A stretch of DNA of 64,000 bases from an uncultured Clostridia bacterium. GTDB lineage: Bacteria; Bacillota; Clostridia; Oscillospirales; Acutalibacteraceae. The position numbers were made by a program, and so were the translations under genes. Location: contig CANRPD010000002.1 in the NCBI GenBank assembly GCA_947632385.1, positions 30,803-94,802 of the forward strand, written 5' to 3'. Shown here piece by piece: positions 1-64,000 of the stretch; the first letter of the stretch is position 1; every line of letters starts with the position of its first letter. The notes beneath the pieces were generated by a model. It saw only the letters and a list, made by a program, of their open reading frames with translations. It did not search any database and was not told the DNA's origin.

Positions 1-150
1 CTCCAGCCCGGCGGCGTCCACCACCTGGGCGTTTTCGGCGGAAAGGTTCTCGCCGATCTGCCGGATCTTGCCGTCCTCCACCAGGATGTTCGCCACATAG
101 GGGGTCTCGTGGACCGCGTCGTGGATCAGGCCGTTCTTGATGATCAACAT
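1..150 (-). CDS. amidohydrolase-like protein, N-terminal fragment (runs off left edge)
   Basis: Reverse frame reads MLIIKNGLIHDAVHETPYVANILVEDGKIRQIGENLSAENAQVVDAAGLE, a typical amidohydrolase/dihydroorotase N-terminal strand; GGAGG-type RBS upstream. Confidence 0.75.
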   Translation of the reverse strand, partial: MLIIKNGLIHDAVHETPYVANILVEDGKIRQIGENLSAENAQVVDAAGLE

Positions 151-232
151 AGTGTTTCCTCCTTTTGATCGAGTCCGATCTCTCCTGTACAGTATACCGC
201 CCTTTGGGGCGGATTGCAACCTTTTTTCCGCC

Positions 233-1054
233 TCACCGGTCCAGGTGGACGTTGAGATGGTCATAGGTCATCTCAACCCCTGCCCGGGCAAAGGATTCCC
301 GCACCCGCTCGTTCAGGGCAAAGTACACGTCCCAATACTCCGTCCCCCGGCACCACACCCGGCAGACGTACTGGATGCTGCTGTTCCCGTAGCTCAGCAC
401 CCCCACAAAGGGCGCGGGCTCCGAGAGGATCCGGCTGTCGGCGGCCACGGCCTCCCCGATGGCGGCCTTCACGGCCTCGGTGGAGGCCGTATAGGAGGCG
501 GAGAAGGTGAGGTCCACCCGGCGGGTGGCCTCCCGGCTGTAATTGGACACCGCCGCGGCGGTCACGTCCCCGTTGGGGATGGAGATGCACACGTTGTCCA
601 GGGTGTCCAGCACGGTGTAGAACAGGCCCACCTTTTTCACGGTGCCCATCTTCCCGGAGATCTCCACGAAATCTCCCACGTCAAAGGGCCGGGTGATGAG
701 CAGCGTCACCCCGGAGAACAGGTGGGAGATGATGTTCTGCACCGCCAGGGACAGCGCCAGGCCGATGACCCCCACCCCCGCCAGCAGCGACCCCATGGGG
801 ATCCCCGCGGTGTCGGCGGTGAGCAGCAGGGCAAAGGCCCACAGGACGATGCGGAAGGCGGATTCCAAAAACCCGCCCAGGGCCCCCTGGGCATGCTTCG
901 TGCGGCTGAGGGCCTGGTGGAACAGGATCCGCAGCAGCCGGATGATCCCGGCGCACACCAGCAGCGTCACCGCGGCCCCCACCACCGTGCCCAGCCGCAC
1001 CGGCCCCAGGGACAGCTCCGCCCACGCCTGCATCTGTTTCGAGAATTCTTCCAT
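233..1054 (-). CDS. mscS: small-conductance mechanosensitive channel (MscS family)
   Basis: ORF with GSLLAGVGVIGLALSLAVQNIISHLFSGVTLLITRPFDVGDFVEISGKMGTVKKVGL, MscS TM3/beta domain; start MEEFSKQ at 1054 preceded by AAAGGAGG. Confidence 0.92.
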   Translation of the reverse strand: MEEFSKQMQAWAELSLGPVRLGTVVGAAVTLLVCAGIIRLLRILFHQALSRTKHAQGALGGFLESAFRIVLWAFALLLTADTAGIPMGSLLAGVGVIGLALSLAVQNIISHLFSGVTLLITRPFDVGDFVEISGKMGTVKKVGLFYTVLDTLDNVCISIPNGDVTAAAVSNYSREATRRVDLTFSASYTASTEAVKAAIGEAVAADSRILSEPAPFVGVLSYGNSSIQYVCRVWCRGTEYWDVYFALNERVRESFARAGVEMTYDHLNVHLDR

Positions 1055-1191
1055 TCCGGATCCCTCCTTTGGGTCCAGTATAGCACACATTGGCCCGAAT
1101 GCCAAGAATGATCCACCGAAAGGTGTTGAAAATCCGGCGCAAAACTGGTATACTTTTCCAAAACCCATCCCAGAAAGGGGAGACCTGTTCC

Positions 1192-2430
1192 ATGAAACAG
1201 CTGTATGACGTGACCTTTACTTTCGATCCTGCGGATTTCCCGGGTCCCGTGGATTCCGTAGGCCTGCGGGGAGAGTTCCTGTTCTACAAGAGCGGCCTCA
1301 CCGGCCACACCGACCAGACCGGCATGGTGGACTGCACCGAGAAATTCCCCCCCAGCCAGTACCGGGACGACCTGGACAACATCGGCGGCGCGTACTTTGA
1401 ACCCATGGAGCCCGGCCCGGACGGCGTGTACCGGGCCCATCTCCGGCTGCCTGCGGGGCTCTATCCCTACTGCTTCATGATCAATCCCCGCCTCACCGAG
1501 CCCGCCACGGACCCCCGCTTCGCCTGGTCCAACCTGACCCTTCCCGACGGCACCCAGAAGGGCCTGGAGAACCTGGAAGAGGCCATGGCCTGCGGCTTCA
1601 CGGGCCCGGTGAACCACCTGATCTGCGATCCCAAGAATCCCCCGGTGGCCCCCACGGTGACCGGTCCCCAGCAGAACAGCGAGCTGGCGGTGGGCACGCC
1701 CGCCGAATGCCCCTGGCTGCCCATCGAAGACCGTTCCCAGGCCGGTACCGTCACCTACTGCTCCTACACCGACATTGACGGCGCCCCCCAGAGCGTGGCG
1801 GTGTACCTGCCTGCGGGCTATGACCGCGCCCAGACCTACCCCCTGGTGCTGGTGTCCCACGGCGGCGGCGGCAACGAGGCCGACTGGCCCAGCCAAGGCG
1901 GCATCGGCAACATCATGGACAACCTCATCGCCCAGGGCCGCACCCGCCCGGCCATCCTGGTGTGCATGAACAACTCCGTCTACCAGTGGGACTACGCCAA
2001 GATCGCCCGCAACTGCGAGGAGCGCATCCTGCCCTTCATCCAGACAATCTTCAGCGTCTCCACCGACGTCCACGATCGGGCCTTCTGCGGCCTCTCCATG
2101 GGCAGCATGACCACCCTGTACATGTACATGCACCGTTCCCACGTCTATGACTACTTCGGGGCCTTCTCCGGCGGCCTGGCTGGGGGAGAGCACTTCACCC
2201 TGGAGGATCCCCACCTGAAAGACGTTACCCTGATGATCGGTTCCGCGGAGGAGGACATCGCCTACAACGAGCGGGAGATCGGTGTCCCGCCCACCATCCG
2301 GGCCCTCACCGCCAAAGGTCTGCCCTTCATCCCGTACTTCACCACTGCCTCCCACAACTGGTTCTGCTGGCCCCAGATGTTCGCCCATTTTGCCGAGCAC
2401 GTCCTCTGGGTCCGTAGCCGGACGGCCTAA
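1192..2430 (+). CDS. alpha/beta-hydrolase putative esterase (Fes/IroE-like), with N-terminal beta-sandwich-like extension
   Basis: LVLVSHGGGGNEADW...FCGLSMGSMTTLYM nucleophile elbow GLSMG; start MKQLYDVTFTF after AGAAAGGGGAG. Confidence 0.85.
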   Translation: MKQLYDVTFTFDPADFPGPVDSVGLRGEFLFYKSGLTGHTDQTGMVDCTEKFPPSQYRDDLDNIGGAYFEPMEPGPDGVYRAHLRLPAGLYPYCFMINPRLTEPATDPRFAWSNLTLPDGTQKGLENLEEAMACGFTGPVNHLICDPKNPPVAPTVTGPQQNSELAVGTPAECPWLPIEDRSQAGTVTYCSYTDIDGAPQSVAVYLPAGYDRAQTYPLVLVSHGGGGNEADWPSQGGIGNIMDNLIAQGRTRPAILVCMNNSVYQWDYAKIARNCEERILPFIQTIFSVSTDVHDRAFCGLSMGSMTTLYMYMHRSHVYDYFGAFSGGLAGGEHFTLEDPHLKDVTLMIGSAEEDIAYNEREIGVPPTIRALTAKGLPFIPYFTTASHNWFCWPQMFAHFAEHVLWVRSRTA

Positions 2431-2484
2431 GCCGCGGCCCCTGCCGGGACAGGCCAAGCCGCGGCCCCTGCCGGGGCAGGGCAA
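2431..2484. repeat. tandem duplicate of a 27-bp hairpin unit
   Basis: GCCGCGGCCCCTGCCGGGACAGGCCAA followed directly by GCCGCGGCCCCTGCCGGGGCAGGGCAA. Confidence 0.85.
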
Positions 2485-2628
2485 CGCCGCGGGCAAGTGA
2501 CTACAAGACGAAGGTGGGCCGTCGCGCCCACTGGTCTGCCTATCTCGCTCGATTGCACCCACCCAGCGGTCCGAAGTCCATTTTGCCCCACCCAAAAAAT
2601 CATCTCGCCTGCCCCACCCGCCGCCCCC

Positions 2629-2707
2629 GTCTCGCCGCCTGCTCCGCGGGCGCTTTTGCTCCGCAAAAGGAAGGGTGGGCCAAGGACAGGCCCACCCTTC
2701 GCGAGAC
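2629..2707. repeat. four-way-junction motif copy A1
   Basis: GTCTCGC(2629-2635)/GCGAGAC(2701-2707) closing stem; hairpins 2636-2652, 2653-2669 (CTTTTGC-TCC-GCAAAAG) and 2670-2700 (GAAGGGTGGGCC/GGCCCACCCTTC). Confidence 0.9.
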
Positions 2708-2942
2708 GGCCCGCCAGTGCCCCGCCCGTCCAAACCAACGCATTGTCACCTTCAAACAAAAGGAAAAGCGCCGCGCCCATTAGTTTACATAATTCAAATT
2801 TCACACAACTCAACCCGCCCTGCAAACCCGTCCCACCGTCCTATTTCCACTCCGACCCTTCCCGTCGGGTTCCGGGCCCTTTTTGCGCCCTTCCGGTCCA
2901 CTTCCGGTATGGTTCCACCCCTGTTTTTGCCCGTTCCCGACA

Positions 2943-2962
2943 TTTGTTCAAATATGAACAAA
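2943..2962. repeat. 8-bp inverted repeat in conserved AT-rich block (array A)
   Basis: TTTGTTCA-AATA-TGAACAAA; identical in array B at 32993-33012. Confidence 0.85.
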
Positions 2963-2983
2963 TTGTAAATTTTAATTTTTTTC

Positions 2984-3012
2984 AAAAAAGTTTCCCTCTC
3001 CAGGGAAACTTT
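2984..3012 (-). terminator. Rho-independent-like terminator on minus strand (array A)
   Basis: Minus strand: AAAGTTTCCCT-GGAG-AGGGAAACTTT followed by a T run (CTTTTTTG); same structure in array B. Confidence 0.6.
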
Positions 3013-3425
3013 ACCCCTTTTAATAGGGGATATATGGAGGCCCTTTGCAGGGCATGCATGTCGCGCCTCGCGCGTCCCGCGCTGACACCTACTGGAAACC
3101 AGTGAGCCGTCGCGCCCGCCGGTCCGTGCCCGGACGGGGCGAAGCCGCACCACAGAGCCTACTGGACGAAAATGGGTCGTCGCGCCCGGCCCCTGCCGGG
3201 GCGGGGCAACGCCGCGGGCCAGCGCGTACTGGAAAAAAACGAGTAGTCGCGCTCGCCAGCCTCCTCAACCCGCCAGCACCTCCCGCGCAACCCCCCAACT
3301 TGCACGAACCCCGCCGCAACCCCTCGATTTCCAGCTCCAACCCGCTCAATTCCCCCCGCCAACGAACTGGAACCGCTTCTGGCCCCACCGAAAATTTTCA
3401 TCTCGTCCGCCCACCCACCTCCCCC

Positions 3426-3504
3426 GTCTCGCCACCTGCTCCGCAGGCGCTTTTGCTCCGCAAAAGGGAGGGTGGGCCAAGAACTGGCCCACCCTCCGCG
3501 AGAC
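3426..3504. repeat. four-way-junction motif copy A2
   Basis: GTCTCGC(3426-3432)/GCGAGAC(3498-3504); CCTGC-TCC-GCAGG; CTTTTGC-TCC-GCAAAAG; GGAGGGTGGGCCA/TGGCCCACCCTCC. Confidence 0.9.
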
Positions 3505-3695
3505 GGCAGCCCCTGCCGGGGCAAGGCAAGTCGCGGCCCCTGCCGGGGCGGGGCAAGTCGCGCCATGGTTTCTTCATTCGTCCAGTCAAATACCGCGCCG
3601 AAAGTGCCTGCAACTTGCACCAACCCCGCTCGAACCCCCGCAAAACCGTCCCGGACCCTGCCGGGACCCTGCCGGGACCCGGCCGCAGCCGTCCC

Positions 3696-4517
3696 TCACT
3701 TTTCCCAGAGGAACCGTTCGGGCAGCGACACGCCGAAATCCGCCGCCAGGTGCCGGAACTCCTCGGGCCGGATGGTCTGGCGCTTGCCGCCCATGGACAG
3801 CACCTTCACCAGGATCTCGGCGGATTTTTCCACGGTGTGCATCAGGCCGAAGGTCAGGTCGAAGTCCTCCCCGGAGCAGAACATGCCGTGGTGGGCCCAA
3901 ATGGCCACATCGTACCGTTTCATCAGCTCCGAGGTGGCCACGGCAATGTCCCGGCCGCCGGGGACCATCCAGGGCACCACGCCCACCCCGTCGGGGAAGA
4001 CCACCGGGCATTCCGTGGCCATTTCCCACAGCTCCCGAGTGAAGGCCTCGTCGGTGAGGGGCAGCACGAAGGTCAGGGCGATGATGTTGGCCGGGTGGGC
4101 GTGGTAGATCACCCGGTGGCGGCCGCCGGTGGCCTGGAATTTCACCTCGTGGTTCATCAGGTGGCTGGGCAGCTCGCTGGTGGGCCGCCCGCCCCGGGAG
4201 AGCCCCCAGCAGATGCGGTAGTTTTCCCCCGCTTCGTCCAGCTCGAGGACGCAGACGGTGTCCTCGGGGTCGGAGAGGGCGTTGCGCAGGAATTTCCCCG
4301 ACCCGGTGACGAGGAAATACGCCCCGCCCAGGGCCGGCACCACGGTGCCGATGGGCTGCCATTCCCGGGGAGTCAGGCACTCCCGCACCGATTCGATCTC
4401 CTCCGGCCGGATGCGGTAGCTCAGGTTGCCGCCGTTGCGCTCGTGCCAGCCCTGCTCCCAGCCGTCGTTTGCCATGCGGAGAAAGCCCCGCAGAAAGTTT
4501 GCCTCCAAAATGTCCAT
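3696..4517 (-). CDS. rhaD: rhamnulose-1-phosphate aldolase
   Basis: Class II aldolase signature (HHGMFCSGEDFDLTFGLMHTVEKSAEI), NGGNLSYRI; next to rhamnulokinase. Confidence 0.93.
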   Translation of the reverse strand: MDILEANFLRGFLRMANDGWEQGWHERNGGNLSYRIRPEEIESVRECLTPREWQPIGTVVPALGGAYFLVTGSGKFLRNALSDPEDTVCVLELDEAGENYRICWGLSRGGRPTSELPSHLMNHEVKFQATGGRHRVIYHAHPANIIALTFVLPLTDEAFTRELWEMATECPVVFPDGVGVVPWMVPGGRDIAVATSELMKRYDVAIWAHHGMFCSGEDFDLTFGLMHTVEKSAEILVKVLSMGGKRQTIRPEEFRHLAADFGVSLPERFLWEK

Positions 4518-4530
4518 GTTCCGTCTCCTC

Positions 4531-5949
4531 TCATCGGGTGATCACGTCCACCGGGACGTTCAGCAGCTTGGCCACCTTCAGCAGCGTGTCGATGTGCCGG
4601 CCTGCGGCGGCGGCCATGTGGTGGGTGGGTCCGGCCTCGCTCCAGCGGGTGCAGAATTCCCGGGCGCCGCAGGCAAACCGGGTGCGCATGTTGGTGTCGC
4701 CGAAGGTGAAGATGGGCCCCGCCTCGTTGACGCCCTCCGCCGCCACGAACTTGAAGTGTCCGTCCCGGTCCTGGGTGATGCCGAGGTAGGTCACGGGGCC
4801 CAAATGGGGGTAGAACTGGGTGAGATAGCCGCCGCCGGTCTTGCCGTGGAACACCGGGACGATCTTCATGGTGGGCTTTTTGGCGGAGATGTCCGCGTCG
4901 CCGGAGCCGGAGTGGCCGATGATGCACAGGTCCGCGTCGAAGTCGATGGAGTACATCTCCGACAGCTGCCCCATGCCGGCGATGGTCTTGAGGATGCTCA
5001 TGGCCAGGGCCACCTTGATGTCCCCCTCCACGGCGCAGGCCACGCCCTGGCGGATGAGCATGGAGAAGGCGGGGATGAGCATGCTGTCCAGCACCCCGGC
5101 CTTGCCCTGGGCGAAGCCGTCGTAGTGGGAGGCCACAAAGCCGATGTGCTCCTCCCGGACCCAGTCCTCGAAGGCCGTGACGTACCGGGCCATTTCCCAC
5201 ACGGTGTCCACCGTGGCGCCGCCCTCGATGTCGAAGGTGTCCAGGATCTGCTGGGCGTGGCCGCGGATGCGGGCCTCGTCGGTGACGGGGTCGGCGATGG
5301 CCCACATCTTCTCCCAGTCGAACTGCTTGGTGTAGACCCCCAGGCGGTGGTAGAGGTTGGTCTCGTCGATGTACAGGTCCATCATGCCGGGGTAGGGCCG
5401 GCCGATCTGGGCCAGGTTCAGGTCCCGGAAACGCCGGCGCACCTGGGCCGCCCGGCACCAGTCCTCCAGCTGAGCCTGGGCGGCGGGGTCGCCGCCCTCC
5501 ACCACGCCGGTGATCACCGCGTGGTGCTTGCCGGCCCGCTCCAGGTCGGCCACCATCTCGCCCACGGCGCCGCAGGCGTACAGCTCCCCCAGCCAGGTGG
5601 CGGTGTCGGTGTGGGCATAGTCGGGAGCCCGCTTTTTCTGCAGGTTCACCAGCACCACCGGCACGTCCAGGTCCCGGACGGCGGGGAGCAGGTTGTAGCT
5701 GGTGGCGTAGGTGAGCAGCTGCAGGATCACCAGGTCCACGTCGGCTGCCCGGAACTGGTCCCCGGCGGCCTGGGCCAGCTCTTTGGTGGTGACGATGCCG
5801 CCGTCGATGAGCTCCACCGTGGCGGGGATGCGCTGCTTGAACGCGGCGTACTGGGCCTCGAATTCCGGCACCAGGGACGGGAACTGGGGCAGATAGGCCC
5901 CCAGGGCGATGGCGAACACGCCCACACGGGCTTTGGTGTCGATCAACAT
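4531..5949 (-). CDS. L-arabinose/L-fucose isomerase-fold sugar isomerase; candidate L-rhamnose isomerase by context
   Basis: LLTYATSYNLLPAVRDLDVPVVLVN, GVACAVEGDIKVALAMSILKTIAG, GHSGSGDADI; between rhaB and rhaD; ATG overlaps rhaB stop. Confidence 0.75.
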   Translation of the reverse strand: MLIDTKARVGVFAIALGAYLPQFPSLVPEFEAQYAAFKQRIPATVELIDGGIVTTKELAQAAGDQFRAADVDLVILQLLTYATSYNLLPAVRDLDVPVVLVNLQKKRAPDYAHTDTATWLGELYACGAVGEMVADLERAGKHHAVITGVVEGGDPAAQAQLEDWCRAAQVRRRFRDLNLAQIGRPYPGMMDLYIDETNLYHRLGVYTKQFDWEKMWAIADPVTDEARIRGHAQQILDTFDIEGGATVDTVWEMARYVTAFEDWVREEHIGFVASHYDGFAQGKAGVLDSMLIPAFSMLIRQGVACAVEGDIKVALAMSILKTIAGMGQLSEMYSIDFDADLCIIGHSGSGDADISAKKPTMKIVPVFHGKTGGGYLTQFYPHLGPVTYLGITQDRDGHFKFVAAEGVNEAGPIFTFGDTNMRTRFACGAREFCTRWSEAGPTHHMAAAAGRHIDTLLKVAKLLNVPVDVITR

Positions 5950-7229
5950 ACAGGTTCCTCCTTTGCGGCGCGGATCTGCAGCTTCAGGTTGCCCAGGGCC
6001 GTGGCCTCGATGGGCAGGGCGATGACCTGTTTGCCGGTGATCCGCTGGGTCTCTTCATTGACGAATCGGTTCTTGGCGCCGCCCCCCACGATGTATAGCC
6101 GGTCATAGGTCTCGCCGGTGTTCTGCTCCAGCTCTTGGAGGGCGGTGCGGTAGCCCGCCGCCAGGCTGCGGTAGGCGCAGCGGAAGTAATCGGCGGGGGC
6201 GGGAGGCGGGGCGGGCAGGGCGCGGTCGAAGGCAGCGCGCATGCTCTCCGGGGCCAGGAAGGCGGGGTCGTTGGCGTCCACCAGGCCTTCGAAGCGGCTG
6301 TGGGCCACGGCTTCGTCCAGCTCCTGGAAGGCAGCCTCCGGGGCCAGCTCCTCCTTCAGGCGATTGATGAGCCACATGCCCATGATGTTCTTCTGGTAGC
6401 GGTTGTAGCCCACGCCGCCCTCGTTGGAGTAGTTGGCGGCTTCGCTTTTGGGGTCGGTGCGGGGGCGGGGGGTCTTCACCCCCAGCAGGGACCAGGTGCC
6501 CGAGGAGATGTAGGGGGCGTTGCCCTCCATGGGGATGCCCTCCACCGCGGAGGCGGTGTCGTGGGTGGCGCAGAGCACCGCCCGGACGCCCCGGTAGCGG
6601 CCCACGGGGGCGCCGGGGGGCTGCAGGGGCTTGAAAAACCGCCGGGGCAGGCCCAGGGCCTCGATGAGCTCCAGATCGTACTGGCCGGTCTCGGCGGAGA
6701 CCAGGCCGGTGGTGGTGGCGTTGGTGTACTCGTGGGTCTTCACCCCGGTGAGCTTGTAGAGGAGGTACTCGGGGATCATGAGGAAGCCGCAGGCCCCCTC
6801 CAGCCGGCCGGAGCGCTGGTCCGCAGTGAGCTGGTAGAGGGTGTTGAAGGGCTGGAACTGGATGCCCGTCCGGCGGTAGAGCTGGGAGAAGGGGATCTTC
6901 TCGTGCACCATCCGGACAGCCTCGGCGGTGCGGTCGTCCCGGTAGGCGTAGCAGGGGAGGATCTCCCGGCTGCCGTCCAGGAGGACGTAATCCACCGCCC
7001 AGGTGTCGATGGAGAAGCTCTCCAGGGGATAGGTCTCCAGGGCCAGGTCCAGCCCGGCCCGGACGTGGCGCACCAGGTGCTCCAGGTCCCAGACCAGGTG
7101 GCCGTTTTGGGACTGGACGCCGTTGGGGAAGCGGTAGAGCTCCCGGGTCCGGAGGGCGCCGTCCTCCTCCCAGCCCAGGATGTGCCGGCCCGAGGAGGCG
7201 CCGATGTCGATGGCAAGATAATATTTCAT
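5943..7229 (-). CDS. rhaB: rhamnulokinase
   Basis: MKYYLAIDIGASSGRHILG FGGY-kinase N-terminus; YISSGTWSLLGVKT; GGGAKNRFVNEETQRITGKQV. Confidence 0.93.
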   Translation of the reverse strand: MKYYLAIDIGASSGRHILGWEEDGALRTRELYRFPNGVQSQNGHLVWDLEHLVRHVRAGLDLALETYPLESFSIDTWAVDYVLLDGSREILPCYAYRDDRTAEAVRMVHEKIPFSQLYRRTGIQFQPFNTLYQLTADQRSGRLEGACGFLMIPEYLLYKLTGVKTHEYTNATTTGLVSAETGQYDLELIEALGLPRRFFKPLQPPGAPVGRYRGVRAVLCATHDTASAVEGIPMEGNAPYISSGTWSLLGVKTPRPRTDPKSEAANYSNEGGVGYNRYQKNIMGMWLINRLKEELAPEAAFQELDEAVAHSRFEGLVDANDPAFLAPESMRAAFDRALPAPPPAPADYFRCAYRSLAAGYRTALQELEQNTGETYDRLYIVGGGAKNRFVNEETQRITGKQVIALPIEATALGNLKLQIRAAKEEPVC

Positions 7230-7423
7230 AGCACGCCCCTTTTCTGTTTTGCGTTTTGCTGCTCCCATCATACCCGCTTTCCGGCCTGGGGTCAAGAGCC
7301 CCGGCAAAAAAAGCCCCCCGTACCGGCGGGAAAACGGCGGGCCGGGGGGAGAGGGAAGAGGTTTACAAGGGAGGAAAAATGTGGTACAATGCGGACAAAA
7401 CCAAACCGACAGGAGGAACGATC

Positions 7424-8635
7424 ATGGATCTGGAAAAAATGAAGCGGAAGTACGCCTATACCCTGGCGCGGGTGGGCCTGAACGTGCAGAAGGGGCAGAC
7501 CGTGCTGGTGGAGGCCGCCATCGAGGGGTGGGAGTTCACCAGCCTCTTTGCCGAGGAGTGCTACAAGCTGGGGGCCGGGAACGTGGTGGTCCACTATCTG
7601 GACCTGCCCAACATGAAGGTGGCCGCCCAGTACCGCCCGGACGAGGACGTGCGCCGGGTGGAGGACTGGGAGGTGGCCATGCACCAGCCCTATCTGGACC
7701 AGGGGGCGTGCTACGTCCGGCTGGAGGGCGTGAACCCCAAGCTGATGGAGGACCTGAGCGAGAAGAACTCCAACGCCATTTTTGCCCATGTGGACGCGGT
7801 GCGGAACATCATGCGCAAGGCCAGCCGGGAAAAGCACTGCCAGTGGCTCATCGCCATGGTGCCCACGGTGCAGTGGGCGGAGTACATCCTGGAGGGGAAG
7901 ACCGGACAGGAGGCTCTGGACGAGCTGTGGCAGATCCTGTTCAAGCTCTGCTACATCACCGAGGACAATGACGTGGTGGCCGCCTGGGAGGAGAAGGGCA
8001 AGCGCAACGCCGTGAAGGGCAACGCCGTGGACGCCCTGAAGCTGACGAAGCTGCACTATACCGCCTCCAATGGCACGGACCTCACCGTGGGGCTGACGCC
8101 CTGGTCCCGGTTCGGCCACGGGGACCGGCCCCTGCCCAAGGACTTCGTGCGGTTCCACGCCAACATCCCCAGCGAGGAGATCTGTACCACCCCCAACAAG
8201 TTCGAGACCAACGGCGTGGTGTACGCCTCCCGGCCGCTGGTGCTGGGAGGAAAGAAGATCGAGCACTTCGGGTTCCGCTTTGAAAACGGCAAGGTGGTGG
8301 AGGTGCTGGCCGACGAGGGCAAGGAGATGCTGGAGGCGCTGATCGCCACGGACGAGAACGCGGGGTATCTGGGCGAAGCCGCCCTGGTGGAGTACCATTC
8401 CCCCATCAGCATGAGCGGGCTGGTGTACTACACCACCCTCATCGACGAGAACGCCAGCTGCCACCTGGCCCTAGGCCGGGGCCTGGGCGCCGGGCCCAAA
8501 GGGACGGAGCACCTGTTCAACGACTCCACCATTCACGTGGATTTCATGATCGGCACCCCGGACATGCACATCGTGGGCACCACGGAGGACGGCCGGGAGG
8601 TGGATATCTTCCGGGACGGCGATTTCGCCATTTGA
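7424..8635 (+). CDS. aminopeptidase, M29 (AmpS/PepS) family
   Basis: MDLEKMKRKYAYTLARVGLNVQKGQTVLVEA...; C-terminal NDSTIHVDFMIGTPDMHIVG typical of M29. Confidence 0.9.
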   Translation: MDLEKMKRKYAYTLARVGLNVQKGQTVLVEAAIEGWEFTSLFAEECYKLGAGNVVVHYLDLPNMKVAAQYRPDEDVRRVEDWEVAMHQPYLDQGACYVRLEGVNPKLMEDLSEKNSNAIFAHVDAVRNIMRKASREKHCQWLIAMVPTVQWAEYILEGKTGQEALDELWQILFKLCYITEDNDVVAAWEEKGKRNAVKGNAVDALKLTKLHYTASNGTDLTVGLTPWSRFGHGDRPLPKDFVRFHANIPSEEICTTPNKFETNGVVYASRPLVLGGKKIEHFGFRFENGKVVEVLADEGKEMLEALIATDENAGYLGEAALVEYHSPISMSGLVYYTTLIDENASCHLALGRGLGAGPKGTEHLFNDSTIHVDFMIGTPDMHIVGTTEDGREVDIFRDGDFAI

Positions 8636-8649
8636 GCTGAGACGCGGAC

Positions 8650-8674
8650 AAGAGGCCCCCGCGGGGGGCCTCTT
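8650..8674 (+). terminator. stem-loop after M29 peptidase gene
   Basis: AAGAGGCCCCC-GCG-GGGGGCCTCTT; weak U tract. Confidence 0.6.
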
Positions 8675-8699
8675 AGCTGTCCGGACCGAAGGAGGGCCA

Positions 8700-9305
8700 A
8701 TGGGAAACTGTGACTGGGGACAGGCGGGGGAGGCCGAGCGGCTGTATCACGACCGGGAGTGGGGCGTGCCCATCCACGACGACCGGCGGATGTTCGAGGC
8801 GCTGTCTCTCGACTGCCTGCAGTGCGGGCTGAGCTGGAGCCTGATGCTGAAAAAGCGGGCGATCTTTCGCCGGTGCTTTGCGGAGTTCGACTACGACCAG
8901 GTGGCGGCGTTCACCGACGAGCAGGTGCAGCGGATCCTGGAGACGCCGGGGATGCTGCGCTCGGAGCGGAAGGTGCGGGCCATCGTGGCCAATGCGGCGT
9001 GCTTTCGGCAGGTGCGGGCGCAGTTCGGCAGCTTTTGCGCCTATCTGTGGGGGTTCACCGACGGGAAGACCGTGGTGTATGAGGGACACCCCCAGGGGCG
9101 GGTGCCCGTGCGCAACGGGCTTTCGGAGCGGATCAGCCGGGACCTGAAAAAGCGGGGGTTCCGGTTCGTGGGGCCGGTGATGGTCTACGGGTTTTTGCAG
9201 GGCTGCGGGGTCATCAACGACCACGGGGCGGACTGCCCCTGCTTTGCGCGGATCAACGGGGCGTTCCCCACGGTGGAGCTCGAACCGGAGGGGGAGGTCT
9301 TTTGA
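8700..9305 (+). CDS. tag: DNA-3-methyladenine glycosylase I
   Basis: CDWGQAGEAERLYHDREWGVPIHDDRRMFEALSLDCLQCGLSWSLMLKKR; GPVMVYGFLQGCGVINDH. Confidence 0.92.
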   Translation: MGNCDWGQAGEAERLYHDREWGVPIHDDRRMFEALSLDCLQCGLSWSLMLKKRAIFRRCFAEFDYDQVAAFTDEQVQRILETPGMLRSERKVRAIVANAACFRQVRAQFGSFCAYLWGFTDGKTVVYEGHPQGRVPVRNGLSERISRDLKKRGFRFVGPVMVYGFLQGCGVINDHGADCPCFARINGAFPTVELEPEGEVF

Positions 9306-9367
9306 CCGGGCGCCGGGGCGGACCGGGGCCCTTTTGGAGCCAAGGAACAAAACAAGGAGGAACGACC

Positions 9368-11353
9368 ATGAAGAAGATCGAGATCGGGCAGTTTCTGGAC
9401 TTTCAGTACGTCAGCGCGCCGGCCTTTTCCCCCGACGGGCGGTATGCGGCCTTTGTGGTGCAGCGGGCGGACCTGGAGGAGAACCGGTATCGGGGGGACG
9501 TGTACCTGCTGGAGGTGGAGAGCCGGGCCGTGCGGCAGCTGACGGCCGGGGGCGACGCCCGGGGATCCGTCTGGACCAAAGAGGGGACGATCCTGTTCTC
9601 CGCCCTGCGGGACCCCAAGCTCAAGCAGAAGGCCGAGGACGGGGAAGAGCTGAGCTGCTGGTATGAGATCGCCCCGGAAGGGGGCGAGGCCCGGCTGGCC
9701 TTTACCCTGCCGGTGCGTGCCGGGAAGCTGGAGCCGGTGGACGCGGACCGGTTCGTGGTGACGGCGTCCTTTGACAACAACCGGCCGGACCTCTCCGCCT
9801 GCAGCGAGGAGGAGCGGAAGACCGCCCTGGAACGGCTGAAAAAGCCGCCCTATGAGGTGCTGGAGGAGGCGCCGTTCTGGGCAAACGGCGGCGGGTTCAC
9901 CTCCGGCAAGCGGACCCGGCTGTACCTGTACACCCGCTCCACCGGGGAGCTCAAGCCCATCACGGATCCGTGGTTCGACGCCGGGGGGACCTCCCTGTGG
10001 GGGGACCGGCTGCTGTACCGGGGCGTGGAGTGGCACGGCGTGCGGGATCCCCAGCGGTATGGAGGGCTGTACCTGTACGATCTGGGGAGCGGGGAGACCC
10101 GCTGCGTGCTGGAGCCGGGGACCATCCGCACGGGGAGCTTTGTGATGTGGGCGGAGAACAGCGCCCTGGTGGCCGCCACGGACGGGGCCCTCTGCGGGCC
10201 CAGCCAGTACCCGGACTTCTACACCCTGGACCTGGAGACCGGCAAGCTGCAGCTGCTGCGGCGGTATGAGGCCAGCATCGGCGGCGGGTCGGTGGGCTCG
10301 GACGCCCGGCTGGGCGGCGGGACCGGCAGCAAGTGGGTGGACGGAGCGTTTTATTTCATCACCACCGTGGGAGACAGCGCGGTGCTGCGGAAGCTGGACC
10401 GGGCGGGAAGCCTTTCGGAGGACCTGACACCGGCGGGCTCCTGCGACAGCTTTGACGTGTGGGGCGACCGGGTGCTGGTGTGCGGGATGTACGGAGACCG
10501 GCTGGCGGAGCTGTACCTGGACGGCCAGCAGGTGACCCACTTCAACGACGCATGGACCGCCGAGCACAGCGTCTCCACGCCGGAGTACCACTGCTTCACC
10601 GCCTCCGACGGGTTTGAGATCCACGGCTGGGCCCTGAAGCCCGCGGACTATGAGCCCGGCAAGCGGTACCCCGCCATTTTGCACATCCACGGCGGGCCCC
10701 GGACGGTGTTCGGCAGCGTGTACCACCACGAGATGCAGGTCTGGGCCAACGCGGGGTATTTCGTGCTGTTCTGCAACCCCCGGGGCAGCGACGGCCGGGG
10801 CAACGCCTTTGGGGACATCAACGGGAAGTACGGGACGGTGGAGTACCAGAACCTGATGGAGTTCACCGACGAGATGCTGCGCAGGTACCCGGAGATCGAC
10901 CCCGGGAAGCTGGGCGTCACCGGGGGCAGCTACGGCGGCTTTATGACCAACTGGATCATCGGGCACACGGACCGGTTCGCGGCGGCGGCCTCCCAGCGGT
11001 CCATCGCCAACTGGATCGCCTTTGAGCACACCTCGGACATCGGGATCTCCTTTACGCCCAACAACATCGACGCCCGCACCCGGGAGGACGTGGACCGGCT
11101 GTGGGCCCATTCCCCGCTGAAATTCGCGGACCGGTGCAAGACGCCCACCCTGTTCATCCACTCCGACCGGGACTACCGGTGCTGGATGGTGGAGGGGCTG
11201 TCCATGTTCACCGCGCTGAAGATGCACGGGTGCGAGGCACGGCTGTGCCTCTTCAAGGACGAGACCCACGAGCTGTCCCGTTCCGGGAAGCCGCAGAACC
11301 GGATCCGGCGCATGGAGGAGATCCTGGGCTGGATGGACAAACATCTCAAGTGA
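9368..11353 (+). CDS. S9 family peptidase (prolyl oligopeptidase type), copy 1
   Basis: HIHGGPRTVFGS...GVTGGSYGGFMTNWIIGHTDRFAAAASQRS; start MKKIEIGQ after AAGGAGG. Confidence 0.93.
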   Translation: MKKIEIGQFLDFQYVSAPAFSPDGRYAAFVVQRADLEENRYRGDVYLLEVESRAVRQLTAGGDARGSVWTKEGTILFSALRDPKLKQKAEDGEELSCWYEIAPEGGEARLAFTLPVRAGKLEPVDADRFVVTASFDNNRPDLSACSEEERKTALERLKKPPYEVLEEAPFWANGGGFTSGKRTRLYLYTRSTGELKPITDPWFDAGGTSLWGDRLLYRGVEWHGVRDPQRYGGLYLYDLGSGETRCVLEPGTIRTGSFVMWAENSALVAATDGALCGPSQYPDFYTLDLETGKLQLLRRYEASIGGGSVGSDARLGGGTGSKWVDGAFYFITTVGDSAVLRKLDRAGSLSEDLTPAGSCDSFDVWGDRVLVCGMYGDRLAELYLDGQQVTHFNDAWTAEHSVSTPEYHCFTASDGFEIHGWALKPADYEPGKRYPAILHIHGGPRTVFGSVYHHEMQVWANAGYFVLFCNPRGSDGRGNAFGDINGKYGTVEYQNLMEFTDEMLRRYPEIDPGKLGVTGGSYGGFMTNWIIGHTDRFAAAASQRSIANWIAFEHTSDIGISFTPNNIDARTREDVDRLWAHSPLKFADRCKTPTLFIHSDRDYRCWMVEGLSMFTALKMHGCEARLCLFKDETHELSRSGKPQNRIRRMEEILGWMDKHLK

Positions 11354-11365
11354 GGAGGGCGGAAC

Positions 11366-13321
11366 ATGGAAAAGGTAGTCTATAACGACCTGTATCGGTT
11401 CGATTTTCTTTCCAGCGTGGTCTATGCCCCCGACGGCGCCCACGCGGTCTTTGTGAAGGGGAACGCCTCGGAGGAAAAGAACGGGTATACCTCGGAGCTG
11501 TGGCTGCTGGACACGGCCACCGGCGCGGTGCGCAGGCTGACAAGCGGCGGCGACGAGCGGGAGCCCTTCTGGCTGGACGAGCGGACGGTGGCGTTCTCCA
11601 CCGGACGGGGGAAAAAGCCGGGGAAGCCCGCCTCGGTGTGGTACCGGATCGCCATCGACGGCGGCGAGGCGGAACCCTATCTGGAGATCGGAGAGCGGGT
11701 GTCGGGGCTCAAGCCCTTGGGGGACGGGAAGTATGTGGCCGTGGCCTCCCGGCCCGTGCACGGCAAGCCCGAGGAGCAGCCCAACCAGGCCCTGGAGGGG
11801 CGGGATCTGGCCGTTTTTGACGAGATCCCCTTCTGGTTCAACGGGCAGGGGGTGCGCAACAAGCAGCGCCGGGTGCTGGTGCTGTACGACGAGAGCACCG
11901 GGGAGCTGCAGGCGCTGTCCCCGGCCACGATGAACGCGGGCGGGTTCCAGCTTTCCCCCGATCACCGGTGGATCGCCTATTCCGGGGCGGAATATGAGGA
12001 CGTGCTGCCCCGGGAGAGCGGGCTGTATCTCTATGAGCTGGCCACCGGCCAGACCCGCACGGTGGTGGAGCCCGGGAAAATGGGCACGGGCGGCCCGTAC
12101 TTTTTGGGGAACGATCTGCTGTTCTTTACCGGCACCACCTTTGAGTTCTCCGGCCGCAACCCCAATTATTACCTCTACGACCTGAACACCGGCGAGACGA
12201 AGGAGCTGCCCTTCCCGGACGCGTCCCCGTCGGGCTCGGTGGGGACGGACTGCACCCTGGGCGGCGGCAACAGCCGGAAGTTCGCGGACGGGCAGCTGTA
12301 CCTGCTGCGGTCGGTGTGGGGGAACGTACACCTGATGAAAATGGACCTGGAAGGGACCTTCACCACCGTCTGCGACACGCCGGGGACCATCCTCTGCTTC
12401 GACCTCTGGCAGGACAAGGTGCTGATGGCCGCCATGCGCGGGGTGGGGCTCAACGAGCTGTGGGAGCTGGACCTCACCACGGGGGCGGAAAAGCAGCTGA
12501 CCCACTTCAACACGGCGTACATGGAGAGCCACAGCGTCATCCAGCCGGAGTTTTTCACCTTCCTCAACCGGGCGGGCATCGAGCTGGAGGGCTATGTGCT
12601 GAAGCCCCTGGGCTATGAGCCCGGAAAAAAGTATCCCGGGATCCTGGAGATGCACGGAGGCCCCAAAGGGACCTTTGGGGGGATCTTCCACCACGAGATG
12701 CAGTGCCTGGCCAACCAGGGGTACTTCGTGTTCTTCACCAACCCCCGGGGCAGCGACGGCCGGGGCGAAGCCTTTGCCGACATCACCGGGAAGCTGGGGA
12801 CCATCGACTATGAGGACTTTATGGACTTTACCGACGAGGTGCTGCGGCGGTACCCGGACATCGACGACCGGCGGGTGGGGATCTGCGGCGGCAGCTACGG
12901 CGGCTTTATGTGCAACTGGATGATCGGCCACACCCACCGGTTCGCCGCAGCCGCCTCCCAGCGGTCCATCTCCAACTATCTGACCAAGGCCCTGTGCACC
13001 GACAACGGCTTTTCCCACAACATGGCGCAGCTGGGCACGGACCCGTGGCACGATTTCGACACGGTGTGGGACCACTCGCCGCTGAAATATGCCCCCAATG
13101 CCACGACGCCCACGTTGTTTATCCAGTCGGACGAGGACTACCGCTGCTGGATGGGCGACGCTCTGCAGATGTTCACCGCCCTGAAGATGAACGGGGTGGA
13201 CGCCCGGGTGGCGCTGTTCCACGGGGAAAATCACGAGCTGTCCCGGTCCGGGAAGCCGAAGAACCGGATCTACCGGCTCCAGGAGATCGGGGACTGGTTT
13301 GCCAAGTATTTACAGAACTGA
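11366..13321 (+). CDS. S9 family peptidase (prolyl oligopeptidase type), copy 2
   Basis: MHGGPKGTFGG...GICGGSYGGFMCNWMIGHTHRFAAAASQRS; tandem paralogue of preceding CDS. Confidence 0.93.
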   Translation: MEKVVYNDLYRFDFLSSVVYAPDGAHAVFVKGNASEEKNGYTSELWLLDTATGAVRRLTSGGDEREPFWLDERTVAFSTGRGKKPGKPASVWYRIAIDGGEAEPYLEIGERVSGLKPLGDGKYVAVASRPVHGKPEEQPNQALEGRDLAVFDEIPFWFNGQGVRNKQRRVLVLYDESTGELQALSPATMNAGGFQLSPDHRWIAYSGAEYEDVLPRESGLYLYELATGQTRTVVEPGKMGTGGPYFLGNDLLFFTGTTFEFSGRNPNYYLYDLNTGETKELPFPDASPSGSVGTDCTLGGGNSRKFADGQLYLLRSVWGNVHLMKMDLEGTFTTVCDTPGTILCFDLWQDKVLMAAMRGVGLNELWELDLTTGAEKQLTHFNTAYMESHSVIQPEFFTFLNRAGIELEGYVLKPLGYEPGKKYPGILEMHGGPKGTFGGIFHHEMQCLANQGYFVFFTNPRGSDGRGEAFADITGKLGTIDYEDFMDFTDEVLRRYPDIDDRRVGICGGSYGGFMCNWMIGHTHRFAAAASQRSISNYLTKALCTDNGFSHNMAQLGTDPWHDFDTVWDHSPLKYAPNATTPTLFIQSDEDYRCWMGDALQMFTALKMNGVDARVALFHGENHELSRSGKPKNRIYRLQEIGDWFAKYLQN

Positions 13322-13342
13322 CCGGATGAAAGGAAGTCCGTT

Positions 13343-14761
13343 ATGACGTTTAGCAGCCTGGAGTTTTTGCTGTTTTTTCTGCCTGCGCTGTTTTTGTGCT
13401 ATTTCTGCGTGCCCCGGCGGTTCTTGCCGGTGCGCAATCTCGTGCTGCTGGCGTTCAGCCTGTTTTTCTACGCCTGCGGCGGCACGGCGTTCCTGCCCGT
13501 CCTGCTGAGCTCTATCGCGGTGAACTATGTCTGCGGGCTGCTGGCCGCACCGGAGCGCTCTCTCGCGGTACGGCGCCTGGGCCTGTGGGGCTCGGGGGTC
13601 TTTGGGATCGGGATGCTGGCGGTGTTCAAGTACACCGGCTTTCTGGTGCGGAACCTCAACGCGCTGGGGGCCGGACTGCCGGTGCCGGAGATCGTTTTGC
13701 CCATCGGGATCTCCTTTTTCACCTTCCAGGGGCTGAGCTATGTCATCGATGTGTACCGGGGAGAAGCCCAGTGCCAGCGCAACCCCTTCTACGTGGCGCT
13801 GTACGTGGCCCTGTTCCCCCAGCTGGTGGCCGGACCCATCGTGCGGTATACCACGGTGGAGGGAGAGCTTGCCCAGCGGGGGGGGGGGGACACCCTATCC
13901 GACTTCTCCCAAGGGACGGTGCGGTTTTTGTTCGGCCTGGGAAAGAAGATGCTGCTGGCCAACGCGATGGGGGAGATCGCCGACGCCGTGTTTGCCCAGT
14001 CCCCCGGGACGATGGCGGCCTCTCTGGCCTGGCTGGGGGCGGCGGCCTATACCTTCCAGATCTACTTTGACTTCTCCGCCTACTCCGATATGGCCATCGG
14101 CCTGGGGCGGATGTTTGGGTTCCATTTTCTGGAAAATTTCCAGTATCCCTACATCGCCCAGTCGGTCACCGAATTCTGGCGCAGGTGGCACATCTCTCTG
14201 TCCACCTGGTTTCGGGACTATGTGTACATCCCCCTGGGTGGGAGCCGGTGCTCCACGGGCAGGAATCTGCTCAATCTGGGGGCGGTGTGGCTGCTGACCG
14301 GCCTGTGGCACGGGGCAGAATGGACCTTTGTGCTGTGGGGCGGGTGGTTTTTCCTGCTGCTGGCCGGGGAACGGCTGCTGTGGGGCAAGGGGCTGGCCCG
14401 CCTGCCGAGGATCCTCCGCCACGGGTATACGCTGCTGGCGGTGGTGGTGAGCTGGGTGCTGTTCCGCTCGCCGGACGCCGCCTTTGCTGGGTCCTATCTG
14501 GGGGCGATGGCGGGCCTGGGTGGACGAGCAGCCGACGGGCAGACGGTCTATTTCCTGCTGGAATACGGGCCGGAGTGGATCGCCTGCGCAGCCGCTGCCC
14601 TGCCGGTCAAGCGCTGGCTGGAGGACCGGCTGCCGGAGACCGGACCGGCGGGGGGACTGCGCCTGTGGGGGCCGCGGCTGGCCGCCCTGGTCCTGCTGGC
14701 GCTGTCCTATCTGAAGCTGGCCACCGGCAGCTTCAACCCGTTCATCTACTTTCAGTTTTGA
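13343..14761 (+). CDS. MBOAT family O-acyltransferase (AlgI/DltB-like)
   Basis: GISFFTFQGLSYVIDVYRGE; DFSAYSDMAIGLGRMFGFHFLENF; WHISLSTWFRDYVYIPLGGSR; GLWHGAEWTFVLWG. Confidence 0.95.
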   Translation: MTFSSLEFLLFFLPALFLCYFCVPRRFLPVRNLVLLAFSLFFYACGGTAFLPVLLSSIAVNYVCGLLAAPERSLAVRRLGLWGSGVFGIGMLAVFKYTGFLVRNLNALGAGLPVPEIVLPIGISFFTFQGLSYVIDVYRGEAQCQRNPFYVALYVALFPQLVAGPIVRYTTVEGELAQRGGGDTLSDFSQGTVRFLFGLGKKMLLANAMGEIADAVFAQSPGTMAASLAWLGAAAYTFQIYFDFSAYSDMAIGLGRMFGFHFLENFQYPYIAQSVTEFWRRWHISLSTWFRDYVYIPLGGSRCSTGRNLLNLGAVWLLTGLWHGAEWTFVLWGGWFFLLLAGERLLWGKGLARLPRILRHGYTLLAVVVSWVLFRSPDAAFAGSYLGAMAGLGGRAADGQTVYFLLEYGPEWIACAAAALPVKRWLEDRLPETGPAGGLRLWGPRLAALVLLALSYLKLATGSFNPFIYFQF

Positions 14762-14775
14762 GGAGGGACGCACCG

Positions 14776-15981
14776 ATGAAACGAATGGCGGATCTCATCC
14801 TGTCCATCTGCTTTGTGGGGTTCATGGCGGCGGCGCTGACCGCCACCCTGGCCCGCCCGCCGGAGACGGCCTCCTATTGGGAGAACCGCAGGCTGGCTGC
14901 GCTGCCGGAGCCCTCCGCGGAGACGGTGGGGGACGGGCAGTATTTTGCCCAGCTGGAGACCTATCTGGCGGACCACGCGGCGGGGAGGACCACTTTGCTG
15001 CGGATCCAGACGGGGATGGACCTGGCCCTGCACCGCCCAGTGGTCAACGACGTGGTCCCCACGGAGAACAGCCTGCTGCCGTTTTTGCCGGCCGATACCC
15101 AGGAGCCCCCTGCTCAGGTGGAGGTGTGGGCCAACGCGATGGCAGACAACCTCCAGCGCATCCATGAGACCGTGACGGGATACGGAGGCTATTTCTGCTA
15201 TGTGGGCGTGCCGCCCCAGGCTGATGCCCGCTGGGAGGAATACCCCTGGTATCTCAATGACCGGCAGGCGTATATCCGGGCGGTGGTGGCTGCCCTTTCG
15301 GAAGCGATGGCCCAGCGGGGCGTGCCGTATCTGGATGTACGCGCGGCCCTGGGGCTGGGATCGTCGGCAGACTGGTTCGCTTCCCGCGTGGACAACCACT
15401 ACACGATGGAGGGCGCTTACCAAACCTATCGGGTGATCCTGGAAAAGACGGCGGCGGAGAGCGGGCTGTCCTTTCCCATTCTAGGGAAGGAGGACTTGAC
15501 GGAACAGACGCTGCCCAACCCGTATCTGGGCTCCCGGGAGCGGAAGCTGCTGGATCTGGCCCAGCGGGACGAATCGCTGTCCATCCTGCTGCCCAGAGAG
15601 GAAGTGCCCTTTACCCGGACGGACAGCGGGGCGGTTTCCCCGCCGACGGTCTATGACCTGCCGGATTCGGAAGAGGCAGTGGTGACCTATGGCCTGTATA
15701 TGGGCGGAGACCGGGCGCACACCGTCATCGACACGGGCCGGGAGGAGCTGCCCACCCTGTTGATCTATGGGGACAGCTTTACCAACCCGGTGGAGTGCCT
15801 GGCGTACCTCAGCTTTGACGAAATGCACGCCCTGGATCTGAGACACTACCGGGACAGCAGTCTGGAGGACTATATCCGGGAGCTGCAGCCGGAGGTGGTG
15901 ATCTGTATTCGGGATTACGATGCGCTGCTCTCCATCCCCGACAACGGGGGCGGAAGCAGCCCTGATGGCGGTGCTCAGTGA
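14776..15981 (+). CDS. DHHW/AlgX-J-like SGNH protein, acyltransfer partner of the MBOAT
   Basis: Single N-terminal TM; ENRRLAALPEPS; VDNHYTMEGAYQTYRVILE; LLIYGDSFTNPVECLAYLSF. Confidence 0.85.
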   Translation: MKRMADLILSICFVGFMAAALTATLARPPETASYWENRRLAALPEPSAETVGDGQYFAQLETYLADHAAGRTTLLRIQTGMDLALHRPVVNDVVPTENSLLPFLPADTQEPPAQVEVWANAMADNLQRIHETVTGYGGYFCYVGVPPQADARWEEYPWYLNDRQAYIRAVVAALSEAMAQRGVPYLDVRAALGLGSSADWFASRVDNHYTMEGAYQTYRVILEKTAAESGLSFPILGKEDLTEQTLPNPYLGSRERKLLDLAQRDESLSILLPREEVPFTRTDSGAVSPPTVYDLPDSEEAVVTYGLYMGGDRAHTVIDTGREELPTLLIYGDSFTNPVECLAYLSFDEMHALDLRHYRDSSLEDYIRELQPEVVICIRDYDALLSIPDNGGGSSPDGGAQ

Positions 15982-16050
15982 CGGAGGAGCAGCCCGCTGA
16001 AGGGCTTTTGACCAGGAGCGCAGGAGCGTCTTTGAAAAAGAGCTTGCGGT

Positions 16051-16095
16051 TCGGAAAAAAAGAAAAACGCCATGCTTTTTTCAAGCACAGCGTCT
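16051..16095 (-). terminator. terminator after tRNA-Thr
   Basis: Minus strand: GCTGTGCTTGAAAAAAGCATGGC followed by GTTTTTCTTTTTTT. Confidence 0.6.
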
Positions 16096-16097
16096 TC

Positions 16098-16173
<76 letters not shown>

Positions 16174-16174
16174 A

Positions 16175-16251
16175 TGGCGACCCGGAACGGGCTCGAACCG
16201 TCGACCTCTAGCGTGACAGGCTAGCGTTCTAACCAACTGAACTACCGGGCC
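16175..16251 (-). tRNA. tRNA-Asp (GTC), CCA encoded
   Basis: GGCCCGGTAGTTCAGTTGGTTAGAACGCTAGCCTGTCACGCTAGAGGTCGACGGTTCGAGCCCGTTCCGGGTCGCCA. Confidence 0.97.
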
Positions 16252-16421
16252 ATGCGCCCGCTTTCTTCGGGCGACGGTTGCTATTATACATCACGTTCTC
16301 CGGGAAGTCAAGAGGTTCTTTGCCTATTTTCCGATTTTTTTCTATGGATATTTCTTTTTCTCAGGATAAAAACTGCTTGACAGATTCGCCTCGCAGTGCT
16401 AAACTATACCTCGTTGGATTT

Positions 16422-16497
16422 AGGGGTATAGCTCAGTTGGTAGAGCAGCGGTCTCCAAAACCGCGTGCCGAGGGTTCGAGTCCTTCTGCCCCTGCCA
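16422..16497 (+). tRNA. tRNA-Trp (CCA), CCA end encoded
   Basis: AGGGGTATAGCTCAGTTGGTAGAGCAGCGGTCTCCAAAACCGCGTGCCGAGGGTTCGAGTCCTTCTGCCCCTGCCA. Confidence 0.97.
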
Positions 16498-16505
16498 AAC
16501 AGGAA

Positions 16506-16533
16506 GCGACCGCTGTGCGGTCGTTTTCTTTTT
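16506..16533 (+). terminator. terminator after tRNA-Trp
   Basis: CGACCGC-TGT-GCGGTCG followed by TTTTCTTTTTT. Confidence 0.85.
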
Positions 16534-16637
16534 TGCAAGCATAGAGCCTCTGACCGAGGCACATGGAGCGTGCCGCGGGGCGCGGGTGTCCGGTGGACAC
16601 CTTTGTGCCGCAGACGCAAAAGTGCTGACCGAGCTGG

Positions 16638-16669
16638 CAGGCGAGATCGCGTCCTCCTGCCTCTGCCAA
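16638..16669 (+). repeat. 32-bp direct repeat copy 1, resembling tRNA-Trp 3' end
   Basis: CAGGCGAGATCGCGTCCTCCTGCCTCTGCCAA; second copy at 17509-17540 differs at one position. Confidence 0.9.
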
Positions 16670-16730
16670 AAAACGCCGTTATTTTGACATGCAAGATTAC
16701 GGTGTATTTTGCTTGAGGGAGATATAGAAT

Positions 16731-17405
16731 GTGAAACGAAAATATTACGAAGCCTATGATGACCGTTTCAGGCAGATCCATGAACAGGATTTAAAATGGT
16801 TCAGTGAGAGTCCTTCCCCCATCGTAGCGGAAACGATTCGCGCTTTTTCCATTTCGCCTAGTAGAAAGATATTAGAGATTGGCTGCGGCGAGGGGCGTGA
16901 TGCGCATCCTCTTCTCCTGCAGGGATTTGACCTTTTGGCGACCGATGTATCGCCGGAAGCAATCGCCTTTTGCAGGAAAGAGTTTCCCGAATTTGCGATG
17001 CGTTTTCAAGTCGTTGATTGTGTCGCTGGAGAGATTGACGGTCAGTTCGACTTCATTTACGCTGTGGCTGTTCTTCATATGCTTGTTTTGAACGACGACC
17101 GAAATGCGTTTTATCGATTCATCCGTAAGCATTTAGCCCCTTCCGGAATTGCCTTGATTTGTACGATGGGCGACGGCACCAATGAGCGACAGACCGACGT
17201 CCGCACAGCGTTCGACCTCAATAAACGAATCCATGAACCCTCGGGAAAAACCGTACGGATCGCCGCAACTTCTTGCAGAATCGTCAATTCCCAAACCTTT
17301 GAAGCAGAATTGGCGCAAAACGGTCTGGATGTAGTCAAAAAAGGTATGACCGCAGTCGAGCCGGACTTTCCGCAAATGATGTTTGCAGTAGTCAAGAGGT
17401 ATTAA
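16731..17405 (+). CDS. class I SAM-dependent methyltransferase
   Basis: ILEIGCGEGRDAHPLLLQGFDLLATDVSPEAIAFCRKEFP; GTG start; visibly lower GC than neighbours. Confidence 0.85.
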   Translation: MKRKYYEAYDDRFRQIHEQDLKWFSESPSPIVAETIRAFSISPSRKILEIGCGEGRDAHPLLLQGFDLLATDVSPEAIAFCRKEFPEFAMRFQVVDCVAGEIDGQFDFIYAVAVLHMLVLNDDRNAFYRFIRKHLAPSGIALICTMGDGTNERQTDVRTAFDLNKRIHEPSGKTVRIAATSCRIVNSQTFEAELAQNGLDVVKKGMTAVEPDFPQMMFAVVKRY

Positions 17406-17508
17406 AACCACCACGTGAACCTGCTTTTGTGAAAGTGAAGCCCCTAACCGAAAAAGGGGCATTTATATCACAACTACGTTTATTCACCAAAAAGGAAACG
17501 ACCGCCGT

Positions 17509-17540
17509 CAGGCGAGATCGCGTCCTCCTGCCCCTGCCAA
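17509..17540 (+). repeat. 32-bp direct repeat copy 2, resembling tRNA-Trp 3' end
   Basis: CAGGCGAGATCGCGTCCTCCTGCCCCTGCCAA; last 19 nt match tRNA-Trp 3' end GTCCTTCTGCCCCTGCCAA with one mismatch. Confidence 0.9.
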
Positions 17541-17573
17541 GAACCGACCTGTCTTTTGGATGTGGCGGTCTCT

Positions 17574-18119
17574 TTATTGTTGCTCCGGACTGTCCAAATA
17601 GGAGATGAAGTCCGATTCCACCAGTTCGTAGTCCACCGAGGTTTGCGGACGTCCCAGTTGGTCCGTCCAGGCGTCCGGGTTGACGCGAAGGCGGCGGAAG
17701 CCCAGCTGTTCGTAGACATGCTGTGCCCGGGTGTTGAGCAGATTGGTGTCCAGCCGGATGATCTGGTACCCCTGTTCCCGGAACAGACCCTGGATGAACA
17801 GGCTGAGGATGCGCTTTCCCAATCCTTTGTTTTGCTGGTCTGCCCGGCAGATCTTGATCCCCATTTCGCAAACGCCATTTCCTTGGTTCCGATAGTTCAT
17901 CTCGCCGATGGGCTGCCCGTCCAGGCAGATGATGTGCCGGCGGATGGTGTCGTCCGACTCTTGCCGAATCTGCTCTCGTATCCGCGCCTCGGTGGTGCCC
18001 AGGCCTTTGGGGAACCCGGCGTGAGCCATGACGGTTCCGTCGTTCCACCATTGGCAAAGCTGTGGGGCGTCTGCACATTCCGCATTGCGGATCAGAATGT
18101 TTTTGTATTCCAGATGCAT
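17574..18119 (-). CDS. GNAT family N-acetyltransferase
   Basis: MGIKICRADQQNKGLGKRILSLFIQGLFREQGYQIIRLDTNLLNTRAQHVYEQLGF. Confidence 0.9.
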   Translation of the reverse strand: MHLEYKNILIRNAECADAPQLCQWWNDGTVMAHAGFPKGLGTTEARIREQIRQESDDTIRRHIICLDGQPIGEMNYRNQGNGVCEMGIKICRADQQNKGLGKRILSLFIQGLFREQGYQIIRLDTNLLNTRAQHVYEQLGFRRLRVNPDAWTDQLGRPQTSVDYELVESDFISYLDSPEQQ

Positions 18120-18242
18120 CGGGTTGCCTCCTGGGGGCTTTTTGCCGATATTGTAGCCCGGAACGGCCGGTCTGTCAAGGCGGGAGGACCTGGCGCCCGG
18201 ATGGGAAAAAAGACTGTAACAAAATTGAAAGAAATAGAGGGC

Positions 18243-18271
18243 TTGACAACCGGCCTCTGGGCGTTTATAAT
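18243..18271 (+). promoter_or_regulatory. consensus sigma-A promoter of rpsU
   Basis: TTGACA - 17 nt - TATAAT, exact consensus. Confidence 0.9.
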
Positions 18272-18272
18272 A

Positions 18273-18301
18273 TGTTCGTTGTAACTGACGGACAACGAAC
18301 A
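18273..18301 (+). promoter_or_regulatory. 5'-UTR hairpin upstream of rpsU
   Basis: TGTTCGTTGT-aactgacgg-ACAACGAACA, 10-bp perfect stem immediately after the -10 box. Confidence 0.75.
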
Positions 18302-18333
18302 CCCAGGTCATTTGACGGATGGGAGGGAGATTC

Positions 18334-18510
18334 ATGGCTGAGATTCGGCTCAAGGAAAACGAGTCCCTGGACAGTGCGCTTCGCCGCTTCAAAAAGCAGT
18401 GCGCCAGGGCCGGCGTTATCCAGGAGGTCCGCAAGAGAGAGGCGTATGAGAAGCCCTCTGTCAAGCGCAAGAAAAAGTCCGAGGCCGCCCGTAAGCGGAA
18501 GTATCGCTGA
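18334..18510 (+). CDS. rpsU: 30S ribosomal protein bS21
   Basis: [58 protein letters not shown]. Confidence 0.97.
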
Positions 18511-18534
18511 TGGACTGTCTACAGTTTGTACGTG

Positions 18535-18564
18535 AAGCGGGCGGCTCGCCCGCTTTATTTGTTT
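18535..18564 (+). terminator. terminator after rpsU
   Basis: AAGCGGGCG-GCT-CGCCCGCTT followed by TATTTGTTTT. Confidence 0.8.
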
Positions 18565-18583
18565 TCGAGGTAGGAGGGCAGGT

Positions 18584-19090
18584 ATGCCTTTGTTTCGCCC
18601 CACTGTTTTGAGGGATCGGGCTGTCCAGATCACCCCGGCGCTGTTGGAGCGTCTGGGCGTGCGGGCCCTTTTGCTGGATGTGGACAACACGATCGCCGCC
18701 TTTACCTCTCACGAGCCGCTGCCGGATACCGTGGCGTGGGCAAAGGATCTGGTCCAAAGAGGCTACCGGGTGGTGATCGTTTCCAACAATTTTCGAAAGC
18801 GGGTTTCCGCTCTGGCCGCCCAATTCGGTCTGGACTGGATCGGCTTTGCCATGAAGCCCTTTCCCCACGGATATCTCCGGGCCCGGCGGATGCTGAAGGT
18901 CCCCTGCCGGGAGTGTGCCATCGTGGGGGATCAGATTTTTACCGATGTGGTGGGCGCGAATCTTTGTGGTATGAAGTCTGTGCTCTTAAAGCCCATTGAA
19001 CTGGAGGAAGGCATTTCCTTTCGGATCAGGCGCTTTTTTGAGCGCGGATTGCGGAAAAAATATGAGCGTGAAAGGAAGAATGCATTATGA
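18584..19090 (+). CDS. YqeG family HAD IIIA-type phosphatase
   Basis: LLLDVDNTIAAF; VVIVSNNF; MKPFPHGYLRA; VGDQIFTDVVGANLCGMKSVLL. Confidence 0.92.
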   Translation: MPLFRPTVLRDRAVQITPALLERLGVRALLLDVDNTIAAFTSHEPLPDTVAWAKDLVQRGYRVVIVSNNFRKRVSALAAQFGLDWIGFAMKPFPHGYLRARRMLKVPCRECAIVGDQIFTDVVGANLCGMKSVLLKPIELEEGISFRIRRFFERGLRKKYERERKNAL

Positions 19091-20166
19091 AAAACCCTGT
19101 TGAACGTCTGATCGAAGGCCTGCTGAAAAACGATCCCCACAAGGCAGCGCTGATCTGCTCGCCCCAGAACCGCCGGTATTTCACCCAGTTCCCGTCTTCT
19201 GCGGGGATCCTGCTGGTGACGGCTGCGGGGGCCTATCTGCTGCTGGATTCCCGCTATGCGGAGGCCGGCGGAAAGAAGGCCCAGTACTGCCAGGTCTCCG
19301 GATATACCAATCTGTCGGAGAAATTCGGCGAGATCATCCGGGCACAGGGCATCCAACAGATCTACATGGAGACCATGCGGATGACGGTGGCAGAGGCGCG
19401 CCGGTTTGAGGCGATCTTCCAGGAGCATGGGGCAGAGGGCGTTCTGGATGACTCTCTGGACAGCGCCATCCGTGTGCAGCGCATGGTGAAATCTCCCGAA
19501 GAGATCGCGAAGATGGAGGCCGCCCAGGCCATTACCGACGCCGCCTTCGACCACATCCTGGGGTACATCCGGGAGGGCGTCACCGAGCGCGAAATTGCCC
19601 TGGAGATCGAATTCTTCATGCGCCGGCAGGGTGCGGAAGGACTTGCCTTCCCGTCCATCGTCGCTGCGGGGCCTCAGGGCTCTCAGCCCCATGCGGTGCC
19701 CTCTGAGTACCCGATTCAGAAGGGCGATATGATCACGATGGATACGGGTGCGAAACTGGACGGCTACAATTCCGACATGACCCGCACGGTGGCGCTGGGC
19801 AAGCTCTCCGACGACAAGCGACATGTATACGAGACGGTGCTCAAGGCACACGTAGAAGCAATGAAGGTCGTGCGGCCCGGTGTGATCTGCAAGAGCGTGG
19901 ACAAGGTCGCCCGGGATATCATCGACGCGGAGTACCCCGGGACCTTCGGCCACACCCTGGGCCACGGCGTGGGCCTGGATGTCCATGAATGGCCCGGCTT
20001 CTCCACACGGGACGAGACCCCCTGCGAGCCCGGCATGGTCATCACCGACGAGCCCGGGATCTATCTGCCCGGCCAGTGCGGTGTGCGCATTGAGGACATG
20101 GTGCTGGTCACGGAAGACGGTTACCGCAGCCTGACCCATTCCCCGAAGGAACTGATCGAACTCTAA
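19087..20166 (+). CDS. Xaa-Pro peptidase, M24 family
   Basis: MDTGAKLDGYNSDMTRTVALG; FGHTLGHGVGLDVHEWPG; ITDEPGIYLPGQCGVRIEDMVLV. Confidence 0.95.
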   Translation: MKNPVERLIEGLLKNDPHKAALICSPQNRRYFTQFPSSAGILLVTAAGAYLLLDSRYAEAGGKKAQYCQVSGYTNLSEKFGEIIRAQGIQQIYMETMRMTVAEARRFEAIFQEHGAEGVLDDSLDSAIRVQRMVKSPEEIAKMEAAQAITDAAFDHILGYIREGVTEREIALEIEFFMRRQGAEGLAFPSIVAAGPQGSQPHAVPSEYPIQKGDMITMDTGAKLDGYNSDMTRTVALGKLSDDKRHVYETVLKAHVEAMKVVRPGVICKSVDKVARDIIDAEYPGTFGHTLGHGVGLDVHEWPGFSTRDETPCEPGMVITDEPGIYLPGQCGVRIEDMVLVTEDGYRSLTHSPKELIEL

Positions 20167-20209
20167 TAGCCCGAAAGAAACGGTTTTTTCAGATTTCCGG
20201 GAAAAAGCC

Positions 20210-20238
20210 TTGAAAAAAAGGGACTGATAGGGTATAAT
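20210..20238 (+). promoter_or_regulatory. sigma-A promoter of efp
   Basis: TTGAAA - 17 nt - TATAAT. Confidence 0.8.
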
Positions 20239-20294
20239 GGGCCCATGCTAAGTTTCGGATTTATTTCAGCGTATATTTTTGGAGGTCATTTTCT

Positions 20295-20852
20295 ATGGTA
20301 ACCGCAGGCGATTTCAGAAACGGCGTCACCTTTGAGATGGACGGCAGCGTGTACTCCATCATCGAGTTTCAGCACGTCAAGCCGGGCAAGGGCGCGGCGT
20401 TTGTCCGCACCAAGATCCGCAACGTGCTCACCGGAGCCGTGACGGAGAAGACGTTCAACCCCAATGACAAGTATCCCACCGCGTATATCGAGCGGAAGGA
20501 CATGCAGTATCTGTATTCCGACGGCGAGCTCTATTACTTCATGGACAACGAGACGTATGAGCAGACGCCCATCAACTCCAGCATCCTGGGCGACAACTTC
20601 AAGTTCGTCAAAGAGAATATGGAATGCAAGGTCCTGTCCTATAAGGGCAATGTCTTTGGCGTGGAGCCGCCCAACTTCGTGGAGCTCCAGGTCACGGCCA
20701 CCGAGCCGGGCGTCAAGGGCGACACCGCCACCAATACCCTGAAGCCTGCTACCCTGGAGACCGGCGCCACCATCCGCGTGCCGCTGTTCATCAATGAGGG
20801 CGAGATGATCCGCATCGACACCCGCACCGGTGAGTACATGGAGCGCGCTTAA
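20295..20852 (+). CDS. efp: elongation factor P
   Basis: [69 protein letters not shown]. Confidence 0.98.
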
Positions 20853-20891
20853 AGCGCCTGCCTGTTCCCCACGTATTGAAGGAGGATCGAT

Positions 20892-21356
20892 ATGACGAAT
20901 TCCGAACGCGCGTCCTATATCCGCGGCCTGATGGAAGGGCTCCAGCTGGACCCGGATGCCAAAGAGACCAAAGTTTTAAATGCCATCATCGATTTGCTGG
21001 ATGACCTGTGCAATTCCATCGAAGAGCTGGAAGACGGCTTCGGCGAGCTGTCCGAGCAGGTGGATGAGATCGATGAGGATCTGGGCGATCTGGAAGAATC
21101 CTATTACGGTGACGACGAAGAGGATGAGGACGCCTGCGGCTGCGGACACTGCCATCACCATCATCACGACGAAGACGCCGAGTTCGAAGTGACCTGCCCC
21201 AGCTGCGGCGAAGCGATCACCCTGACCGACGAGATGCTCTCCGAAGGCGGGATCACCTGCCCCCACTGCGGCGAGACGCTTGAGTTCGACTTCGACGAAG
21301 ACGACGCAGACGAGGATGATTGCTGCTGCTGCGAAGACAAGAAAGACGAGGAGTGA
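20892..21356 (+). CDS. acidic Cys/His-rich zinc-ribbon protein (CD1247 N-terminal-domain-like)
   Basis: CGCGHCHHHHHDED; CPSC...CPHC ribbon; C-terminal DDCCCCEDKKDEE. Confidence 0.75.
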   Translation: MTNSERASYIRGLMEGLQLDPDAKETKVLNAIIDLLDDLCNSIEELEDGFGELSEQVDEIDEDLGDLEESYYGDDEEDEDACGCGHCHHHHHDEDAEFEVTCPSCGEAITLTDEMLSEGGITCPHCGETLEFDFDEDDADEDDCCCCEDKKDEE

Positions 21357-21377
21357 TCTCTCCGCAGAAACCGTTTT

Positions 21378-21406
21378 GTCCCCGGGGAAACTCGGGGACA
21401 TTTTTT
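21378..21406 (+). terminator. terminator after the Cys/His-rich protein gene
   Basis: GTCCCCG-gggaaact-CGGGGAC-A-TTTTTT. Confidence 0.85.
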
Positions 21407-21569
21407 GCATTCGTTCGGTTCTCGCGGCTTTTTTTACGAAAAATACCACCATTCTCCATATCTTGTGTTTTTTTTTGAAGAATCAACCAGAATATGTGGT
21501 TCCGTTCCTTTTTTCGACAAAAACTGAAGAGCGTTTGTGGTACAATCTCCCTGTGACAAGGGGAGAGAC

Positions 21570-21610
21570 GAAACAGGCTCCCGGCGTGGCAAGCACCGGG
21601 AGCCTGTTTC
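21570..21610 (-). terminator. 15-bp perfect stem-loop just downstream of spo0A stop
   Basis: GAAACAGGCTCCCGG-cgtggcaagca-CCGGGAGCCTGTTTC; no long U tract on either strand. Confidence 0.55.
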
Positions 21611-21622
21611 AAGTTAGGGTCG

Positions 21623-22384
21623 TTATGACGCATGGGTGATCTGTAAGGACAGCTTGTCAGCGATCATGGCGATGAACTCACTGTTGGTGGGCTTTCCCCG
21701 GGTGTTGTGGATGGTGTATCCGAAGTAGGAGTTGAGCACGTCCACATCGCCCCGGTCCCAGGCTACCTCAATGGCGTGGCGAATGGCGCGTTCCACCCGG
21801 GAACTGGTGGTATTGTAGCGCTTTGCCACGCCGGGGTAGAGCTGTTTCGTCACCGCATTGATGATGTCCGGATCCTCCACTGCCATCATGATGGAGTCCC
21901 GCAGATAGTGATATCCCTTGATGTGCGCCGGTACCCCGATCTGGTGCAGAATCTCCGTGATCTCCTGCCGGATCCCGACAGGAGTGGGAGGGGTTGCAAT
22001 CTGATCCCGAAGGGCATACAGCGAGAACATCCGGTCGATCATCTCCTCTTTGTTGAAGGGGGACAGGGCAAAGTACGTCGCACCGGCGCTCACCATCTCC
22101 CGTTCCAGGATGGGCGTGGTGTACGACGCCGCGACTATGTACAGCGGCCCCTTGCCCACCACAGGCGGAGCCACTGCGTGCATCACACCGATGGCATCCA
22201 ACCCGGGCATGAACAGTTCCATCAACACGATCTGCGGATCCTTTTCTTGGATCGCTTTGACCAGCTCCAGCCCGTCTCTGGGGAGCAGAGTGACCTCTGC
22301 TCCCTTTTGACGCAGCTTTGCCAGGGCTTCCCGGTTCCATTCGCCGTCTTCCGAACTAATAATGACCTTTACCACTTTTTCCAT
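21623..22384 (-). CDS. spo0A: sporulation transcription factor Spo0A with degenerate receiver domain
   Basis: C-terminal [23 protein letters not shown]...[22 protein letters not shown]...[16 protein letters not shown]; adjacent spoIVB. Confidence 0.95.
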
Positions 22385-22531
22385 CTCAAACCTCCTGTTC
22401 GGTGTAAAATGTGAATAAATCTTACCATAAGTTGCACCGCTTTGCAAGGGGTTTTCATGAAAAAATTGGAAAAATTTCTTTGGAGAATTTGGCGAATTCA
22501 ATGGGAAAAACAACAAAAATGGTGTTCTGAC

Positions 22532-23674
22532 TTACTTCGACATACTAGATATTGTGCATTCTCGGCACATTGTCTCGGCAAAGATCCCATATCCCCGGGT
22601 GGGATCTTTGGTAAAAACATGGGTCACTGCACCGGCCAGCTTTCCATCCTGGAGGATGGGACAGCCGCTCATGCCCTGAACGATGCCTCCGGTGCGCTCC
22701 AGCAGGACCGGATCCGTGACCCGTACCACCAGGTTTCGGGTCTGCTCGTCCCTGCGGCCGATCTCTTCGATCTCTGCTTCGTAGAAAGCGGGTCCGCTGT
22801 CGTCCAGCGTCACCATCAGCTGAGCGGCCCCCTCATGCACCTTATCTCGGGAGAGCACCTCCAGGGCTTCGCCAGCGGGGATCTCCCACAACTGTCCGTA
22901 CACACCGGTCTCGTTGTTGGCGCTGAGGGTGCCCAGAGCTTCCTCCGAGGAAAAGTATCCGCGCAGCTGTCCCGGTTCATCGCGCTGGCCCTTGATGATT
23001 CCACACAAGGTGATGGGCGCCGGTTCTCCGCTTTTCAGACTGATGACCCCGCCCGCATCCATGTCACAGATCCCGTGTCCCAGGCCGGCAAAGGCCCCGG
23101 TCTCCGGATCGCAAAAGGTCAGAGTGCCGATCCCCGCGGCGCTGTCCCGGATCCACATCCCGGTCTTAAAGCTCCCTTCCGAGACCACCGGCGTCACGGT
23201 CGCTTGAAACGTCTTTTCCTCCCGCCGCAGCGTCAGGACCACCGGGTCTCCGGCGCTCTGGCCGATGATCCTGGCCACATCGGCGTTGTGGAGAAGCTCC
23301 TGACCGTTGGCCTCCAACAGATAATCTCCCGGTCGGATGCCGCTGTCCTTGGCCGGACACACAGGCCCCGACGCCGTATAAACCTCAGAAAGAGAGGCAA
23401 CAATAACCCCATCGGAGAAGAGCTTGATGCCAAAGGCGGTGCCCAGGGGGATCACGTGATAGAGCGAGCTGCTTTCCGCTTCTGCAGCTGCCGGGGCGGC
23501 CTGCGCCTGCCCAGCCCGGTTGAAGGCCGAGGCCTCCACCCAACGGTCCTCCGGCGGCCAGATCCCAACATAGCCCAACATGAGGACAGCCGCAGTGCCC
23601 ACGCTCAGCGCAAAGATCTTCAGGCTTTTGCATAAGGTCGCTCTTTGGATTTTGATTTTTTTCAAATGCTTCAC
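22532..23674 (-). CDS. spoIVB: SpoIVB peptidase (S55)
   Basis: PDZ segment DSGIRPGDYLLEANGQ; GLGHGICDMDAG; GGIVQGMSGCPILQDGKLAGAVTHVF; GTG start VKHLKKIKIQ; classical spoIVB-spo0A order. Confidence 0.93.
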   Translation of the reverse strand: MKHLKKIKIQRATLCKSLKIFALSVGTAAVLMLGYVGIWPPEDRWVEASAFNRAGQAQAAPAAAEAESSSLYHVIPLGTAFGIKLFSDGVIVASLSEVYTASGPVCPAKDSGIRPGDYLLEANGQELLHNADVARIIGQSAGDPVVLTLRREEKTFQATVTPVVSEGSFKTGMWIRDSAAGIGTLTFCDPETGAFAGLGHGICDMDAGGVISLKSGEPAPITLCGIIKGQRDEPGQLRGYFSSEEALGTLSANNETGVYGQLWEIPAGEALEVLSRDKVHEGAAQLMVTLDDSGPAFYEAEIEEIGRRDEQTRNLVVRVTDPVLLERTGGIVQGMSGCPILQDGKLAGAVTHVFTKDPTRGYGIFAETMCRECTISSMSK

Positions 23675-24122
23675 CTTCCTTTGGGACAAAATAAAAGCAT
23701 GGCTTTCGGTCCCGCTTTTACTTTGCCACCCGAGGCGAAAAAAATTTTTGCAAAGAATAACGTCCCTGCCAAAATGTGCAGGGACGCTTTCTATGGGATT
23801 GCGAGTGATGAGATCTATGTCAAAACCGCCTGGAAATCTTTCCGAAAGCGGGAGCTTTTGGTCTGTCCTTCCGCCGGACATTGGCAATGAATCGGCTGTC
23901 GCCGCTTCGGCCCGGCGGAAGGAACAGTGAGAGGAAGAAGTGCACTTGATGAAAAGATGCTTCCGTTGCGTTGTTCTTACTGTACTGCTCATTTATGAAG
24001 TCCTCGTGAGAAATTTATGAAGAATTTGTTAATTTGCGTGTGCGAAACCCATCGAAAATGGAAGATTTGACGAATCCGGTTGAAGAGGCTTGGAAAAAAC
24101 CCCGGGGAAAGCCGGGTTTGGG

Positions 24123-24151
24123 TTGAAACCTCCGGCAATTTGTGCTATACT
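24123..24151 (+). promoter_or_regulatory. sigma-A promoter upstream of P-loop NTPase
   Basis: TTGAAA - 17 nt - TATACT. Confidence 0.75.
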
Positions 24152-24187
24152 GACCTTTAAGTATCGGAAAAGGGAGGAAGAGCTTCT

Positions 24188-24850
24188 ATGGGACCGGGTC
24201 CGCGCATTACGGTGATCTGCGGCCACTATGGCTGCGGCAAGACCAATCTGGCGCTGAATCTGGCGCTGGAAGCAGCGCAGACCGGTGAGACGGTGACCCT
24301 GGCAGACCTGGACGTGGTCAATCCGTACTTTCGCTCCTCTGAATATGGCCCTCTGCTGGAGAGCCATGGGATCCGGCTCATTGCGCCGGTCTTTGCGGGA
24401 ACGACTTTGGATACGCCCACCCTGTCCGCCGCACTGTATTCCATTTTTGAGGACTCTGCCGGACGGGTGTGGATCGATGCCGGAGGGGACGATGTGGGAG
24501 CCACCGCACTGGGTGGACTGTCAGCAGGACTGAAAGCGGCAGGCTATGAGATGCTCTATGTCATCAACCGCTACCGGGTGCTCTCCCAGACCCCGGAGGA
24601 AGCAGCTTCCCTGTTGCGGGAGATCGAATCGGCTTCCCGGCTGAAGGCCACCGCGCTGGTCAACAATTCCAACCTGGGGGTGGAGACCCGCCGGGAGGCC
24701 CTGTTGGAGGCGCTCCCCTTTGCCCAGGAGACCGCCCGGCTGACCGGGCTGCCTCTGCTCTGGTCCACCGCCCCGGATTTCGTCGATCTGGGCGCGGATG
24801 CGGACCGGTTCAAAACGGTGCGAAGACTGGTCCGTTTCCCTTGGGAATGA
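24188..24850 (+). CDS. P-loop NTPase (ParA/MinD/CbiA-like superfamily), function unknown
   Basis: ITVICGHYGCGKTNLALNLALEAAQTGETVTLADLDVVNPYFRS; WIDAGGDDVGATALG. Confidence 0.75.
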   Translation: MGPGPRITVICGHYGCGKTNLALNLALEAAQTGETVTLADLDVVNPYFRSSEYGPLLESHGIRLIAPVFAGTTLDTPTLSAALYSIFEDSAGRVWIDAGGDDVGATALGGLSAGLKAAGYEMLYVINRYRVLSQTPEEAASLLREIESASRLKATALVNNSNLGVETRREALLEALPFAQETARLTGLPLLWSTAPDFVDLGADADRFKTVRRLVRFPWE

Positions 24851-24896
24851 TCCCGGGATAGGATGTTCGATTTTGGTCAAAAAGGAAGGAATGGAT

Positions 24897-25103
24897 ATGG
24901 CGAAGATCATTGTAGACGAGTTGGTTTGTAAGGGCTGCTCCATGTGTGTGCACGCCTGTCCGTTGGGGCTGATCGCCCTGGCTCAAGAGGTGCTCAACGC
25001 AAAGGGGTATCATCCTGCCCGGCTGATGGAGCCGGAAAAATGTGTGGGCTGCGCTGCCTGCGCCACCATGTGTCCGGATACCGCCATCACGGTGGAGCGC
25101 TGA
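24897..25103 (+). CDS. 2-oxoacid:ferredoxin oxidoreductase delta subunit (2x[4Fe-4S] ferredoxin)
   Basis: CKGCSMCVHACP...CVGCAACATMCP; first gene of the oxidoreductase cluster. Confidence 0.92.
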   Translation: MAKIIVDELVCKGCSMCVHACPLGLIALAQEVLNAKGYHPARLMEPEKCVGCAACATMCPDTAITVER

Positions 25104-25135
25104 GCCCCGGTCCAACACGAAAAGGAGTGGTAAAA

Positions 25136-26194
25136 ATGGCTGAAAAGGTTTTGATGAAGGGTAACGAGGCCCTGGCGGAGGCCGCCATTCGGGCGGGCTG
25201 CCACCATTTCTTCGGATATCCCATCACGCCCCAGACGGAGCTGGCGGCCTATATGGCCAAGCGGATGCCCCAGGTGGGGGGTACATATCTGCAGGCGGAG
25301 AGCGAGCTCGCCGCCGTCAACATGGTCCTGGGTGCGGCGTCCGCCGGCGTGCGCGCCATGACGTCCTCCTCCTCTCCTGGGGTGAGCCTCAAGGGCGAGG
25401 GTATCTCCTATATGGCCGGTTCCGATCTCCCCGCGCTGATCATCAATGTCCAACGGGGCGGCCCGGGCCTGGGGGGCATCCAGCCCTCTCAGGCGGATTA
25501 TTGGCAGGCCACCAAAGCCGGCGGCCACGGGGATTTCCAGGTGCTGGTGTTCGCGCCCTCCACGGTCCAGGAGATGGTGGATCTGGTCAGCGACGCCTTC
25601 GACACCGCAGACAAATACCGCATGCCCGCCATGATTTTGGCAGACGGCATGCTTGGCCAGATGATGGAGCCTGTGGTGCTGCCGGAGGTTGGGGAAAAGC
25701 GCCCGGTGGAAAAGCCCTGGGCGGCCAACGGCCATCAGGATCGGCGTTTCCACAATGTGATCAATTCCCTGTACCTGACGCCGGAAAAGCTGGAGGATCT
25801 GGTGCTGGCCCGATATGAGCGGTACAAAGTGATCGAGGCCACCGAACAGCGGGCCGAGGAGTACCTCACTGAGGATGCCGAGCTGGTGGTTGTGGCCTAT
25901 GGGGCCTCTGCCCGGGTGGCCCGCAGCGCGGTGAACAAGGCCCGGGAGCAGGGCAAAAAGGTGGGGCTCATCCGGCCCATCACCCTGTGGCCCTTCCCAA
26001 AGGATACCCTGAAGGCGGCTGCGGCCCATGTCCGGAAAATGCTCACGGTGGAAATGAGCATGGGTCAGATGGTTGACGACGTGCGTCTGGCGGTGGAATG
26101 CGCGATCCCGGTGGAGTTCTTTGGCCGCACGGGCGGGATCATTCCCACCCCTGCAGAAGTGCTGGGACAGATCGACCGGATGTTGACGGAATAA
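25136..26194 (+). CDS. 2-oxoacid:ferredoxin oxidoreductase alpha subunit
   Basis: GNEALAEAAIRAGCHHFFGYPITPQTEL; GISYMAGSDLPALIINVQRGGPGLGGIQPSQADY. Confidence 0.93.
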   Translation: MAEKVLMKGNEALAEAAIRAGCHHFFGYPITPQTELAAYMAKRMPQVGGTYLQAESELAAVNMVLGAASAGVRAMTSSSSPGVSLKGEGISYMAGSDLPALIINVQRGGPGLGGIQPSQADYWQATKAGGHGDFQVLVFAPSTVQEMVDLVSDAFDTADKYRMPAMILADGMLGQMMEPVVLPEVGEKRPVEKPWAANGHQDRRFHNVINSLYLTPEKLEDLVLARYERYKVIEATEQRAEEYLTEDAELVVVAYGASARVARSAVNKAREQGKKVGLIRPITLWPFPKDTLKAAAAHVRKMLTVEMSMGQMVDDVRLAVECAIPVEFFGRTGGIIPTPAEVLGQIDRMLTE

Positions 26195-26257
26195 ATGGCA
26201 ATATAAGGCCCAAAACGGCCCGCTGGCGGCCGTGTATGGGACAGAAAGGAACTCCCT

Positions 26258-27010
26258 ATGGCGATTGTATTTCAAAAACCCCATGCCCTCACAGACGCCC
26301 CCCTGCACTACTGCCCGGGCTGCACCCACGGCATCGTGCACCGCCTGGTGGCCCAGGCTTTGGATGAGCTGGGCATCGAGGGCCGTACCGTCGGGGTGGC
26401 CTCGGTGGGCTGCTCCGTCATGAGTTACGATTATTTTGCCTGCGATATGGTGGAGGCTCCCCACGGCCGTGCCCAGGCGGTTGCCACCGGCCTCAAGCGG
26501 GCCCTGCCCGACCGCGTGATCTTCACCTATCAGGGCGACGGCGATCTGGCGGCCATCGGGACCGCGGAGACCGTGCATGCCGCCACCCGCGGAGAAAACA
26601 TCACCGTGATCTTCATCAACAACGCCATTTACGGCATGACCGGCGGGCAAATGGCCCCCACCTCGCTGCCGGGGCAGGTCACCCAGACCACCCCCTACGG
26701 CCGGGATACCAACACCGCCGGCTACCCGGTCCGGGTGTGCGAGCTGCTCTCCACCCTGGACGGCGTGGCCTTTGCCCAGCGGGTCACGGTGGACAGTGTG
26801 AAAAACGTGAACATCGTCTGCCAGGCCATCAAAAAGGCCTTCCAGAACCAGCTGGACGGCAAGGGCTACTCCATCGTGGAGGTCCTGTCCACCTGTCCCA
26901 CCAACTGGGGCCTGTCCCCGGTGGAAGCGCTGGACTGGCTGCGGGACAACATGCTGCCGTACTACCCCCTCGGGGTGTACAAAGACGTAGAAGGTGGTGT
27001 CAAGAAATGA
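26258..27010 (+). CDS. 2-oxoacid:ferredoxin oxidoreductase beta subunit (TPP-binding)
   Basis: YCPGCTHGIVHRLVA; QGDGDLAAIGTAETVHAATRGENITVIFINNAIYGMTGGQMAPTS. Confidence 0.93.
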   Translation: MAIVFQKPHALTDAPLHYCPGCTHGIVHRLVAQALDELGIEGRTVGVASVGCSVMSYDYFACDMVEAPHGRAQAVATGLKRALPDRVIFTYQGDGDLAAIGTAETVHAATRGENITVIFINNAIYGMTGGQMAPTSLPGQVTQTTPYGRDTNTAGYPVRVCELLSTLDGVAFAQRVTVDSVKNVNIVCQAIKKAFQNQLDGKGYSIVEVLSTCPTNWGLSPVEALDWLRDNMLPYYPLGVYKDVEGGVKK

Positions 27011-27561
27011 AGGACCTGAATATCGTCTTCGCAGGCTTTGGCGGACAGGGCGTGCTGTTTGCCGGCAAGGTCACCGCCTATGCTGGTCTGCTGGCCGGGA
27101 AGGAGCTCTCCTGGCTGCCGTCCTACGGCCCGGAGATGCGCGGCGGCACGGCCAACTGCAGCGTCTGTATCTCCGATGAGCCCATCGGTTCGCCGCTGGT
27201 CACTGCGCCCAACGTGCTGGTGGCCATGAACCTGCCTTCCCTGGATAAATTCATTTCTGCCGTGGAGCCAGGCGGCCTCGTGCTCATCGACAGCACGCTC
27301 ATCGACAAACAGGTGGACCGCACGGACCTCTCGGTGTTTGAACTGCCCGCCACCGCATTGGCGGAGGAACAGGGCCTGCGGGGCCTGTCCAACATGATCC
27401 TGGTGGGCAAGCTGTTCCAGCAGGCCTGCATCGGCAGTGCCCCCACGGCCTTCTGCACCGAAGAGATCCTGGACCAGGCCATGCAGAAGTGCATCCCTGC
27501 CCGGCGCGCCGCCATGCTGGACCTCAACCGCAAGGCCGTCTCCCTGGGCGCGCACCTGTGA
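27007..27561 (+). CDS. 2-oxoacid:ferredoxin oxidoreductase gamma subunit
   Basis: IVFAGFGGQGVLFAGKVTAYAGLLAGKELSWLPSYGPEMRGGTANCSV; overlaps preceding stop. Confidence 0.93.
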   Translation: MKDLNIVFAGFGGQGVLFAGKVTAYAGLLAGKELSWLPSYGPEMRGGTANCSVCISDEPIGSPLVTAPNVLVAMNLPSLDKFISAVEPGGLVLIDSTLIDKQVDRTDLSVFELPATALAEEQGLRGLSNMILVGKLFQQACIGSAPTAFCTEEILDQAMQKCIPARRAAMLDLNRKAVSLGAHL

Positions 27562-27586
27562 CCGCAAAACCACTGGAGGGACTTCC

Positions 27587-28345
27587 ATGAACGTCAAATT
27601 GATCACCTACACGCCCGACCCGGAAAAGACCGTGGCCTGCGCTGCCAAGCTGTGCTATGCCGCCTCCGATATCGATACCCTCTATGACGGCCTCACTCCG
27701 GAGAAGGTCTCCGCCTTTCTGGACCACCTGAACGCGATGGGCCATGAAAGCCCCATCGAGCACGCCAGCTTCACTTTCGGGATCGAGGGCGTTTCCCGTT
27801 CCCTGCTGGCCCAGATCACCCGGCACCGCATCGCTTCCTTCTCCGTCCAGAGCCAGCGGTATGTCCGGGAGGACTCCTTCGAGTACGTCCTGCCTCCGGA
27901 GATCGAAGCAATCCCCGCCGCAAAGGCGGAGTTTATCGCCGCTATGGAGGAGGACGCCCGGCACTACGAGCGCCTGGCAGAGCTCCTCAAGGAAAATCAC
28001 GTGAAAGAGCTGATGGACGCCGGAGAGGATGAAAAGTCCGCCCGGCGCAAGGCGGAGAAGATGTCCATCGAGGATGCCCGCTTCGTTCTGCCCAACGCCT
28101 GCACCACCAAAATGATCGTCACCATGAACGCCCGCTCCCTGATGAATTTCTTCTCTCTGCGCTGCTGCAACCGCGCCCAGTGGGAGATCCGCGAGCTGGC
28201 CACCCGCATGCTCCGTCTCGTCCGGGAGGTGGCGCCCCATCTGTTCCAGAACGCTGGCCCTGGCTGTGTGCGGGGCGCCTGCCCGGAGGGCGGTATGTCC
28301 TGCGGAAAGGCGGCGGAGATCCGGGCCCAATTTCAAAACCTCTAA
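27587..28345 (+). CDS. thyX: FAD-dependent thymidylate synthase
   Basis: ThyX motif RHRIASFSVQSQRY; ESPIEHASFTFGIEGVSR. Confidence 0.96.
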   Translation: MNVKLITYTPDPEKTVACAAKLCYAASDIDTLYDGLTPEKVSAFLDHLNAMGHESPIEHASFTFGIEGVSRSLLAQITRHRIASFSVQSQRYVREDSFEYVLPPEIEAIPAAKAEFIAAMEEDARHYERLAELLKENHVKELMDAGEDEKSARRKAEKMSIEDARFVLPNACTTKMIVTMNARSLMNFFSLRCCNRAQWEIRELATRMLRLVREVAPHLFQNAGPGCVRGACPEGGMSCGKAAEIRAQFQNL

Positions 28346-28357
28346 GGAGGGCTTTCT

Positions 28358-29008
28358 GTGAGCTTGATCGTTCTGGAAGGGCTGGACGCGGCAGGGAAGG
28401 GGACCCAGTCCCAGCTGCTGACGGAGTATTTGGCGGCCCGGGGCCGGGCGGTGCGGAAGATCTGCTTTCCCGATTATGATTCGCCCTCCTCGTCGCTGGT
28501 GAAAATGTATCTGGCCGGGGAATTCGGCACGTCTCCGGATGAGGTGAATCCCTATGCCGCGGCGGCGTTTTACGCGGTGGACCGCTTCGCAAGCTACCAG
28601 AAGGACTGGAAAAAGGATTACCGGAACGGCGTGACGATTTTGGCGGACCGGTATGTGACGGCCAACCAGATCTTCCAGCTGGAGAAACTGCCCCGGGAGC
28701 AGTGGGAGGATTTCCTCCTGTGGGTGGAGGATTTTGAATACGGCAAGCTGGGCCTGCCCCGCCCCGCCCGGGTGATCTTCTTGGATATGCCGGTGGAGGT
28801 CTCCCAGAAGCTGCTGCTCAAGCGGTATCACGGGGACGAAAACCAAAAGGATATCCACGAGAGCGACCGGGCTTTTTTAGAGCGCTGCGCGGTATGCGCC
28901 CGCTTTGCCGCCCAACAGCTGGGCTGGCAGGTCGTCCCCTGTGCTCAGGCAGGCGAGCCGCTTCCTGTCGAAGAGATCCACCGGCGGGTGCTGGCTGCTT
29001 TGGCGTAA
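28358..29008 (+). CDS. tmk: thymidylate kinase
   Basis: LIVLEGLDAAGKGTQSQLL; ILADRYVTANQIFQ; GTG start; directly after thyX. Confidence 0.9.
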   Translation: MSLIVLEGLDAAGKGTQSQLLTEYLAARGRAVRKICFPDYDSPSSSLVKMYLAGEFGTSPDEVNPYAAAAFYAVDRFASYQKDWKKDYRNGVTILADRYVTANQIFQLEKLPREQWEDFLLWVEDFEYGKLGLPRPARVIFLDMPVEVSQKLLLKRYHGDENQKDIHESDRAFLERCAVCARFAAQQLGWQVVPCAQAGEPLPVEEIHRRVLAALA

Positions 29009-29056
29009 AGGCCCTGCAGTTCGGACTAAAACCTCTCAAGAAAGGAAATACTGACT

Positions 29057-29605
29057 ATGATTGCCATTCTGTTTGCCCCCGGTTTTGAAGAAGTAGAGGC
29101 CATTGCCCCGGTGGATATCCTCCGGAGGGCCGGGCTGGAGGTCCGCATCGTGGGCGTGGGCGAGGAAGAGATCCCCGGCTCCCATGGGATCACGGTGCGG
29201 GCAGATCTCCCGGTGGAGGCCGTGGATCCCGACGCATGCGAAGCCCTGGTCCTGCCCGGCGGAAAGGTGGGCACCGAGAACCTGGAGGCGTCCCCGGCTG
29301 TCCAGCGGCTCATCGACATCTTCGCCGCCCGGGGAAAGCTCATCGCCGCCATCTGTGCCGCCCCCTCCATCCTGGCTCACAAGGGCCTGCTGCGTGGCCG
29401 CACCGCCACCAGCTATCCATCCTTCCAGCACGCCCTGGTGGAGGGCGGCGCCCAGCTCACCCAGGAGCCCGTGGTGCTGGACGGTCCGTTCCTCACCGCG
29501 AAGGGCATGGGCGTGGCCACGCAGTTTGGCCTGAAGCTGGCCGCACTGCTCACCGATCCTCAGACCGCCGATGGGATCCGCGATTCCATCCAGTGGCAGG
29601 ACTGA
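29057..29605 (+). CDS. DJ-1/PfpI family protein (YajL-like)
   Basis: MIAILFAPGFEEVEAIAPVDILRRAG; AAICAAPSILAHKGLLRGRTATSYPSFQ. Confidence 0.95.
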   Translation: MIAILFAPGFEEVEAIAPVDILRRAGLEVRIVGVGEEEIPGSHGITVRADLPVEAVDPDACEALVLPGGKVGTENLEASPAVQRLIDIFAARGKLIAAICAAPSILAHKGLLRGRTATSYPSFQHALVEGGAQLTQEPVVLDGPFLTAKGMGVATQFGLKLAALLTDPQTADGIRDSIQWQD

Positions 29606-29654
29606 TCCCAACCCATAGTCAGACCGCGGCTTTCGGGCCGGAAAGGAGTTCAAC

Positions 29655-30977
29655 ATGAGCGCATACAACGATCCCGGCGGGAGAGATCCCCGTTCCGGAC
29701 AGCCCTCTGGGCAGCCCAAAGGCCCAGAAGGCGGCCGGGAGGGGTTCAAGCTGACCATCGACGAGCGGGACCTGATGACTGGCAGCTACGATCCCGCCCC
29801 CCTGCGCAGCGCGTCCGATCCCTATCCCGCCACGCCCTACAGCCGTACCGAGGCCTATACCTCCGAAGCGGACCGCCGCCGGGAGAAAAAGGCAGCGCGC
29901 CAGCGCAACCGTCTCAAGGCCCGCAAGAACAAGCGGGTGTTCCAGCTGGTCTGGCTGTGCATGGTGCTCCTGCTCTCCTTCACGCTGGCCTCCTATCTCA
30001 TCACCGGCGCGGACGATTTCCTGGGAAAGGGCCGCACCACCGGTTCCACGAAGGTCACGGTGCCGGAGAGCCCCACCGAGGAGGAGATCGCACAGCTGTT
30101 GTATGACTGCGGCGCCATCCGTAAGACGGAGTTCTTTACCCTGTACTGCAAGATCACCTCCGACGCCAAAGAGTTCCAGCCCGGCACCTACCAGCTGAGC
30201 ACCGATATGGACTACCAGGACATCATCACCACCCTGGAGGGCGGCAACGATGACCGGGAGATCGTCACCGTCACCTTCCCGGAGGGCATCAACACCCTGG
30301 AGGCCGCCGCGCTGCTGGAGGAAAACGAGGTCTGCACCGCCCAGGAGTTCCTGGACGCGGTGAATTCCGGCGAATTCGGAAAATACGACATGATCGGCGA
30401 GCTGACCGACCTGTCCGACCGCTACTTTGACCTAGAGGGCTACCTGTTCCCCGACACCTACGATTTCTACAAGGACGAGGAGCTGGAATCCGTGGTGGGC
30501 AAGCTGCTCAACAACTTCCAGGTGAAGATGTCCGACTCCATGACCGCCATGATCCAATCCTCGGGCATGACCCTGGACCAGGTCATCACCCTGGCCTCCA
30601 TCATCCAGGCGGAGGCCGCCACCCAGGCGGACATGTTCGATGTCTCCTCTGTCCTGCACAACCGCCTGAATTACGGCGCAGACTACGGCATCTACGGCCT
30701 GGCCTGCGACTCCACCACCTTCTATCCCTATCGGGACGAGGCGTCCATCCCGGCTGCGGGGGCCCTGCAGTACGGCGCCTACGACACCTACCAGATCGAA
30801 GGCCTGCCTCCCGGACCCATCTGCAATCCCGGCATCGCGGCCATCCGCGCCGCCCTGCGTCCCAGCGACAGCGACAACCTCTACTTCTGCCACGACGCGG
30901 ACGGAAACGCCTATTACGCTACCAACGAAGAGGATCACTATGCCAATCTGATCCTGGCCGGGCTGGTGGAAGAATGA
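29655..30977 (+). CDS. mltG: endolytic murein transglycosylase
   Basis: FPEGINTLEAAALLEEN; LEGYLFPDTYDFYKDE; ITLASIIQAEAATQADMFDVSSVLHNRL; GLPPGPICNPGIAAIRAALRPSDSDNLYFCHD. Confidence 0.96.
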   Translation: MSAYNDPGGRDPRSGQPSGQPKGPEGGREGFKLTIDERDLMTGSYDPAPLRSASDPYPATPYSRTEAYTSEADRRREKKAARQRNRLKARKNKRVFQLVWLCMVLLLSFTLASYLITGADDFLGKGRTTGSTKVTVPESPTEEEIAQLLYDCGAIRKTEFFTLYCKITSDAKEFQPGTYQLSTDMDYQDIITTLEGGNDDREIVTVTFPEGINTLEAAALLEENEVCTAQEFLDAVNSGEFGKYDMIGELTDLSDRYFDLEGYLFPDTYDFYKDEELESVVGKLLNNFQVKMSDSMTAMIQSSGMTLDQVITLASIIQAEAATQADMFDVSSVLHNRLNYGADYGIYGLACDSTTFYPYRDEASIPAAGALQYGAYDTYQIEGLPPGPICNPGIAAIRAALRPSDSDNLYFCHDADGNAYYATNEEDHYANLILAGLVEE

Positions 30978-32203
30978 CCGCCCTGGAACGCCTGCCCCGC
31001 CCGGAGCTGCTTTCTCCCGCGGGAGATATGGAACGGCTGCGGGCGGCCGTGGCCTTTGGCGCCGACGCGGTATATCTCTCCGGCAAGAGCTTCGGGATGC
31101 GTTCCGCTCCCGCCAATTTCGGCCCGGAGGAGCTTCGGGAGGCCGTGGAGTATTGCCACCGCCGGGGCGTCAAGGTCTACGTGGCCTGCAATACCTTGCC
31201 CCGCAATGAAGAGCTCACCGTTCTGCCGGATTTTCTCCGGCAGTGCGCCGCCGCCGGGGCGGATGCCTTCATCGTCTCGGACCTGGGCGTGCTGTCCCTG
31301 TGCAAAAAATATGCGCCCCATGTGGCGCTGCACATCTCCACTCAGACCGGCATCGTGAACTATGCCGCCGCCCGGACCTGTGCGGAGCTGGGCGCCCAGC
31401 GGGTCATCCTGGCCCGGGAAGTGCCCCTGGGGGAGATCCGCGGCATCCGTGCCAACACCCCGGAAAGCCTCACCCTGGAGGCCTTTGTCCACGGGGCCAT
31501 GTGCGTGTCCTTTTCCGGCCGCTGTCTCCTGTCCAATTACATGACTGGCCGGGACTCCAACCGGGGCGAATGTGCCCAGCCCTGCCGTTGGGAGTACACC
31601 CTCATCGAAAAAGAGCGTCCCGACCGTGCCTTCACCCTGCTGCAGGAGGAAAAGGGCGCTTACGTGTTCAATTCCAATGACCTGTGCATGATCTCCCATC
31701 TGCCCGCCCTGATCCGGGCCGGTGTGGGTTCCTTCAAGATCGAGGGACGGGCAAAATCCGCCTACTACGTGGCCACTGTCACCGCCGCCTACCGCCGTGC
31801 CATCGACTTCTTTCTGGAGCACCCGGACGACCCCCTGCCGGAGGACATCCTGGCAGAGACCGAAAAGATCAGCCATCGGGCGTATTCCACCGGGTTCTAC
31901 TTTGGCGGCGAGCCCGGTCAGACCACCGACCGCAGCCAGTACACCCGCAAGTACGAGCTGGCGGCCATTGCCCAGGGGAGAGAGGGCGGATATGTCCGGC
32001 TCACCCAGCGCAACCGTTTCTTTCAGGGGGACACCGTGGACGTGCTCCAGCCCGGTATGCCGCCCTTTACCGCCCCGTTGGAGCATCTTTTCGATCAGGA
32101 TCTCTCGCCCATTTCCTCTGCGCCTCACGCCGAGATGACCGTCCTCTGGAAAACAGACGCGCCCGTACAACCCGGCGCATTTTTGCGGATCTGCCGGTCC
32201 TGA
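30974..32203 (+). CDS. U32 family peptidase
   Basis: RPELLSPAGDMERLRAAVAFGADAVYLSG; FVHGAMCVSFSGRCLLSNYMTGRDSNRGECAQPCRW. Confidence 0.96.
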   Translation: MTALERLPRPELLSPAGDMERLRAAVAFGADAVYLSGKSFGMRSAPANFGPEELREAVEYCHRRGVKVYVACNTLPRNEELTVLPDFLRQCAAAGADAFIVSDLGVLSLCKKYAPHVALHISTQTGIVNYAAARTCAELGAQRVILAREVPLGEIRGIRANTPESLTLEAFVHGAMCVSFSGRCLLSNYMTGRDSNRGECAQPCRWEYTLIEKERPDRAFTLLQEEKGAYVFNSNDLCMISHLPALIRAGVGSFKIEGRAKSAYYVATVTAAYRRAIDFFLEHPDDPLPEDILAETEKISHRAYSTGFYFGGEPGQTTDRSQYTRKYELAAIAQGREGGYVRLTQRNRFFQGDTVDVLQPGMPPFTAPLEHLFDQDLSPISSAPHAEMTVLWKTDAPVQPGAFLRICRS

Positions 32204-32231
32204 GCGGGGAGATAGCTCTCGGCCTCAACAA

Positions 32232-32264
32232 AAACCGGTACCCTCTCATCGGGGGTACCGGTTT
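32232..32264 (+). terminator. terminator after U32 peptidase
   Basis: AAACCGGTACCC-loop-GGGTACCGGTTT followed by CATTTTCC. Confidence 0.75.
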
Positions 32265-32280
32265 CATTTTCCTCAAGCAC

Positions 32281-32311
32281 AAAAACGCACCCCAAACCGG
32301 GATGCGTTTTT
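32281..32311 (-). terminator. terminator after tRNA-Gly
   Basis: Minus strand: AACGCATCCCGGTTTGGGGTGCGTTTTT. Confidence 0.75.
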
Positions 32312-32387
32312 TGGAGCGGACGACGAGGATCGAACTCGCTACCTCCACCTTGGCAAGGTGGCGCTCTACCAGATGAGCTACGCCCGC
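32312..32387 (-). tRNA. tRNA-Gly (GCC), CCA encoded
   Basis: GCGGGCGTAGCTCATCTGGTAGAGCGCCACCTTGCCAAGGTGGAGGTAGCGAGTTCGATCCTCGTCGTCCGCTCCA. Confidence 0.97.
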
Positions 32388-32615
32388 ACTTTTCGGCGAC
32401 AAGAGACAGTATACCTGATTTGCCCCCGTTTGTCAACAGGAAAATGAAAAAAAGTCCGTGGCCCCGGTCCGTGGCCGGACTGGCCTGTGTCGCGGCCCCT
32501 GCCGGGGCAGGGCAAGTCGCGCCTCGCGCGTTCCGCGCTGACGCTTGCTGGACGAAAATGGGTCGTCGCGCCCTCTAGCCTGCAAAACCGGCCAGTGGCC
32601 CCACCCGCCGCCCCC

Positions 32616-32694
32616 GTCTCGCCGCCTGCGCCACTCGGCGCAGGCGCTTTTGCTTCGCAAAAGGGGGTGTTCCTTCAGAACACCCTCGCGAGAC
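32616..32694. repeat. four-way-junction motif copy B1
   Basis: GTCTCGC/GCGAGAC; CGCCTGCGCC-actc-GGCGCAGGCG; CTTTTGC-TTC-GCAAAAG; GGGGTGTTC-cttca-GAACACCCT. Confidence 0.9.
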
Positions 32695-33030
32695 GGCCCG
32701 TGCCCGGGCAGGGCAAGCCGCGCCCAAGCCCCTACTTTATTCCAGTAAGTCGTCGCGCCCGCCGGTGGCCCGGCAGGCCTGTGTCGCGGGCCTGCGTGTA
32801 CTTGAAAAAAGTGGGTCGTCGAACCCCGGCAGTTTACATAATTCACATTTCACACAACTAAACTCGCCCTGCAAGCCCTTCTTCCCGCCACGACTCCGCC
32901 CAAACTCCTTCCAGCCCACTTCCTGCCCCTTTTTGCCCCTTTCTGGTCCACTTCCGGTATGGTTCAGGCCCAGTTTTGACCCTTTCCCGACATTTGTTCA
33001 AATATGAACAAATTGTAAATTTTCAATTTT

Positions 33031-33063
33031 TTTCAAAAAAGTTTCCCTCCCCAGGGAAACTTT
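33031..33063 (-). terminator. Rho-independent-like terminator on minus strand (array B)
   Basis: Minus strand AAAGTTTCCCT-GGGG-AGGGAAACTTT then TTTTTT run; same structure as 2984-3012. Confidence 0.6.
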
Positions 33064-33343
33064 ACCCCTTTTAATAGGGGATATATGGAGGGGTCCGTAG
33101 CCGGACTGGCCCAGTCGCGCATCGCGCGTTCCGCGCTGATTCCTACAAAAATCAAAGCGAGTCGTCGCGCCCACTACTCCGCAAAACTCGCCAGCTTCTC
33201 CTGCGAAAACCGCCAACTTGCACAAACCTCGCCGTAACCCCTCGATTTCCCGCTCCAAACCGCTCAATTCCGCCCTGAAACCATCCGGAACCGCACTTCA
33301 CCCCACCGAAAATTTCCATCTCGCCCGCCCACCCGCCTCCCCC

Positions 33344-33427
33344 GTCTCGCCACCTGCTTCGCAGGCGCTTTTGCTCCGCAAAAGAGGGGGATGGGGTCCA
33401 AGGTCAGACCCCATCCCCCCGCGAGAC
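33344..33427. repeat. four-way-junction motif copy B2
   Basis: GTCTCGC/GCGAGAC; CCTGC-TTC-GCAGG; CTTTTGC-TCC-GCAAAAG; GGGGGATGGGGTC/GACCCCATCCCCC. Confidence 0.9.
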
Positions 33428-33597
33428 GGCAGCCGGTGGCCTGGCAGGCCAAGTCGCGCCTTGGTTTCATTCATTCAAACAGATCCTTTCCGCGCCGAAA
33501 GTGTCTGCAACCCGCCCAAACCCCCAAAAAACAGGCCGGGACCCGGCCCGTTGGGGCCCGATCCCGGTCCTTTGCTCCACAGGGTGCGTGTTCGGGC

Positions 33598-34035
33598 TCA
33601 CTCGCCCAGATCCACCTCGCAGGCCTCGCACTCCTCCAGCTCGCCCACAATGGGCACCGGATCGATGCCGATGCGCCGGTAGTAGTCGGAAACGGCGGCC
33701 TTGATGGCCTGTTCCGCCAGCACCGAGCAGTGGATCTTCACCGGCGGCAGCCCGTCCAGGGCCACCATCACGGCCTTGTTGGTCAGCTTCAGGGCCTCCT
33801 CGATGGGCTTGCCCTTGATGAGCTCCGTGGCCATGGAGCTGGTGGCGATGGCCGCCCCGCAGCCGAAGGTCATGAAGGACACGTCGGTGATGATGTTGTT
33901 TTCCACTTTGATATACATCCGCATGATGTCGCCGCACTTGGGGTTGCCCACCTCGCCGACGCCGCTGAAATCCTTCATTTCGCCCACGTTGCGGGGATGG
34001 GCGAAATGTTCCATCACTTTTGCGCTGTATGCCAT
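33598..34035 (-). CDS. nifU: Fe-S cluster assembly scaffold, NifU/IscU-like
   Basis: MAYSAKVMEHFAHPRNVGEMKDFSGVGEVGNPKCGDIMRMYIKV; FGCGAAIATSSMATELIKGK; PPVKIHCSVLAEQAIKAA. Confidence 0.95.
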   Translation of the reverse strand: MAYSAKVMEHFAHPRNVGEMKDFSGVGEVGNPKCGDIMRMYIKVENNIITDVSFMTFGCGAAIATSSMATELIKGKPIEEALKLTNKAVMVALDGLPPVKIHCSVLAEQAIKAAVSDYYRRIGIDPVPIVGELEECEACEVDLGE

Positions 34036-34056
34036 GTTCCTCTTCCTTTCCGGTTG

Positions 34057-35253
34057 TCAGTCCAAATGGTAGACCAGTTCGCCCTTCTGGATCCGTTCCC
34101 ACAGGGGAGACATGCTCCGCAGGCGGTCAATGATGGGCGGCAGGACCTCCAAAATGTAGTCCACGTCCGCCTCGGTGTTGTAGTCGCCCAACGAGAGCCG
34201 CAGGGAGCCGTGGGCCACCTCGTGGGGGAGGCCGATGGCCAGCAGCACGTGGCTGGGGTCCAGTGAGCCGCTGGTGCACGCCGAGCCCGAGGAGGCCGAG
34301 ATGCCGTTGAGGTCCAGCAGCAGCAGCATGGATTCGCCCTCCACGCCCTCGAAGCAGAAGCTCACGTTGCCGGGCAGGCGCTTTTCCGGGTCGCCGTTGA
34401 GGTGGCTGCGGTCGATCTTGGAGAGCCCCGCGATGAGCCGGTCCCGCATGGGGATGAGCCGGGCCTGCCGCTGGGCGATGGTGGAACACGCCTCCCGAAT
34501 GGCCGTGGCCAGGCCCACGATGGACGCCACGTTTTCGGTGCCGCCGCGCTTGCCCCGCTCCTGGGCGCCGCCGTCCAGGAAATTGGGCAGCACCACGCCG
34601 GAACGCACGTACAGCGCGCCGATGCCCTTGGGGGCGTGGAGCTTGTGGCCGGACAGGGACAGCATGTCGATGTTCTGGGCCTTCACGTCGATCTCCACCT
34701 GGCCCACGGCCTGCACCGCGTCGGTGTGGAACAGCACCCCGTGCTGTCTGCACACCGCCCCGATCTCCGGGATGGGCTGCAGGGTGCCGATCTCGTTGTT
34801 GGCGTACATGATGGTCACCAGGGCGGTCCGGTCGGTGAGGGCGGCCTCCACCTCCTGGGCGGAGACGATGCCGTTGCGGTGCACCGGCAGATAGGTGACT
34901 GTAAAGCCCTCCTTTTCCAGGGCCTGGCAGGTGTGCAGCACGGCGTGGTGCTCAAAAGCCGTGGTGACGATGTGGTTCTTGCCCTTCTTCAGCCCGGCCT
35001 TGGCCGCGCTCTTGATGGCCCAGTTGTCGCTTTCCGTGCCGCAGCTGGTGAAGTAGATCTCGTTGGGCTTGGCGCCCAGGGCCTGGGCAACGGTGGCCCG
35101 GGCCTCCTCCAGCGGGGCTCTGGCCGCCTGGCCCAGGGAATACAGACTGGAGGGATTGCCGTATATTTCCCGATAGAAGGGAAGCATGCTCTCCAGCACC
35201 TGGGGGGAGACAGCGGTGGTCGCGGCGTTGTCCGCGTAGACCTTTCTGTCCAT
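34057..35253 (-). CDS. nifS: cysteine desulfurase (NifS/IscS)
   Basis: [58 protein letters not shown]. Confidence 0.96.
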
Positions 35254-35451
35254 GGGTTCAGGACTTCCTTCCTTTTTGTGATTTGAGGGGTTCATTTCTC
35301 CTGCACTCCTAAATATACACCATTTTGGTATACTTTGCAACCCCCTGGGCCCAAAAAGACAAAAAATCTTTCGCCGCCCTCCGCCGCCTGGAGCATATTC
35401 CCGCAAAAGGGGCCTAAACTGGAAATATCTGGGGGGAAGCGGGACCAAAAC

Positions 35452-35480
35452 TTGACAGCGGACGGGAAATAGCGTAAAAT
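35452..35480 (+). promoter_or_regulatory. sigma-A promoter of the rnj operon
   Basis: TTGACA - 17 nt - TAAAAT. Confidence 0.8.
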
Positions 35481-35593
35481 ACTACCATCCCTTTTTTTGG
35501 GCTTTTGGCGGAGGCGCGGCGCGCCCCGCATTCGGATATAGACTGTTGAACGTCGAAAACCATCCAAATTTACAGCATCAAAGGAGCATATTT

Positions 35594-37693
35594 GTGGCAG
35601 AAAAAAAGAATAGCAGAGCAAGATCGGTGGAGGCGGCCGGCAAGGCCGCCGACCAGGTCCTTTCCGGCGTCGAAAATCCCCCGCGCATCGGGAAGATCGC
35701 GGGGCCCGGCGGGCGGCTGTCCGGCCGGGGCGGAAAGGCCGCCGGGCAACAGGCGGCCCGGCAGGGGACCAGACCCGCCGGAACGAAGCAGCCGGCAGCG
35801 GCCAAGCAGCCGGCAGCGGCGAAACAGCCCGCAGCGGCGAAACAGCCGGCAGCGGCCAAGCAGCCCGCAGCGGGCAAGCAGGCGGCCCCGGCCCGGCAGA
35901 AGGCCGCCGGCCGGGGGAAGACCCGGCTCTCCGCCCCCAGCGCCCCGGCCCAGCGGGCCCCCGCCGCCCCGGCGGCGGCCCAGAGCGCCGGCACCCGGGC
36001 CAAAAAGCTGCCCCGGCAGACGGGGAAAAAGAACGACGACGCCCTGCGGGTGTACTTTTTGGGCGGGCTCAACGAGATCGGCAAGAATTTCACCGTGTAC
36101 GAGTGCCGGGGCGACATGGTCATCGTGGACTGCGGCCTGGCCTTTCCCGACGACGAGATGCTGGGCGTGGACCTGGTCATCCCGGATTTCACCTTTGTGG
36201 AGAAGAACCGGGACCGGATCCGGGGGGTGGTCATCACCCACGGCCACGAGGACCACATCGGGGCGGTCCCGTACCTGCTCAAGACCCTGAACGTGCCGGT
36301 GTACGGCACGGCGCTGACCATCGGGCTCATCGAGAGCAAGCTGCAGGAGCACGGCCTCACCGGCTCGGCCCGGCTGGTGGTGACCCCGGCGGGGTCCCAC
36401 ATCCGCCTGGGGTGCATGGACGTGGAGCTCATCCACGTGAACCACTCCATCGCCGACGCGGTGGCCCTGGCCATCCACACCCCGGCGGGGGTGGTGGTGC
36501 ACACCGGAGATTTCAAGATCGACTGCACCCCGGCAGAGGGGCGGATGATCGACCTGGCGCGGTTCGCCGAGCTGGGGAAGGAGGGGGTGCTGGCCATGCT
36601 GGCGGACTCCACCAACGCGGAGCGCCCGGGCTACACCCAGACCGAGCAGACGGTGAACAACTCTCTGGACACGCTGTTCATGCGGGCCCAGGGGAAGCGG
36701 ATCATCGTGGCCACCTTCGCCAGCTCCATCAGCCGGGTGCAGATGATCATCAACTGCGCGGTGAAATACGGCCGCAAGGTGGCCCTGTCCGGCCGCAGCA
36801 TGGTGAACGTCATGGGCATCGCCGAAAAGCTGGGGTATCTGCACATCCCCCAGGGCGTGCTGGTGGACCTGAACCTCATCAACCGCTATGAACCGGGCCA
36901 GCTGGTGCTCATCACCACCGGCAGCCAGGGGGAGCCCATGTCCGCCCTGACCCGCATGGCCTTTTCCGACCACCGCCAGGTGGCCATCAATCCCAACGAT
37001 TTCATCATCCTCTCCGCCCGGCCCATCCCCGGCAACGAAAAGACCGTGGGCGCCGTGGTGGATGAGCTGCTCAAACAGGGCTGCACGGTGATCTACGAAT
37101 CCATGTACGAGGTGCACGTGTCCGGCCACGCCTGCCAGGAGGAGCTGAAGCTCCTGCAGGGGCTGGTGCGGCCCAAGTATTTCATCCCCGTCCACGGGGA
37201 ACAGAAGCACCTGCGCAAGCACGCGGGCCTGGCCCAGGCCATGGGCGTGCCGGAGGAGAACATCTTCGTGGGCACCATCGGCAGCGCGGTGGAGCTCAGT
37301 CAAACCGCCATGCGGCAGATCGCCGACGTGCCCGCCGGGGACGTGCTGGTGGACGGCCTGGGCGTGGGCGACGTGGGCAGCGTGGTGCTGCGGGACCGCA
37401 AGCAGCTGGCCGAGGGCGGGCTCATCGTGGCGGTGTGCTCCATCGACGGGGCCACCGGGCATGTGGTCTCCGGGCCGGACGTGGTGTCCCGGGGGTTCGT
37501 GTACGTGCGGGAATCCGAGGAGCTGATGGAGGAGGCCCGCCGGCTGGTGCGGGACACCCTGGAGGCCTGCGCCCATCAGCACATCCGGGACTGGGGCAGT
37601 CTCAAGCAGAGCGTGAAGGAGGAGCTCTCCCGGTATCTGTACCGGAAGACCCAGCGCAGCCCCATGATCCTGCCCATCCTGCTGGAAGTGTAA
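35594..37693 (+). CDS. rnj: ribonuclease J with low-complexity N-terminal extension
   Basis: GGLNEIGKNFTVYE; VVITHGHEDHIGAVPYLL; HTGDFKIDCTP; N-term TKQPAAAKQPAAAKQPAAAKQPAAAKQPAAGKQ; GTG start after AAGGAG. Confidence 0.95.
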   Translation: MAEKKNSRARSVEAAGKAADQVLSGVENPPRIGKIAGPGGRLSGRGGKAAGQQAARQGTRPAGTKQPAAAKQPAAAKQPAAAKQPAAAKQPAAGKQAAPARQKAAGRGKTRLSAPSAPAQRAPAAPAAAQSAGTRAKKLPRQTGKKNDDALRVYFLGGLNEIGKNFTVYECRGDMVIVDCGLAFPDDEMLGVDLVIPDFTFVEKNRDRIRGVVITHGHEDHIGAVPYLLKTLNVPVYGTALTIGLIESKLQEHGLTGSARLVVTPAGSHIRLGCMDVELIHVNHSIADAVALAIHTPAGVVVHTGDFKIDCTPAEGRMIDLARFAELGKEGVLAMLADSTNAERPGYTQTEQTVNNSLDTLFMRAQGKRIIVATFASSISRVQMIINCAVKYGRKVALSGRSMVNVMGIAEKLGYLHIPQGVLVDLNLINRYEPGQLVLITTGSQGEPMSALTRMAFSDHRQVAINPNDFIILSARPIPGNEKTVGAVVDELLKQGCTVIYESMYEVHVSGHACQEELKLLQGLVRPKYFIPVHGEQKHLRKHAGLAQAMGVPEENIFVGTIGSAVELSQTAMRQIADVPAGDVLVDGLGVGDVGSVVLRDRKQLAEGGLIVAVCSIDGATGHVVSGPDVVSRGFVYVRESEELMEEARRLVRDTLEACAHQHIRDWGSLKQSVKEELSRYLYRKTQRSPMILPILLEV

Positions 37694-37744
37694 ATGCAAG
37701 ATCCGCCGGGAGCTCCCCGGTGCAAGAAAGGCGGTGGACGGCAC

Positions 37745-39721
37745 GTGAGGAAACGGAAGGTGTGGGTCATTTCCCCCTTGTTTTACGGGATGGGCGCGGC
37801 CATGCTGGCCATGGGCGCCTTCACCTGGCAGTATGACCATCTGGCGGCGCTGGTGGAGCTGACCGCCGCCGTGCTGTGCCTGGCGGGGGTGGGGGCCTCC
37901 GATCTGCTGTACCACCGGAACGTGAACCGGGCCCTGCGCAGCGCCGAGCGGGTGCTCACCGCGGCGGAGCTGGAGGCGCTGGAGAACTTCGGCCTGCCGG
38001 TGGCGGTGGCCGCCCCCGCCGGGGACGTGGTGTGGGCCAACGGGGCCTTTGCCCGGTCCCTGGGGGCCCGGCACGACTATGTGGGGGTGAACGTGCAGAC
38101 GTACCTCTACCCCCGGACCCTGCGCCAGGTGATGGACGCCGCCGGGGTGGCGGTGACCCACCGGGGCCGGGAATACTCCGTGTACGGGGCCCCGGCCCGG
38201 GACGGCGCCAGCATCCTGTATTTCGTAGACGAGACGGACTTTAAGGCCATCGAGAAGGAGCACCGGGAGCAGCGGGTGGTGGTGTGCATGGCGGCCTTCG
38301 ACAACCGGGAGGAGTTGGTCCACGACAGCGTGGGCGGGGACGATTCCCGGGTGACCGCCGAGGTGGAGGCCGTGCTGCGCCGCTGGGTGGTGGAGGAGAT
38401 GGGCGGATTCATCCGCCGGTACTCCACCGGCCGGTATGTGATCCTCACCGACGACGCCCACGTGGAGGCCGCCAAGCAGAAGCGCTTCCGGGTGCTGGAC
38501 GACGTGCGGAGCGTGAAGAACGCCGGCGGCATGAGCGCCACGGTGTCCATCGGCGTGGGGCGGGGGGCCGCCTCCGCCGCGGAGAGCGAGAGCTGGGCCC
38601 GGCAGGCCCTGGACATGGCCCTGGGCCGGGGCGGCGACCAGGTGGCGGTGAAGGCGCCGGAGGACACCTATGAGTTCTTCGGGGGCAACTCCAAGGGCGT
38701 GGAAAAGCGGGACAAGGTGCGCACCCGGGTCATCGCGGCCACGCTGACCGACCACGTGAAGGACAGCGACCGGGTGTTCATCATGGGGCACAAGAACTCC
38801 GACCTGGACAGCCTGGGCTCCGCCGTGGGCCTGTGGGCGGCCATCACCAAGGGGCTGGAGAAGCCGGCTGCGGTGGTGGTGGCCCGGGGACAGAGCCTGG
38901 CGGGGGTGCTCATCGACCGGGTGGAGCGGGCCTATCCCGGCCAGCGGGTGTTCATCAGCCCGCCGGAGGCGGTGCAGAACGCCACGGACCGCTCGCTGCT
39001 CATCGTCACGGACACCCATTCGGTGAACCTGGTGGAGAGCCGGGAGCTGCTGGACCGGGTGCCCCGGGTGGTGGTGGTGGATCACCACCGGATGATGGTC
39101 TCCCACATCACCAACGCGCTGATCTTCTACCATGAGCCCTATGCCAGCTCCGCCAGTGAGATGGTCACCGAGCTGGTGCAGTACATCAAGGCCTCCGCCA
39201 TCGACGGGGTGGACGCCGAGGCCCTGCTGGCGGGGATCTCCCTGGACACCAAGAATTTCATCATGCACACCGGCGTGCGCACCTTCGAGGCCTCGGCCTT
39301 CCTGCGGCGGCGGGGGGCGGACACCGTGAACGTGAAGCGGCTGTTCTCCGGCAGCATGGAGGACTACAAGCTCAAGGCCCAGCTGGTCTCCGGGGCGGAG
39401 ATCTACCGGGGCTGCGCCATCGCCCTGTCCGGGATGGAGCAGAACGGGATGCGGGTGGCGGCCGCCCAGGCGGCCGACGAGCTGCTGTCCATCCAGGGGG
39501 TGCGGGCGTCCTTCGTGCTGTTCCGGCAGAGCGGCGGGGTGAACATCTCCGCCCGGAGCCTGGGGGACCTGAACGTGCAGGTGATCCTGGAGGGCTTTGG
39601 CGGCGGCGGGCACTTCTCCGGCGCGGGGGCGCAGATCCCCAACGCCAGCGTGGTGCAGGTGCGCCGGGAGCTGCTGGCCGCCCTGGACCGCTATCTGAAC
39701 GAGGAGAGCAAAAAGGGATGA
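37745..39721 (+). CDS. gdpP: c-di-AMP phosphodiesterase, GdpP/PdeA family (2 TM, degenerate GGDEF, DHH-DHHA1)
   Basis: FIMGHKNSDLDSLGSAVGLWA; VVVVDHHRMM; FGGGGHFSGAGAQI; upstream of rplI-dnaB. Confidence 0.93.
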   Translation: MRKRKVWVISPLFYGMGAAMLAMGAFTWQYDHLAALVELTAAVLCLAGVGASDLLYHRNVNRALRSAERVLTAAELEALENFGLPVAVAAPAGDVVWANGAFARSLGARHDYVGVNVQTYLYPRTLRQVMDAAGVAVTHRGREYSVYGAPARDGASILYFVDETDFKAIEKEHREQRVVVCMAAFDNREELVHDSVGGDDSRVTAEVEAVLRRWVVEEMGGFIRRYSTGRYVILTDDAHVEAAKQKRFRVLDDVRSVKNAGGMSATVSIGVGRGAASAAESESWARQALDMALGRGGDQVAVKAPEDTYEFFGGNSKGVEKRDKVRTRVIAATLTDHVKDSDRVFIMGHKNSDLDSLGSAVGLWAAITKGLEKPAAVVVARGQSLAGVLIDRVERAYPGQRVFISPPEAVQNATDRSLLIVTDTHSVNLVESRELLDRVPRVVVVDHHRMMVSHITNALIFYHEPYASSASEMVTELVQYIKASAIDGVDAEALLAGISLDTKNFIMHTGVRTFEASAFLRRRGADTVNVKRLFSGSMEDYKLKAQLVSGAEIYRGCAIALSGMEQNGMRVAAAQAADELLSIQGVRASFVLFRQSGGVNISARSLGDLNVQVILEGFGGGGHFSGAGAQIPNASVVQVRRELLAALDRYLNEESKKG

Positions 39722-39813
39722 GGAGGCGTTCCGGCGGGGCACGGGCCGGTTTTGAACGCAAAAAAGGCCGTTTGCGGACGGTTTGAGCCAACTTTTGGAA
39801 AGGATGAGGCAAA

Positions 39814-40257
39814 ATGAAAGTGGTACTGCTGCAGGACGTGAAGTCCATTGGGAAGAAGGGCGAGCTGGTCAATGTCTCCGACGGGTACGCCCGGAACTTC
39901 CTGCTGCCGCGGAAGCTGGCCAAGGAGGCCAACGCCCAGGCCATGAACGAGCTGAAAAACGCCGAGGCGGCCCGGGAATACAAGCTGAGGACCGAAAAGG
40001 AGAACGCCGAGAAGGCGGCCCAGGAGCTCTCCGGCAAGACGGTGAAGATCCGGGGGAAGGCGGGCCAGGGCGGCAAGTTGTTCGGATCGGTGACGGCCCG
40101 GGAGCTGGCGGAGGAGATCAAGCGGCAGCTGGATGTGGACGTGGACAAGCGGAAGATCGTGCTGGAAAACGACATCAAGGCCTTTGGCACCTACACCTTC
40201 GAGGTGAAGCTGTACGCCGGCGTCACCGCCACGATGCACGCGGTGGTGACCGAATAG
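39814..40257 (+). CDS. rplI: 50S ribosomal protein bL9
   Basis: [36 protein letters not shown]. Confidence 0.98.
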
Positions 40258-40291
40258 GCCCGAAACGGCCCCAAGGAAGGGAGGAACGGCC

Positions 40292-41683
40292 ATGTCACAG
40301 GACAATATCACCCCGGCGCAGGGCCTGGAGCCGCTTCTGGCGGGGGGACAGCTGCCCTTCAGCCAGGAGGCGGAGCAGTCGGTGCTGGGGGCCATTCTGC
40401 TGGAGCCGGAGACCCTCACCGAGGTGGCGGAGATCCTGCCCCGGGCGGACTTTTTCTACGCCGTGAAGAACCGGATGATCTACGGCGCCATGCTCAGCCT
40501 GTTCACCGTGGGCCGTCCGGTGGACCTGGTGACGGTGCTGGAGCACCTGCGGGAGACCGAGGGCTTTGACGAGGAGAACGACCGGGTGTACCTGTTCGAC
40601 CTGGCCAAGCTGGTGCCGGTGCTCTCCAACGCGGCGGTGTATGCCCGGATCGTCCGGGAAAAATACGACGTGCGGGTGCTGGTGCAGGCCGCCCGGGAGA
40701 TCCTGAAGGACGCCCTGGAAAGCGGCGAGCCCTCCTCGGTGCTGCTGGACGCGGCGGAGCAGAGGATCTTCGACATCCGCCGGGGGAAGAGCATGCAGGG
40801 CCTGACCCCGGTGAAGGAGGTCCTGCTGGAGACCTTCGACCGGCTGGACAAGCTGAATTCCGCGGACCGGGACCGGTATCGGGGCATCCCCACGGGGATC
40901 GTGGAGCTGGACAACACCATCACCGGGCTCAACCGGTCCGACCTGATCATCCTGGCGGCCCGGCCCGGCATGGGCAAGACCAGCCTGGGGCTCAACATCG
41001 CCCGGCACGTCAGCCTGCGGGCCAAGCGGCGGGTGGCGTTCTTCTCCCTGGAAATGGCCAACGAACAGCTGGCCTCCCGGCTGCTGTCCGGCGAGGCGGT
41101 GGTGGAGGGCACCAAGCTGCGCAGCGGCGACCTCTCCGAGAACGAGTGGGCCAAGCTGGTGGAGGCCGGGGACGTGCTCTCCAAGGGAGAGCTGTATTTT
41201 GACGACAGCGCGGAGATCACCGTGCCGCAGATCAAGGCCAAGGTGCGGCGGCTGGGCGGGGTGGACCTGATCATTGTGGACTACCTGCAGCTGATGAGCT
41301 CCGGGCGGCACATCGAGAACCGGGTGCAGGAGGTCACGGAGATCACCCGGAGTTTGAAGGTCATGGCCAAGGAGCTGGACGTGCCCGTGGTGGTCATGTC
41401 CCAGCTGCGCCGGGCCACCGAGCGCACCCGGGACCATGTGCCGGGGCTTTCGGAGCTGCGGGATTCGGGCTCCATCGAGCAGGACGCGGACATCGTCATC
41501 TTCCTGCACCGGGAAGGCTACAACGCGGCCAGCGAGGGCGGGGAGATCACCGAGGACATGGACCCCACGGCGGCGCAGCTCATCGTGGCGAAGAACCGCC
41601 ACGGCGAGACGGTGCGCATCGACGTGCACTGGCAGGGCGAATACATGCGCTTTACCTCCCGGGAGGTCCTGCGCAATGGATAG
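40292..41683 (+). CDS. dnaB: replicative DNA helicase
   Basis: LIILAARPGMGKTSLGLNIARH; FFSLEMANEQLASRLL; LIIVDYLQLMSS; LRDSGSIEQDADIVIFLHRE. Confidence 0.98.
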   Translation: MSQDNITPAQGLEPLLAGGQLPFSQEAEQSVLGAILLEPETLTEVAEILPRADFFYAVKNRMIYGAMLSLFTVGRPVDLVTVLEHLRETEGFDEENDRVYLFDLAKLVPVLSNAAVYARIVREKYDVRVLVQAAREILKDALESGEPSSVLLDAAEQRIFDIRRGKSMQGLTPVKEVLLETFDRLDKLNSADRDRYRGIPTGIVELDNTITGLNRSDLIILAARPGMGKTSLGLNIARHVSLRAKRRVAFFSLEMANEQLASRLLSGEAVVEGTKLRSGDLSENEWAKLVEAGDVLSKGELYFDDSAEITVPQIKAKVRRLGGVDLIIVDYLQLMSSGRHIENRVQEVTEITRSLKVMAKELDVPVVVMSQLRRATERTRDHVPGLSELRDSGSIEQDADIVIFLHREGYNAASEGGEITEDMDPTAAQLIVAKNRHGETVRIDVHWQGEYMRFTSREVLRNG

Positions 41684-43043
41684 GGGACCCTTCCCCCAGG
41701 CGGAGCTGGACCGGCTGCCCGACACGGGCCGGGTGGTGGTGGGGGTCTCCGGCGGGGCGGATTCCTGCGCCCTGAGCCACTGGCTGGCGGGGCGGATCCC
41801 CCGGGAGCGGCTGCTGCTGGCCCACGTGAACCACGGCCTGCGGGGGGAGGAAGCCCTGCGGGACGAGGCGTTCGTCCGGGACTTTGCCGGGCAGCTGGGG
41901 CTCCAGCTGCAGGTGGAGCGGGCCGACACCCGGGCCTTTGCCCGGGAGCGGGGCCTGGGCCTGGAGGAGGCGGGGCGGATGCTCCGGTACGGCTTTTTTG
42001 CTCGGCTGGCCCCGGGGGACGACGATCGGATCCTCACCGCCCACACCGCCGACGACAACGCGGAGACGGTGCTGCTGCGGGCGGCCCGGGGAACGGGGCC
42101 CAAGGGCCTGGGGGGCATCCCCCCGGCGCGGGGGAAGGTGCTGCGGCCGTTTTTGGGGGTGACCCGGGCCCAGACCGAGGCCTATTGCCGGGCGGAGGGG
42201 ATCCCCTTTGTGACGGACAGCAGCAACCTGGACCCGGGGTTTTCCCGGAACCGGGTGCGGCTGGAGGTGCTCCCCGCCCTGCGGCAGATCAATCCCCGGG
42301 CCGTGGAGGCCATTGCCCGGGCGGCGGCGCTGCAGCGGGAGATGACCGATTTTGTGGAGGACCAGGCGGAGGCCCTGCTGCGGCGGGCCCGGCTCCCCTA
42401 TGGGCTCTCGGCCCAGGTGCTGGGAGAGGCCCCGGCGTTTCTTCGGCAGACGGCGGTGAAGCGCTGGCTGGAGGAAAAGCAGCCCCGGGACCTGGAGGAA
42501 AAGCACATCCAGGCGGCGCTGGCGGTGCTGGAGGCCGGCGGGGCGGCCCCCCTGCCCGGGGGATGGACCGTGCGCCGGGCCCAGGGGGTGCTCTCTGCCC
42601 TGCGGGAAAGGGCCGGGGAGCCCTTTCGCATGGCGGTGGGACCCGGAGAGAACCGGCTGCCGGATGGCCGCCGGCTGGTGCTGACCCCGGTGAAACGGGG
42701 CCCGGACGGGCACTTTTCGCAAGATATGGGGGGGCCGGGGGAAAAAATTCACAATTTGTTATTCAAAAATGGGATCGACTGTGCTATAATCAAAGGTGAG
42801 TTGGTGGCCCGGAGCCGCCTGCCGGGGGATCGGTTCGCCCGGAAAGGCGCTGGGAGGCCACAGCCGCTCAAGCGGATCTTTCAGGAGCTGGGGATGCCCC
42901 CGGCGCTGCGGTCCGGTGCGGTGCTGCTGGAGACCGGCGGTGGGCTGGTCTTTTGCGAAGGCGCCGGAGCCGGGGCCGGCTGCGGGGTGACGGAGGCCAC
43001 CCGACAGGCCCTGGCGGTGGAGATCCTGCCGGGAGAAGCATGA
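41676..43043 (+). CDS. tilS: tRNA(Ile)-lysidine synthase
   Basis: VVVGVSGGADSCALSHWLA; HVNHGLRGEEALRDEAFV; LTAHTADDNAETVLLRAARGTG; overlaps dnaB stop. Confidence 0.96.
   Translation: MDRGPFPQAELDRLPDTGRVVVGVSGGADSCALSHWLAGRIPRERLLLAHVNHGLRGEEALRDEAFVRDFAGQLGLQLQVERADTRAFARERGLGLEEAGRMLRYGFFARLAPGDDDRILTAHTADDNAETVLLRAARGTGPKGLGGIPPARGKVLRPFLGVTRAQTEAYCRAEGIPFVTDSSNLDPGFSRNRVRLEVLPALRQINPRAVEAIARAAALQREMTDFVEDQAEALLRRARLPYGLSAQVLGEAPAFLRQTAVKRWLEEKQPRDLEEKHIQAALAVLEAGGAAPLPGGWTVRRAQGVLSALRERAGEPFRMAVGPGENRLPDGRRLVLTPVKRGPDGHFSQDMGGPGEKIHNLLFKNGIDCAIIKGELVARSRLPGDRFARKGAGRPQPLKRIFQELGMPPALRSGAVLLETGGGLVFCEGAGAGAGCGVTEATRQALAVEILPGEA
42762..42790 (+). promoter_or_regulatory. candidate internal sigma-A promoter inside tilS (for hpt-ftsH)
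   Basis: TTCAAA - 17 nt - TATAAT in a locally AT-rich stretch of GC-rich coding DNA. Confidence 0.55.
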
Positions 43044-43072
43044 GGGAAGTTACAGAGAAGGGAACGAGAAGG

Positions 43073-43630
43073 ATGGCTCATTTTGGGGAAACGATGCAGG
43101 ACGACATCCAGGAGGTCCTGTTTTCCAGGGAACAGCTGGAAGCCATGGTCCGCCGGGTGGGCGGAGAGATCGCCCGGGACTACCGGGGCAAGCGGCTCCT
43201 GCTGGTCAGCGTGCTCAAGGGCTCGGTGGTGTTCATGGCGGATCTGATGCGGGCCATCGACATCCCGGCGCAGATCGACTTTATGGCGACCTCCAGCTAT
43301 GGGGCCGGGACCCAGACCTCTGGCAGCGTGAAGATCCTGAAGGATCTGGACATCGACCTGTCGGGGTACGACATCCTGCTGGTGGAGGATATCCTGGACA
43401 GCGGCAAGACCCTGAGCCACCTGATGGAGCTGCTTCAGACCCGGGGGCCCGCCAGCCTGCGCATCTGCACGCTGTTCGACAAGCCCAGCCGCCGGCAGGT
43501 GCCGGTGGAGCCCGCCTATGTGGGGGCCGAGATCCCCGACGCGTTCATCGTGGGATATGGGCTGGATTTTGACGAACGGTACCGGAACCTGCCCTATGTG
43601 GGCGTGCTGAAGCCCTCTGTGTACGAATAA
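43073..43630 (+). CDS. hpt: hypoxanthine phosphoribosyltransferase
   Basis: LLLVSVLKGSVVFMADLMRAI; ILLVEDILDSGKTLSHL; alternative start 43040 possible. Confidence 0.96.
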   Translation: MAHFGETMQDDIQEVLFSREQLEAMVRRVGGEIARDYRGKRLLLVSVLKGSVVFMADLMRAIDIPAQIDFMATSSYGAGTQTSGSVKILKDLDIDLSGYDILLVEDILDSGKTLSHLMELLQTRGPASLRICTLFDKPSRRQVPVEPAYVGAEIPDAFIVGYGLDFDERYRNLPYVGVLKPSVYE

Positions 43631-43677
43631 CGGGGGCAAAGGGACGCAACCTATCAAGCATACAGGAGGACAACTGA

Positions 43678-45630
43678 TTGAACCCGAATGCGAAAAAACT
43701 GAGAAGTCTGCTGCTGTACATCGGGATCCCCGTGGTGGTGCTGTTCATCATCATTATCCTGTTCCAGAGCGGCACTCCCCGCGCGGAGACCTACAAGTAC
43801 TCCGATATCCTGAATTACTTCGAGAACATGCAGGTGGCCGAGTACCGGCTGGACCTGGGCACCGGCGAGATGGTGCTGCGTCTCAACGACAGCGCCGGGA
43901 CCCTGGTGGGCTATCAGGTGCCCAGCATCAACCTGTTTTACGAGAACGTCGGGGAGTGGATCACCGCCTACAACGCGGCCCATCCCGACGCGAAGATGGT
44001 GCAGGATGTGATCCGTCCTGCGGAGACCAGCTGGCTCATCAGCCTGCTGCCCACGCTGCTGCTGTTCGTGGGGCTGATCATCTTCTGGGTGTTCATGATG
44101 CGCCGGCTGGGCAATTCCATGAGCAACGACAAGACCATGAACTTCGGGAAGGCGAAGATCAAGCAGCTGGCCGACGAGAAGCGCCGCACCACCTTTGCCG
44201 ACGTGGCCGGGGCGGATGAGGAAAAAGAGGAGCTGCGGGAGATCGTGGAATTCCTCAAGAACCCGGGGAAATTCAACTCCCTAGGGGCGCGGATCCCCAA
44301 GGGCGTGCTGCTGGTGGGCCCTCCCGGCACCGGCAAGACCCTGCTGGCCCGGGCTGTGGCCGGAGAGGCGGCCGTGCCGTTCTTCTCCATTTCCGGTTCG
44401 GACTTTGTGGAGATGTTCGTGGGCGTGGGCGCTTCCCGTGTGCGGGACCTGTTTGAGAAGGCCAAAAAGAACCATCCCTGCATTATCTTCATCGACGAGA
44501 TCGACGCGGTGGGCCGCCAGAGAGGCGCCGGCCTGGGCGGCGGCCACGACGAACGGGAGCAGACCCTGAACCAGCTGCTGGTGGAGATGGACGGCTTTGG
44601 CGCCAACGAGGGCGTCATCATGATCGCCGCCACCAACCGCCCTGACATCCTGGACCCGGCGCTGATGCGGCCCGGCCGGTTCGACCGGCAGGTGACCGTG
44701 GGGTATCCCGACATCCGGGGGCGGGAGGAGATCCTGCGGGTGCATGCCCGGGGCAAGCCCCTGGCGCCGGATGTGGTGCTGGCCACCATCGCCAAATCCA
44801 CGGCGGGCTTTACCGGCGCGGACCTGGAGAACCTGCTCAATGAGGCCGCGCTGCTGGCGGCCCGCAAGAACCACAAGGCCATCACCATGACGGAGATCGA
44901 GGAGGCCACCATCAAAGTGGTGGTGGGCGCCGAGAAGAAGAGCCGGGTGATGAGCGAGAAGGAAAAGAAGCTCACCGCCTATCACGAGGCGGGGCACGCC
45001 ATCGCCACCTACTACTGCGACACCCAGGATCCGGTGCACCAGATCAGCATCATCCCCCGGGGCATGGCTGGCGGCTACACCATGCACCTGCCCACGGAGG
45101 ACCGGTCCTATCAGAGCCGGAACGAGATGCTGGAGGAGCTGGTGGTGCTGCTGGGCGGCCGGGTGGCCGAGGCCCTGGTGCTGGACGACATCTCCACCGG
45201 CGCCAGCAGCGACATCGAGCGGGCCACCAAGATCGCCCGGGCCATGGTGACGAAATACGGCATGAGCGAGAGCCTGGGGCCCATCACCTACGGCAGCGAC
45301 GATTCCACGCCGTTCCTGGGCCGGGAGATGGGGCACATCAGCAACTATTCCGAGGAGACCGCCTCCAAGATCGACGAGGAGATCCAGCGCATGATCTCCG
45401 GCGCGTACCGGAAGACGGAGGAGATCCTGCAGGAGCACCTGGACGAGCTGCATCGGCTGGCCGGGGTGCTGTTCGAGAAGGAAAAGCTGGACGCGGATCA
45501 GTTTATCCAGGTGATGAACGGGTCGCTGCTGCCTGAGGCGGGTGCTGCCCAAGCGCTTCCGCCGGCACCAGGCCCTGCAGGCGCAGGGCCGGGACCTGCG
45601 GGACCGGAGAACAACGAGCAAAATACCTGA
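43678..45630 (+). CDS. ftsH: ATP-dependent zinc metalloprotease FtsH
   Basis: [54 protein letters not shown] start after ACAGGAGGA. Confidence 0.98.
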
Positions 45631-45709
45631 TGGTGACCGGGAAGGGGAATGCAAATTCCCCTTCTTACACTGTTTCGGCGGTCCGATGCAGGGAAAGCAG
45701 GAGGAGAAC

Positions 45710-47695
45710 ATGCCCAAAAGAAAACAGGAGTACGGCAACGAGAGCATCCAGAGCCTGAAGGGCGCGGACCGCGTGCGGCTGCGGCCCGCGGTGATCTTTG
45801 GCTCGGACGGGCTGGAGGGCTGTGAACACGCCATTTTCGAGATCCTTTCCAACTCCATCGACGAGGCCCGGCAGGGCTTCGGCCGGGAGATCACGGTGAC
45901 GCGGTATCTGGACCGCTCGGTGTGCGTGGAGGACCACGGACGGGGCATCCCGGTGGACTATAACCCCAAGGAGGAGCGCTTCAACTGGGAGCTGGTGTTC
46001 TGCGAGATGTACGCCGGGGGCAAGTACAACAACGACAGCGGCGAGATCTACGAATATTCCCTTGGCCTCAACGGCCTGGGGCTGTGCTCCACCCAGTATG
46101 CTTCGGAGTTCATGGATGTGGACATCCGCCGGGACGGGTCCCGCTATACGCTACACTTTGAAAAGGGCGAGAACGTGGGCGGCCTGAAAAAGGAGCCCTA
46201 CGGGAAAAAGGACACCGGGTCGGTGATCCGCTGGAGGCCGGACCTGCAGGTGTTCACCGACATCGATGTGGGGCTGGAGTACTATCAGGATGTGCTCAAG
46301 CGGCAGGCGGTGGTCAACGCCGGGGTGACGTTTTACCTGAAAAACGAGGTGAGCCCGGGAAAATTCGAGACCCAGACCTTCGCCTATGAGAACGGCATCC
46401 TGGACCACGCCCGGGAGCTGGCGGGGGAGGATCCGCTGACGCCGGTCCAGCTGTGGCAGAGCGAAAAGAAGGTCCGGGACCGGGAAGACATGCCCCTGTA
46501 CAACACCAAGATCAACGTGGCGGCGGCTTTTTCCAACCACAACCACGTGGCGGAATATTACCACAACTCCAGCTTTTTGGAGCACGGCGGCGCGCCGGAC
46601 AAGGCGGTGCGCAACGCCTTTGTGTATCAGATCGACGCGTACCTCAAGCAGAGCGGAAAGTACAACAAAAACGAGAGCAAGATCACCTTCCAGGACGTGG
46701 AGGACTGCTTGGTGATCGTCATCAGCTCCTTTTCGAACCAGACCTCCTATGAGAACCAGACCAAGAAGGCCATCACCAACAAGGGCATCCAGGACGCCAT
46801 GGTGGAGATGCTGCGGCACAACCTGGAGGTCTATTTCATCGAGAACCCCCTGGATGCGGAGAAGATCGGCAACCAGGTGCTGGTGAACAAGCGCAGCCGG
46901 GAGGATGCGGAGAAGGTCCGGCAGAACATGAAGACCAAGCTCACCGGCAAGATGGACATGACCGGGCGGGTGGCGAAATTCGTGGACTGCCGCAGCCGGG
47001 ACGTGGCCCAGCGGGAGCTGTTCATCGTGGAGGGCGATTCCGCCTTGGGCGCGGTGAAGCAGGCCCGGGACGCCAATTTCCAGGCGGTGATGCCCATTCG
47101 CGGGAAGATCCTCAACTGCCTGAAGGCGGACTACGACAAGATCTTCAAGAGCGAGGTCATCACCGACCTGCTGAAGGTCCTGGGCTGCGGGGTACAGGTC
47201 AAGACCAAGGCCAACAAGAACCTGAACGCCTTCGACATGGACAGCCTGCGGTGGAGCAAGGTCATCCTGTGCACCGACGCGGACGTGGACGGGTTCCACA
47301 TCCGGACCCAGCTGCTGACCATGATCTACCGCCTGACGCCGGCGCTGATCGAGGCCGGGAAGGTGTACATCGTGGAGTCGCCGCTGTACGAGATCAACAG
47401 CAAGGACGAGACGTACTTTGCCTATGACGAAGGGGAGAAGAACGAGTTCCTCAAGCGGTTGGAGGGGAAGAAATACACCATCCAGCGGTCCAAGGGCCTG
47501 GGCGAGAACGAGCCCGAGATGATGAACCTGACCACCATGAACCCCAGCACCCGGCGGTTGATCCGCATCAATCCGGGAGACGCGGAGTATGCGGCCCGGA
47601 TGTTCGAGGTGCTGCTGGGAGACGACCTGAACAGCCGGAAGGACTACATCGCCGAGCACGGCGCAGAATATACCGACGAGCTGGACGTGAGCTGA
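45710..47695 (+). CDS. type IIA topoisomerase subunit B (ParE/GyrB-like, divergent)
   Basis: FEILSNSIDEARQGFG; VEDHGRGIPVD; ELFIVEGDSALGAVKQARD; ILCTDADVDGFHIRT. Confidence 0.93.
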   Translation: MPKRKQEYGNESIQSLKGADRVRLRPAVIFGSDGLEGCEHAIFEILSNSIDEARQGFGREITVTRYLDRSVCVEDHGRGIPVDYNPKEERFNWELVFCEMYAGGKYNNDSGEIYEYSLGLNGLGLCSTQYASEFMDVDIRRDGSRYTLHFEKGENVGGLKKEPYGKKDTGSVIRWRPDLQVFTDIDVGLEYYQDVLKRQAVVNAGVTFYLKNEVSPGKFETQTFAYENGILDHARELAGEDPLTPVQLWQSEKKVRDREDMPLYNTKINVAAAFSNHNHVAEYYHNSSFLEHGGAPDKAVRNAFVYQIDAYLKQSGKYNKNESKITFQDVEDCLVIVISSFSNQTSYENQTKKAITNKGIQDAMVEMLRHNLEVYFIENPLDAEKIGNQVLVNKRSREDAEKVRQNMKTKLTGKMDMTGRVAKFVDCRSRDVAQRELFIVEGDSALGAVKQARDANFQAVMPIRGKILNCLKADYDKIFKSEVITDLLKVLGCGVQVKTKANKNLNAFDMDSLRWSKVILCTDADVDGFHIRTQLLTMIYRLTPALIEAGKVYIVESPLYEINSKDETYFAYDEGEKNEFLKRLEGKKYTIQRSKGLGENEPEMMNLTTMNPSTRRLIRINPGDAEYAARMFEVLLGDDLNSRKDYIAEHGAEYTDELDVS

Positions 47696-47726
47696 GGCCA
47701 GCCGAAACAGAAAGGCAGGAAAGACC

Positions 47727-49958
47727 ATGCCGAAAAAGAAAAAGGAGCCCGATGCGGCGCCCCCCCGTGCCAAGGGGCACATCAACGGCGCGGGAGAGAT
47801 CGTGGAGCAGGACGTGGGGGAGACCCTGCGGGTGAATTTCATGCCCTACGCCATGAGCGTGATCCTGTCCCGGGCCATCCCGGAGATCGACGGGTTCAAG
47901 CCCTCCCACCGGAAGCTGCTGTACACCATGTACAAGATGGGCCTGCTGGGCTCCACCCGGACCAAGAGCGCCAACATCGTGGGCCAGACCATGAAGCTCA
48001 ACCCCCACGGAGACGCGGCCATCTACGACACCATGGTGCGCATGTCCCGGGGATATGAGGCGCTGCTGCACCCCTTTGTGGACTCCAAGGGCAACTTTGG
48101 CAAATTCTATTCCCGAGACATGGCCTGGGCCGCGCCCCGGTACACCGAGGCCAAGCTGGATCCCATCTGCCAGGAGCTGTTCCGGGACATCGACAAGGAC
48201 ACGGTGGATTTTGTCGACAACTACGACAACACCATGCAGGAGCCCACGCTGCTGCCCGCCACCTTCCCCACGGTGCTGGTGAACGCCAATACGGGCATCG
48301 CCGTGGGCATGGCCAGCAACATCTGTCCCTTCAACCTGCAGGAGGTCTGCGCCACGGCCATTGCCCTGATGCGGGACCCCCAGGCCGATCTGTTCCAGAC
48401 CCTGCGGGCGCCGGATTTTCCCGGCGGCGGGCAGCTGATCTTCGACCGGGAGCAGATGGAGAAGATCTATGAGACCGGCCGGGGGAGCTTTCGGGTGCGC
48501 AGCCGGTACGCCTATGACAAGGCCCAAAACTGCATCGACGTGACCCAGATCCCGCCCACCACCGCGGTGGAGATCATCGTGGAGAAGGTCGTGGACCTGG
48601 TGCGGCAGAACAAGCTCAAGGAGATCTCCGATATCCGGGACGAGACGGACTTGAACGGCCTGCGGATCACCATCGACCTCAAGCGCGGGGTGGACCCCGA
48701 CCGGCTGATGCAGAAGCTCTTCAAGCTCACCACTTTGGAGGACAGCTTTGCCTGCAACTTCAACGTGCTCATCGCCGGGGTGCCCAAGGTCATGGGCGTG
48801 CGGGAGATGTTGGAGGAATGGACGGCGTTCCGCATCGAATGCGTGCGCCGGCGGGTGTATTTCGACCTGAGCAAGTGCAAGGAAAAGCTGCACCTGCTGC
48901 TGGGCCTGCAGGCGATCCTGCTGGACATCGACAAGGCCATCCGCATCGTCCGGGAGACGGACGAAGAGGCCGAGGTGGTCCCCAATCTGATGATCGGGTT
49001 TGGCATCGACCAGGTCCAGGCCGAGTATGTGGCGGAGATCCGGCTGCGGCACCTGAACCGGGAGTATATCCTCAAGCGGACGGCGGAAGTGGCGGATCTG
49101 CAAAAGGAGATCGCCGAGCTGGAGAGCATCCTGGCCTCCCGGTCCAAGGTGAAGAGCATCATCATCCGAGAGCTGGAAAGCACTGCCCAGCGGTACGGTC
49201 AGCCCCGGCGCACCCGGCTGCTCTTTGCAGACGAGATCGGCGATGACGTGCCCGAGGAGGAGACCCCGGATTACCCGGTGACCCTGTTCTTCACCCGGGA
49301 GGGGTATTTCAAGAAGATCACGGCCCAGTCCTTGCGCATGAGCGGGGAACAGAAGCTCAAGGAAGGGGATGCGGTGGCCCAGCAGGTGGAATCCGGCAAC
49401 GCTGCCGACCTGTTGTTCTTCTCCGACCGGGGGCAGGTGTATAAGCTGAAAGTTTCCGATTTCGCCGACGGGCGGGCCAGCGTGCTGGGGGAATACATCC
49501 CGGCTCGGGCCCAGATGGACGAAGGTGAACGGGCAGTCTACATGGCCGCTGTGACGGATTATGCCGGGTATATGCTGTTTTTCTTTGAGAACGGCAAGGT
49601 CGCCAAGGTGGACATGAGCGCCTATCAGACCAAGACCAACCGGCGCAAGCTCATCGGCGCGTACAGCGACAAATCGCCGCTGGTGGCCGCGCTGTACCTG
49701 CAGGAGGACTGCGAGGTGCTGCTCACGGCGTCCTCCGGGCGGATGCTGCTGTTCCACACCGGGGTGATCCTGCCCAAGGCCACCCGGAACAACCAGGGCG
49801 TTCAGGCCATGACGCTGAAAAAGGGGCAGCGGCTGCTGTCTGCTGGGGTGTTTACCGACGGTTTGGTGCAGAATCCCGCCCGATACCGGAAGAAGCTGCC
49901 TGCGCTGGGGTCTCTGCCGGAGGCAGGGGACACCGCCGGGGAGCAGATGACCCTGTGA
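47727..49958 (+). CDS. type IIA topoisomerase subunit A (ParC/GyrA-like, divergent)
   Basis: AIPEIDGFKPSHRKLLYTMYKMG; NPHGDAAIYDTMVRM; catalytic-Tyr context APRYTEAKL; no QRRGGRG GyrA box. Confidence 0.93.
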   Translation: MPKKKKEPDAAPPRAKGHINGAGEIVEQDVGETLRVNFMPYAMSVILSRAIPEIDGFKPSHRKLLYTMYKMGLLGSTRTKSANIVGQTMKLNPHGDAAIYDTMVRMSRGYEALLHPFVDSKGNFGKFYSRDMAWAAPRYTEAKLDPICQELFRDIDKDTVDFVDNYDNTMQEPTLLPATFPTVLVNANTGIAVGMASNICPFNLQEVCATAIALMRDPQADLFQTLRAPDFPGGGQLIFDREQMEKIYETGRGSFRVRSRYAYDKAQNCIDVTQIPPTTAVEIIVEKVVDLVRQNKLKEISDIRDETDLNGLRITIDLKRGVDPDRLMQKLFKLTTLEDSFACNFNVLIAGVPKVMGVREMLEEWTAFRIECVRRRVYFDLSKCKEKLHLLLGLQAILLDIDKAIRIVRETDEEAEVVPNLMIGFGIDQVQAEYVAEIRLRHLNREYILKRTAEVADLQKEIAELESILASRSKVKSIIIRELESTAQRYGQPRRTRLLFADEIGDDVPEEETPDYPVTLFFTREGYFKKITAQSLRMSGEQKLKEGDAVAQQVESGNAADLLFFSDRGQVYKLKVSDFADGRASVLGEYIPARAQMDEGERAVYMAAVTDYAGYMLFFFENGKVAKVDMSAYQTKTNRRKLIGAYSDKSPLVAALYLQEDCEVLLTASSGRMLLFHTGVILPKATRNNQGVQAMTLKKGQRLLSAGVFTDGLVQNPARYRKKLPALGSLPEAGDTAGEQMTL

Positions 49959-49962
49959 ACTT

Positions 49963-49995
49963 GAGAGAGGCCCTCCGAAACGGAGGGCCTCTCTG
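49963..49995. terminator. bidirectional stem-loop between parC-like and ypeB genes
   Basis: GAGAGGCCCTCCG-AAA-CGGAGGGCCTCTC. Confidence 0.75.
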
Positions 49996-49997
49996 AG

Positions 49998-51347
49998 TCA
50001 GTCTGCCAGGGCTCCGTTTTCGTCGATGATCAGCCGGTACAGCTGCTCCTCCAGGCCGGTCTCGGTGTTGATATAGGTGAGGAAGGGTTCGCCGCCGGGG
50101 CTTTTGCAGCGGTATTCCCAGCAGAGCAGTTCCGTTTCCCCGGGAGAGGGGATCAGGGCCAGGCGCACGCTCTCCGGCGTCAGCAGCGGGCTGATGGCCG
50201 CGGCCGCTTCCTCTGCGGAGCGGGCAGGGGCAGGCAGGTCCCGGAAATGGCGGTTCATCAGATACCCCACCGCGTCATATTCCGTGATGATGCCCTGCTC
50301 CAGGTCCACGGTGACCTTCAGGAGATCCGGGTAGCAGAGGACCGGTTGTTCGCCCGCCTGGTCGGTGCCTGCAAAGTTGAAGGTGCACTGGTTGTCGGCG
50401 ATGGCATAGTACGTCTCCTGATAGGGCGCTTTCCCCAGACGGTCCAGCAGCCGGGCAGCCTGGGTCAGGGCATCCTCGGAATCCAGATTTCGGGCAGCAG
50501 AGGCCAGTTCCCGCTTGAAATAGGCGATCTCTCCGCCGGAACGGGTGATGTTGATGTGCACGTCTCCGGCTTGAAAGCTGTAAACGGGCAGTTCGTCGCC
50601 GCCCTCCAACAGAAGGGTCAGCGTTTCGGGAGCGCACTCCAGAAAGTCCGCAGCGATGTTGGCGGCCTGTGCGGCGTCGATGGGTTCGGCATCCTGGAGG
50701 AACAGGGGCTCCCGGTGATTCAGGTGGTCGGAGAACGGGCCGTCATACAGCAGAGACGGGGCCTCGGCGAACTCCTTGGCTGCCTCATCGAAATCGTCGT
50801 CCAGGGTGACCAAGTCGTCCAGCTCCTGCAGGTTGGAAAAACGACTGCCAGAGAGGTGGATGCGCTGGTCCTCAGTTCCCAGCCGGGCCTGGGCGTTTTC
50901 CAAGGCGGTGAGGAGCTTCTCCGCATAGGAACCCAGGGCCTGCAGATTCTCGTTGTCCGCGTCGGTCAGAGCGCCGCCGGCCGCCGCCTGCCGGGAGAGA
51001 GTCAGGGCGTAGTCCCCGGTCTGGGAGAGAAATCGGCTGATCTTTTCGGTGCGCTGCTGAGAAAGTGGCAGCACCGCCATGGCAGCTTTGGCGCCGCCGC
51101 TCTCTTCCAGCAGCTTGGCTGAAAGGGAGGTCTGGGTGAGCCCGGTGCCCACATAGGGTGCTTTTTGCAGGGTGGAGCGCATATCGGACACGTATTCGGT
51201 CAGGTCGCCCAGCGCCCGTCGGTAGGCGATCTCCAGGTCGGTCTCGGTAGAGCCCAGCCGGGTGTTCAGGTCGGTAAACAGGCCGGTCAGCGTCAGCGCG
51301 CCGGCCACTGCAAAGGTCAGGATGCGGATCTTGGTTCTTCGATTCAT
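49998..51347 (-). CDS. ypeB: germination protein YpeB
   Basis: YpeB-type architecture: N-term TM, DLTEYVSDMRSTLQKAPYVGT, SGGEIAYFKRE, C-terminal PepSY-like repeats (ITEYDAVGYLMNRHFRDLPAP). Confidence 0.88.
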   Translation of the reverse strand: MNRRTKIRILTFAVAGALTLTGLFTDLNTRLGSTETDLEIAYRRALGDLTEYVSDMRSTLQKAPYVGTGLTQTSLSAKLLEESGGAKAAMAVLPLSQQRTEKISRFLSQTGDYALTLSRQAAAGGALTDADNENLQALGSYAEKLLTALENAQARLGTEDQRIHLSGSRFSNLQELDDLVTLDDDFDEAAKEFAEAPSLLYDGPFSDHLNHREPLFLQDAEPIDAAQAANIAADFLECAPETLTLLLEGGDELPVYSFQAGDVHINITRSGGEIAYFKRELASAARNLDSEDALTQAARLLDRLGKAPYQETYYAIADNQCTFNFAGTDQAGEQPVLCYPDLLKVTVDLEQGIITEYDAVGYLMNRHFRDLPAPARSAEEAAAAISPLLTPESVRLALIPSPGETELLCWEYRCKSPGGEPFLTYINTETGLEEQLYRLIIDENGALAD

Positions 51348-51535
51348 GGGTTCCCTCCCGGTTTGATGGTTTCTCACAATATCTTTGCCGAAGTGTGGGG
51401 GAAAATTCACAGAGGAAATCGAGATTGTATCTGGTCTTTTTTGAAAAAATATGGTATACTGACTCCATATGCGACCATCGGTTCGGCGGGCGTGGTTCCT
51501 GGGCCCGGCCGAAGCGGGAAAAGGGGGAGCGCTTT

Positions 51536-52060
51536 TTGCGGATCTTAGGCATCGACCCGGGCTATGCCATCGTGGGATACGGCTTGGTAGACTGTGCCTC
51601 CGGGATGTACCGACCGGTGGCCTATGGGTCCATCACCACTCAGGCAGGGGCGGATTTCGGCATCCGGTTGGAGACCATCTATCGGGAGCTCCGTACGCTG
51701 CTGGAGCAGTACCGGCCCCAGGCCGCCGCGGTGGAAAAGCTCTATTTCTCCAACAACAAGACCACCGGCATCGGCGTGGCGGAGGCCAGAGGAGTGATCC
51801 TGCTGGCGCTGGCGCAGTTCCAGGTGCCGCTGTATGAGTATACCCCCATGCAGGTCAAGCAGGCGGTGACCGGGTATGGCAAGGCCCTGAAGCCCCAGGT
51901 CCAGGAGATGACCCGGCGGCTGCTGCGGCTCTCTGCGGTCCCCAAACCGGATGACACGGCGGATGCCCTGGCCCTGGCCGTGTGCCACGGGCAGGCGGCG
52001 GGTTCTCAGCTGCGCCGGCAGCTGCTGGAGCGTGCCCGGGATCCCGGGCGGGTCATATGA
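51536..52060 (+). CDS. ruvC: Holliday junction resolvase RuvC
   Basis: RILGIDPGYAIVGYGLVD; VEKLYFSNNKTTGIGVAEARGV; DDTADALALAVCH; TTG start. Confidence 0.97.
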   Translation: MRILGIDPGYAIVGYGLVDCASGMYRPVAYGSITTQAGADFGIRLETIYRELRTLLEQYRPQAAAVEKLYFSNNKTTGIGVAEARGVILLALAQFQVPLYEYTPMQVKQAVTGYGKALKPQVQEMTRRLLRLSAVPKPDDTADALALAVCHGQAAGSQLRRQLLERARDPGRVI

Positions 52061-52506
52061 GCGGGCTGGCGTTCGGCACCTGCGAAGCCCGGGACCGGCA
52101 AGTGCTGCTGGACCTATGCATGGACCTGGTGCGGACGTATGAAGATCCAGCCCGTATCTCCCTGCAGCGGGTGCAGGCCTGGGAGCAGCGCAAGCTGGAG
52201 GAGCACCTGGACCGGTACACCCGCCTGGAATTGGACGGTGTGCCGGTGGGGTACTTTTCCCTGGAAGATCAGGGAGACCGGCTGGAGCTGGACGACTTTT
52301 ACGTTCTCCCGGCCTTCCGGGGGCAGGGCCTCGGCAGCCAGGCGCTGCGCCGGATTTTGCAGGCTGCGGAGAAGCCCGTTTTCCTGTATGTATTCAACGC
52401 CAATACCGGTGCGGTCCGGCTGTACCGGCGCTTTGGTTTTCACGTTGCGGAGACCGTCGATACCCGGAGCACCCTGCAGTGGGAGCCCGGGGCAAAATCC
52501 ATCTGA
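52057..52506 (+). CDS. GNAT family N-acetyltransferase inside the ruv operon
   Basis: LELDDFYVLPAFRGQGLGSQALRRILQAAEKPVFLYVFNANTGAVRLYRRFGF; ATGA overlap with ruvC stop. Confidence 0.92.
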   Translation: MSGLAFGTCEARDRQVLLDLCMDLVRTYEDPARISLQRVQAWEQRKLEEHLDRYTRLELDGVPVGYFSLEDQGDRLELDDFYVLPAFRGQGLGSQALRRILQAAEKPVFLYVFNANTGAVRLYRRFGFHVAETVDTRSTLQWEPGAKSI

Positions 52507-52522
52507 AAAGCGAGGAGAGCGC

Positions 52523-53131
52523 ATGTTTTACAGTTTGTCCGGGAAGCTGGCCCACACGGAGCCCGGCGCGGCCATGGTGGATGTGGGCGGCGTCACGTTC
52601 AAGTGTCTGACCTCCATGGGGACGCTGCGGGCGCTGCCGCCGCTGGGCGAACGGGTGACGCTGTACACCCATCTGAACGTCCGGGAGGACGCGCTGGATC
52701 TGTTCGGGTTTGCCAGTCAGTCGGAGCTCAACTGCTTCAAGCTCCTGACGGCCATCAGCGGTGTGGGACCCAAGGTGGGCCTGGCCATCCTCTCGGAGAT
52801 GAGCCCGGAGACGGTAGCGCTGGCCGCCGCTGCCGGAGACGCCAAGCGCTTTACCCGGGCCAGCGGCGTGGGTGCTAAGCTGGCTCAGCGCATCGTATTG
52901 GAGCTCAAGGACAAGGTCAAAAGTCTGTCTGCGGCGGGCTTCGATTGGGAAGGTCCGGAGCCCGGGGGGGTGTCGGCTTCCGGCAATGCCGCTCAGGCGG
53001 TGGAGGCCCTGACGACGCTGGGCTATTCTCCCTCAGACGCTGCGGCGGTGGTGGGCCGGCTGGATTCCGCCCTGCCCACCGAGGAGCTGATCCGGGAGGC
53101 ACTGAAGATCTTCGGGACCGGCATGAAATAA
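52523..53131 (+). CDS. ruvA: Holliday junction branch migration protein RuvA
   Basis: LLTAISGVGPKVGLAILS; ASGVGAKLAQRIVLELKDK. Confidence 0.97.
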   Translation: MFYSLSGKLAHTEPGAAMVDVGGVTFKCLTSMGTLRALPPLGERVTLYTHLNVREDALDLFGFASQSELNCFKLLTAISGVGPKVGLAILSEMSPETVALAAAAGDAKRFTRASGVGAKLAQRIVLELKDKVKSLSAAGFDWEGPEPGGVSASGNAAQAVEALTTLGYSPSDAAAVVGRLDSALPTEELIREALKIFGTGMK

Positions 53132-53155
53132 TCGCAGGAGAAGGAGGCGCCTCAC

Positions 53156-54256
53156 ATGAAAAACGAAATGGGCGGCTACGGCCGGGATTGGGACCGGGCA
53201 GACGATCTGGACCTGGAGAACCGGCTCACCGACACGGGCTATATCCCCGGGGACGGCGAATCGGACAACCCCCTGCGGCCCAGGACCTTCAGCGAATACA
53301 TCGGCCAGGACAAGGTCAAGGAGAACCTGCAGGTGTTCATCGAGGCGGCCAAGAGCCGCAAGGAGACGCTGGACCATGTCCTGCTGTACGGCCCGCCCGG
53401 CTTGGGCAAGACCACTCTGGCGGGCATCGTTGCCAACGAGCTGGGGGTGAATCTGCGCATCACCAGCGGTCCGGCCATTGAAAAGCCCGGCGATCTGGCC
53501 GCGCTGCTCACCAATCTGGCCCCCGGGGACGTGCTGTTCATCGACGAGGTCCACCGCCTGCCCCGGACGGTGGAGGAGATCCTCTATCCGGCCATGGAAG
53601 ACTTTGCCCTGGACATCGTCACCGGAAAAGGCCAAATGGCGGCGTCCTATCACTTGCCCCTGCCCAAATTCACGCTGGTGGGGGCCACGACCCGGGCTGG
53701 GCAGCTTTCCGCGCCGCTGCGGGACCGCTTTGGGGTGGTGCTGCGGCTGGAGCTGTACAGCCCGGAGGAACTGGGAAAGATCGTCCTGCGCAGCGCAGGC
53801 ATCCTGCATGCGGAGATCGACGCCGACGCGGCCCTGGAGATCGCTTCCCGTTCTCGGGGCACGCCCCGCATCGCCAACCGCCTGCTCAAGCGGGTGCGGG
53901 ATTTCGCGGAGGTCATGAGCGGCGGGGTCATCACCCTGAATACCGCCCGGATCGCCCTGGACCGGCTGGAGATCGACGAGCTGGGTCTGGATGCCAGCGA
54001 CCGGAACATGCTCACCGCCATCATCCGGCACTACGGCGGCGGGCCGGTGGGACTGGACACATTGGCGGCTGCCATCGGGGAAGAGAGCGTCACCATCGAG
54101 GACGTCAATGAGCCGTACCTCATGCAGATCGGCTTCCTGGCCCGGACGCCCCGCGGCCGGGTAGCCACCGCTTCGGCGTATCTGCACCTGGGGCTGCCGC
54201 TGCCTGCCCGAATGCAGGAGGATGAACAGCTGCGGATGGAGCCCACCGAGGGATAG
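53156..54256 (+). CDS. ruvB: Holliday junction branch migration helicase RuvB
   Basis: [71 protein letters not shown]. Confidence 0.98.
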
Positions 54257-54309
54257 GACCCCCGGGCAGCGGCATATGATTTTTCAAATTCAGAACGAGG
54301 TGTTTTTTC

Positions 54310-55662
54310 ATGGGAAGATTATTCGGGACCGACGGGATCAGAGGCATCGCCAACCAGGACCTGACCTGCGAGCTGGCCACTCAGCTGGGCCGGGCCGCAG
54401 CCTGTGTGCTGACCAATAAATCCAACCGCCACCCCAAGGTGCTCATCGGCAAGGACACGCGGCTCTCTTCTGACATGCTGGAGACCGCCATGGCCTCCGG
54501 CCTATGCAGCGTGGGTGCCAGTGTGGTGACCCTGGGCGTGGTGCCCACCCCCGCGGTGGCATATCTGGTGGAGAAATACAAGGCGGACGCCGGGATCATG
54601 ATCTCCGCCTCCCACAACTCCTTTGAGTACAACGGCATCAAGATCTTTTCGGGAGACGGCTTCAAGCTGCCCGATGACCTGGAGGAGCGCATCGAAGACA
54701 TCATTTTGGGCAAGTCGGACATTTCCGGCGAGTACCCGGATGCGGCGGGGATCGGCACGGTCACCCGGGCAGAGAACGCCACTCGGGATTATATCGACCA
54801 CGTGAAGTCCACCGTGCACTTTTCTCTGGACGGCATGAAGATCGCCATCGACACCGCCAACGGGTCCGCCAGCACCACTGCCGAGACGCTGTTCACCGAG
54901 CTGGGCGCCCAGGTGACCATGCTCAATGACCAGCCGGACGGCGTCAACGTGAACCGGGACTGCGGCTCCACCCACATGGAGGGGCTGATCGAATACGTCA
55001 AGACCCACCCCGTGGACGCGGGCGTGGCCTTTGACGGCGACGCCGACCGCTGCCTCATGGTGGATGAGCTGGGCAATTTCGTGGACGGCGACTTCATCAT
55101 GGCCATCTGCGCCCTGGACATGAAGAGCCGGGGCAAGCTCAACCACAATACCGTGGTGGGCACCATCATGACCAATATGGGCTTCCAGCGCTTCTGTGAG
55201 GACAACGGGATCCATTTCGAGGCCACCAAGGTGGGCGACCGTTATGTGCTGGAGGAAATGCTCCTCAGGGGCTTCTCCTTCGGCGGGGAGCAGAGCGGCC
55301 ACGTGATCTTCCGGGATTTTGCCACCACCGGCGACGGCCAAATGACCGCCTGCCAGCTGCTCAGCCTGCTCCGCCGCCGGGAGGCGAAGCTCTCCTCCAT
55401 GGCCACGCTGATGCAGCGCTTCCCCCAGACCATCGTCAATATCCAAGTCTCTCCCGAGGGCAAGCTGGCCTTCTATACCGAGCCCAAGGTGCGTTCTGCC
55501 ATCGACGAGGCCGCCGAGATCCTGGGCCGGGACGGCCGGATCATCGTGCGTCCTTCCGGTACCGAGCCGCTGCTGCGGGTCATGGTGGAGGGCAAAGATG
55601 AGGAACTGATCCGTCAGCTGGCGGAAAAGGTCGCCAAGACGGTCCGAGAGGAACTGGTGTAA
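54310..55662 (+). CDS. glmM: phosphoglucosamine mutase
   Basis: MGRLFGTDGIRGIANQDLT; GIMISASHNSFEYNGIKIF; FDGDADRCLMVDELG; RPSGTEPLLRVMVEG. Confidence 0.98.
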   Translation: MGRLFGTDGIRGIANQDLTCELATQLGRAAACVLTNKSNRHPKVLIGKDTRLSSDMLETAMASGLCSVGASVVTLGVVPTPAVAYLVEKYKADAGIMISASHNSFEYNGIKIFSGDGFKLPDDLEERIEDIILGKSDISGEYPDAAGIGTVTRAENATRDYIDHVKSTVHFSLDGMKIAIDTANGSASTTAETLFTELGAQVTMLNDQPDGVNVNRDCGSTHMEGLIEYVKTHPVDAGVAFDGDADRCLMVDELGNFVDGDFIMAICALDMKSRGKLNHNTVVGTIMTNMGFQRFCEDNGIHFEATKVGDRYVLEEMLLRGFSFGGEQSGHVIFRDFATTGDGQMTACQLLSLLRRREAKLSSMATLMQRFPQTIVNIQVSPEGKLAFYTEPKVRSAIDEAAEILGRDGRIIVRPSGTEPLLRVMVEGKDEELIRQLAEKVAKTVREELV

Positions 55663-55665
55663 GTC

Positions 55666-56526
55666 ATGCGGACCGCACAGTGGCAGTCCTATGAGCTGCT
55701 GGATACCTCCGGCGGCGAGCGGTTGGAACGCTGGGGCGATGTGCTCCTGATTCGCCCGGATCCCCAGGTCCTTTGGCAGTCTCCCCGACAGGATCCCCGG
55801 TGGGAGGCCGCCCACGCCCACTACCACCGCTCCAAGACCGGTGGCGGCAGCTGGGAGGCCTTTCGGGAGGTGCCCCGCCTGTGGACCGTAGACTGGGAGG
55901 GCCTCACCTTCCAGGTGGGGGCCATGGGCTTTAAGCATACGGGACTGTTCCCGGAACAGGCGGTGAACTGGAAATGGATGGAGGAGAAGATCGCTGCGGC
56001 GGGCCGCCCGGTGAAGATCCTCAATCTCTTCGGCTACACCGGCGGAGCCACGCTGGCCTGCCTGCGGGCCGGGGCCTCCGTCACCCATGTGGACGCCGCC
56101 AAGGGCATGGTCCAGTGGGCCCGGGACAACGCCCGGCTCTCCGGCCTGGAGGATCGGTCCGTGCGCTGGCTGGTGGACGACGCCGTGAAATTCGTCAAAC
56201 GGGAGCGGCGCCGGGGCAGCCGCTACGATGGGATCCTGATGGACCCGCCCTCCTACGGACGGGGCCCCGGGGGCGAGATCTGGCGGCTGGAGGAAGACCT
56301 CCACGGGCTGGTGGCGGACTGTGTGCCCCTGCTTTCCGATGACCCCCTGTTTTTCCTGCTGAACACCTACAACATGGGCCCGTCGCCGGCCAGCGTGGCG
56401 TATCTGCTGGGGCTGGCCCTGCAACAAGACCGGGGCGGTCGGGTCTGGTGCGACGAGATCGGCCTGCCGGTGACCGCGTCGGGCCTGGTGCTGCCCTGCG
56501 GCGGCACCGCCATTTGGGAACGATGA
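55666..56526 (+). CDS. class I SAM-dependent rRNA methyltransferase (RlmI-like)
   Basis: ILNLFGYTGGATLACLRAGASVTHVDAAKGMVQWARDNA; ILMDPPSYGRGPGGEIWRLEEDL. Confidence 0.9.
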   Translation: MRTAQWQSYELLDTSGGERLERWGDVLLIRPDPQVLWQSPRQDPRWEAAHAHYHRSKTGGGSWEAFREVPRLWTVDWEGLTFQVGAMGFKHTGLFPEQAVNWKWMEEKIAAAGRPVKILNLFGYTGGATLACLRAGASVTHVDAAKGMVQWARDNARLSGLEDRSVRWLVDDAVKFVKRERRRGSRYDGILMDPPSYGRGPGGEIWRLEEDLHGLVADCVPLLSDDPLFFLLNTYNMGPSPASVAYLLGLALQQDRGGRVWCDEIGLPVTASGLVLPCGGTAIWER

Positions 56527-56545
56527 TCCTTCGGGAGGGATGGGT

Positions 56546-56947
56546 ATGCTGCATCAGTTTCGCAAAAGAGATCTGCCGGTTTTGGCCGTCGCCCTGGCGA
56601 TCGCCCTGCTGGTGGAGGGCTGGCTGCGCCCGGAGAACGGCAAAAGCCTGCTGTGGATCGCCGGATTTGCGGTGATCCTGTGTATCGGCGGAGTGCTGTG
56701 GGAAAACCGGCAGGCCAAAAAGCACCCCCTGCGGGAGCCGGAATCCCCGTGGGTGTTCCTGGTGTTGGCGGCAGTCATGGCGGTTTTGACGGGGCTGTGC
56801 TTCGGCCCGCTGGGCGCCTCCTACTGGCCGTTGTATGCCGCCCTGTGTCTCGTGAGCCTCTATATGGCCTTCACCCGGTTTGTCTGGGAGCGCAGATCCG
56901 CCAAAGAGATCGCCCAGCGTCTGCAAAACGAATCCAAGGAGCGCTAA
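56546..56947 (+). CDS. small membrane protein, four predicted TM segments, function unknown
   Basis: Hydrophobic ORF in tight operon spacing before ecfA1. Confidence 0.7.
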   Translation: MLHQFRKRDLPVLAVALAIALLVEGWLRPENGKSLLWIAGFAVILCIGGVLWENRQAKKHPLREPESPWVFLVLAAVMAVLTGLCFGPLGASYWPLYAALCLVSLYMAFTRFVWERRSAKEIAQRLQNESKER

Positions 56948-56953
56948 TTTCCT

Positions 56954-57808
56954 ATGTCCTTTATCGAGCTGAAAAACGTACATTATTCCTATGACCCCGC
57001 CGCGGTGGACCCCGTGGAAGCCCTGCGGGGGCTGGATCTCCGCATCGAGGCCGGGGAATTTGTGGCGCTGCTGGGCCACAACGGCTGCGGCAAATCCACG
57101 GTGGCCAAGCTCCTCAACGGCATGCTGGTGCCCACCTCCGGCCAGGTCCTGGTGGATGGCCTGGATACCGCGCTGGAGAGCAACCAGCTGGATGTCCGCC
57201 GCCGGGTGGGCCTGGTCCTGCAAAACCCGGACAACCAGCTGGTGGCCGGCGTGGTGGAGGAAGACGTGGCCTTTGGGCCGGAGAACCTGGGCGTCCCCCC
57301 GGAGGAGATCCGCCGCCGGGTGGATGAGGCCCTGCACGCCGTGAACATGTACGAGTACCGGGCCAGCGCTCCCCACAAGCTGTCCGGCGGGCAGAAGCAG
57401 CGGGTGGCCATCGCCGGGGTGCTGGCCATGCAGACCGGCTGCATCGTGCTGGACGAACCCACGGCCATGCTGGATCCACGGGGCCGGGAGGAGGTCATGG
57501 AGACCATCCTGCGGCTCAACCGGGAAAAGGGCGTCACCATCGTGCTCATCACCCACTACATGGACGAGGCGGTGCGGGCCGGGCGCGTGGTGGTCATGGA
57601 CGAAGGCGCCCTTCTCACCGACGGCACGCCCCGCACGGTGTTCAGCGATGTGGAACACCTCAAGCGCCACGACTTAGACGTTCCCCAGGCCACCGAGCTG
57701 GTGTACCGGCTGGTGGCGGCGGGGGTGCCTCTGGGGGGCATGCCCCTGAACGCCCAGGAGTGTGTGGCGCTGTTTGAAGCATATTTCCGGGAACATCCCC
57801 GGACGTGA
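56954..57808 (+). CDS. ecfA1: ECF transporter ATPase A1
   Basis: [57 protein letters not shown]. Confidence 0.95.
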
Positions 57809-57824
57809 AGGAAGGGAACCGACT

Positions 57825-58703
57825 TTGGCGATCATCGAGACCCGCGGACTGGGCTTTACATACGGCGTGGGCACGCCCTTTGAGAAAAAGGGGGTGGACC
57901 AGGTCTCCATCTCCGTGGAGGAGGGGGAGTTTCTGGGGCTGATCGGCCACACCGGCAGCGGCAAATCCACCCTGGTGCAGCTGCTCAATGGACTGCTCAA
58001 GCCCACGGAGGGCGAGATCCTGCTCTCCGGCAAGAACATCTGGGCCGAGCCTAAAAAGATCCGGGACGTGCGTTTTCGGGTGGGCATGGTGTTCCAGTAT
58101 CCGGAATACCAGCTGTTCGAGGAAACCGTCCTCAAGGACATCATGTTCGGCCCGAAGAATATGGGCCTTTCCGAGGCGGAGGCCAAGGAGTGCGCCTACC
58201 AGGCCGCCCACTTCACCGGCCTGCGGGAGGACCTGCTGGAAAAATCCCCCTTTGAGCTCTCCGGCGGCGAAAAGCGCCGGGCGGCCATCGCCGGGGTCAT
58301 CGCCATGGACCCCGATGTGCTGATTCTGGACGAACCCACTGCCGGGCTGGATCCCCGGGGCCGGGACGTGCTCCTGTCCCAGATCACCCAGTACCACAAG
58401 ACCCGGGGCAACACCGTGCTGCTGGTCTCCCACAGCATGGAGGACATCGGCCGCACCGCAGACCGCCTGCTGGTGATGGACCACGGCAAAGCCCGTCTGC
58501 TGGCCCCCACCCGAGAGGTCTTCTCCCAGGGGGCAGCCCTGGGAGACATGGGCCTGCGGGTGCCGCAGATCACCCAGATCATGCAGGAGCTGGCCCGACT
58601 GGGCCTGCCCGCCGATCCCGCCACCCTGACGGTGGAGGAGGCCCTGCGGCAGCTCATTCCGATATTCCTGGGAAAGGAGGAGACCTCATGCTCTCGGACG
58701 TGA
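57825..58703 (+). CDS. ecfA2: ECF transporter ATPase A2
   Basis: GLIGHTGSGKSTLVQLLNGLL; LSGGEKRRAAIAGVIAMDPDVLILDEPTAGLDPRG; TTG start. Confidence 0.95.
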   Translation: MAIIETRGLGFTYGVGTPFEKKGVDQVSISVEEGEFLGLIGHTGSGKSTLVQLLNGLLKPTEGEILLSGKNIWAEPKKIRDVRFRVGMVFQYPEYQLFEETVLKDIMFGPKNMGLSEAEAKECAYQAAHFTGLREDLLEKSPFELSGGEKRRAAIAGVIAMDPDVLILDEPTAGLDPRGRDVLLSQITQYHKTRGNTVLLVSHSMEDIGRTADRLLVMDHGKARLLAPTREVFSQGAALGDMGLRVPQITQIMQELARLGLPADPATLTVEEALRQLIPIFLGKEETSCSRT

Positions 58704-59500
58704 CCCTGGGCCAGTATTTTCCGGCCCCATCGTTCATGCACGCCGCCGATCCCCGGCTCAAGCTGGTCCTCACCGTGTTTGCCATCGTGCTGCTGTTCTC
58801 TGCCGGGAATTTCGCCGCTCTGGCGGTGGCGGTGGCCTTCGTCGCCGGGGGGATCCTCCTCTCCAAGATCCCCTTCAAGCTGTACCTCAAGGCCCTCAAG
58901 CCCATCGTGATCCTCATCGTGTTCACCTCTGTGCTGAATATTTTCTACGGCCCGGGAGAGCCTCTGGTGCGCTTCGGCATTTTCCGCATCACCCGGGCGG
59001 GCCTGCTCAACAGCGTGTTCGTGGCGGTGCGCATCGTCCTGCTGATCCTGGCCAGCTCCGTGCTGACCTTCACCACCTCGCCCACCCAGCTCACCGACGC
59101 CATCGAGCGTCTCCTGAAGCCCCTGGCGAAGCTGCACGTTCCGGTGCATGAATTCGCCATGATGATGACCATCGCCCTTCGGTTCGTGCCCACCCTGCTG
59201 GAGGAGACGGACAAGATCATGTCCGCCCAAAAGGCCCGGGGCGCCGACATGGAGAGCGGCGGCATCGTGCAGAGGGTGCGGGCCCTGACGCCCATCCTCA
59301 TCCCCCTGTTCGTGTCGGCCTTTCGCCGGGCCTTCGATCTGGCCACCGCCATGGAGAGCCGCTGCTACCACGGCGGCGACGGCCGCACCAAGATGAAGGT
59401 CCTCCACTTTGGCGGGGGAGACTGGCTGCTCACCGGGGCGGCGGTCACCGTGCTGGCGGTGTTCATCGCCCTGAATCTGCTGGTGCCCGGCACCCTCTAG
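58688..59500 (+). CDS. ecfT: ECF transporter transmembrane protein EcfT
   Basis: HAADPRLKLVLTVFAIVLLF; QKARGADMESGGIVQRVRALTPILIPLFVSAFRRAFDLATAMESRCY. Confidence 0.95.
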   Translation: MLSDVTLGQYFPAPSFMHAADPRLKLVLTVFAIVLLFSAGNFAALAVAVAFVAGGILLSKIPFKLYLKALKPIVILIVFTSVLNIFYGPGEPLVRFGIFRITRAGLLNSVFVAVRIVLLILASSVLTFTTSPTQLTDAIERLLKPLAKLHVPVHEFAMMMTIALRFVPTLLEETDKIMSAQKARGADMESGGIVQRVRALTPILIPLFVSAFRRAFDLATAMESRCYHGGDGRTKMKVLHFGGGDWLLTGAAVTVLAVFIALNLLVPGTL

Positions 59501-59518
59501 GGGAGGAGTTGAACCGCC

Positions 59519-60262
59519 ATGCGCAACCTGCTGCTCACCCTCTCCTACGACGGCTCCGCCTATCACGGTTGGCAGGTGCAGGAGAACGCCCGCACCGTCC
59601 AGGAGGTCTTTCAACAGGCCTTGTTTGCCGCCACCGGCCGCAGGGAGGACCTGAAGGCCTGTTCCCGCACGGACACCGGCGTGCACGCCCGGTCTTTCTG
59701 CGTGAGCCTCCTCACCGAGAGCCCCTTTCCCCCGGAGCGCCTCACCGCCGCCCTCAACCACTATCTGCCCCCGGACATCGCCGTGAAGAGCTGCCGGGAG
59801 GTCCCCCTCTCCTTCCATGCCCGGTATTCCTGCCGGGGCAAGGAGTATGTCTACCGCATCTGGAACCATCCGGTGCGGGACCCGTTCCTGGTGGGCCGTG
59901 CCCTGCACTACTGGTATCCCATCGACGCGGCCCTGCTGGACCGGGCGGCCGGCTTTTTTGTCGGGACCCACGACTTCACCTCCTTCTGCACGCTGGACCG
60001 CCGGGACCCCGGCGACCTGACCCGCACCGTCACCCATGCCCGGGTGGCCCGGCAGGGGGATCTGGTGGAATTCACCGTGGCGGCGGACGGCTTTCTCTAC
60101 AACATGGTGCGCATCATGGTGGGAACGCTGCTGCGGGTCCAGCAGGGCAAGCTGACCCCCCAGGACATCCCCGGGATCCTGGCGGCCCGGGACCGCGCCC
60201 GGGCGGGCCCCACGGCGCCCGCCTGCGGGCTGTATCTCAACCAAGTTTTTTACGATCTGTGA
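59519..60262 (+). CDS. truA: tRNA pseudouridine synthase A
   Basis: LTLSYDGSAYHGWQVQENARTVQEVFQQAL; CSRTDTGVHARSFCVS; FLYNMVRIMVGTLLRV. Confidence 0.97.
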   Translation: MRNLLLTLSYDGSAYHGWQVQENARTVQEVFQQALFAATGRREDLKACSRTDTGVHARSFCVSLLTESPFPPERLTAALNHYLPPDIAVKSCREVPLSFHARYSCRGKEYVYRIWNHPVRDPFLVGRALHYWYPIDAALLDRAAGFFVGTHDFTSFCTLDRRDPGDLTRTVTHARVARQGDLVEFTVAADGFLYNMVRIMVGTLLRVQQGKLTPQDIPGILAARDRARAGPTAPACGLYLNQVFYDL

Positions 60263-60298
60263 CCGCCTGGGCGGTCCGGTGGGAAGGGAAGTGGACCC

Positions 60299-61585
60299 AT
60301 GGCCCGGCACGAGAAAAACGAAAAACACGACCGGCGCGAAAAGCATGCCGCGCCCCGGGAGGTCATCCGCCTTTCGGACTACCGCGACCGGGAGGAGACG
60401 GCCAGCGTCTCCTACGAGGAGCCCCCGGAGGAAGAGGCCCCTGCGTCCCCCAGCCGGGTGCCCAAGGCCGTCTACCGGGTGGCGCTGATCCTGCTGGCGC
60501 TGGTGCTGGTGCTGGCCCTGTGGATGAACCGGGAGCGCCTGACCCCTGCGGGCATCGCGGATTGGGTCAAGGTCCAGTTCATGGGCAGCGGAGAGGGGGA
60601 GGGATTTCCCGTGCCCCTCACCGGCACCCAGGTCTCGGTCCACAACTTCACCGCTGCCGGCCCGGACGCTTTGATCCTGAGCAACACCTCTCTCACCCGG
60701 CTGGATGACTCCGGCAAGGACCTGTTCACCACCAGCCACGGTTTTTCCGCCCCGGTGCTCCGGGCTGCGGGCAGCTGCACCCTGCTGTATGACCAGGGCG
60801 GCGACGGCTTCCGGGTCTATTCCGGCACCCAACGGACGGTGGAAGGCCCGGCGGAGAGCGACATCCTCACCGGGGCGGTGGCCCCCAACGGCCGGTACGC
60901 CCTGGGCCTGCAGACCGAGGACGGCGCTTCCCAGCTGCAGGTCTTCCTGGAGGACGGCAGCCTGCAGTACCGCTACCTGTTCTCCAAGGGCTACCTCACC
61001 GCCGTGGCCCTGGATCCAACCGGCACCCGGGGCCTGGCCTGCACCGTGTATGCCCGGGAGGGCCAGCTGATCTCCCAGATCACCGTGCTGGATTTCTCCT
61101 CCGAGGAGCCTTTGGCCCAGGTGGAGGTCTCCGGAACCCTGCTGGCAGACGCCTCCTGGGGGGACGGCGGCATGCTCTACGCCCTGGGCGATGACGCCCT
61201 CTACGCCGCCAAGGATTCGCAGCCGGACACCTTCACCCCCTTCTCCTACGGGGGCCGGTACCTCACCGCCTACGATTTCGGCGAGGGCCGGGCAGTCCTC
61301 TCCGTTTCGCCCTACGAGCACGGCGGCTCCAGCACGCTGATGGCCTTTCACGGGCCGGAGGCCCCGGTGCAGATGGACTTTTCCGGCCGCATCACGGACC
61401 TGTCCCTCTGCGGCAGCGTGGTGGGCGCCTTGGCCGACGGCCAGGCCGTGTTCTGCGATTACGCCGTGGGCACCCAGCTGGGCAGTGTCTCCGCCGGGCC
61501 GGACGCCAAGAGCCTGGCCCTGTCCAACGAGCGCTCCGCCTATGTGCTGGGGGTCAGCGAGATCCGGCGGGTCACCCTGGAATAG
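60299..61585 (+). CDS. membrane-anchored beta-propeller protein (DUF5711-like)
   Basis: Charged cytoplasmic N-term, one TM (VALILLALVLVLALWM), repeated propeller-like blades. Confidence 0.75.
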   Translation: MARHEKNEKHDRREKHAAPREVIRLSDYRDREETASVSYEEPPEEEAPASPSRVPKAVYRVALILLALVLVLALWMNRERLTPAGIADWVKVQFMGSGEGEGFPVPLTGTQVSVHNFTAAGPDALILSNTSLTRLDDSGKDLFTTSHGFSAPVLRAAGSCTLLYDQGGDGFRVYSGTQRTVEGPAESDILTGAVAPNGRYALGLQTEDGASQLQVFLEDGSLQYRYLFSKGYLTAVALDPTGTRGLACTVYAREGQLISQITVLDFSSEEPLAQVEVSGTLLADASWGDGGMLYALGDDALYAAKDSQPDTFTPFSYGGRYLTAYDFGEGRAVLSVSPYEHGGSSTLMAFHGPEAPVQMDFSGRITDLSLCGSVVGALADGQAVFCDYAVGTQLGSVSAGPDAKSLALSNERSAYVLGVSEIRRVTLE

Positions 61586-61618
61586 AACCCTTTTTACAAG
61601 ATTTTCCTTTTTTTTGAC

Positions 61619-61647
61619 TTGTAGAACCGTCGTTTTTGTGCTATGAT
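61619..61647 (+). promoter_or_regulatory. sigma-A promoter of cvpA operon
   Basis: TTGTAG - 17 nt - TATGAT. Confidence 0.6.
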
Positions 61648-61679
61648 TATTTCTGTGCTGTTTGGAGGGGGGTGTATCC

Positions 61680-62378
61680 GTGAGCCTCATGATCGATCTC
61701 ATCGTGGTCTGTTTCCTGGTGATCTTCGCGGCCACCGGGGCCCATCGGGGCTTTGTCCGGGCCGGCGTGCGGCTTTTGGGCGCTGCGTTGGCGGCGTATC
61801 TGGCGTCGGTGCTGGGCGGGATGCTGGCCCAGTGGGCTTTCCAGACCCTCTTTCGCGATGCCCTGGTGGAGCACATCGGCGAAGCCCTGGATCAGGCGGG
61901 GGCCGGCAACCTGGCGGTTGCGGTGCAGCAGCTGTACGAGGGCCTGCCGGACTTCATCCAGCGGGGGCTCACGTCTGCCGGCGTCACGGTGGAGAGCCTC
62001 CTCAACTCCCTGAGTACCCAGACCGGCCGGGTGGCGGAATTCGTGGCCGACGCGCTGTCCCCGGTCTTTGTGAATTTTCTGAAGGTCCTGGCGGTGATCG
62101 TGCTGTTCATGCTCCTGATGATCGCCGTGCGCCTGGCATCGGATTTACTGGGCCGGACGTTCCGGCTGCCCATCCTGCGCCAGCTGGATCACGCGCTGGG
62201 CGGCATTTTCGGCCTGCTGCTGGCGGTCTTTGCGCTGTGGATCGTGGCGGCTGCCCTGGGCGTTTTCCTGCCGCTGCTCACCCAGGAGACGCGTGGGGAC
62301 GTGGAATACACCCTGGAAAAGACCTGGATCGCCGGCAAACTGCTGGGCTTGGATCCCTTATCCGGCCTGTTCCGTTAG
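61680..62378 (+). CDS. cvpA: CvpA family protein
   Basis: IDLIVVCFLVIFAATGAHRGFVRAGVRLLGAALAAYLAS; LDHALGGIFGLLLAV; GTG start after GGAGGGGGG. Confidence 0.88.
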   Translation: MSLMIDLIVVCFLVIFAATGAHRGFVRAGVRLLGAALAAYLASVLGGMLAQWAFQTLFRDALVEHIGEALDQAGAGNLAVAVQQLYEGLPDFIQRGLTSAGVTVESLLNSLSTQTGRVAEFVADALSPVFVNFLKVLAVIVLFMLLMIAVRLASDLLGRTFRLPILRQLDHALGGIFGLLLAVFALWIVAAALGVFLPLLTQETRGDVEYTLEKTWIAGKLLGLDPLSGLFR

Positions 62379-62423
62379 CCGGCGGGCGGAAGTGAGAAAC
62401 TCTGAAAAAGCGAGGAGCTGTCC

Positions 62424-63083
62424 ATGGACAGAGAGAGAAAGGCCAGAAACCAGAACTTGACCGTTCCCAATGCGCTCTCTTTGCTGCGCATCATCATCGT
62501 GCCCTTTTGCGCCTGGGCCTTCGTGTCCAACGACCTGGCGGCGGCTGCCCTGCTGCTGGCTCTGTCCGGCCTCACCGACCTGTTCGACGGCCTCATCGCC
62601 CGGCGCTTCAACCAGATCACCGAGCTGGGCAAGATGCTGGACCCCCTGGCGGATAAGCTGACCCAGGGCGTGGTGGCCCTGTGCCTGGCCATCCGGTTCC
62701 GGTCCATCCGGGTGGTGCTGCTGCTGTTCATCGTCAAGGAGCTCATCATGCTGGCCTGCGCCCTGGTGCTGCTGCGGAAAAAGAAGCGCCCCTGTGCGTC
62801 CATGTGGTACGGCAAGGTGGCCACGGTGCTGTTTTACCTGTCCGTGTGCTTCATCCTGGTGATGGACGGCCTGCTGGGCCTGCCCTGGGAGGCCTTCTCC
62901 ACCTACGCGTTCTTCCTGCTGGGCGCCACCGCCATGATGATGCTCTACTCCGCCGTGGCGTATTTCCGCATTTTTTTGGAGATCCTTCGTTCCGACGATC
63001 AGACCAATAACCTGGACTTGGCAGACGAGATGCGCACCAAGGTGATCCGGGAGCGTCCTGAAAAAACTCGAAAAACCCGATAA
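62424..63083 (+). CDS. CDP-alcohol phosphatidyltransferase (PgsA-like)
   Basis: DGLIARRFNQITELGKMLDPLADKL variant of DGx2ARx8Gx3Dx3D. Confidence 0.93.
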   Translation: MDRERKARNQNLTVPNALSLLRIIIVPFCAWAFVSNDLAAAALLLALSGLTDLFDGLIARRFNQITELGKMLDPLADKLTQGVVALCLAIRFRSIRVVLLLFIVKELIMLACALVLLRKKKRPCASMWYGKVATVLFYLSVCFILVMDGLLGLPWEAFSTYAFFLLGATAMMMLYSAVAYFRIFLEILRSDDQTNNLDLADEMRTKVIRERPEKTRKTR

Positions 63084-63095
63084 GGAGGCAATGGT

Positions 63096-64000
<905 letters not shown>

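Follow-up and report, generated by a model that had tools for sequence, protein, structure and literature searches.

Can a bacterial repeat keep its fold while most of its letters change, and what might such an element do? This question is raised by a 64,000-nucleotide stretch of contig CANRPD010000002.1 (assembly GCA_947632385.1, an uncultured Clostridia bacterium), hereafter the window, in which several short units fold as four-way junctions, or cloverleafs, with arms that differ in sequence and remain complementary.

Cloverleafs of the window and the J subfamily

The window contains four cloverleafs, all on the forward strand. Copy A1 (2627–2709) comprises a closing stem (2627–2635/2701–2709), arm 1 (2636–2652), an A/T-rich middle arm (2653–2669), and arm 3 (2670–2700), with a predicted fold of −60.3 kcal/mol. 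The others are A2 (3424–3506), with one A.C mismatch in arm 1; B1 (32614–32696), with a long arm 1 and an arm 3 of the GTGTTC class; and B2 (33342–33429), with an arm 3 of the GATGGGGTC class. An initial annotation of this DNA had located the copies at 2629–2707, 3426–3504, 32616–32694, and 33344–33427, given three of them as 79 nt, placed the inner hairpins of the first at 2636–2652, 2653–2669, and 2670–2700, and described a 10-bp arm 1 in B1. We find the same positions and lengths, the 33344 copy being 84 nt. The closing stem, by contrast, is 9 bp (CCGTCTCGC/GCGAGACGG) rather than the 7 bp first reported. To call the repeat perfect was a slight overstatement, as the 3426 and 33344 copies carry an A.C mismatch in arm 1 (CACCTGC/GCAGGCG). 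Three hairpins fill the interior of the junction, and linkers are absent or almost so.

These copies belong to a subfamily, which we name J. BLAST and sequence-pattern searches of the assembly (1.96 Mb, 76 contigs) recover about 40 J copies, of which 38 are intact and measure 76–92 nt from stem to stem. A four-way junction, linker-less or nearly so, is predicted for all 38. Arm 2 is near-invariant (CTTTTGCTCCGCAAAAG); arm 1 falls into three main classes and arm 3 into about seven, which combine freely as blocks between copies. A C-rich leader with consensus CCCACCCGCCTCCCCC stands directly 5' of A1 (2611–2626, forward strand), with equivalents 5' of A2, B1, and B2. It is conserved immediately 5' of nearly all J copies, and its opposite strand is G-rich.

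The J four-way junction and its covariation are real. For 35 distinct arm 3 sequences, own halves pair with a mean energy of −25.6 kcal/mol versus −15.6 kcal/mol for swapped halves, and none of 5000 permutations is as good. The same test on arm 1 likewise gives 0/5000. In a sequence-only MAFFT alignment of the 38 J copies, the covariation score is 0.156, against 0.059 ± 0.006 in shuffled alignments (0/500 reach it) and a maximum of 0.060 once pairing partners are slid. Arms 1 and 3, the third arm included, thus covary as first proposed. The further step from compensatory change to selection on structure is less secure: arms swap as blocks between copies, and near-exclusive Watson-Crick pairing could also arise by template-switch repair of palindromes. 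Compensatory change alone is therefore no proof of selection.

What the initial annotation did not see is that the window copies belong to a single subfamily borne by intergenic mosaics of about 1 kb, which look mobile. The strand of these mosaics is fixed; they share an AT-rich core and have two alternative sequence contexts 5' of the cloverleafs. Mosaic A (2431–3695, forward strand) lies between convergent genes and holds two cloverleafs, the core, and pseudoknot-hairpin modules. Mosaic B (32400–33597, forward strand) has the same module order and lies between a tRNA gene/U32-peptidase-like gene and a NifU-like gene. The core (2935–3056, forward strand) includes a palindrome, TTTGTTCAAATATGAACAAA, and a hairpin, AAAGTTTCCCT/AGGGAAACTTT, and has 28 BLAST matches in its own genome; its second copy (32985–33091, forward strand) is 98% identical. 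Considered as simple transposons, the mosaics have boundaries that vary from one to another. They are species-specific. The core has a 20-bp palindrome and two small hairpins ending GGGGATATATGGAGG, and parts of its hairpin also occur in two species of the same genus (L057 and L058).

A second structured repeat is found at about 134 places in 29 mosaics. It consists of a 5-bp hairpin with the loop TGCC, TGGC, or TAGC, as in the example at 3122–3142 (forward strand), where the hairpin GTCCG-TGCC-CGGAC is followed by a partial loop complement. An exact loop complement (GGCA, GCCA, or GCTA) stands two bases 3' of the stem, as in a pseudoknot, in 99/134 cases; permutation gives a mean of 49 and a maximum of 68 in 10000. 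The stems of these hairpins vary too, with 11 types.

Solitary cloverleafs of the wider family

Cloverleafs also occur outside J. A covariance model of J, run over 29 genomes of the genus, matches a dozen further elements in its own genome and one in a relative, all different in sequence but no worse as cloverleafs. When linker-less four-way junctions are sought with a descriptor, 438 kb of the genome yield 50 elements with scores of 33 or more; these regions had been picked for J or model matches, so that densities are not unbiased. A third-order Markov control of part of these 438 kb gives none. A further 768 kb yields 5 elements (score at least 32) versus 0 in the control. Four copies at two loci, as first reported, have become 38 intact J copies and at least 38 solitary cloverleafs outside J (J model, descriptor scan, and a second model). 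The genome thus holds about eighty cloverleafs, with most letters differing and one shared four-armed form.

Most solitary cloverleafs have no overall sequence in common, and their arms are mostly unrelated. The closing stem often ends CGCC/GGCG, arms 1 and 3 are GC-rich, and the middle arm usually has T4–6 on its 5' side and A4–6 on its 3' side. Four solitary members carry the J closing stem CCGTCTCGC, which links them with J. In a 48-row alignment fitted to the model, paired cells make up 98.7% versus 72.8% in shuffled data, and two-sided changes number 306 versus 82 and are present in 27/29 pairs; this alignment leans toward structure and contains both strands of some elements, and divergent members were found partly via their pairing. 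Families of this kind escape repeat and RNA searches that rely on sequence: the 38 J copies came from BLAST, and the solitary ones emerged only via structure. A short hairpin of type CCGGCGGGGAGCCGCCGG adjoins several solitary cloverleafs (L009:4372-4390, L009:6321-6340, L030:5371-5390, and L012:2942), as if the two formed one cassette.

Gene-end placement and possible functions

Members of the wider family are found at the 3' ends of genes and resemble transcription terminators. A stop codon lies no more than 80 nt from 25 of the 29 placed solitary cloverleafs, and the median distance is near 16 nt. Of these 29, 11 occupy convergent gaps, 14 co-directional gaps, and 1 a divergent gap; the gaps of the remaining three are truncated where a contig or locus ends. 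Each of the 14 co-directional cases has its cloverleaf closer to the stop of the preceding gene than to the start of the following one. Gaps between two gene 5' ends account for 1 of the first 23 solitary elements with both neighbors called, versus 43/157 gaps (p=0.017). These placements use our own codon-model gene calls, seeded with four stretches of the window that were recognized as genes by eye, rather than a curated annotation. Greedy longest-ORF and self-trained gene calls were dropped: in this genome, with its 65% G+C, they selected shadow ORFs on the antisense strand.

Solitary cloverleafs have the layout of an intrinsic terminator: shortly after a gene ends comes a stable GC-rich hairpin and, 0–3 nt farther on, a T-rich tract. 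Under a simple rule that asks for a stem of 6 bp or more, a spacer of 0–3 nt, and 5 or more T in 8, an arm plus the middle-arm T-run passes at 18/25 gene ends that bear a solitary cloverleaf; at the other seven, the T-runs are weaker or farther off. Another canonical terminator is present at 3/25 cloverleaf ends versus 43/95 plain ends (Fisher p=0.0023). Ordinary terminators of this genome frequently end in TTTTTGC, like the middle arm.

The J copies, those of the window included, do not lie just downstream of genes. None of the 38 is within 80 nt of a gene end (distances 92–1349 nt), because they are placed inside the mosaics. Of 34 gene ends that face such a mosaic, 18 have another canonical terminator. 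The number of J copies is more likely due to their amplification along with the mosaic, and a terminator role for the window copies would be at most incidental.

Structure, covariation, family size, 3'-end placement, the T-run, the lack of other terminators, and gains at two loci relative to the closest relative are all direct results. We favor, tentatively, a reading in which a solitary cloverleaf comprises two opposed intrinsic terminators in one compact element, with J as an amplified subfamily. RNA polymerase arriving from either side would first transcribe a GC-rich hairpin, which is arm 1 on one strand and arm 3 on the other, and next a run of 4–6 T in the palindromic middle arm that both hairpins share (GCTTTTTGC...GCAAAAAGC). 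Should polymerase read through, the full-length transcript can fold as a four-way junction, which might protect the 3' end of the upstream message. Termination or 3'-end protection itself is inferred. If the terminator reading is true, a single compact element halts transcription arriving from either direction, and what is conserved is its fold rather than its sequence; with diverse copies present in one genome, this is directly testable.

Several observations sit poorly with a plain RNA terminator. The closing stem is unnecessary for termination. Non-Watson-Crick pairs are few, at 22/1001 (2.2%) in solitary cloverleafs, whereas this genome's ordinary terminators have 53/613 (8.6%), a difference not expected from RNA function alone. 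On the sense strand of solitary cloverleafs, G.T and A.C pairs number 3 versus 2, and there is no real G.T excess on either strand. At the nrnA-truB junction, this genome carries a cloverleaf where the two genes overlap in the closest relative searched (G016) and stand less than about 25 nt apart in several other relatives. That cloverleaf has no evident new promoter, has a T-run of only 4, and fails the terminator rule. The ribF-rpsO spacer is roughly 150 nt longer than in G016, and the extra stretch contains a cloverleaf. These two comparisons indicate gains of cloverleafs, at least one of them within an operon. Both that gain and the near absence of G.T pairs speak for an additional, DNA-level process.

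The main rival of the terminator reading is a DNA-level one. Here the cloverleaf would be a mobile (non-autonomous) or recombining repeat; a host enzyme would recognize its four-way junction, either single-stranded or cruciform, and its placement at gene 3' ends would reflect no more than the slight harm that insertions cause there. Almost pure Watson-Crick pairing agrees with this, as do the two gains at sites where the closest relative has a short spacer or none, the near-duplicate pairs (one 400 bp apart in L030, the other formed by L092 and L247), and the amplification of J within mosaics. Nevertheless, recent mobile copies should be alike in overall sequence, which most solitary copies are not; no target duplication is seen by eye; and harmlessness alone leaves both the placement 2–50 nt after stop codons and the missing ordinary terminators unexplained. 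We consider this reading unlikely, although if true it would make the cloverleafs a repeat family recognized by its four-way junction, near a recombination intermediate in shape. REP sequences act as stabilizers in some operons. A comparable role here, in which the folded RNA blocks exonucleases and uncouples the expression of upstream and downstream genes, would fit the constant position on the gene 3' side in co-directional gaps, inside an operon too, and the very stable predicted folds (−53 to −83 kcal/mol). The conserved A/T middle arm and the missing other terminators suit termination better, however, and G.U pairs are lacking, so that we regard a stabilizer as more doubtful still. Least probable is the absence of any selected function, with perfect arms kept by template switching and arm exchange and copies spread by recombination: arms do combine freely as blocks and one-side-changed intermediates are rare, but the fixed four-arm layout, the A/T middle arm conserved in unrelated copies, and the gene-end placement would go unexplained.

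Known systems and distribution among genomes

The placement of solitary cloverleafs resembles that of bidirectional intrinsic terminators. In both, a GC-rich hairpin stands beside a T-run just 3' of stop codons, often between convergent genes, in place of other terminators. Unlike bidirectional terminators, the cloverleaf has two hairpins that face each other across a shared T/A palindrome, a fourth stem that closes the four-way junction, and arms almost without G.T pairs. Fungal mitochondrial double-hairpin elements are likewise interspersed and conserved in form rather than sequence, but they comprise two hairpins and belong to organelle DNA; a literature search, in which subscription journals were poorly covered, found nothing on them.

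Cloverleafs also share features with REP, BIME, and REPIN sequences, which are inverted repeats interspersed between genes, arranged in mosaics and close to gene 3' ends. These repeats have been proposed to act in termination and in mRNA stability (PMC3733652, PMC3116915). REPs and REPINs carry an unpaired GTAG or CGTC tetranucleotide at one hairpin end; GTAG-tagged REPs go with a REP-associated Y1 (RAYT) transposase, and CGTC-tagged ones have no associated transposase (PMC3733652). The cloverleaf differs in being an 80–110 nt four-way junction rather than a single 20–40 bp hairpin and in having arms mostly unrelated between copies. No cloverleaf has an unpaired tag; the CGTC of the J closing stem is base-paired, and it is missing from many solitary copies. 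A PF01797 search of the genome detects no Y1 (RAYT) transposase, while control genomes gave matches. In both respects the cloverleafs differ from REPs and REPINs.

Searches of RNA families also return nothing similar. Rfam finds only tRNAs in the window, and the elements themselves have no convincing match even at a permissive threshold, in keeping with the initial annotation, which had recognized no class. It had noted the absence of a tRNA consensus as well; no tRNA covariance model matches the elements, and a tRNA or tRNA-like identity is rejected. A literature search on cloverleaf, four-way-junction, or double-hairpin elements, again with subscription journals poorly covered, found no relevant paper. 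The cloverleaf may represent an undescribed class of element, possible but on the doubtful side, in which a DNA or RNA four-way junction would be the working form, all four stems would turn over, transcription would be stopped both ways, and the element would spread as a repeat.

The cloverleaf family is restricted to very few of the genomes searched, and only one carries many. With the second model, 2/29 genomes of the genus are positive, namely its own and G016, which has four elements. Under the stricter filters applied to the order- and class-wide searches, the order adds one further genome of 197 (G045, from another family, with one element), and among 391 genomes of the class none but its own is positive. 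J has no DNA similarity match in 24 species of the same genus, plasmids, or phages, and exact-pattern scans of GTDB genomes and viral contigs gave no match to its pattern. A scan with a generic middle-arm pattern returned 24 stretches, of which just one, from the closest relative, is a real cloverleaf. One cloverleaf of G016 (L144:1500-1585) is not at a gene end but in an apparent 5' leader, preceded by a promoter-like sequence and followed by the start of a metF-resembling gene.
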